Virus record (IMG/VR): IMGVR_UViG_3300006920_000091
Location: 1-40,467 of that record
Source of the DNA: a virus
Length of the DNA: 40,467 nt
Direction: 5' to 3' (one strand)
In this document: one piece after another, positions 1 through 40,467 of the stretch
Layout of the letters: every line of letters starts with the position of its first letter
How positions within the stretch are numbered: the stretch's first letter is position 1
Translations under genes and position numbers: made by a program
Notes under the pieces: generated by a model
Seen by the model: only the letters and a program-made list of their open reading frames with translations
Databases searched by the model: none
Told to the model about the DNA's origin: nothing

Positions 1-116
1 AGGGAGGTATTATTTACCCTCCAACCAATAGGCGTGGTGGCGTCTTGGTGTGCCCACACCTAGAGAGGATGGGCTAGACCTACAAAGTCTAAGATCCTCT
101 CACCACTCATTTGTAA
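1..116 (-). terminator. Hairpin-rich 3' flank of the leftward late block
   Basis: Non-coding sequence after the last leftward gene. It contains three inverted repeats: GGAGG/CCTCC (3-7 with 18-22), GGTGTG/CACACC (47-52 with 55-60), and the strongest, GAGAGGAT/ATCCTCTC (63-70 with 94-101), which encloses a second 5-bp stem (75-79 with 87-91). None has a clear U-tract, so factor-dependent termination or 3'-end protection is as likely as intrinsic termination. In N4 the late and middle transcription units converge downstream of the vRNAP gene, which would explain stacked hairpins here. Confidence 0.4.
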
Positions 117-410
117 TTACTGACAGGTGGTCAAAGACCCAGTGGTAAAACAAGTCATACTTTGATTATTTCTAGACTGAGACTGCTGATAGAAAATGAT
201 CTCATCCGGTGTCATAGGCTTCACCACATAAGTAGGCTTACCATCTTTTGTAAGGCATTGAAGAGCTTGACCTGGAAGAGCCTGATACCGATCGCAATTT
301 AACTCATCAACCAGATAATACCGACCATTCACATGACTCGCATATGAGGTCGTAGACGTTGTTTCACATCCTGAAACAAAAATAGACAACACAATCAGAA
401 CACGTTTCAT
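117..410 (-). CDS. Small phage lipoprotein, function unknown
   Basis: 97-aa protein with a basic N-terminus (MKR), a short hydrophobic stretch and a lipobox ending VSGC with the lipidation cysteine at residue 15. The mature part is about 82 residues, polar, with several cysteines (including near residues 39, 52 and 87) and no recognised domain. It should be exported and anchored in the outer membrane or outer leaflet of the inner membrane. It is the last gene of the leftward block, separated from the vRNAP gene by a strong terminator whose 3' arm also supplies its ribosome binding site. Phage lipoproteins of this size often act in superinfection exclusion or receptor blocking; this is only an analogy here. 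It is not proline-rich like Rz1, and a complete spanin pair exists elsewhere, so a spanin role is unlikely. Confidence 0.75.
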   Translation of the reverse strand: MKRVLIVLSIFVSGCETTSTTSYASHVNGRYYLVDELNCDRYQALPGQALQCLTKDGKPTYVVKPMTPDEIIFYQQSQSRNNQSMTCFTTGSLTTCQ

Positions 411-412
411 AT

Positions 413-444
413 AAAAACCTCTCCCGTTAATCGGGAGAGGTTTT
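413..444. terminator. Perfect bidirectional intrinsic terminator, overlaps RBS
   Basis: 13-bp perfect inverted repeat (414-426 with 432-444), loop TTAAT, A-run on the left and T-run on the right, so it has intrinsic terminator form in both directions. Read leftward it ends vRNAP-gene transcripts. Its 3' arm contains GGGAGAGG, the Shine-Dalgarno of the lipoprotein gene whose ATG is 410-408, only two bases after the U-tract. Confidence 0.85.
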
Positions 445-467
445 GTTATTACGATGTTTTTATCGTG

Positions 468-3400
468 TCAACGTATCGCTTGCATCCAAGGATTAAGCGA
501 AAGCGAGTTCCAGGCCATTCCTGGTCCTACAGACCAACCCAGGCGACCCTGTAGCAACACGGATATGAAGTTATCCCCGATTGGTGAACCAATAGGAACA
601 CCAGCTGTTAGGAGAGATCTGAGGGGATTATGGCGAAGTGTCCACACTGCTTCCTTGATGATACGAAGCTTGTAGTTCCAGAACCAGAGCAATCCTACAC
701 TCTCAAGATATTGGCGCCCACGACCAGCCAGACGGTTGTAGTTGACGAACGCTTCGTTGACGGTAGCCACAGCATCCTGGTGTGTTGCCTTCTTCTGATT
801 GATCTCATTATCGTAGAGGATGGCTTTACCCACAAAGTCACCATACTGGACAGCTCGAGCCAGACCCTGGAACAGGGCTGTGTCTCTCGTAACCAGACCA
901 TATCGTGAAACTGTCTGTAATCCTCTAGGAAGATCCCTCATCTTACGTTCGACCCAGTCTGTCCACTTGCCATCAGCAATCGCCAGATCTTCTGCGGTGA
1001 CCTGTCCATTGGAAATGGCAGAGAACTCGCCGGCATCAATCAGAGGCCAGATGCTCATACGCCTGTAGGAGTCCTGAATCGCTCTGATTTGGTTCTCTAA
1101 CTTACTCATTTCAGGAAGATTGTTCCTGGCAGTTGCTGATCTCAGATCAGCTTCCAGATCAACTTCTCGAGCTCTACGCTTGATGTAGGAATTGATCTCA
1201 GATGTCTTGGTTAGGAAGCCCTTGAGGATATGGCGAAGAGGAACCCCACGATTCAACAGCTGCAGCATATTGGACACAAGGTTTGCGCCCGGCACAATGA
1301 CAGACTTGACCACAATCATGTTCTTGGCGTTGGCCACCAGTTCCTGAACATTCTTTTCAGCCCCAACCAGACCAACATAAGCGTTCTTACCAAAGATACC
1401 ACGAGCTAGCTTCTCGAATTCATGAGCAGCTTTTGGATTCCATCGTGTCTTACCACTGAACAGATCGCCAACAGATGCCTGACGTTCACCCAACGTATCG
1501 AGCAGCATGTCACGACGTACCCAGAACTCATCAGGACCAAACACGTTCTTGATGTGCTCTCTTGCCTGTCTCGGGATAAGATTTGCAGCTTCGATCAGGA
1601 TACGATCATCTTTATTGGATCCAAGTTTAGCAATGTTGACAAACTCACCTTGTTTTCCGTCTTTCACAGCCTTCTGCCAGATGCTGTGCAGGTTATCGAC
1701 CAGCTCCATATTTGATTCCTGAGCCAGTATCTCTTCAACCTGACGACCACGCCATGCACCAAGCATTTGAGCCAGATCAGTGCTGCGGTTCAGACCAGTC
1801 AGTTTAGACACATCCGCGGTACGTTCGAACGCAACCACATTGCCGTTCTCATCATACCGAGGGAGTAAGTTCTCACTGGTTGATGGCAGATTACCTCTCT
1901 GCAATTGACGCTCGATCCGACTGACATCATTCGGATTGGTAATGCGACCAGCCATAACTTCATCGACTGTGAAGCCAGTCTGAGGATCAATACCGGACAC
2001 AGTCTGATGGACTGTCTGCATAACGCCCTGACTGAAGGGTGCAGTTCCGGACACAGGAGCAAAGAAGTAGGCTCTCGGATCACTGACAAACTCTGCAGAT
2101 GATCCCTTGTAAGAAGACAACTTCTTGTATCCACGGCCCAACAGGTGACCTGTCTCAGTCTCGGAAGCAATAATCAACGACCCACCTTGTTGGGCTTCTG
2201 ACGGAATGTGTCCTTTGTAATGATTCAGTTTCGCAACCATATTGGTTCCGATTTTGGCAAGCTCATCGACCCGCTGACCCATGAGATAACTGATAGCAAA
2301 CTCCAGGCCGGCACGGTCCTTTTCATTATGAGTAAGTTCAGTAATCTGATCCCTTGTGCCTTGGTCCAGACCCTGGATCGAATAGAGTGTCACCAGACGA
2401 TCGATCTCTTCAACCAACTGGGTTGAAGGATTATTGTCCCGCATTCCACGTTCACTCAGAAGACGAGCAATCGCTTCTGCGTTGGTCATGAGATTATGAC
2501 CCTGCTCACCGGTAATCATGTGATGACCGAGTTGCTTTGCCTTTTCGAGAAGACGAACTGACCGTCTTGGATCCATGCGATTTATGGACACTTCCAGAGC
2601 TTTAATCTCGAGATTGAGCTTCCTGGTATTGGTGATCAGATCCAGGGCGCTATCCAGACCAAAGCTTTTCGTGATGGATGCCAGATCGGTCTTGGCCAGG
2701 GACTTAAACATAGCAGTCCACTGAGCCTTGGTAGGTGGCTTGGCAAATTCCCTTGCCAACTTCACCGGGAGCTCGTCACGGAAGTTCTGACGAACCTGAG
2801 CCACAGCTGCACGAACCTTCGAGATCATATCGAAGATCAACTCGTTGCCATCCATACGGCCAATGACGTTTCCGACAGTGTCACGAATGGTGTTGAACTT
2901 GTTATGTTTGTTGAGCCAGCTGACCATGCCTAGCTTCGCATCATCGGACTTCTCTTCATTGAGTAGGGTAGCAAAGACATTGACCACAGTGGCTGCAGCC
3001 TTCACTGGTAGGCTCTTGCTGGTTCGAGCGATATTCGCGCTCTTCTCAGCCAGTTTTCCACTGACATCCTGGATCTTTTTCGCAGTCGCATTTTCAGCAT
3101 TATCAATGAAGCTCTCACTTCGCTTTTCAATATGGCTCCTCTGATCACCGACATTGTCGATCATTGCAAGTGTGAGACGATCCAACGCAATCTGCACATT
3201 AGCATCTGAGCTTTTCTCACCGGACAACAGGATCGACAACCGGTCCAGTTCTGAGTTGGCCAGGTTTTCCAACGTCGCATCCAGAGACTTCTCTGGATTT
3301 TTGTCAGACTTTGGCTTCTCCATTTTGGAGAGTATCTCGCGGAAACCATCATCAGTCATGGCTAGAGCCAGGAACGAGGACAACAGTGAAGACCTGCCCT

Positions 3401-6400
3401 GCTTGTCAGTCTTGCTGACATAGAGACCCTGCAAGGCATTGAGGCGTTCGTTTGCCTGGGTCTGGTCGTTCTGGTCGTGAGGGTTCTTGTTCTCACGGAA
3501 GTCAGACACTTTCAGCTTATCCATGACATGTTCATAGATATCTTCCATGCGTGAAAGTGAGTTGGCATTCAGCTCCATGTTGGTCATCAGAGCAGTCTGA
3601 ACCATGAGGAAAGTCGACCAGCCTTGCATGGTTCCCAGACCAGGGAAATGCTGAGCAAAAGATTTCGTGACATCTTTGGCAGCCAGATCTGTTTGAAATA
3701 GCTCTGCCTTGCGGATATCGGCTTTGGCTTTCTGAACCACTGGATTTGACGACCCAGAGTAGTTGTCCTTCATCCAGGAAACGATCCTGTTGTTGAACTT
3801 CTGACGTAGCTCGGATAGCCGGTAATCGGTTCCGAATGTCGCAGAATGATGCAGGACAGTTTCAGAGAAATCCTGCTGCAGATTTTTGACCTTGGACTTC
3901 TGAGCAATCAGAACCTGAGTGTTGAAACGCAGATTCGAGAGCATGTCAGTGCCCACATCTGGACTCGCTGTCTTGCCGAAGATCAGTGACTTCACTGCTT
4001 CCAAGGCTTTACCTATAATCCGGTTCAATGAACTGATCACATCGGTCTCGGCAGCCAGCGTGTTCAGGTGCTGGTTCGACAGGACCCAGGCCATGAACTC
4101 GTTTACCGCGGCAACTTTACGAGATGGATCCTTGTTGAGGCCACCAATCGTCAGTTTGGCTGAGTTGTAAGCATCCTGGATTGCCTCACTCTCAGATGAG
4201 ACATCCTGGGCCAACCATTCATCCATCAACCCTTCGATACGTTTTACCGCGGCAAGACTTTCATTTCCTAGTACCTTGGGATTGTTATAGGCAGCATGCA
4301 CCTTGTCGAGGGTTGCTGCATGGATAACTTCATGGGTCAACGTCTCAACAGAGATGTTAGAGATCAGGATCATCTTGGCAACTAGATCGATCTTACCGTG
4401 ATGGTTGTTGGAACCACGAACAAAACGGTCAGCGTTGTACTCCTGTTCAAATGCATCCAGATTACCGGATGAACCAAACACCAATGTGTATCCACTGTTT
4501 CGCAGGCTTTCCAGTGTGCTTTTCAACACAGCTTTCTGGGTGTCCGTGGTCTTCTTGGGCAAAGCGTCAATCAAACCATCAAGCTGACGATCATGCATGA
4601 CTGTAACTCCAGTCTCATCATCAAACAGACCCTTGGAGTTGATGTGATCACGGAGCGTATGGTTCGAGACTTTATCCTGCTTAGTTGGTTCGGGAACGAT
4701 CTCAGCTTCTTGTATAATCGGAGCATTAAGACCCTTCTCAACACGCAACTCTTCGTAACGAGTCTGCATGGCTGATGCGATCTCACTCATCGTGGCATTT
4801 TCAGCCAGTACGAACTTACCTTTGTTGACGAATGGGCTCTCTGCAGATGCCATCTGGTCAACTGAAAAGTCGAACTCTGCGTAGACCTGGCGCCTGATAT
4901 CAGTTTCGTCTGCATGCCGCTTCAGCTCAGCAAGGGTATCTTCCATAAATGCTCTTGCCACAGTAACAGGCAGAATCTCAGCATTAGCAACATCAAGCCG
5001 ACCCAGTTTTGTCTGGGACAACTCGAGCTTGGCTTGGGCCCTGTGTGCGTCAATCAGGCCCTCAAGAGGGAACAACGTACCAACCGGGTCATTACCCATG
5101 AATGCTGCAAAGCTTTCATAGACGGCCCTTACTGGATTACCATCTCCGGTCCATGTCTTGAACACAGACTCGTTGACCATGGTCGAATACTCGTCGATCA
5201 TATCGGCCGGTAGGTTCACACCATCAAACACATGAAGGACACGCTGCGCTGCCTCTGGATTATCAGCCAGCATGTTCATAATCATCTGGCCGTCACCTGA
5301 ACCAATGACCATAGTTGGAGTGGCTTTCACACCTACCTTTGTTGGGCCATAGACATGAGCCGGCGTAAGCATGTCACCGCTCAACGATCCAGAGAACCCT
5401 TTTGGCATAACGACATCAATGAGCTTACCGTTAATATCGTGCGTAGTCTTTCCAAACAGCTCGGTATTTTCTCCACCTGACATCATGTAGCTTTGTGTAC
5501 CGGTGTCTATAAGCGGAGAGAACTTGAGGAGCTTATTCCGAATATCGGTAAGCTGATTGTAGGAAAGGAATTCTCCATCCACATAATCATAACCTTCTGG
5601 GTCCGATTGCATAAGAGCAATCTGCTTTGTCACTTCATCAATGAAGAGACCCTTTAGGATGATCGACTGGATCTGTGTGGCCGCCTGAATGGTACTCGTC
5701 ACGTCTTTGACGTGTCCGGTAACCTTCGCATCAATTGCATTTCGAAGAGGACCAACCAGGAATGCCAGGACATTATCCTGGAGAGTACCGAACTGCTCCT
5801 TGGTGAGTGTGAAATCTTCCATGGTTCCACTGATCTGAGAGTTGGATCCAGAGACGAAATACCCACCAGTTTTATTGTTCTTACGGACACTCTGAGAGGT
5901 CAATGAAGATAGATCATTCATGAAGGCTTCAGTCTCACCAACCCCATAAATCAATTCACCGGTTGATGTACCAGTCTTGATCGACTCCGAGAGTTTCTCA
6001 TAAATAGTGGAGATGAGCTCATTGGAGATGTTGCCGGCGATACCCTTTGGACCTGAACCATAGATCGTAATCGTCAGAGGGTTCTTGACCAATCCGCGAT
6101 CGATAGAGATTTCTCCATCCTTTATTTCTATGTCGGTCACATTGAGAGCTGCAAGGAACCTCTTGAACTTCACAAAATGTGCATGCGCTTCAGGATTGCT
6201 CTGGGCAATCTCACGACCGAGATCGGACAGAAGAACCTGGGTTGCAATAGAGCTATCCTTATAGAGGTCGACCTTGTCTTCGTGGCTGTTGACAGTCTTT
6301 CCAATACGACCAAAGAACGCCCCACCCTTGGCCACTGCTGTGAGCCATTCCGGTGTGATGACACCAGATGCAAATAGCATCAGTGCATTGATTGGTCCGT

Positions 6401-9400
6401 TGGTTTTACCGTCCGCTTCGAGATAATTGAACGTCTCAAAAGCACTTAGATCAGTGCCATTGTCACGGGCCAGTTCATAACGAGCCACTGCCAACAATGA
6501 GTGCATGCCGTGGTCAGAGAGACCAACATCTTGGAGAAGTTGGTAGAGGGAACCATTGAGGTCTTTTCCATTTTTGTTATCTCTTTGCTCAAGCCAGGTT
6601 TTCATTTCCTGGATAAATGGGTAGAACTTACCGTCTTCCATCATGGTCTTTTCCATAACGGAATACATGACTTCGGACCGTGTCATCTTGTCGGTCTTCA
6701 ACCCAATTCCCTGACCAACAGTCATCAGGAACTTGTCCAGATCCTTACCATTCCCAGAGAGGTCGAGAATCGACTTTGTGGGCATGAAGATTTCACGAGC
6801 TGTCTTGGAAGTCTGTGGATTGGAAGCTCCATCCATCTGGGTACGGCCCAGCTTATTGATGTGGTGCGCGTAAAAAGTAGGAACATTGGTTCCATGTTTA
6901 CGTACCGATGCCATCTGTTTGATTATGTTCTGGTAATCCGCAACAAGACCACGTTGACGACCCTGAATAGATTTCCAATGGTTCTTATTGTAACCCATTT
7001 GGGTGTGCGTCTTCTTGAGATCCCCCTCCTTGTAAGGACTCTTGCTCATCAGAGTTACATAGGCTTCCTCGCCCATGGCTTCATAGAAATCAAACACCAC
7101 ATCATTTGGGAAATATGGCGTTTTCTGGGCATTGCTCAAAGCCCTCTTAGCCATATTGGACAACTTGACCATAGGGTTACGAAGCTGTGTTTCGTCCACC
7201 TCGGTGATGGCTGTACCAATGGAGTACCCTTCAACTTTACGGTCTATGAGAGCCAGGTCAGCCAACAGATCATGGGCACCATTGAGACTTTTGATGAGGT
7301 TTTTAACGTCATCATTTTGTGTATCAACCAACACACGGTTGAACTTCTTCTCGGTCACTCCTGGGAACGAGAGCCTCTTGTCGATACTCTTCTTTTTGAT
7401 ACCCAGCTCGAGCAATCCGGATTGGCCTTCACCAATATCCATGCCGTGTAGGATCTCCGCGGCAACAGCCTCTGGGATACCCTCAACGAATGCATCTCTT
7501 GTGTCTTTGTTGGCTTCAACGCCCCAGAACTTACGAATATTCTGTGCCAGGGACTGCTTGGCAGAGCTCAATGTCATACCGTGGTTGAAGTCTTCCAGGT
7601 GAGCGTAAGCTGTATCTTCGTCAACTCCCATAAGAGCTGCCACATCTGTCACTGACAGTGGAGCGGTCCTGTTGGATGCATTGATGAGCCAGTCTAGAGA
7701 TGCGATGATAGCACTCTCCATCAGCTCCCTGTTATATACGTAACCGGTGTCAGTCTTTTCCATCAGGTTGAGGACGCGAAGATCACGGGACCGGATCAAC
7801 TCTTCGCCATCCTCAATACGCTTCAGAAGGTCACCTTTACCTAGCTTATCCTGCAGACGCTGGTCCACATGAGCCTTCGTCTTGGCTCCGAGTTCCAGAA
7901 GTTTCTTGAACCCTTCTGCCTCTTTGGAGGTAACATCATAGTTGATTTTCTTGCCGTTCATGAATGCTACGAGTTTGGTACTAGATCCAAACAATCTGTA
8001 GAAATCACTCAATGGTTCATTGAGACCAAGCATCCTGGACTTCAGATCCTTGGACAACTTGAATGCCTTGTGGAACCAGTTCTTGTTGTTGACTTGAACC
8101 AGTGTCGGGAACGCTTCTGCGGTCGACAAAGTCGTATCACCCTCCTCTGACATCTGGTCGAGGATTTCGATCACTGACAGTGGTTCTGCTGGTGTTGTTT
8201 CCTGAGTTGTTTTTTCGGTTCTGGCGTCGATCAACGACCCAAGATCCGCAAGGTCTTTCACGACCTTGGTAACTTTAGGTGTTTTAGCGACTGGTTTTGT
8301 ATCAGCCTTAACTTGTTCGCTTGACTGAATCTCTGCCTTACCGGTAGACTCCGCAACGTCAACCCTCGCCAGGGTCTCGTTAACGGGTTCCTTGGTAAGC
8401 TGAGACGGCGAAAGGGGAAGCTCCTCCTGTTGAATTTTAGTGTCCGTCCCGGACGTGGTAGCCTGGGATGATACATTGGATTCGATAGGTGCTGAGCTTC
8501 CCTTTTTATTATCTTGATTATTAGAGGCATTATCAGACTTAATATTAGTCTGATTATCTTGTGTATTATCAAGGAGTAACTTTGGAACCTTGACGTTCGG
8601 AAGACCGAAGTCAGGATACTGTTCCTTGAAGCTGTTGGACAACGAAGCGATCGCCATTGCTTCTGCATGGATCTTACGAGCTGTGCGCTCAGATCCTGCA
8701 CTTCCCACATTTACGCCAAAGCCTTTTTCACTGGAGTAGAACTTACCCTTGGCCGGTGAGAATGCACTGTAGGCAACATTCTTACCGTCACCATTTTTGA
8801 TGGACTGGTTCATTGCCCCAACTTTATTGATGTGGGATTTAGCAAAGCTCGTCAGGTGCTGAGCCAAACGTCGAGCCAGTGCCCTATCACCCTGACTTGC
8901 GGCGTGATTGATCCCAGCGACGTGCTGGGTCAATGAGAGTTGACCATCGCCTTTGCCACCCTCTGTTGCGATCTGTTTGCCAACAAACTCAGACGCTTCG
9001 TCTTTCTCTCTAGTCGCATCAAGCTCAGCTTGTAATTGATCACCCTGTTCAGTCAGGACACCTGGTTCAATAAGCCTGTTCTGTGCCGCGTAGAGCCTTC
9101 CAGCTTCACCGAGGGCAATTGCCCCACGAAGAATACGTCTACGCTCTGGTGACAGTGCCAGAGTCCCGTTGTCAGCATGCAGAAGGATTTGCTCGGCAAC
9201 TTGAGTGCTCAGAGCATGCGGAGCCACGGTAGCGACATCCACGGCTTGGTTGACGATCCTGGTTCCCTTATCCGAGTTGATGTCAACACCGGTCAGATCC
9301 TGATCGGACATTCTCATTTCTTCTCGAGCCCATTTCAGGGACTGACTGATCTCACGGACATTCCTTATTTTTTCCAAAGCAGATGCATATCCCTGGAACT

Positions 9401-16912: not shown

Positions 16913-17803
16913 TTATGGGGTGAGGTTGAGATTGGTTCTCAGGATTGTCAGGACTTCATCAAGCTCGGCATTGGTAAAGTTGGTTGGAGCCAACACACCT
17001 TCATCGATTGTCTTCTGGGTGATCCATGCATCCGAGAAGATCTTGGCTGCCTTGGTCTCTGCATCACGCTGATAGGAAGTGATCTGCTGTGTGTAGAGGT
17101 CCTTCTGTTTACCGACAGAACCAGTGATTGTTGTTACAGCATCAGAGCGTGTATCCAATGTCTGTGAACGCTGGACTTCAGCCTGTTCAGCCAGAAGGGT
17201 TGCCTGCAAAGGCAAGATCGTAGCATTGGTGTAATCGAGACCTTCACCCTGTTTGACCATGTTCCCGTAGGTGGCGTCTTCAGTGGAGATCTTCATCTTG
17301 GTCAAGCCGTAATTGGCTTCAGCGATCGCTGCCTCAAACTTGGACCTGGAGAGAACCACACGAGTTGTTTCAAGCTCCAGACGTGCCCGAACTGCTTCAG
17401 CTTCGGCCGCACGAGCCTGCTGTTGAACCATGAGGGCTTGCCAATATGTGGCGTCCTTGGAGAGCAGTACCTGGGTAGAGGTCTGTAGGGCTGCCGTAAT
17501 GATACCTACATAAGCCTTGGTGTATTCAGCACCAGATATACGATTGGCTTCGTATTCGACCTTCAGGTGTTTAACCAGACTGGTCATCAACTTATCAAAA
17601 ATACCGGTGCCATTCACAACACCTATTGTCAGGTCATCCATGTCGATCGGATTAATGACCGCATAGAGAGCACCTGATGCCAGTGGCTGATCAAACAGCA
17701 CACTGGACAAGTCAATGTCGGGAATGGTGAAAGACTTGCCAGTCGTCAGGGTAGCCAACATTGAATTGGATAGAACGTCAGCGCCTGTTGCAGTAGCAAC
17801 CAT
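16913..17803 (-). CDS. Head-tail structural protein (gp54-like)
   Basis: 296 aa, rich in alanine, threonine and glutamate, with a long central alpha-helical, probably coiled-coil stretch (about residues 100-260; repeated QQQARAAEAEAV and LLAEQAEVQRSQ type sequence). Length and position immediately downstream of the gp55-like gene match N4 gp54 (about 32 kDa), a head-tail or internal virion protein. RBS GGAG lies 7 nt before ATG. No enzymatic motif. Confidence 0.75.
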   Translation of the reverse strand: MVATATGADVLSNSMLATLTTGKSFTIPDIDLSSVLFDQPLASGALYAVINPIDMDDLTIGVVNGTGIFDKLMTSLVKHLKVEYEANRISGAEYTKAYVGIITAALQTSTQVLLSKDATYWQALMVQQQARAAEAEAVRARLELETTRVVLSRSKFEAAIAEANYGLTKMKISTEDATYGNMVKQGEGLDYTNATILPLQATLLAEQAEVQRSQTLDTRSDAVTTITGSVGKQKDLYTQQITSYQRDAETKAAKIFSDAWITQKTIDEGVLAPTNFTNAELDEVLTILRTNLNLTP

Positions 17804-17831
17804 TATCTTACTCCATTCCCGGTATTAACTT

Positions 17832-17852
17832 GATAATCAAAGTTTGATTATC
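17832..17852. repeat. 9-bp inverted repeat with 3-nt loop
   Basis: GATAATCAA, loop AGT, TTGATTATC, immediately after the stop codon of the 235-aa gene (read leftward). Perfect stem, AT-rich, no U-tract. One of several GATAATC/GATTATC palindromes in gaps of the leftward block. Confidence 0.5.
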
Positions 17853-17853
17853 T

Positions 17854-18561
17854 TTATTCCATGCCCTTTGAAGCTGCCTGTGCAGCTGCGAGATCCGCCA
17901 ATTGCTTGGTGGTCAAAGGAGGAAGGATTTCCAATGCAAACTCACGAGCCATACCGGACTCAACAATGGTTCGGCCACGGCTGTCCTTGCGGGTCTTGAT
18001 GTTCAGGAACTGCCGGGACTTGAGCTGATTGTAGAGAATATAAGGCACATGATAACCGTTATCAGTTGCCTCACCGAAAGGAATGAACTTCTTCACCGTA
18101 CCAAGAACACGGTTACCAACGGTGATGATCTCACCAGGAAGGTCTTTCTTCTTGGGATCCAGATTGGTAATCCGAAGACGAACAAGACGCATCTGCTCAG
18201 CAATCATGATTTCACGATCGGACTTCTTACGAGCCACAGGAGCAGCGATAGAGGAAGCAACTTCAACAGCCTCTGGCTCATCTTCATCTTCGACAACTTC
18301 GTCTACGGCTGCAGCTTCACCCTCGAGCTGGGTCTTGATCTTGGATCGCAGTGCATCGATACCGATGTTGTTGGAAAATACGATACCCATGAGCTTGGCT
18401 CGGGTCTTCAACATATCGATTTCAGAGACCTGAACTTCAGCTTCCTCAACTGGTTCAGCAACTTCAACCTTCTTGGTTTCTGTGGTGGATTCATTGGCGG
18501 TTTTCAGCACATCCTTGAAGAGGTTATCGGACGATACCGCGGTCTTTGAAGAGTCAGACAT
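17854..18561 (-). CDS. gp55-like structural protein with HeH/LEM-like motif
   Basis: 235 aa. N-terminal ~45 residues are acidic and disordered. Residues about 46-80 (EIDMLKTRAKLMGI, then NIGIDALRSKI) have the spacing of a HeH/LEM-like helix-extension-helix found in many phage proteins and thought to bind DNA or protein. A second acidic linker follows, then a basic domain (about 110-235) with KKSDRE and RNLDPKKKD-like character and an alanine-rich tail. It lies between the capsid and gp54-like genes, as N4 gp55. RBS AAGGA precedes ATG 18561. Probable minor capsid or DNA-associated head protein; function inferred. Confidence 0.7.
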   Translation of the reverse strand: MSDSSKTAVSSDNLFKDVLKTANESTTETKKVEVAEPVEEAEVQVSEIDMLKTRAKLMGIVFSNNIGIDALRSKIKTQLEGEAAAVDEVVEDEDEPEAVEVASSIAAPVARKKSDREIMIAEQMRLVRLRITNLDPKKKDLPGEIITVGNRVLGTVKKFIPFGEATDNGYHVPYILYNQLKSRQFLNIKTRKDSRGRTIVESGMAREFALEILPPLTTKQLADLAAAQAASKGME

Positions 18562-18601
18562 ATAGGTTTCCTTGAAAATTTATTGGTTGTTTCAGGCTTA
18601 G

Positions 18602-18634
18602 AAAAAAGGGGAGAGAGTGTGCCTCTCTCCCCTT
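18602..18634 (-). terminator. Strong intrinsic terminator after the major capsid gene
   Basis: 12-bp perfect stem (18606-18617 with 18623-18634), loop of 5, followed on the leftward strand by a run of six U residues. It is 22 bp past the capsid stop codon, before the gp55-like gene. It should let most transcripts end after the capsid gene and reduce expression of the downstream minor structural genes. Confidence 0.85.
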
Positions 18635-18655
18635 GGTTTTACTCAGTGGTCTTTA

Positions 18656-19843
18656 TCAGACCGGTGCGACTGTCTTGATCAAGCCGATGCGTTCAGGACG
18701 CTTCAGCAGGATACCGTAGTACCACTTGATCGAACTGAAGCCGGTTTCACCGTAAGGATCATTCCGGTCGGCAGTTTCCTTGCCAGGCATTTTGGTCATG
18801 ACCGAGAACTTCACGGTCTTGCCATCAGTCTGGAAGCCGATGGTGGAGAACGAGTCATCGCCAACAACCAGCATCGGGAAGACGTCGTACTCAGTACCAG
18901 TAACCCGATAACCAGGGTTGGTCGACTCGGTGGCACCAACACCAGCCCAAGACAACATTTCCGGAACCAGAACGATGCGGAAGGCATCGATCGTACCGAT
19001 TTCACCATTCAGAATGGTGCCGGCATCACCGTACTGCTGGATCGGGATGAACGCCTGATTGGAGAACAGGTCGACCATGCCTTTCAGAGTAGGAAGCAGT
19101 TCCGAACCAACAAACATGACGCGAGCGCCAGGAATGGTCTTGGTATCGATCATCCGCGAACCGGTGATCACCTTGGTCTGCTTCGGGGTACGGTTGTCCG
19201 TCAGGGTCTGGTCGAGACGCATCAGATCCGAGTAGTCAACGATTGCAGCGCCTGCACCTTCGGCAGTGACGTTAGCGTCTGCCGTAGCTGCACCAGCATA
19301 AATAGTGACACCAGCACCGGCCAGGAGATCCTTCTGGAGGACAGCTTCGGTAAGCTGAGTGGCGCCATTCATCAGTTCGCGGGACAGATGATCCTTCAGG
19401 CCATCATCGGAATCGAAGTCCAGGCTTTCAGCCGTGAATTCGGTGAAGAAACCGAACTTGGCAATCGAGCCTTCACGCGAAATACGAGTGAAGCCAACAC
19501 GGTTGACGCGGCCACCATTTTCGCCAAGCACTGGTAGCTTGGAGGTGATCGTACCAATGTCCTTGGACGAACCATAGAGATTACCATCGGCAAGAGTAGC
19601 ACCGGAGGCATCAATACCCATGTCGTTGACGTTGCGTTCGTCGAGCAGAGGCACGTATTCATAGACCTTGATGGTCTTACCGAAGTGCTTCGGCATGTTG
19701 ACCGTCGAAGCCAGTGGCATGAAATACTGCTCTTTACGGGCTTCGATGAGAGCCTTCTTGAGCCAGAAGAAAGTGGCCATCTGTGTCGAGCCGGCAGCGT
19801 CGATATCAGATCGAGTGCCGTTGGGGGCGTTGTAGTTCAACAT
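18656..19843 (-). CDS. Major capsid protein, N4 gp56 family
   Basis: 395 aa, the usual size of N4-gp56-family HK97-fold major capsid proteins (about 400 aa). Recognisable family features are the N-terminal [20 protein letters not shown] segment, [20 protein letters not shown], a helix ending in [15 protein letters not shown], and the C-terminal [19 protein letters not shown]. It forms the icosahedral shell; hundreds of copies are expected. RBS GAGGAG precedes ATG 19843. It is followed by a strong terminator and preceded by the gp57-like gene, as in N4. Confidence 0.95.
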
Positions 19844-19881
19844 TTGGAAATCTCCTCAACCGGCTCTGTGTGTCTTAAAAA

Positions 19882-21171
19882 TCAGAGGCGGTTCTCAAAT
19901 TGCTTCATGAAAACGTCGTCCGCCATTTCCAGCGGGTTAACGGTGGCACCGGTTTTGCGACTTCCACTTGTCTTGGTGGATGCTGCAGCTGCGGCTTTTG
20001 CACCATTTTGTACCTGGGCCTTTGGAGCTGCTGAACGTGTGGCGATCACTTGGGGCTGCGAGGTATCCCTCGACTGGTTCTGGATCTGCGCTTCTTGTCC
20101 TTCAAGGATCTTAAAACCACCAGTTTCTTGGAGGTGATCCCCTGCAGTCTTGTAGGCTTGTAGAAATGGCGTGTTATTTGAGATATGTCCGAGGAGTTTC
20201 TGGCGGTCTACTTCAGCTGCAATCTGGTCATATAAACCATTATCGCGCTGAGTTTGGATGACGCTTAGAATCTGCGGCTGATCCCAGAGAGCAGATTTAC
20301 TCTCCTGGTCCCACGTCTGGTTGATCAACTGAAGCGTTTCTTGGCCGGTGTCGTGTCCTTGGACGTCCGACAATACTTCCTGAAACGCCATCTCTTTATC
20401 ACTGACAGAGTGGCTCTTAGGTCGGTAAGATACATTATCTTCCATGTTAAGATCAAGTGGGTCGATACCACTATCTGCGATTATCTTTCTAATCGCTTCT
20501 GGATTTTTCTGATTAACTTCAATCAGAAGAGACAAACGATCCTCATCGAGGAGTTCATTCTTCTCCAACATACGAAGAACTTTGAGGTGTGGTTGGAGTT
20601 CTTGAATCTTGCGACCATAGCCGGCACCCATCTGCATAAGACGGACTGCTTCTTCAGGTGTCTTGAGTTCTATCCTGCGTCCGTTCGCTTTGAATGGCGT
20701 CATGATCTGCTTGTAGAAAGCTTCATGGTCGATGGGAGTTTCTGTGACCACACCTTCAGCCACAGACTTGGGTGTGACTGGTTCTTCTGCAGGCTTCGTC
20801 TTGTCGTGCTCAACCTTGGCTTCGGCGTTTTCAGTATCGGTTTTTGTGGTATCGGGTTTGAATTCTGTCCACTTGTCTTCAGGTTCAGCACCCTCGACAA
20901 GTCCTTCGTCGACTTCGGTGACTGCGTCACCTTTGTCGTCTTCAGCCTTGTCGTCGGGCACTTCACCTTCGACTTCATCATCTGTTGATGTTGGAATTTC
21001 TTCTTTATTTTCATCGACTTGAGCCGTATCTTCGGAATCAGTAGAAGCAGGAGTTTCCCCCTGCCCCTCTTCTTCCTTGGCTGCAACCACTGGGGAATCA
21101 TCCGGTGAGTTGATGTTCAGGAAGTCCTCATCAGACATCCCGAGAAAGTCCTTTTCGGTTGCAGCTGCCAT
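19882..21171 (-). CDS. Acidic gp57-like head protein, putative scaffold
   Basis: 429 aa from ATG 21171; the frame is open further upstream, but GGGGAGGA sits 9 nt before this ATG and the ATG lies 4 bp past the preceding gene's stop. Residues 1-150 are extremely acidic and low complexity (D/E/T/P/V). A middle helical domain (about 150-360) contains KANGRRIELKTPEEA and MGAGYGRKIQEL, and the C-terminal 70 residues are Q/A/S/K-rich, ending in a short FMKQFENRL helix. Acidic helical proteins encoded just upstream of the capsid gene commonly act as scaffolds. The position matches N4 gp57. The scaffolding role is inferred. Confidence 0.75.
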   Translation of the reverse strand: MAAATEKDFLGMSDEDFLNINSPDDSPVVAAKEEEGQGETPASTDSEDTAQVDENKEEIPTSTDDEVEGEVPDDKAEDDKGDAVTEVDEGLVEGAEPEDKWTEFKPDTTKTDTENAEAKVEHDKTKPAEEPVTPKSVAEGVVTETPIDHEAFYKQIMTPFKANGRRIELKTPEEAVRLMQMGAGYGRKIQELQPHLKVLRMLEKNELLDEDRLSLLIEVNQKNPEAIRKIIADSGIDPLDLNMEDNVSYRPKSHSVSDKEMAFQEVLSDVQGHDTGQETLQLINQTWDQESKSALWDQPQILSVIQTQRDNGLYDQIAAEVDRQKLLGHISNNTPFLQAYKTAGDHLQETGGFKILEGQEAQIQNQSRDTSQPQVIATRSAAPKAQVQNGAKAAAAASTKTSGSRKTGATVNPLEMADDVFMKQFENRL

Positions 21172-21175
21172 TGGA

Positions 21176-21511
21176 TTATTCCTCCCCTTCGATCGCACGC
21201 ATCTCGTCTAGCGTTCGGTGCGCTTCAGGAAGATCACGCTCTGCATGGGCGCCCATCTGAACGATCATTGAGAGATAGCGTTTGGCATGACCTGTGGCCT
21301 GAGCCATGTTCAATGCGTCTGCACGCTGAGCAGTATCCAGGGAAGGATCGGCCGAAAGTTGAACCAGACGAGCTGCTTCCGAGACAAAATATTCCTCGGT
21401 GAAAAGCTTCTTGAACTCGCGATTACCAAAAAGCTTGATCGCCATCTGACGACGCACAACAAGTTCTTCAGCGGATGCAATGTCCTGTTCGAGATGTTGA
21501 ATATCCGACAT
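21176..21511 (-). CDS. Small helical protein between portal and gp57-like genes
   Basis: 111 aa, almost entirely alpha-helical, charged, no membrane segment. Contains a LVVRRQMAIKLFGNREFKKLF segment and repeated AQ/AH helices. RBS AAAGGA is about 8 nt before ATG 21511. It sits where N4 has gp58, between the portal (gp59) and gp57 genes. It begins the capsid transcription segment, just after a candidate host-type promoter. Possible head-assembly factor; function not established. Confidence 0.65.
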   Translation of the reverse strand: MSDIQHLEQDIASAEELVVRRQMAIKLFGNREFKKLFTEEYFVSEAARLVQLSADPSLDTAQRADALNMAQATGHAKRYLSMIVQMGAHAERDLPEAHRTLDEMRAIEGEE

Positions 21512-21551
21512 TATGTGTCCTTTAAGTGTGGATTATCTTTTAACATTTTTA

Positions 21552-21580
21552 TGTTTATCGGCGAGTTAATCATTGGTCAA
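21552..21580 (-). promoter_or_regulatory. Candidate sigma70-type late promoter before capsid genes
   Basis: Leftward TTGACC (21580-21575), a 17-bp spacer, then TAAACA (21557-21552). The -35 is good and the -10 weak. N4 late promoters are weak host promoters aided by the phage single-stranded DNA-binding protein, so this pattern fits, but it is a visual match only. Confidence 0.35.
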
Positions 21581-21589
21581 GAACCAAAT

Positions 21590-21606
21590 TAATCAATATT
21601 TGATTA
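21590..21606. repeat. 7-bp inverted repeat with 3-nt loop
   Basis: TAATCAA, loop TAT, TTGATTA. It is followed at 21611-21622 by the perfect palindrome GATAATATTATC, which overlaps the portal stop codon. Both lie in the gap between the portal gene and the gp58-like gene. Confidence 0.45.
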
Positions 21607-21617
21607 TTTTGATAATA

Positions 21618-23819
21618 TTATCCGACATTATCTAGAGGATTACCCATCTGTTTGCTCAGTGCGTTGTAGCCAACAGCTGCCTCAACATCAGGTCGGCTTT
21701 CATCAAACTTCCGACTTTTCAGAAGAGATTTGGTCACTTCGAGATTCTGGTTACCGGTGGACTGTGCAGTCTGCTTTTCCAGATCTCTGGCGTGCTTGGT
21801 TCCACTCTCCTGCTCTACAGAGTCGAGAGCACCCTGTTCAGCCTTGACACCAACTTCTTGTGCCTTGGCCTGGTTGAGTGCTGTCTTGGACTGGATCTCT
21901 TCGATCTCAGCCTGGAGCTTCATGACCTCCATCTCTTTGATCTTCTCGGCTATGGGGTCTGGTGTTGGCTCAAACTTGGAGATCTTCTCTTCCAGTTCAG
22001 GCATGCGCTTGAGCTTTGCAATCTGCATCAGGATCAACTTGGTGATCCCGAAATCCATGTTGTTACCCATGGTCTGGAGCATGAATGCCAGATCTGATGC
22101 CTTGGCAGCGTCAACTTCCGCGGTAGAAATATCGACCTCGAGATCGAACTCACCAGCAACACTGGACAGGTCCTCACGATTGATCGTGATGAACTTCTCA
22201 TTGGTAACTCGGACCACTTCCTTCTCGGAGAGGAACTCGGCATTCATGGAGATGATCTTTTTACCAATCATGACCAGGCCACCAGCCAGACGTCTCAGGA
22301 TTGCCATCTCACGTTTGGATGCAGCGTCAAGAATTCCCTTGATGCCGGCAGCCACATCGCCATAAGCATTGCCAGACAGGCCACCAGAGAAGGCTTTCAC
22401 ACCTGTGAGGGCTTCGGCTTCCTGGTTCTGCAGTTGCAGCATGGCCATAGCTGACTGAGGAATCTCTGGGTATTTGTGCTCGATGATGCCCATCTGAGGG
22501 CTCAGGTTCGGATTGAACTCGTAATCCTGCCCAGACTCATATCGACGCTTGTTGACGACATCGAGCATGCCCTTGGCAAAGCCCTGCTGTGAGTTGGCTG
22601 ATCGACCCAGAAGGTCAATCATACCACGGGATACAGCACCCAGGATCTTCTGGTTATCTTCCAGAAGTTCAGCATCTGGTTCACCCAGAACCTGGCGCTT
22701 GACCGGCATATAGGGAGCAACCACAAAAGGTGGCCTACCATCTGGATAGGGGTTTTCTTCTAGACGAACCAGAATACCCTCGACCCATGTGGCTACGATC
22801 GGAACCAGTGTTCCATCTTTATGGATATCATAATCACCCCAATATTCATGGGCTACAACACGCTTACGCAGGTTGTCCTTGAAGTTGAAATTGATGTCGC
22901 TGGACTGGGGTGCATGGTTCGAATCCAGAACCGTCGTAGCACCTTCCCAGTTGACGTATTTCAAGTTCTTGTAACGGTTTGGCTCTTTCTTCAACTCAGC
23001 CTGTGACGTCTCGAATGAGATGATCACAAATCCTGCCTTCTCCAGATCACCACCACATGAGGGATCAAAGTATAGGTTTTCCAAATTGATGACACTCAGA
23101 GTCGGGCGATTGTCGAGAGGCTTCTCAACTTTGATGACGTCCACACCAGTCTGTGAAGCAATGTTAGGTTGCCCACTTTCTTCAAAGAAGGCAACTGCAG
23201 CCTGGATTGCAGGGTCTACATCTTCATCAAATACACGAGGGTTCTCCTCTTTCAGAGTGATAGCAGCCTCGAGCTGTTTGATCTCTTCATCTGAGGTAGG
23301 TTGACTGTAGGTCCAGATCGGGACTTCTTCATCGACCTCTGTTGTGATCCGGTTCCATCCGACACGAACGACAGCTGTGCCTTCGTCTACGCAGGAGCGA
23401 ACGTAATTGTCGATGAAGCTGACACGATTTAGCTTTGTGCGGAACTGCCAGTTGAGCATGAGCTCATTTTGACGAGCTGATTCAGCATCCTCAAATGTGG
23501 TTGGCTTGACATCAAACAGCTTGCTGGAAGAGTTGAAAGGTTCTGTAAGAGCCGAATAGCGCCACTCTGCTTGTCGACGAATGAGCTTTGGCTGAACCTG
23601 GGATCGGCCGGCAACCTTGGGAGGCTTCGCTGAACCAGTGACGTTGGTCAGATCGTTCCAGCGTTTCACATTCAGGACAAAGCTGTCATGAGCTGGTCTG
23701 GATGCCTCTAGATCATCTTGTAGAACCCTAGCTGTGGGCTCATTTTCCCACTCAGTCAGCTTCGGTGCCGTAGACGGATCGATCGGCAATTCCTGCGTGT
23801 CAGTATTGGAGTCCATCAT
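21618..23819 (-). CDS. Portal protein (N4 gp59-like)
   Basis: 733 aa. Forms the dodecameric portal ring through which TerL packages DNA and to which the tail attaches. N-terminal region WENEPTARVLQDDLEASRPAHDS, then RRQAEWRYSALTEPFNSSSKLFDV and VRSCVDEGTAVVRVGW are typical of N4-like and related large podovirus portals. The central portion (about residues 370-500) contains the GMIDLLGRSANSQQGFAKG stem-like helices. The C-terminal ~130 residues are a K/E/Q-rich helical barrel-like region. Length is close to N4 gp59 (about 760 aa). It ends the virion block on the capsid side; the spanin genes lie directly upstream. Confidence 0.92.
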   Translation of the reverse strand: MMDSNTDTQELPIDPSTAPKLTEWENEPTARVLQDDLEASRPAHDSFVLNVKRWNDLTNVTGSAKPPKVAGRSQVQPKLIRRQAEWRYSALTEPFNSSSKLFDVKPTTFEDAESARQNELMLNWQFRTKLNRVSFIDNYVRSCVDEGTAVVRVGWNRITTEVDEEVPIWTYSQPTSDEEIKQLEAAITLKEENPRVFDEDVDPAIQAAVAFFEESGQPNIASQTGVDVIKVEKPLDNRPTLSVINLENLYFDPSCGGDLEKAGFVIISFETSQAELKKEPNRYKNLKYVNWEGATTVLDSNHAPQSSDINFNFKDNLRKRVVAHEYWGDYDIHKDGTLVPIVATWVEGILVRLEENPYPDGRPPFVVAPYMPVKRQVLGEPDAELLEDNQKILGAVSRGMIDLLGRSANSQQGFAKGMLDVVNKRRYESGQDYEFNPNLSPQMGIIEHKYPEIPQSAMAMLQLQNQEAEALTGVKAFSGGLSGNAYGDVAAGIKGILDAASKREMAILRRLAGGLVMIGKKIISMNAEFLSEKEVVRVTNEKFITINREDLSSVAGEFDLEVDISTAEVDAAKASDLAFMLQTMGNNMDFGITKLILMQIAKLKRMPELEEKISKFEPTPDPIAEKIKEMEVMKLQAEIEEIQSKTALNQAKAQEVGVKAEQGALDSVEQESGTKHARDLEKQTAQSTGNQNLEVTKSLLKSRKFDESRPDVEAAVGYNALSKQMGNPLDNVG

Positions 23820-23841
23820 GAAATGCCTATCTAAAAATTAA

Positions 23842-24063
23842 TCAGTGAATGCGACGGCAAGCTCTAAGTTTGTCTCTGTCATCCAAGCTCTTCGACAAGA
23901 GCAGACCGAGGGCTGAACCAGGGGTAAGGTCCGCAAGTTCTTTGGCTGCCTGAGCTTGTATTTCTTTTGTAATCTCAGCTGGCTTGGGACAGCTAGTAGC
24001 TGCCGTCACGCAACCGCTTATCAACATCAGAAGCGGTAGTATCACGACGATCGATTTTCTCAT
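23842..24063 (-). CDS. o-spanin, Rz1-like outer-membrane lipoprotein
   Basis: 73 aa from ATG 24063 (GGGAG 8 nt upstream; an upstream in-frame start at 24087 is less likely). Basic start MRK, hydrophobic signal, lipobox ISGC, then a short periplasmic part with SCPKP and helical AKELADL. The gene starts inside the i-spanin gene in another frame and extends past its stop, the classic Rz/Rz1 arrangement. Together with the i-spanin it fuses inner and outer membranes in the last step of lysis. Confidence 0.85.
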   Translation of the reverse strand: MRKSIVVILPLLMLISGCVTAATSCPKPAEITKEIQAQAAKELADLTPGSALGLLLSKSLDDRDKLRACRRIH

Positions 24064-24280
24064 ACTCAATCTCCCGTTTATCTTCAATATCTTTAACTCT
24101 TTTTGAGTTATTGTCTCGTTCTATTTTCTTTCCTAGTAAAAAGATTATAGAGATAATCCCAGCAATTCCTACAGGAAAGGCAAAACGTCGACCCAGATAA
24201 TGATGAATAACGACGAAGGCTATCAGGATCGGTAATGCCCACACTATAACCGACCAGTAATTCATTATCCAGTTAATCAT
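23993..24280 (-). CDS. i-spanin, Rz-like inner-membrane protein
   Basis: 95 aa from ATG 24280 (AGAGG upstream). Two hydrophobic segments (about residues 7-28 and 33-54) separated by HHYLGRR, then a charged coiled-coil-like periplasmic part (KKIERDNNSKRVKDIEDKRE). With the positive loop inside, both ends lie in the periplasm, so the C-terminal part is placed correctly for a spanin. Most Rz proteins have one membrane segment; two is less usual. The o-spanin frame begins within its 3' third. Confidence 0.8.
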   Translation of the reverse strand: MINWIMNYWSVIVWALPILIAFVVIHHYLGRRFAFPVGIAGIISIIFLLGKKIERDNNSKRVKDIEDKREIEYEKIDRRDTTASDVDKRLRDGSY

Positions 24281-24308
24281 TATATAAGCCTCTTTAATAA
24301 TATTATAT

Positions 24309-25550
24309 TCAAAACCATTCAGTAAATCTGGCTCTCTGTCCAAGTGTCGGGTGGTAGACAAAACACTCGACAGCCTGACGGTTGATGTAACCATTTCGGT
24401 CGTGCCAACCATCTGGTGGAGAAGGAGATCTGACAGACTCTATGTTGAGATTGGCGCCCTCGAGTTGGGAGTTGCCGCTGACCATGGCTGTCATACCGTT
24501 GTGGTCTTTCTCTCGCAGGTAAGTGATCTCACCCCTGGTCTTGCGATCCTTGTGGTGGACATGATGCAACAACCAGTAGAGGTTGTTGCACTCCGAGATG
24601 TGCTGACGGGCTTCCTTCATCATCACACCGAGGAGCTTCTCTTCCTTGACACCGTCACCGTGAGTGAGACCCAGGAGATTGCTCTCGAAGCGGTAATATT
24701 TTCTATGGGCTTCAGAGATATTATAGTCGGTAGCCTTGATCCTGGTATTGGTTCTCAGTCTGCCGGCCACTGTCTGGGTCAGAGCCCAACCCATCATCCA
24801 GTCATGATTAGACATGCAGTGAATCAGATCAACATCAGTGAACGTGGACACATGTGTGATGGCTTCTTCAAGAGCAGATGACGCATCCTGGAATCCCTGG
24901 AAGATGGTTCCGTCTGTGTCCTGGAAGGTTCCTGACGTCGTTGTCGATCGTGGATTATCAACGTGGAGTATGTCGTTACCCATGACAAACAAAGTACGAC
25001 CTATGCCCATAGGCTTGGCCATTCCCATCAAAGCCTTAGTGCCCTCGATAACTCTGTGTCGGGCAACTTCGCGGTTATATTCGTAACCGGTCTCGGTTCT
25101 CACACAAAGCTTCAGGAAATGGACATCTGCAAGATCAATGACCAGCAGATGCTCTCCACCATTGTATGTTCTTGGCTCCAGCTTTGCCCTCTTCGGTGAG
25201 GCATAGGTGACAGCGTCTCGAACCATATCGAAGACCGAAACATCTTTTCCACTCTTGGGGTTCTTCACAAAGAGTGAGTAGCCATTTCCGTTCTCGTCTT
25301 TGGCCAGCTTCCAGAAGTGAGAGAGGTTATCTGGATCCGCAATACCTCCGGCTGCCGCAGCAGCCAGGATTGCTGGATCGGTTTGTTTTTCAGGCTGACT
25401 CAACGCCCTTCTGACAGTGCCCCTATGCACTCCAGCCTGTCGGGCAATCTCAGTTATATGAGGCTTGTTGTTATCCTTGAGTACAGTCCTAGACAGGTTC
25501 CAGATCCTGTCACGGGTTTCTGAGGTGATGTTGCTTGCTTGATAAGTCAT
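24309..25550 (-). CDS. HTH plus calcineurin-like metallophosphoesterase
   Basis: 413 aa. Residues about 30-50 (HITEIARQAGVHRGTVRRAL) form a helix-turn-helix of the transposase/IS30-like or resolvase-like kind. Residues about 135-340 carry a two-metal phosphoesterase signature: D142-V-H144, G191-N192-D193, N248-H249-D250, H297-G-D299 and HHVHH at 329-333. Likely a nuclease or phosphodiesterase directed to DNA by the HTH. The first 4 bp overlap the upstream gene (ATGA), so translation is coupled. It lies between the spanins and holin candidates although it has no evident lysis function. Substrate unknown; possibilities are DNA ends, cyclic nucleotides or a regulatory role. Confidence 0.8.
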   Translation of the reverse strand: MTYQASNITSETRDRIWNLSRTVLKDNNKPHITEIARQAGVHRGTVRRALSQPEKQTDPAILAAAAAGGIADPDNLSHFWKLAKDENGNGYSLFVKNPKSGKDVSVFDMVRDAVTYASPKRAKLEPRTYNGGEHLLVIDLADVHFLKLCVRTETGYEYNREVARHRVIEGTKALMGMAKPMGIGRTLFVMGNDILHVDNPRSTTTSGTFQDTDGTIFQGFQDASSALEEAITHVSTFTDVDLIHCMSNHDWMMGWALTQTVAGRLRTNTRIKATDYNISEAHRKYYRFESNLLGLTHGDGVKEEKLLGVMMKEARQHISECNNLYWLLHHVHHKDRKTRGEITYLREKDHNGMTAMVSGNSQLEGANLNIESVRSPSPPDGWHDRNGYINRQAVECFVYHPTLGQRARFTEWF

Positions 25551-26026
25551 TCACCGTCACCCTCTTTAGTGGTGATAGTGAATATGTTTGAAACTTCTCG
25601 AATACTCTTACCAAGAAAAGTCCATGTAGTTTCAACACGGTATCTTCCAGGATAAAGGTGACATAATTTGCCAGACCACCATTCCAAATCAAGATCTATT
25701 GGTAGTTTATTTTCCGAGGAATAATTGTTTCTATCTTTTCCGCTACACTCAGGAATTAAGGTAAAATACCCGTCTCTAAATTCTTCTACTTCAACTATCC
25801 AATCAGCAGTGAACGGTCTGAATATAGACCTAGTTACCAGCATGGGTGGGCTAGTACCAACATTGGTGTCGGATACATAAACACTAGATACTGTCATCCA
25901 GTAAGATGAAGGCAAAAAAGAATTAATATTAGAATAGCTTATAAGAACAATCCAACCAATTATAATCCATTTCCACCAAGTTTTGTCAGATACATTATAT
26001 GAAGTAATCATTTGTTGTTTCTCCAA
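25547..26026 (-). CDS. Membrane-anchored protein of unknown function
   Basis: 159 aa. Residues about 17-35 (WWKWIIIGWIVLISY) form one N-terminal membrane anchor followed by a ~120-residue beta-rich domain with two cysteines (CSGK and LCHLY) that could form a disulphide in the periplasm. It overlaps the upstream holin-like gene by 19 bp and the downstream phosphoesterase gene by 4 bp, so it belongs to the lysis/accessory operon. No known domain recognised. More AT-rich than the surrounding genes. Confidence 0.7.
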   Translation of the reverse strand: MEKQQMITSYNVSDKTWWKWIIIGWIVLISYSNINSFLPSSYWMTVSSVYVSDTNVGTSPPMLVTRSIFRPFTADWIVEVEEFRDGYFTLIPECSGKDRNNYSSENKLPIDLDLEWWSGKLCHLYPGRYRVETTWTFLGKSIREVSNIFTITTKEGDGE

Positions 26027-26325
26027 TCCTTGATTAGCTTAATAATTCCAGCAGGATCGGTGGGTAGATGATCTACAAAAGCCAGAAGCCACTTTATAAC
26101 CCCCATAGATGTCATAGTCACAAGTGCTGCTAACGCACTAACCAATGATAGTTGATCACCTATGTTGAGAATTTCAGCTATCGGAGCAGTGAAAATTACA
26201 GTGCATCCTAGTGATGTGAACACCAAAATTGAGCTCTGTTGCAGACCCTCATAAGGCGAAGATATAACTCTTATGATAAGTGCTATAATTACAGCTGCGT
26301 AGAACTTGAGTTGGTCTTCATTCAT
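26008..26325 (-). CDS. Holin-like membrane protein
   Basis: 105 aa from ATG 26325, with GAGGAG 7 nt upstream (a GTG at 26331 lies only 3 nt from that RBS). Three hydrophobic segments: about residues 8-25 (FYAAVIIALIIRVI), 33-52 (ILVFTSLGCTVIFTAPIAEIL) and 60-84 (LVSALAALVTMTSMGVIKWLL), then a basic tail KDWRNNK. Size, three membrane spans and neighbouring endolysin and spanins fit a class I holin. A second small membrane protein (26462-26683) is the alternative holin. Confidence 0.65.
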   Translation of the reverse strand: MNEDQLKFYAAVIIALIIRVISSPYEGLQQSSILVFTSLGCTVIFTAPIAEILNIGDQLSLVSALAALVTMTSMGVIKWLLAFVDHLPTDPAGIIKLIKDWRNNK

Positions 26326-26381
26326 GACCACACTCCTCTACTAATATTTTGTTTCTATTACGCACGCGCTTAATCCTCACG

Positions 26382-26397
26382 TATTATCAAGATAATA
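26382..26397. repeat. AT-rich palindrome in lysis cassette gap
   Basis: TATTATC, AA, GATAATA: 7-bp perfect inverted repeat in the 136-bp gap between the two holin candidates. Same GATAAT/ATTATC family as the other gap palindromes. Confidence 0.4.
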
Positions 26398-26461
26398 TTT
26401 TGGGGTTTAAGACAGCGATTGCTGAAATTGGAGAGCACCACTGAGTTAATGAAGGGAGTTG

Positions 26462-26683
26462 TTAAACTGCCTTTTTCATATCCTCATCTCCGCGCTTGCG
26501 GAGGTATTCAGTCATAACCCCTTGGACGATCATGAAGATCGGAAACCATTTACCGAAGAGACCGGTAAACAGGGTTGGTTCCACATTGACGGCTACTTCC
26601 AGTACCGTGCCCAGGAATACCTGGGCACGAGCAAGGAAGATCGTTTCGCTGTGTTTGAAGAACTTCTTGGTCTTTGACCACAT
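26462..26683 (-). CDS. Small membrane protein, second holin candidate
   Basis: 73 aa with a basic N-terminus (KTKKFFKHS), two hydrophobic segments (about residues 17-35 and 38-58) and a charged tail (YLRKRGDEDMKK). Starts 3 bp after the endolysin stop. Small proteins ending in a TEYLRKR-like tail are common in tailed phages next to endolysin genes. Two spans with a charged C-terminus are consistent with a holin or antiholin. Confidence 0.65.
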   Translation of the reverse strand: MWSKTKKFFKHSETIFLARAQVFLGTVLEVAVNVEPTLFTGLFGKWFPIFMIVQGVMTEYLRKRGDEDMKKAV

Positions 26684-26686
26684 GGT

Positions 26687-27430
26687 TCAACCCCCACAAA
26701 ATACGCTGATGAGGTTACAAGGGATGTTCGAGAACCATTCCCAGAACGTACCAACCACGACACCAAATGTGACGACTGCAGTTGCACCTACACCAGGAGA
26801 AACTGTCGACTTTGGTTTGTTGGTTGGATGAGTCATCTCCGGGTAATCCTTTGGCGCCTGGTCGATGACTTGTGGTGGTTCGTAGAAGACACCATTCCTC
26901 AAGCTATCAAGCACCTTCTCCACGGTCTCAGGAGAGGTCAGGGACTTGTTGACCCTGTCGCCGGCATAGAAGCTCTGACCGCGTGTGACCTGCCTGTGCT
27001 GGCCTTTGGTTGATGCCAGGACTGGGAAGCTTGCCCACTCCATGGAGAGACGCTTGCCAAACTCAGTTCGACTGATCTGACCTGCCATGAACTTCAGATA
27101 ACCGCGGCGTATCAGCAGGTGGTAAGCCAGACGATCCTGAAGGTCACCATTGAAGATCTGGCCAACTCGTAGACCGAGTTCCTTCTTGAGACCGTTCAAA
27201 GTCGCATACATGAACTGAGGTGCGCCCGTAGCCGAGGAACCATGTGCCTTGGACCAGCCCATCTGAGCCGACTGGACTTCACCCAGGGACATACTGGTCA
27301 GAGGCTTGGCCAGCTTGTATTGCTTGTTGGCGTAGATCACCTCATAGCATTCAGGTGCTGACTGGGAGGTCTCGGTCTGGTAAATGAAGTTCAGCAGCTT
27401 GGCTGCCGGAATCGGAATTGTCTTGTCCAT
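26687..27430 (-). CDS. Endolysin, lysozyme-like, with C-terminal membrane segment
   Basis: 247 aa. N-terminal ~180 residues form a peptidoglycan hydrolase domain: TETSQSAPECYE (candidate catalytic glutamates E20 and E28), SLGEVQSAQ, SSATGAPQFMYATLNGLKKELGL, QDRLAYHLLIRRGY, and RLSMEWASFPV. Similar segments occur in the virion hydrolase at 11236-13905. Residues about 215-240 (TAVVTFGVVVGTFWEWF) form a C-terminal hydrophobic segment ending with two cysteines, so the enzyme could be tail-anchored. N4's endolysin gp61 is an N-acetylmuramidase with an N-terminal signal-arrest-release anchor; this one differs. First gene of the lysis cassette. Confidence 0.8.
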   Translation of the reverse strand: MDKTIPIPAAKLLNFIYQTETSQSAPECYEVIYANKQYKLAKPLTSMSLGEVQSAQMGWSKAHGSSATGAPQFMYATLNGLKKELGLRVGQIFNGDLQDRLAYHLLIRRGYLKFMAGQISRTEFGKRLSMEWASFPVLASTKGQHRQVTRGQSFYAGDRVNKSLTSPETVEKVLDSLRNGVFYEPPQVIDQAPKDYPEMTHPTNKPKSTVSPGVGATAVVTFGVVVGTFWEWFSNIPCNLISVFCGG

Positions 27431-27515
27431 GAGATATCTCGCTTAATATATTATTGATGATTAACATAAATCATATTCATAATAACAATGCACGGATTAT
27501 TAAATAAATAACTGG
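27431..27515 (-). promoter_or_regulatory. AT-rich leader of the lysis cassette
   Basis: Very AT-rich 85 bp ahead of the endolysin gene, holding on the leftward strand AATAATCC (27501-27494) followed by GTGC, and a TATGAT-like hexamer further on. The same AATAATCC plus TGC pattern precedes the terminase and Tad2 operons. Possible late promoter. Confidence 0.3.
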
Positions 27516-27672
27516 TTATCCGTTGTTCGACAGAGAAGTCGCCTGCACCACAAGGGTGGTTGTCCATCCCATCAAACCAATGCAGTCGTGCTGCTCTAGG
27601 ACCTGAACACCTGATCCGTTAAGCCAATGGGCTGTACGTGCGGTGAAACTGCGCATTAACCTTTGGTGCGCC
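27516..27672 (-). pseudogene. Relict C-terminus of a replaced tail protein
   Basis: Just past the stop of the 934-codon tail gene, in a different frame, the leftward strand stays open to a TAA at 27518-27516. Its last 42 codons (27644-27519) align without gaps to the last 42 of the 934-aa protein with 16 identities by eye. Shared residues include NGS, a D, two G, QA and the terminal SNNG. It lacks the rest of the gene. An internal ATG at 27656 (weak AAAGG before it) could yield a 46-aa peptide, but the simplest reading is the leftover 3' end of an older tail gene after its distal part was replaced. Confidence 0.75.
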
Positions 27673-30477
27673 CTACCCGTTATTTGACATTTCCCATGCC
27701 TGCTTCAGTGCCGTGGCACCTGTTCCAATCATCCCAACAACGTCGTTGGTATTGAGTGTTTCATTGGTCGAGCCGTTCATATAGAATGCTGACCTGTCTA
27801 TCGTGACAGCCCCGGCTCCATAAGAATAAAACGTGTATGTCTTGCCGATGACTGCATTGGTACAGGTCTGAATGGTGCCGGTTGTACCATAGGCCAAAAA
27901 CACAGCATCAACGCCTGCCAAGTTTACATTTGTCCCGGACGATTGCGTCAGAACAACAGGTTCACCCTGCACCCGCTTATATGTAGGAGTGTATCCTGCA
28001 CCGGAATATAAGAGCGTCCCGACAGGCACACCGGTCACGCCCTCTATGGCGAGATATTCGGGTGTAGCTGTGCCAGTGGACAAGGTTTGGACAAGCCCGA
28101 CAGCGCCGACTGCTGCAATTTCAAAGTGTGTATTTGAAATCCGCAAAGACGACGCATACGACGCCGATGCACTGTCCAGATAGATTGGTCGTGTCTCCTG
28201 GTTCATGACGAAGTTACCGCCACGAATGATGTACTCAACCGGGGCCGCAGCGTCCGACTGTGTATTCAGGTGGAAGCTACCAAACGATGCCCCGCCTGCG
28301 TTCTTACTGGAGAAGCCGTTGCAGTCGATCACCTCATGCCGACCACCAACGATTTCCGTTGCGTACACCATGACAGTTCCGGTTGAACGGTATTGCCGGA
28401 TCATGCAGTTATCCAGCTTTGAATGCAGACCAGAAAGCGCAGCGGAACCGTTTATCTCACAGTTGTCATAAAAACATTCTTGAGTATTCCCGTGCATACC
28501 AGCCGCGACACTTGCGCCCGTCGCTTCAACAAGGCTGTCGCGGAAACCGCATCTATAATTCTGCGTCGAACCGGGAACGCTTTCGCCACCGATATCCCCA
28601 CCGGTCCATGTCCCACGACCTATGCTGTCTGTGACCACAACATCTGTGGAATTGGCAATCAGTATCGGGTACTGATCCGTCAGCGCAGCATTATCCATGT
28701 TGCCAGACGCGATGATCCGCGTCGGTGTCAAATCCATGCACTGATCAAATTCGATACCCGTGCCATAAGCCTTATCGATCTTGATGTCGTCAATCTCGGC
28801 CCCGGCAGCACGGAAGACCTTAATTGCCGTCCACTTGATTGTGTCCACAATTGCATCAGAGCAATCGAGCTTGAACCCACCAAACTTGCCACCCCACTTG
28901 TGTACCTTGTAAGCCCGTATACCTGTGCCGTAGGTATAGGTGCCAAGCATACGCCCGGATAGGAAAACGGAATTTCCGTTAACGCCCATCACATAATGAC
29001 GTTCGCCACGGAAGTAGTACGTACGGTATGCACTGAATGATGATGAGTTGCCATCAAAAATGCACACCTCATCACCTGCAACCAGACCATGCGCAGACCC
29101 AAAATCGAGTTGCTGAACATCAATCCCCGTGCCCGTGTAGGACGGAAGCTCAGTCATCTGATAGTTGTTGCCATCGGCACAAGTCATGATCATGCGCCCG
29201 CCCATGTACGTAGCCGCTAGGTCAGAATAATCGGTGTCAGCATCGAAATTCGCTGTGCCAAGCGTGGTCACATCGGAGCCAAGTCCTACAAGTTCGACAT
29301 TCGCAGGTTTGATTACTCCTCCAGCCGGAAGTTGTAGAGTACCTCTCTTGTTTATCTCGACGGTTCCGCCACCACTCGCCGAAGCAACCGCCATGGCAAC
29401 ACGAATGTCATCGTTGAATTCACTCGTCTTGAAGAGGTCACCATTTTTCCGGACTCTCAGCCAGGCGCCAACACTACCATCTGTGGCCAGTCCAGAACCG
29501 ACGCCGGGTGCGATGTAGCTTCCTTGAGCGGTGTCGAGGGCGACAGATGCAGAAAGATTGGAACCATCCCAAACGAACTGGCCTTCACGCCCCGCTTCTT
29601 TCAAGAAAGCCTGTGCTTTGATCGTCGGGTCCATTGCAGCGATAGTTGCCCGATCGGCCGAGAATGAATTCGTCGTAGCATCCACTACTGCGGCCACGAT
29701 ATCACCTGGCTGCACTGCTGTGTCTGCCTTGGCTCCCTGCAGAGCAGTGGCGTAGTTTGCGGCTGGAGTGTAGGCAGCTGTACCGAGAGCACCTGGTTGA
29801 ACAGCCGTGTCGGCTTTCGCTCCCTGAGCTGCTGTAGCGAAAGCACTTGCATCCTGGAGAGCTGTATCAGCCTTTGCTCCCTGAACTGCAGTCGCGAAAT
29901 CCTCAACAGCAGACTGCGACGCTGAACCAAGGTTGAGAGCGGTAATGTCCGCTGGTTGGACCGAGCTTGTTGCCAGGACGCCTTCAGGGGACGCTGTGAT
30001 CGTACCAAGCACAAACACTTCCAGGGTCTCAGGCGCCACTTCAGGGGCTGACATGATCCCAGTACCAGTCAGTGTGACCAGTTCGTCACCAGCTGCGTCT
30101 CCGGTGTCGAAATAGATGCTGCCGGTCTTGGCCCCAGTAGTGAGAGGATTGAATGTCATCCGAGCTGCGAAGCTCTCACCCGCCAGGAGAGTTGCCGGCA
30201 AAGTTGACTTCAGAGTGAACTCACCCTCAAGGGTCGAACCATAGATGTTGATCGGCCCATAACCGACATTGGTGATGGTGATCACCTGGGAGTTGGACTC
30301 ATAGGTCTGACCGGTTTCACCGAAATCCAGGGTGGAAACCGAGAGCTGCACATCCTCCTTGACCTTACCATAAGGCATGTCACGGATACGTCGACTGGAC
30401 AAATCTACATCCTGGTCAATGAAATCCTGGAGAGGAGTGTAGCCATCCATTTTTGGATCGTTCAGGTCAATCGCCAT
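27673..30477 (-). CDS. Tail spike/fibre with ASH-type Ig domain and beta-helix
   Basis: 934 aa. Residues 1-40: conserved-looking N-terminal attachment segment. Residues about 43-145: an ASPM/SPD-2/Hydin-like Ig domain (STLDFGETG, ITNVGYGPI, then VTLTGTG). Residues about 195-265: repeats of a QGAKADTAVQPG type unit, as in fibre shafts. Residues about 285-860: pectate-lyase-like beta-helix (VDATTNSFSADR entry, ASGGGTVEINKRGTLQLPAGG, then repeated beta strands with N/S/G turns). A short terminal domain (about 890-934) ends SNNG. It binds and perhaps cleaves surface glycan. The relict gene end beyond its stop shows the distal part was swapped. Base composition is visibly more GC-rich than neighbouring genes. 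Replaces N4 gp65/gp66 in position. Confidence 0.85.
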   Translation of the reverse strand: MAIDLNDPKMDGYTPLQDFIDQDVDLSSRRIRDMPYGKVKEDVQLSVSTLDFGETGQTYESNSQVITITNVGYGPINIYGSTLEGEFTLKSTLPATLLAGESFAARMTFNPLTTGAKTGSIYFDTGDAAGDELVTLTGTGIMSAPEVAPETLEVFVLGTITASPEGVLATSSVQPADITALNLGSASQSAVEDFATAVQGAKADTALQDASAFATAAQGAKADTAVQPGALGTAAYTPAANYATALQGAKADTAVQPGDIVAAVVDATTNSFSADRATIAAMDPTIKAQAFLKEAGREGQFVWDGSNLSASVALDTAQGSYIAPGVGSGLATDGSVGAWLRVRKNGDLFKTSEFNDDIRVAMAVASASGGGTVEINKRGTLQLPAGGVIKPANVELVGLGSDVTTLGTANFDADTDYSDLAATYMGGRMIMTCADGNNYQMTELPSYTGTGIDVQQLDFGSAHGLVAGDEVCIFDGNSSSFSAYRTYYFRGERHYVMGVNGNSVFLSGRMLGTYTYGTGIRAYKVHKWGGKFGGFKLDCSDAIVDTIKWTAIKVFRAAGAEIDDIKIDKAYGTGIEFDQCMDLTPTRIIASGNMDNAALTDQYPILIANSTDVVVTDSIGRGTWTGGDIGGESVPGSTQNYRCGFRDSLVEATGASVAAGMHGNTQECFYDNCEINGSAALSGLHSKLDNCMIRQYRSTGTVMVYATEIVGGRHEVIDCNGFSSKNAGGASFGSFHLNTQSDAAAPVEYIIRGGNFVMNQETRPIYLDSASASYASSLRISNTHFEIAAVGAVGLVQTLSTGTATPEYLAIEGVTGVPVGTLLYSGAGYTPTYKRVQGEPVVLTQSSGTNVNLAGVDAVFLAYGTTGTIQTCTNAVIGKTYTFYSYGAGAVTIDRSAFYMNGSTNETLNTNDVVGMIGTGATALKQAWEMSNNG

Positions 30478-30667
30478 ATCTGCACCTTATTAATTAATAA
30501 TATAAAATTATATTATGATTTATTTTTAACAGATTGCATTATTACTAACAATTAATGTTTTTATAAAATAAAATCATGTTTTCTTTCCGCATAGCAAAGA
30601 GCCTCGCAGTTGCAGGATGTGCTTGTAGCGATGCGCTTGATTGGTCGGCGGCTAGGTCGTTTACTGA
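30478..30667. other. AT-rich spacer between the two tail genes
   Basis: Right half (about 30590-30667) is GC-rich and left half extremely AT-rich, with perfect palindromes TTATTAATTAATAA (30487-30500) and TAATATAA/TTATATTA (30498-30515). No clear gene or tail-end relict was found in any frame. The AATAATGCAATC segment (leftward, about 30539-30528) resembles the AATAATCC leader motif. RBS AAGGTG of the 934-codon gene is at the left edge. Confidence 0.4.
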
Positions 30668-32899
30668 CTAGGCTCGTGATATTTCATAGGCCAGATCGGT
30701 CGCACCTATCTTGTCCAGCATCAAAGTCAGGATGCCGGGGCCGGAGTAGTTCGTCCCGCCAAGTCCAAGCTGCGCGGTGCTCTGAAAGGTGGTGTTGGCG
30801 TTCACCAAGTTGAGATAGACAACCTTGCCCGTGGGGTTGTCTGCTGCAACGATCTGAACGGTCGTCGCCACCGATGCATTGATGTCAAAGTAGTTGCCTT
30901 CAGGCAGCGTCAGCTTGTTGGCAACGACATTCGCTTGGGTTAGCGTAGTGCCTTTCTTGACCGTCAGAAACCCTCCGAGCAGACCTTGTGACTGCTCTCC
31001 TGAAATGAGGGCCTGACTAAACCCGGCCAAGGAAACGCCTGTGTTGTTGAATATCTGAGCCCCGGTAGACCAGGCGACCGGGTCAAAATCGTTGTCGAGG
31101 ATCGAAAACCTTGGCGCTGAGGTGCCTTCCAGCAAAATGCCGAACTGTCCCGATGCTCCAGGCTGTGCAATGATCTTGTTCTTGTGGACTACCTTGAGGT
31201 TAGCGTTGCTGCGCACCTGGATGCCGACAGCACCGACATTATCTGCAAGAGACACCGTATTGCTCTCGATGACGTTGCCGAAGTTGGCGGCTTCGTTGTC
31301 CACGATGCCCACGGCGTAACCATCAAACATGAAGTTGTCAGAAACAGTCGTGTAGTTCGTGTCTGACATCGAGATGCCATTACCGCCGTCGCAGCCCTCG
31401 AAATAGTTCTTCGTGACCGTGCCTCCGCGAACGCCGATGAGGGTCATGCCGTTGAAGGTAAAAGCGCATTCGCAATTTGTGATTTCAGGCTTGAAAATTG
31501 CACCACCGGCTCCGTCGAGTGTAAAGCCGTTCCTGAACCCTCTTGCCGTCAACCCCCTGAACCGGAACAGGCCCGAATCCCGAACCGAGTCGAAGTTGTA
31601 TGCTGTACCCGTTCTCGCGCCTGCTGTGCCCACGGCTGCAAGCCAATCTCCGTTCATCGCATAGCCGTTCTCGACCTCTACAGTTGCGGCGTACTCGATT
31701 TTGATGCCGTCGCCCGTGCCGCGCTGATACACGCTGAACTTTCGTATCCGGCTCAAGCCATAAAAGTGCCTCAGATGCACGACAGGAGTTGTCGATGTTC
31801 CGTCGAAGCGAATACCCTCGATTTCCAACGTGCCGCCGCTGGAGGGGACCGGCCCCTGCAAGTCCTGATACACGGGTGCATCTGTAACGCTGCGGATACA
31901 CGTACCGAACTCGTTCGTCTGAACGAACGGCTCACCATAACCTACACCGAACACCCGGAAAGTCTTGCCGCGCAGATCATCTCCAGGAATAGCGTCCGAC
32001 CGACGATCCCCACCTTTGTAGACGATGCCAGTTGTCAGATAATGACCTTCTGGAATGAAGAAGTCCGCGCCGGAATCAAACGCTGCATCATGCGCAACCT
32101 GCAACAATCCACCGTCAACAGTTGGTGAGAACGGCACGTTGAACTGCGCGGCTGAGATGACCCCTTGGCTGTCTGGGAGAGCGTACAGCTTCACACCGCC
32201 TGCCGTGGTGACGTGCTCTCCAGAAGCAACAACCTCATATCTATACCCGCCCGCTGTGACGATGGTTCCCGCCGTCAGCCCAGTAAGCGTGGTGTCGGCT
32301 ACCAGCAACGGGACCGTTTTGAAATCGTAGATGCCGAGGTTTGTCAGCACCGTGTCTGCGTCGTCGAAGTCGGAGCCGTTGTTGGCGGAGATCAAATCGC
32401 CCGTCCCTGAAATCACGGGATTTTTCGGATCCGTGGCGTCAACCGTGACATTGGTTCCGGCAACAATTGAATCAATTTTCTCGCCCAAAGTGTTTTCAAC
32501 TGCAGTCACCCGACCACCAATCACAGTCAGATCCGCGGCAACTGCCAGGAGAGCTGCCATATTGGTATGTACATTGAGTAGCTCAGTGAGGTTACCGTGA
32601 ACCTGTAGGATCGCAGCCAGGTTTGTGTAGATAGTAGACACGGCATCGATCTGGGCAGCCACTGCAGTGATGCTTGCACTGTTGGCGTTGAGTAGCTCGA
32701 TATCGGCAATCTTGGCCACCACAACCTCAATGTCAGTCATAGAGGCAGACGTCAGGTAAATCTCTGCCATGTGAGACGAGACATGCTTGATATACTCGAT
32801 ATGCTCGGAGACATGGCGAACGATCTTGTAGGCTGAGCCAATGGTCTGATCGACAAGCATGGTCTGATTGTTGTCAGTGGTGAAAGGTTGAATACCCAT
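30668..32899 (-). CDS. Tail spike/appendage with coiled coil and beta-helix
   Basis: 743 aa. Residues 1-150 are helical with heptad-like repeats (LLNANSASITAVAAQIDAV, then LTELLNVHTNMAALLAVAADL), suggesting a trimeric coiled-coil stalk. Residues about 150-215: small beta domain (DATDPKNPVISGTG). Residues about 250-640: pectate-lyase-like right-handed beta-helix (FFIPEGHYLTTGIVYKGG entry; repeated N/G/D turns). Residues about 655-743: terminal beta-sandwich (GKVVYLNLVNANTTF). Its ATG overlaps the stop of the gp67-like gene by 1 bp. Position resembles N4 gp66 appendage. Likely receptor binding or depolymerase. Confidence 0.85.
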   Translation of the reverse strand: MGIQPFTTDNNQTMLVDQTIGSAYKIVRHVSEHIEYIKHVSSHMAEIYLTSASMTDIEVVVAKIADIELLNANSASITAVAAQIDAVSTIYTNLAAILQVHGNLTELLNVHTNMAALLAVAADLTVIGGRVTAVENTLGEKIDSIVAGTNVTVDATDPKNPVISGTGDLISANNGSDFDDADTVLTNLGIYDFKTVPLLVADTTLTGLTAGTIVTAGGYRYEVVASGEHVTTAGGVKLYALPDSQGVISAAQFNVPFSPTVDGGLLQVAHDAAFDSGADFFIPEGHYLTTGIVYKGGDRRSDAIPGDDLRGKTFRVFGVGYGEPFVQTNEFGTCIRSVTDAPVYQDLQGPVPSSGGTLEIEGIRFDGTSTTPVVHLRHFYGLSRIRKFSVYQRGTGDGIKIEYAATVEVENGYAMNGDWLAAVGTAGARTGTAYNFDSVRDSGLFRFRGLTARGFRNGFTLDGAGGAIFKPEITNCECAFTFNGMTLIGVRGGTVTKNYFEGCDGGNGISMSDTNYTTVSDNFMFDGYAVGIVDNEAANFGNVIESNTVSLADNVGAVGIQVRSNANLKVVHKNKIIAQPGASGQFGILLEGTSAPRFSILDNDFDPVAWSTGAQIFNNTGVSLAGFSQALISGEQSQGLLGGFLTVKKGTTLTQANVVANKLTLPEGNYFDINASVATTVQIVAADNPTGKVVYLNLVNANTTFQSTAQLGLGGTNYSGPGILTLMLDKIGATDLAYEISRA

Positions 32900-33615
32900 T
32901 ATACGAAACCTCGTTGCTCAAGTTTATGGTGTGAGATGGAGGTGGTTTGATTCACCAAGTCATTCTTCTCGACATTCGCGCAGTCAGCCTCGTAACCCAT
33001 CTGGTATTCCTGGCTCTTCATGATGTTCTCCTGCCCATTCATGTGGCTGAAGACCTTGCCGGCCACGAAGAGCTGAAGTGCGTTTTCCAGGTAGATCGGT
33101 ATCTCGATGAGCTGATCGACCAGCATGTCAGGTCCATCAATACGGTCATCAAGCTTGGGGTGATGAGCCTGGTAGACGATAGCGATCTCGACACCTGCAA
33201 CTGGATAAGGGATCTGCAGAATGTTGGGCTGTGGAGTGAACAGCGAACATGGATCCGCGGTGTCATTCAGTGGAAATTTCATACCATCAGCACGATACAC
33301 TTCGAGGATCTTGATCAGATCCTCATTGAATGGTTCGTCTGGCAGGTCCTTGATGTACGGCCAATCAACGTCTGACCCAGAGGTCTCGGTGTACCTGCGA
33401 CGCATGTGGTAATTGGTGATGTGAGCCACCTGCTCAACCATCAGAGTTTTCTCGCTGAGGATGAACTTGGTGTGCAAAGCCAGCAGACCGTCATTGATAT
33501 AGTGGATCAGTTGAGGATGCTTCTCCTCAATAATAAGACCTGATCCTGAATCGCTGATCGATAGGTTGGACAGCTCACCGTAAGAGAGTTGTCGAAACAG
33601 TTCGATGACTTTCAT
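32899..33615 (-). CDS. gp67-like structural protein
   Basis: 238 aa, mixed alpha/beta, no signal peptide. Contains LFRQLSYGELSNLSISDSG at the N-terminus, a YHMRRRYTETSGSDVDWPYIK segment, IPYPVAGVEIAIVYQAHHPKLD, and a helical C-terminus. This pattern (SYGEL..., then DP.. ..LQIPYPV) is known from tail adaptor-like proteins next to terminase in N4-like phages; position matches N4 gp67, which is required for tail assembly and host contact. Overlaps the following tail gene by 1 bp. Confidence 0.75.
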   Translation of the reverse strand: MKVIELFRQLSYGELSNLSISDSGSGLIIEEKHPQLIHYINDGLLALHTKFILSEKTLMVEQVAHITNYHMRRRYTETSGSDVDWPYIKDLPDEPFNEDLIKILEVYRADGMKFPLNDTADPCSLFTPQPNILQIPYPVAGVEIAIVYQAHHPKLDDRIDGPDMLVDQLIEIPIYLENALQLFVAGKVFSHMNGQENIMKSQEYQMGYEADCANVEKNDLVNQTTSISHHKLEQRGFV

Positions 33616-33692
33616 GAGGCGCTCTCTAAAATTAAGTTAATAATCGCTTGCCATTACATACAACCATTATGTTGATAATAGCTAGAGAATAA

Positions 33693-35324
33693 TCAAACAA
33701 TATATGAAGATAATGCGGATGGCTGTTCGCCCAACTCGTCATCCTCGAATAAGGAGGGGCCACTGTTTTGGCCCGAGAGAGGTGGTGCTGCCTGTTCACT
33801 TGGTTTCCAAGCGTTTAGATACATTAACATAGAAATCGTATCTAAGCAGTCATCTTTACCTTTAAGACCATTTTTTGTTGCAAGTCTTATCTGTCCGTAA
33901 AAATGAGCCATGATTTTGGAAGTTTCCCATTCCTCTGGGAAATACATCTTGCCGGCCTTGAAAAGAGGCACGATCAAATTGAACCTAGTCAGCTTATTTG
34001 TGATCGGACGAATGCCTGGAGATCCTGACTTCTCGGAGGATGCGAAGTTGAACCAGATGTTTCTGGTCATCATCTCGCTCTGGATCCACTTGATGAATGC
34101 CAACTGTTGTCCGGAGATTTCTATACCAACAGACTGCGGCCTGTATTTCTGAACCATGGTGAAGAGCGTATTGATGGTCTTGTCCATCGTCTGACGCTCA
34201 CACTCTCCATCTACCCAGAACCAGTCACCATTGGAGTTGTGAGCCCACACAGAGATCACCGAGAAGTCGGCTGTCTGTTTGTCTGAAGTGGCAAAGTCAG
34301 TGGTGATATAGAAGTTGTATTGGCTCTGCTTCTCGAGCAGTTGGATCCGGGAGTACCTTTTGATCTCCCCATCCTGGACCAGTCGTTCTTCTTCCGATGA
34401 AATACGAAGCATCAACTCCTGCATGAAGCCTTCGACTTTACCGGTGAGGACCGCGTCCTCATATTGAGACATGATGAACTCGTAGGTGAACCTATCTTCC
34501 CAGGCGCCCACGAACTCCTCTTTGGAACAAGGGAACCTCTCACACACAGGCCAGACATTGACGTCCCAGGCACCGGATTCGACTGCCTCAATCATGATGT
34601 CTTCGGTGTTGAAGGGTGTACCGTTGAACACGATCTTGCGACGAGTTGGATCGAGCGCGTAGTTGATACCTTTGTAGACAGTGTCCTTGATGGCTTGCAT
34701 GGAGACCTTGGACTTGGCGTCATCGTCAGATACCAAGTCATCGAGCACAGCCAGAGGTGGGCGCTTACCAAAGATCTTGGTACCGCGGATACCAGTTTTT
34801 GCCCCGAACATCTTCACACCAAGCTTGTGGCCATCCTTGTTTGTGAACTCCAGATAACCGTCGGTGAAGTGTGATTCTGGGAGCCATTCTTTCAGGAAAT
34901 CGCTATTCTCATAGCGATACTGAATGTTCTTTCGTGCTGATTTGACACCATTCTCCATGGAGTCAGACACGTAGATCATACCAGAAAGCTCACCGAATCC
35001 AGGGAGATACCCGAACACAGCGATGAACAGAACCAGATACTCAAAAAACAATGTGGTCTTGGCTGCCCCACGAAAACACAAATTGGCAATGTTTGATGAA
35101 GAGCTGCTCAACTTGTCGAGCATCTTCAGATGCACCGGTGGTGTCTTGTGACTCTCGCCTTCTGCTCCGTTCACCAGCTTGATGAAGTTCATGTAGACGA
35201 GCGCGAACTCTGAAGGGACATAACTGTTGTCGTTCAAGCTCCTGTAATCGACTGAGTCCAGCCACTGATCCAGGGTCTTCTTGACAATGAGTCGATTGGT
35301 GACGCTGCTGATAATCTCAGACAT
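33693..35324 (-). CDS. Terminase large subunit (N4 gp68-like)
   Basis: 543 aa. ATPase domain: Walker A-like RGAAKTT at residues 85-91 (K89), Walker B LAVLDD at 191-196. Nuclease domain (RNase H fold): TTDFA with D343, GIEIS with E402, and a late KDDCLD acidic motif near residue 500. It packages DNA through the portal and cuts the concatemer at genome ends. It overlaps the gp69-like gene by 8 bp (ATGTCTGA), so translation is coupled. Length matches N4 gp68. All core residues are intact. Confidence 0.95.
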   Translation of the reverse strand: MSEIISSVTNRLIVKKTLDQWLDSVDYRSLNDNSYVPSEFALVYMNFIKLVNGAEGESHKTPPVHLKMLDKLSSSSSNIANLCFRGAAKTTLFFEYLVLFIAVFGYLPGFGELSGMIYVSDSMENGVKSARKNIQYRYENSDFLKEWLPESHFTDGYLEFTNKDGHKLGVKMFGAKTGIRGTKIFGKRPPLAVLDDLVSDDDAKSKVSMQAIKDTVYKGINYALDPTRRKIVFNGTPFNTEDIMIEAVESGAWDVNVWPVCERFPCSKEEFVGAWEDRFTYEFIMSQYEDAVLTGKVEGFMQELMLRISSEEERLVQDGEIKRYSRIQLLEKQSQYNFYITTDFATSDKQTADFSVISVWAHNSNGDWFWVDGECERQTMDKTINTLFTMVQKYRPQSVGIEISGQQLAFIKWIQSEMMTRNIWFNFASSEKSGSPGIRPITNKLTRFNLIVPLFKAGKMYFPEEWETSKIMAHFYGQIRLATKNGLKGKDDCLDTISMLMYLNAWKPSEQAAPPLSGQNSGPSLFEDDELGEQPSALSSYIV

Positions 35325-36141
35325 CTGTCACTTCCGATCGGGAAGATTCTTCTTCTTCAGGTGGTTTATTTACCAACCGGGAAGCTGCCACATCGATCGT
35401 CTTCATCTCTCCGCGTTCGATCAGGTCTCGCTGTTGGGTTGCCAACTGTCCGAGCATATCTCTCATCTCTTTCATACCGGACGATTCAGCCTGGTTGAGG
35501 TTGATCTGGAAATCACCCTTGGTGTCTGGCTTCTTGAGATGGTTCAGGATCGAGTTGGCTGCATCAGTACGAACTTTCTCTGAGAAAGCCGTCATCATCA
35601 GATCGGCCTGCACATTGATGGCTTTCTGGAACACATCTTGATTCAGGACCCAGGTTGGAACCAGGGACTGCTCCATGATCAGGTTGACGAGCTTGCCTCT
35701 GTGGAATGCGCTCACATATGCAGAGATATCTTTCTTGGTGGCGTTCTTTGCCAACAGGTTTGAATATCTGGTAGGAAACGTCCGGGCGTAAGCGTCTTCG
35801 TTGGTATAGCCCATCAGCTTGTATGAAACGTAAGCTACCGCGTGGATGTAATCCTCTGTCTTGAATTTGCCTTCTTTCAAAATTGCTGAGTAGCCAATGA
35901 AATTATCCCTGATGTGCTCAGCGACGATCGGGTCAGCAGAGATGTTATTCAGGGTGTCCGCCATCGTCTGGGTGACTGAAGCTCTCAGGTGTGCCGGCAA
36001 CGCTTTCTTCACGTCATCCTGAGTCAATGGAACCAGTGGAACCAAGGCAGATGCGTTCGCAGGCGTAGGTTGAGGTGTTGGTGATGGACTTTGGGAAGGT
36101 GCGTTGAGCGGAGTATTATTAAAAAGAGATGGCGTACTCAT
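35317..36141 (-). CDS. gp69-like protein, possible terminase partner
   Basis: 274 aa from ATG 36141 (AAGGGA upstream; a longer TTG frame exists from 36159). N-terminal 45 residues are P/S/N/T-rich and disordered. The remainder is helical, with LPAHLRASVTQTMADTLN and DEYARTFPTRYSNLLAKNATKKDISAYVSAFHRGKLV-like character, suggestive of a DNA-binding helical domain in the middle, and an E/S-rich C-terminus. Immediately upstream of TerL with an 8-bp overlap, as N4 gp69. A small-terminase-like role is plausible from position but not shown by motif. Confidence 0.7.
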   Translation of the reverse strand: MSTPSLFNNTPLNAPSQSPSPTPQPTPANASALVPLVPLTQDDVKKALPAHLRASVTQTMADTLNNISADPIVAEHIRDNFIGYSAILKEGKFKTEDYIHAVAYVSYKLMGYTNEDAYARTFPTRYSNLLAKNATKKDISAYVSAFHRGKLVNLIMEQSLVPTWVLNQDVFQKAINVQADLMMTAFSEKVRTDAANSILNHLKKPDTKGDFQINLNQAESSGMKEMRDMLGQLATQQRDLIERGEMKTIDVAASRLVNKPPEEEESSRSEVTDV

Positions 36142-36159
36142 ATTATTCCCTTGCCTCAA

Positions 36160-36240
36160 AGTATTTTTGTGATAATCATTATGTCATATTATATAGAGTG
36201 ATATTAAAAATTGATATTGCAGGATTATTAAACCAAGTTC
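36160..36240 (-). promoter_or_regulatory. AT-rich promoter region of terminase/tail operon
   Basis: Leftward strand: AATAATCC (36229-36222) followed by TGC, and 28 bp further a perfect TATAAT (36193-36188). No good -35 lies 17 bp before it. A strong -10 with a poor -35 would fit an activator-dependent host promoter. Confidence 0.4.
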
Positions 36241-36326
36241 TCTCGCGGTGTTTTGTGGGTTTCCGCCGCTGAGAGATTCGAGAAGCCGGTAGCTCTTTCC
36301 TCCCATGAGCTGCCGGCTTCTTTTTT
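36239..36326 (+). terminator. Rightward-oriented intrinsic terminator plus upstream hairpin
   Basis: 14-15 bp stem (36282-36295 with 36307-36320, one G-U) followed on the plus strand by TTTTTT (36321-36326). Just before it lies a second imperfect stem, TCTCTC-GCGG with CCGC-T-GAGAGA (about 36239-36279). The U-tract is only on the plus strand although both flanking genes run leftward, so it would stop rightward antisense transcription. The stem may also act as a processed hairpin on the leftward transcript. Confidence 0.7.
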
Positions 36327-36336
36327 GACTCACGCA

Positions 36337-36678
36337 CTACTTTGCCACTACTCCGACATGATCCTTGCGCCACTCAACCAACCATTCAGGGGTGGCTGTG
36401 GAGTTGTTCAGGATGCTCTCGGGCTTGTCATCGATCCAGATGTCTGGGGTGAATCCCTCTCCGAAATGCGAGAGGAACCACTTCTTGGCGACACCATTGG
36501 TGTAGATAACCTGGACTTTATTCTCCAGCTCCTGGAGCTTGTCGATGCGGTCCAGCTTTGGATCACGGATCGTGACAATCCGGACATCATGACCAGAGCA
36601 CTCACACATGAAGATGAACTGGTTCCAGAACCAGGGATCCAGGGAGAAAGTTTGATCGTAGTCGAGAGCAATTTTCAT
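36337..36678 (-). CDS. HAD-family phosphatase
   Basis: 113 aa. HAD motif I LDYDQT (nucleophile D6, acid D8), a motif II-like VTIRD with T36, basic KK65-66, and motif IV IDDKPE (D83, D84). It is a compact C0-type HAD without a large cap, common in phages as a nucleotide or nucleic-acid 3'/5' phosphatase. Overlaps the upstream gene by 4 bp (ATGA) and ends the accessory operon before the terminator hairpins. Substrate unknown. Confidence 0.8.
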   Translation of the reverse strand: MKIALDYDQTFSLDPWFWNQFIFMCECSGHDVRIVTIRDPKLDRIDKLQELENKVQVIYTNGVAKKWFLSHFGEGFTPDIWIDDKPESILNNSTATPEWLVEWRKDHVGVVAK

Positions 36679-37355
36679 CTCATACGCTCCCAGATTGAGC
36701 CTTTATCTGAGGGGTAAGGGTCAAGTTCCCATGGGCTTCGCTCACCGGCTTGCGTTGCACTGGCGGCCACCGGCTGCGCCGTGACCTGGCGCACGCGCCG
36801 GTATGCTCGCTCAAACACATCCTTAGGAGACCAGGAGACATAACCAGCATAACCAGGACAGTTGGAAGGGTTTTCAACCCGATCGGTATATTCGACCAGA
36901 TACCCTTCATCAACGCCATTCTCATTGTCAGGAAGACTCCAACCACGCAGGAAATTGTAATTCCTACGGTTCATCGGCTGGGCATTGATAACCTTGGTTC
37001 CAATGTAAGCTTCCCGAGGACCAGAAGGTTTGACCAGGGCTTCAGATACGAGCCTGTCATCACGGTACATTCGAGCCTTGAGTTCAAACCCCATCAGAGG
37101 CCAGATCTGATTAACCGCATCAGCTCGAGACAGACGTTGTCCAAGATCTTCTTGAAAGTTGGATGGATCGGCACAGGCACTCTTACCCACAATGGTGTAG
37201 CCATTATGAAGAGTCATTATGCAGATCGTCAGTGTTCGATCAACAATGAATTTGGTATTCAGGATCGAAGCCTCGATCGATTCCAGGGTGACACGTTCAC
37301 CACCGGTGATTTTGGCTTTCTCGATAAGTTCTTCTTCTGTAACTGAATTTCTCAT
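36675..37355 (-). CDS. Gp49-family phage protein fused to a second phage domain
   Basis: 226 aa. Residues about 18-95 (RVTLESIEASILNTKF, LTICIMTLHNGYTIVGKSACADP, ADAVNQIWPLMGFEL) match the Gp49-like phage family seen in many phages and prophages, function unknown. Residues about 125-190 (MNRRNYNFLRGWSLPDNEN, EGYLVEYTDR, GYVSWSPKDVFERAYR) match another widespread short phage domain. Here both are in one chain. The start overlaps the upstream protease gene by 4 bp, the end overlaps the HAD gene by 4 bp. Confidence 0.75.
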   Translation of the reverse strand: MRNSVTEEELIEKAKITGGERVTLESIEASILNTKFIVDRTLTICIMTLHNGYTIVGKSACADPSNFQEDLGQRLSRADAVNQIWPLMGFELKARMYRDDRLVSEALVKPSGPREAYIGTKVINAQPMNRRNYNFLRGWSLPDNENGVDEGYLVEYTDRVENPSNCPGYAGYVSWSPKDVFERAYRRVRQVTAQPVAASATQAGERSPWELDPYPSDKGSIWERMR

Positions 37356-37975
37356 GCTGTACGTCCCAAAAGTGAGCAGGCAACTGAGCCTGGAACCATA
37401 ATACCGACACCACTCAGAGATGAGCTGTTGTTAATGTGAGTACCCATGATACCAACTGAGATGCCGACAACTTGTCCATTCAGATTGAACACTGGGCCAC
37501 CGCTCATACCTCCAGAGATAGAAGCATCGATTGTCATGGCATTGAGCCAAGGACCGATCGTATGAGGGACCAAATCAGAGACACGTCCCCAAGCTGTGAA
37601 GAACTCTGTGATTCCAGGATTACCTCGCGCATAGATCTCAGTGTCCATCTTTGGAATTACACAAGAGAGATATGCTTCTCTCAGACCTTCGGTGTCGATA
37701 ACACGTACAACTCCAAGATCACGAGCCAGATTGAACCAGAGGACTTCTCCATCCAACACATTCCCACTCTCTGTCTTGATTTTAACTTTACCGTCTGTTG
37801 CTCCACTAATGACGTGAGCCGCGGTAAGGATCAGATTGTTACCGATATAAACACCGGACCCATGACCACCAGTCAATTGCACTTTCACAACTGATGATTT
37901 GTAATCATCTACTACTTCAGACTGGCATCCGAAAAGTGTCAGCGCGGATACCATCATCATCAAAATAATTTTCAT
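37352..37975 (-). CDS. Lipoprotein trypsin-like serine protease
   Basis: 207 aa. Signal MKIILMMMVSALTL and lipobox LFGC (lipid cysteine 17), so it should be exported and lipid-anchored in the envelope. Chymotrypsin/DegP-type catalytic triad: H54 in LTAAHV, D86 in ARDLGVV, S158 in GMSGGPV; the usual glycine-rich GSGVYIG and GQVVGISVGI strands are present. No PDZ domain. RBS AGGAA precedes ATG 37975, 56 bp after the Tad2-like gene. A phage protease sent to the periplasm could cleave envelope or receptor proteins or the phage's own exported products; the role is inference. Confidence 0.88.
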   Translation of the reverse strand: MKIILMMMVSALTLFGCQSEVVDDYKSSVVKVQLTGGHGSGVYIGNNLILTAAHVISGATDGKVKIKTESGNVLDGEVLWFNLARDLGVVRVIDTEGLREAYLSCVIPKMDTEIYARGNPGITEFFTAWGRVSDLVPHTIGPWLNAMTIDASISGGMSGGPVFNLNGQVVGISVGIMGTHINNSSSLSGVGIMVPGSVACSLLGRTA

Positions 37976-38031
37976 AACAAAATATTCCTATGATTAGTGC
38001 TGCGTATATTCAGACCTCTCTGCTTTTCTAA

Positions 38032-38265
38032 TCACACAACTCCCCAGTCATCAGCCAACACATCAGTCTGGGAAGCCAACCACGGAACGAAACTTCCATC
38101 TGCAGTCAGCATCACGATGAACGGAGACAATCCTCCTTCGACCCGATCATCAATAGTGAACATTCCACCATCAGCTTGGATCAACCACATGCCTTTACCG
38201 TTCCAACCATAACGGGAGATTCGATCCCCCTTTTTCAAGTTGGTAAGTGCTTGGGAGAAATTCAT
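38032..38265 (-). CDS. Tad2-like anti-Thoeris protein (DUF2829)
   Basis: 77 aa from ATG 38265, which overlaps the previous stop as TGATG (an in-frame GTG at 38268 is also possible). It has the Tad2/DUF2829 signature: N-terminal NFSQALTNLKKGDRISRYGWNGKGMWL, then C-terminal MLTADGSFVPWLASQTDVLADDW. Characterised Tad2 proteins bind and sequester the cyclic ADP-ribose-type signal of the Thoeris defence system. It is slightly shorter than typical members in the middle loop. Position in a small accessory operon with a protease fits a counter-defence role. Family assignment is from recognised motifs; activity is inferred. Confidence 0.85.
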   Translation of the reverse strand: MNFSQALTNLKKGDRISRYGWNGKGMWLIQADGGMFTIDDRVEGGLSPFIVMLTADGSFVPWLASQTDVLADDWGVV

Positions 38266-38354
38266 CACGAAGCTCCCATCACAACAAAAACTAAATGAAG
38301 AAGACTCACGATAACGAGTAAGCCTCCCGCAGCCATAAGATATTCTGGTCTCAT
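38265..38354 (-). CDS. 29-aa single-span membrane peptide
   Basis: Short ORF, ATG 38354 to TGA 38267-38265. SD AAGGA is 8 nt upstream. Sequence reads MRPEYLMAAGG then LLVIVSLLHLVFVVM, i.e. one membrane segment with almost nothing else. Its stop overlaps the Tad2-like start (TGATG), indicating translational coupling. First gene of the leftward accessory operon. Function unknown. Confidence 0.65.
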   Translation of the reverse strand: MRPEYLMAAGGLLVIVSLLHLVFVVMGAS

Positions 38355-38471
38355 TATATTATCCTTGCATTAAAATTTTGGTTTCTTTAATAATCACCGA
38401 TACGTTTTAGACATTCATTAGGTTAATAAGCAAGGATTATTTTTAATGATAATGTTTTCAGGGATTATCTC
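38355..38471. promoter_or_regulatory. Divergent control region of accessory and rightward genes
   Basis: AT-rich 117 bp between leftward and rightward genes. Leftward strand holds AATAATCC (38441-38434) followed by TTGC, and the plus strand holds AATAATC (38389-38395). The rightward gene has AGGGA about 9 nt before its ATG. Probable back-to-back promoters; exact sites not resolved. Confidence 0.4.
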
Positions 38472-38723
38472 ATGACTGATGACGATCGACAGACTGTCGT
38501 CTGTGAAACCGAACCATGTGAAGCTACCGAGGATGAGACCTATCCAGATCGGTATGTTCTTTTCCCGGATGGTTCATACCTCCCAGTCATCACTCTTTGG
38601 GATAACGACTATGAAGAGGTAGAAAACACCAAGGATGCCTCCATCATTTTGTGTGGCTCCGCGGATCTCGGGTGGTACGAGTTGGACATCGGTAGAGATG
38701 TTGAGACCATCACAGTCCACTAG
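38472..38723 (+). CDS. Small acidic protein, unknown
   Basis: 83 aa, strongly acidic (many D/E), with three cysteines and a PDGSYLPVITLWDNDYEEVENTK stretch. No recognised domain. SD AGGGA upstream of ATG. First rightward gene after the divergent point, then a long non-coding leader. Small acidic early proteins in N4-like phages often act on host processes, but nothing in the sequence shows that here. Confidence 0.6.
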   Translation: MTDDDRQTVVCETEPCEATEDETYPDRYVLFPDGSYLPVITLWDNDYEEVENTKDASIILCGSADLGWYELDIGRDVETITVH

Positions 38724-38744
38724 AGTGTCCACTAAACCCCTGAA

Positions 38745-38784
38745 ACGATAGACAAACTACGATAGTCCAAATCAACGATAGACA
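38745..38784 (+). repeat. Three ACGATAG direct repeats
   Basis: ACGATAGAC at 38745, ACGATAGTC at 38759 and ACGATAGAC at 38775, spaced 14 and 16 bp. Directly upstream of an ACGAT/ATCGT hairpin at 38804-38816, so the ACGAT core occurs four times and once inverted. Confidence 0.6.
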
Positions 38785-38802
38785 CGTCCTATGGTCTTGG
38801 TC

Positions 38803-38817
38803 TACGATGTAATCGTA
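38803..38817. promoter_or_regulatory. Hairpin with 3-nt loop, possible vRNAP promoter
   Basis: TACGAT, loop GTA, ATCGTA. A 6-bp stem with a 3-nt loop is the shape of N4 early promoters read by vRNAP on single-stranded DNA. For rightward use the template-strand loop centre would be A (purine), as in N4. No gene starts soon after it, so confidence is low. Confidence 0.3.
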
Positions 38818-38960
38818 CCTATCCAGTCGACATTCGACCTACCTCTGCCTTCTCTCTTCAAGATAGAGAAAAAGACGGACGGAGGAAGGTATTGTGGAAC
38901 CCAAGAGGGTTACCACCATATTATATTAAAACTAATCCAAATCACATTAACATTGGTTCA

Positions 38961-38986
38961 TTAACTAGATAACATTATCTAGGTAA
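38961..38986. repeat. Near-palindrome, copy 1
   Basis: TTAACTAGATA, spacer ACAT, TATCTAGGTAA. The two 11-nt arms are inverted copies with one A/G mismatch. Identical arms occur at 39616-39649 with a 12-nt spacer. Confidence 0.7.
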
Positions 38987-39196
38987 GTTGAAAATCTATT
39001 ATATAGATAATATTATATTTTATTTTAAGGACGTATATACTTTAATAATAGGCGTTAATAATCCCCATAATATATTGGGTTCGTGGATTTTTGATGTTTA
39101 TGTACGGTGTCAGTTCTTCACACTTGGAGCCCCCGTTAATTAAAACATACCCCCCCGGTACTTCTCCAAGTTCACACTAGCACACCCCACACTCTT

Positions 39197-39211
39197 AGAG
39201 CCTTCGGCTCT
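39197..39211 (+). promoter_or_regulatory. Candidate vRNAP early promoter hairpin
   Basis: AGAGCC, loop TTC, GGCTCT: 6-bp GC-rich stem, 3-nt loop, and template-strand loop GAA with central purine, as in N4 early promoters. The loop centre (39204) would place a start near 39215-39216, 32 bp before the first early-type ATG (39248). A second perfect 8-bp hairpin (39211-39231) follows directly and would lie at the 5' end of the RNA. Confidence 0.5.
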
Positions 39212-39247
39212 TATGGATCATTCATCCATAACCTTGGAGTACATATC

Positions 39248-39574
39248 ATGGCATCAGTTGCTACCACTACATCATCCACCATCGTCGCTCTCTTGAGCAC
39301 AGTAAACTCCACAGCTACATCCGTAGCCAAAGTCATCGACACAGCAGCATCCAGCGTCGACATGCTCGATCGCTACGTACAGCGTGCCAAGAACAATCAG
39401 ATCAAAGCCAACAAGATCGCTGACAAAGACTACGTCACCAATCTCGTATCTGACGCATCAGAAGCACAATCCATGCGAATGGAGCAGCTTGAGCGTAAGC
39501 TCTCGGGTAATGTCAGACTTCAACAACTTTACCTCGAAAACCATGCTGAATACATGGCTCTCCTCGCAGACTAA
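39248..39574 (+). CDS. Early-type small protein, unknown
   Basis: 108 aa. N-terminal ~40 residues are Ser/Thr/Ala/Val-rich (ATTTSSTIVALLST, then TSVAKVIDTAASS); the rest is charged helix with coiled-coil character (MRMEQLERKLSGNVRLQQLYLENHAEY). No signal peptide, no known motif. SD GGAG is 8 nt before ATG. It directly follows the candidate vRNAP promoter and is followed by a UUCG hairpin, so it may be the most abundantly made early protein. Function unknown. Confidence 0.75.
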   Translation: MASVATTTSSTIVALLSTVNSTATSVAKVIDTAASSVDMLDRYVQRAKNNQIKANKIADKDYVTNLVSDASEAQSMRMEQLERKLSGNVRLQQLYLENHAEYMALLAD

Positions 39575-39585
39575 ACACACACTAA

Positions 39586-39607
39586 ACCTCGGGCTTCGGT
39601 CCGAGGT
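39586..39607 (+). terminator. UUCG-tetraloop hairpin after first early gene
   Basis: ACCTCGGGC, loop TTCG, GTCCGAGGT: 9-bp stem with one G-U and the very stable UUCG loop, 12 bp past the stop codon. It lacks a long U-tract (CTCCCC follows). It could be a terminator for vRNAP or a 3'-end stabiliser. Confidence 0.6.
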
Positions 39608-39615
39608 CTCCCCTA

Positions 39616-39649
39616 TTAACTAGATAGTCTTATCAAGTTATCTAGGTAA
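39616..39649. repeat. Near-palindrome, copy 2
   Basis: TTAACTAGATA, 12-nt spacer, TATCTAGGTAA; arms identical to copy 1 at 38961-38986, including the same A/G mismatch. Lies 37 bp before the next early gene. Confidence 0.7.
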
Positions 39650-39686
39650 TCCACCTCATTCATCTCCCACATAAGCGAGACACATC

Positions 39687-39893
39687 ATGGCTACCACCAA
39701 CAAGCGTTCATTCTTCAACTTCTCCATGCACTCTGACTACGTTAGTCACACCAAGACCACAGCAGACGAAGCAATCGGTGACAGTTTGACATTCGACAAG
39801 CTGATGGACCCAGACTTCGACAAGTTCGATGATCTCGATCTCATCAATCATGAAGGTCGGTTCAACTCATTGTTTGGTTCAAGCAATGGATAA
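39687..39893 (+). CDS. Small acidic protein, unknown
   Basis: 68 aa, starts MATTNKRSFFNFS, then strongly acidic (FDKLMDPDFDKFDDLDLIN). No domain recognised. The SD is weak (GCGAG). The next gene's ATG lies inside its last codons. The start MATT resembles that of the 108-aa gene before it, possibly a shared initiation context. Early-type gene. Confidence 0.65.
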   Translation: MATTNKRSFFNFSMHSDYVSHTKTTADEAIGDSLTFDKLMDPDFDKFDDLDLINHEGRFNSLFGSSNG

Positions 39894-40008
39894 AGTTGCA
39901 CAGTTCGTCCTCATCGCAGCCATCACCTCATTGAGCATCTTCTCTATCCTCTGGGTAGCTGAAGGTGCTCTCAAACATCAGACACTCGTGTGTCAGGAAG
40001 GATGCTAA
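39886..40008 (+). CDS. 40-aa membrane peptide
   Basis: ATG 39886 overlaps the end of the previous gene by 8 bp (ATGGATAA). Sequence is one hydrophobic span (FVLIAAITSLSIFSILWVA) then EGALKHQTLVCQEGC. The overlap suggests coupled translation. Likely an inner-membrane peptide; function unknown. A GACAC/GTGTC repeat near 39981-39994 lies within it. Confidence 0.6.
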   Translation: MDKVAQFVLIAAITSLSIFSILWVAEGALKHQTLVCQEGC

Positions 40009-40012
40009 TCCG

Positions 40013-40207
40013 ATGACCACAGACGTCCACACAGACGCATCAGTGTCTGATGTGTCCACCAACACCGATCCAGACGAAGAACGCCTCACAGAGGAGCTCT
40101 GTCGATATCTGGACCTCGTTCTCAACACTGATTGGAGTCTGAACCATGAGCATCAACGCCCAATCCATCAAGAATGCCAAGATCGTCCAGAAGGAGGCTA
40201 TCGCTAA
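40013..40207 (+). CDS. Small acidic protein, possible
   Basis: 64 aa from ATG 40013 (MTTDVHTDASVSDVSTNTDPDEERL...), acidic and T/D/S-rich in the first half, then histidine/glutamine/arginine-rich. The GGAAGGA upstream is somewhat far (about 10 nt). Its 3' part overlaps the 51-aa gene by 62 bp in another frame, so the second half may not be under selection. A longer frame starts at 39965. Confidence 0.5.
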   Translation: MTTDVHTDASVSDVSTNTDPDEERLTEELCRYLDLVLNTDWSLNHEHQRPIHQECQDRPEGGYR

Positions 40208-40301
40208 ACTAGTGAAGGCTGCTTACGCCGGTGATGAACCAGAGACTGAACGTCAGCTCGATGCTCTGGTTCGTGTTGCCAAATATCAACAGGAGTATTG
40301 A
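40146..40301 (+). CDS. 51-aa helical protein, unknown
   Basis: ATG 40146 with GGAG 8 nt upstream, TGA 40299-40301. Sequence is helical and basic in the first half (SINAQSIKNAKIVQKEAIAKLVKAAY), acidic in the middle (GDEPETE), then LDALVRVAKYQQEY. No known motif. Its stop lies 4 bp before the next ATG. Typical early small gene. Confidence 0.65.
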   Translation: MSINAQSIKNAKIVQKEAIAKLVKAAYAGDEPETERQLDALVRVAKYQQEY

Positions 40302-40305
40302 ACCA

Positions 40306-40467
40306 ATGTACAATAAAACCATCAGCGAGTTGATCTATATCCTAGGTTACTCACCTGACACAGTTGAATCACGGCTGATCCAGAACGTGTTTGAACAGTG
40401 TCTTCGAAACACAGGGAAAGACGATACCTTGTGGCAGCACTTCGCCCAAAAGGGTGAAGAGATCAAC
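40306..40467 (+). CDS. Partial small protein, runs off the window
   Basis: ATG 40306 with AGGAG about 11 nt upstream inside the end of the previous gene. 54 codons visible: MYNKTISELIYILGYSP, then VESRLIQNVFEQCLRN and a charged stretch. No stop before the window edge. Helical, no recognised motif. Continues the early-gene cluster. Confidence 0.65.
   Translation, partial: MYNKTISELIYILGYSPDTVESRLIQNVFEQCLRNTGKDDTLWQHFAQKGEEIN

Follow-up and report, generated by a model that had tools for sequence, protein, structure and literature searches.

The stretch of DNA analysed here (the window) is a complete 40,467-base virus record that covers the late region of an N4-like phage, with all of its genes on the minus strand. 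These include a terminase, a 30-kDa protein, two tail genes, an endolysin, the portal and the capsid, as well as a giant gene that occupies the place of the virion RNA polymerase, several of the names resting on gene order and similarity. By DNA, the nearest named phages belong to the Schitoviridae (e.g., RiverRider, RHph_I1_6, and ort11). A tRNA search of the sequence gave none.

The segment of interest lies between one of the tail genes and the gene of an endolysin-like protein (Table 1). The 934-aa tail protein is composed of an N4-like anchor (residues 1-146, in part to 266), a pectin-lyase core similar to LKA1 gp49 and D3 orf27 (phrog_13768, PF22442) that spans residues ~433-850, and a C-terminal part which, in an alignment with LKA1, D3, and Fyn8, is unlike that of LKA1/D3 from residue ~850 onward, including the 40 residues that recur in the segment described below. 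Comparison of the last 125 residues with solved structures gave matches at chance level only, and a structure prediction made for them without an alignment reached a mean pLDDT of 44, too poor for use. Weak similarity to the last ~80 residues was detected in the tail proteins of some relatives (L050 and L065). On the minus strand neither a promoter nor a terminator was found between the stop of the tail gene and the endolysin gene; the sole terminator-like site is located inside the latter. Relatives of the endolysin-like protein with up to 69% identity occur in many viral contigs outside the set retrieved by the portal search, and the lysis gene may thus be exchanged with other phage groups.

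Table 1. Features where the 934-aa tail gene ends and in its surroundings (positions in the window).
Feature	Position	Strand	Description and evidence
Endolysin-like protein, 247 aa	26687..27430	-	downstream of the tail gene; phrog_90, E 1e-33
AT-rich gap	27431..27515	-	24% GC; before the endolysin gene
Relict stop codon	27516-27518	-	TAA
46-aa ORF	27516..27656	-	contains the relict; ATG 27656, TAA 27516-27518; open frame, coding-like codon usage
Relict, 40 codons	27519..27638	-	ungapped homology with residues 895-934 of the tail protein
Intact counterpart of the relict	27676..27795	-	last 40 codons of the tail gene, residues 895-934
934-aa tail protein	27673..30477	-	tblastn; Pfam PF22442, E 7e-13; phrog_13768, E 2e-37
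Second tail protein, 743 aa	30668..32899	-	N4-like anchor and beta-helix; Pfam PF13229

Immediately past its stop codon, the 934-aa tail gene is followed, on the same strand and in the +1 frame relative to it, by a 40-codon segment (the relict, with the C-terminal sequence ...LVVQATSLSNNG) that aligns without gaps with residues 895-934 of the tail protein, 16 of the 40 positions being identical and both sequences ending in SNNG followed by the stop. The BLOSUM62 local score of the relict against the tail protein is 83 (E 2.6e-6), whereas shuffled versions of the fragment, 2,000 of them compared with the complete tail protein and 5,000 with its final 60 residues, scored 50 at most, and none of 6,448 random 500-nt phage stretches reached a score of at least 83. 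The homology between the relict and the end of the tail protein is therefore far beyond chance. This agrees with the sequence-only reading of the locus, which had recognized behind this gene a relict of the tail-protein C-terminus with the same SNNG ending and without an upstream gene; its count of 16 identical residues was right in substance, although the homologous stretch comprises 40 codons instead of the 42 it had assigned.

Similarity between the two sequences stops immediately upstream of the 40 codons, the upstream half of the C-terminal domain being absent, and the parent thus survives only as its end, with its start and the greater part of the gene missing. No start-bearing gene was found upstream in the frame of the relict, and that this frame stays open over 62 codons is due solely to its overlap with the end of the tail gene. 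Neither the fragment (54% GC) nor the tail gene stands apart in base composition, GC content being uninformative as a sign of import. In the loci compared, the fragment resembles the adjacent gene only; against the C-terminus of the 743-aa tail protein it scored 17, within the range of shuffles, and inspection by eye of the 190-nt gap before the 934-aa tail gene revealed no hidden relict.

The last 70 residues of 906 genes (122 records) were compared with the 400 bases behind each of them. Mismatched gene/downstream pairs never reached 65 (0 of 2,684; maximum 58), and above this maximum were L050/L051 (104), L111 (96), the window (83), L088 (69), and L042 (64). The match in L088 is rich in arginine and proline and probably represents a shadow ORF; that in L042 was set aside as masked or repeated sequence, and those in L019 and L103/L104 as low-complexity probable shadow ORFs. 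Among the 906 genes, only two cases are comparable to the window, L050 (together with L051) and L111. In L050 (3440-6293), a complete tail gene of 829 aa has behind it an ORF of 111 aa (5958-6293) that lacks the distal part and runs from a tail anchor straight into the final 40 residues of the same C-terminus (scores 172 and 104 against shuffle maxima of 64 and 52). The same block is present in L051 (4820-7673), identical in two separate records. In L111 the virion gene at 11019-13373 has its own 3' end copied behind it over 45 codons (13382-13516); the copy is broken by an in-frame TGA, scores 96 and matches the gene at 28, 32, and 9 of 45 first, second, and third codon positions.

It could be argued that the 46-aa ORF functions as a small gene of its own, encoding a separate piece of the tail C-terminus that helps to trimerise, cap or chaperone the tail protein. 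Its frame is intact, its codon usage is coding-like (0.13 bits/codon for the fragment, compared with 0.33, sd 0.13, for the genes of the window and -0.68, sd 0.31, for shadow frames), and dN/dS between the relict and the tail end is about 0.28 (dN 0.69; dS 2.5, near saturation). Small genes beside tail-fibre genes do exist in the Schitoviridae: passages on Litunavirus describe a 195-nt gene that recombines jointly with the tail fibre gene (PMC9786124), and a tail-fibre chaperone is mentioned in those on the Alteromonas schitovirus A5 (PMC10579305). An open, coding-like frame fits a young remnant, yet it would fit a small gene too. However, the ORF is absent from every relative and collection searched and holds no more of the domain than its final 40 residues; its sole Shine-Dalgarno-like motif, AAAGG, is poorly placed at 3 nt from the ATG, whereas the clear sites of other genes of the window stand at ~7-9 nt. 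The low dN/dS is accounted for by the time that the sequence would have spent in a working gene before it was stranded. This explanation is therefore considered improbable, and the 46-aa ORF is probably not a gene. Slimmer still are the chances that the ORF is translated as a separate C-terminal cap or folding helper belonging to a class of stand-alone C-termini that would include the mini-protein of L050. The sequence-only reading had entertained that a 46-aa peptide might still be made, which these observations do not support; the dN/dS ratio that it had suggested as an indicator did fall below 1, as a translated sequence would have it, but is explained by the history of the fragment before stranding.

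The window derives from a single IMG/VR record, and an assembly artefact, in which the tail alleles of two strains were joined in a metagenome contig, would also place two related ends side by side. Two contigs of metagenome 3300025645, 99.8% identical to the window, stop at 26483 and 33226, on both sides of the tail/endolysin block (26484-33225), which is therefore left without a second witness and may be strain-variable. On the other hand, the DNA identity of the two ends over the aligned 120 nt (48%) is too low for overlap joining, which makes a misjoin driven by overlap unlikely, and the comparable layout of L050/L051 recurs unchanged in two independent records. An artefact of this sort is regarded as quite unlikely.

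The two copies are adjacent, on the same strand, ungapped and with the same ending, as would be expected if the end of the tail gene itself had been duplicated in tandem on the spot and had then decayed neutrally. The pattern of their divergence argues strongly against this origin, as matches between the relict and the tail end are distributed over codon positions 1, 2, and 3 as 17, 27, and 14 of 40. In 5,000 simulated runs of neutral decay down to 48% DNA identity, matches at position 2 exceeded those at position 3 as strongly as observed in 0.2% of the runs and the frame of the relict stayed open in 20%; the number of identical residues left was ~8 (maximum 14 in the 300 runs scored), compared with the 16 observed. 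Based on the codon-position skew together with dN/dS, the piece would once have ended another tail gene, a decayed local duplication being very improbable. Most likely, judging from this pattern, both ends diverged as coding sequence while each belonged to a working protein of its own, and became neighbours afterwards. No likelier is that ribosomes shift by +1 close to the stop and so extend the tail protein with the segment as an alternative C-terminus: the relict frame does run open across the final codons of the tail gene, but the product would carry a second, incomplete C-terminus behind a complete one, no obvious slippery signal was seen by eye and the arrangement is absent from the relatives examined.

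Considering the homology of the two ends, their divergence at the protein level and the comparable cases in two other N4-like phages, we infer, with a probability of about 0.8, that the segment is a dead remnant, devoid of function, that comprises the final 40 codons of a separate tail gene sharing the type of the 934-aa gene and was left by recombination in the tail slot. That this slot is subject to such events is suggested by its relatives. Residues 1-146 of the 934-aa protein correspond at 59% to those of L031 and residues 1-266 at 47% to those of L040, with unrelated sequence beyond, so that, judging from these alignments, the distal part of the gene is exchanged wholesale between relatives and just the N-terminal anchor is common to them. 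The full-length parent that the sequence-only reading had expected tblastn with the fragment to uncover did not appear: no tail gene with this ending was detected in phages (E up to 10) or in viral contigs, and the parent, which may be unsampled, is consequently deduced from the remnant. The intact tail C-terminus likewise found no relative among phages, plasmids, viral contigs, and GTDB genome contigs, its one match in phages (E 1) being unconvincing, and the record of the closest relative, L040, is cut before its tail gene ends.

The recombination that stranded the remnant would have connected the position just behind the present tail stop with one that lay about 40 codons short of the stop in the other gene. 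Two routes may have led to this join. In the first, which comes near to an even chance, two tail genes with related C-termini would have stood in tandem and a deletion would have taken nearly all of the second. In the other, plausible though at somewhat longer odds, a newly arriving distal module, stop codon included, would have displaced the resident 3' end through a crossover out of register. The N4-like tail slot often holds tandem tail genes, some of them with common C-termini: their number varies, with several in ort11 and X2_28B and two in Pastis and in L078, where the two full genes (5042-7118; 345 and 340 aa) have C-termini that are alike (score 186). This variation and the layout of L050 indicate that the loss of a tandem gene is at least as likely as displacement. 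Since both routes leave the same join they are not separable, and the insertion of a new distal module with its own stop, which the sequence-only reading had favoured as the simplest history, is thus one of two equivalent explanations; its more general proposal of a recombination scar is supported by the protein-level divergence, the swapped distal parts and the cases of L050 and L111, the last two having emerged from the 906-gene scan. Neither junction repeats nor inverted repeats of use were found at the locus. A shufflon or invertible C-terminal cassette does not fit, as no inverted repeats of at least 16 nt are present in 27300-33000, and neither does a diversity-generating retroelement, which combines a reverse transcriptase with a near-identical repeat that differs chiefly at adenines, the identity seen here being 48%.

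Stranded C-terminal ends have been described for rhs genes, in which displacement of the C-terminus leaves dissociated tips (Jackson et al., 2009, PMC2935791). The tail locus resembles them in that a gene with a conserved core and an exchangeable C-terminus has, stranded behind it, the end of a C-terminus that is either a former or a related one. The dissociated Rhs tips, however, carry core sequence in front, form long arrays and are proposed to arise through a circular intermediate with homologous core (PMC2935791), whereas the relict is a single 40-codon stub with neither core nor anchor sequence in front and no repeats, and its old and new ends are homologous. Within the Schitoviridae, the exchange of parts of tail genes is well documented in passages on Litunavirus and phage A5 (PMC9786124; PMC10579305), members of the same phage family in which, as in the window, tail genes swap the part for host recognition and the genome is otherwise stable; these passages describe the exchanged genes and not a stranded 3' remnant.

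The finding represents ordinary phage mosaicism, a fresh instance of a familiar kind, and the relict can be viewed as a minor fossil trace of the way in which N4-like phages alter the protein with which they take hold of the host surface or cut it. Together with L050 and L111 it provides a marker, a second copy of the 3' end right behind the stop of a gene, by which past exchanges or losses of tandem genes can be revealed in single genomes without the parent. The virion gene copied in L111 sits outside the tail-fibre slot, which suggests that the mark is a general one, not confined to receptor binding.
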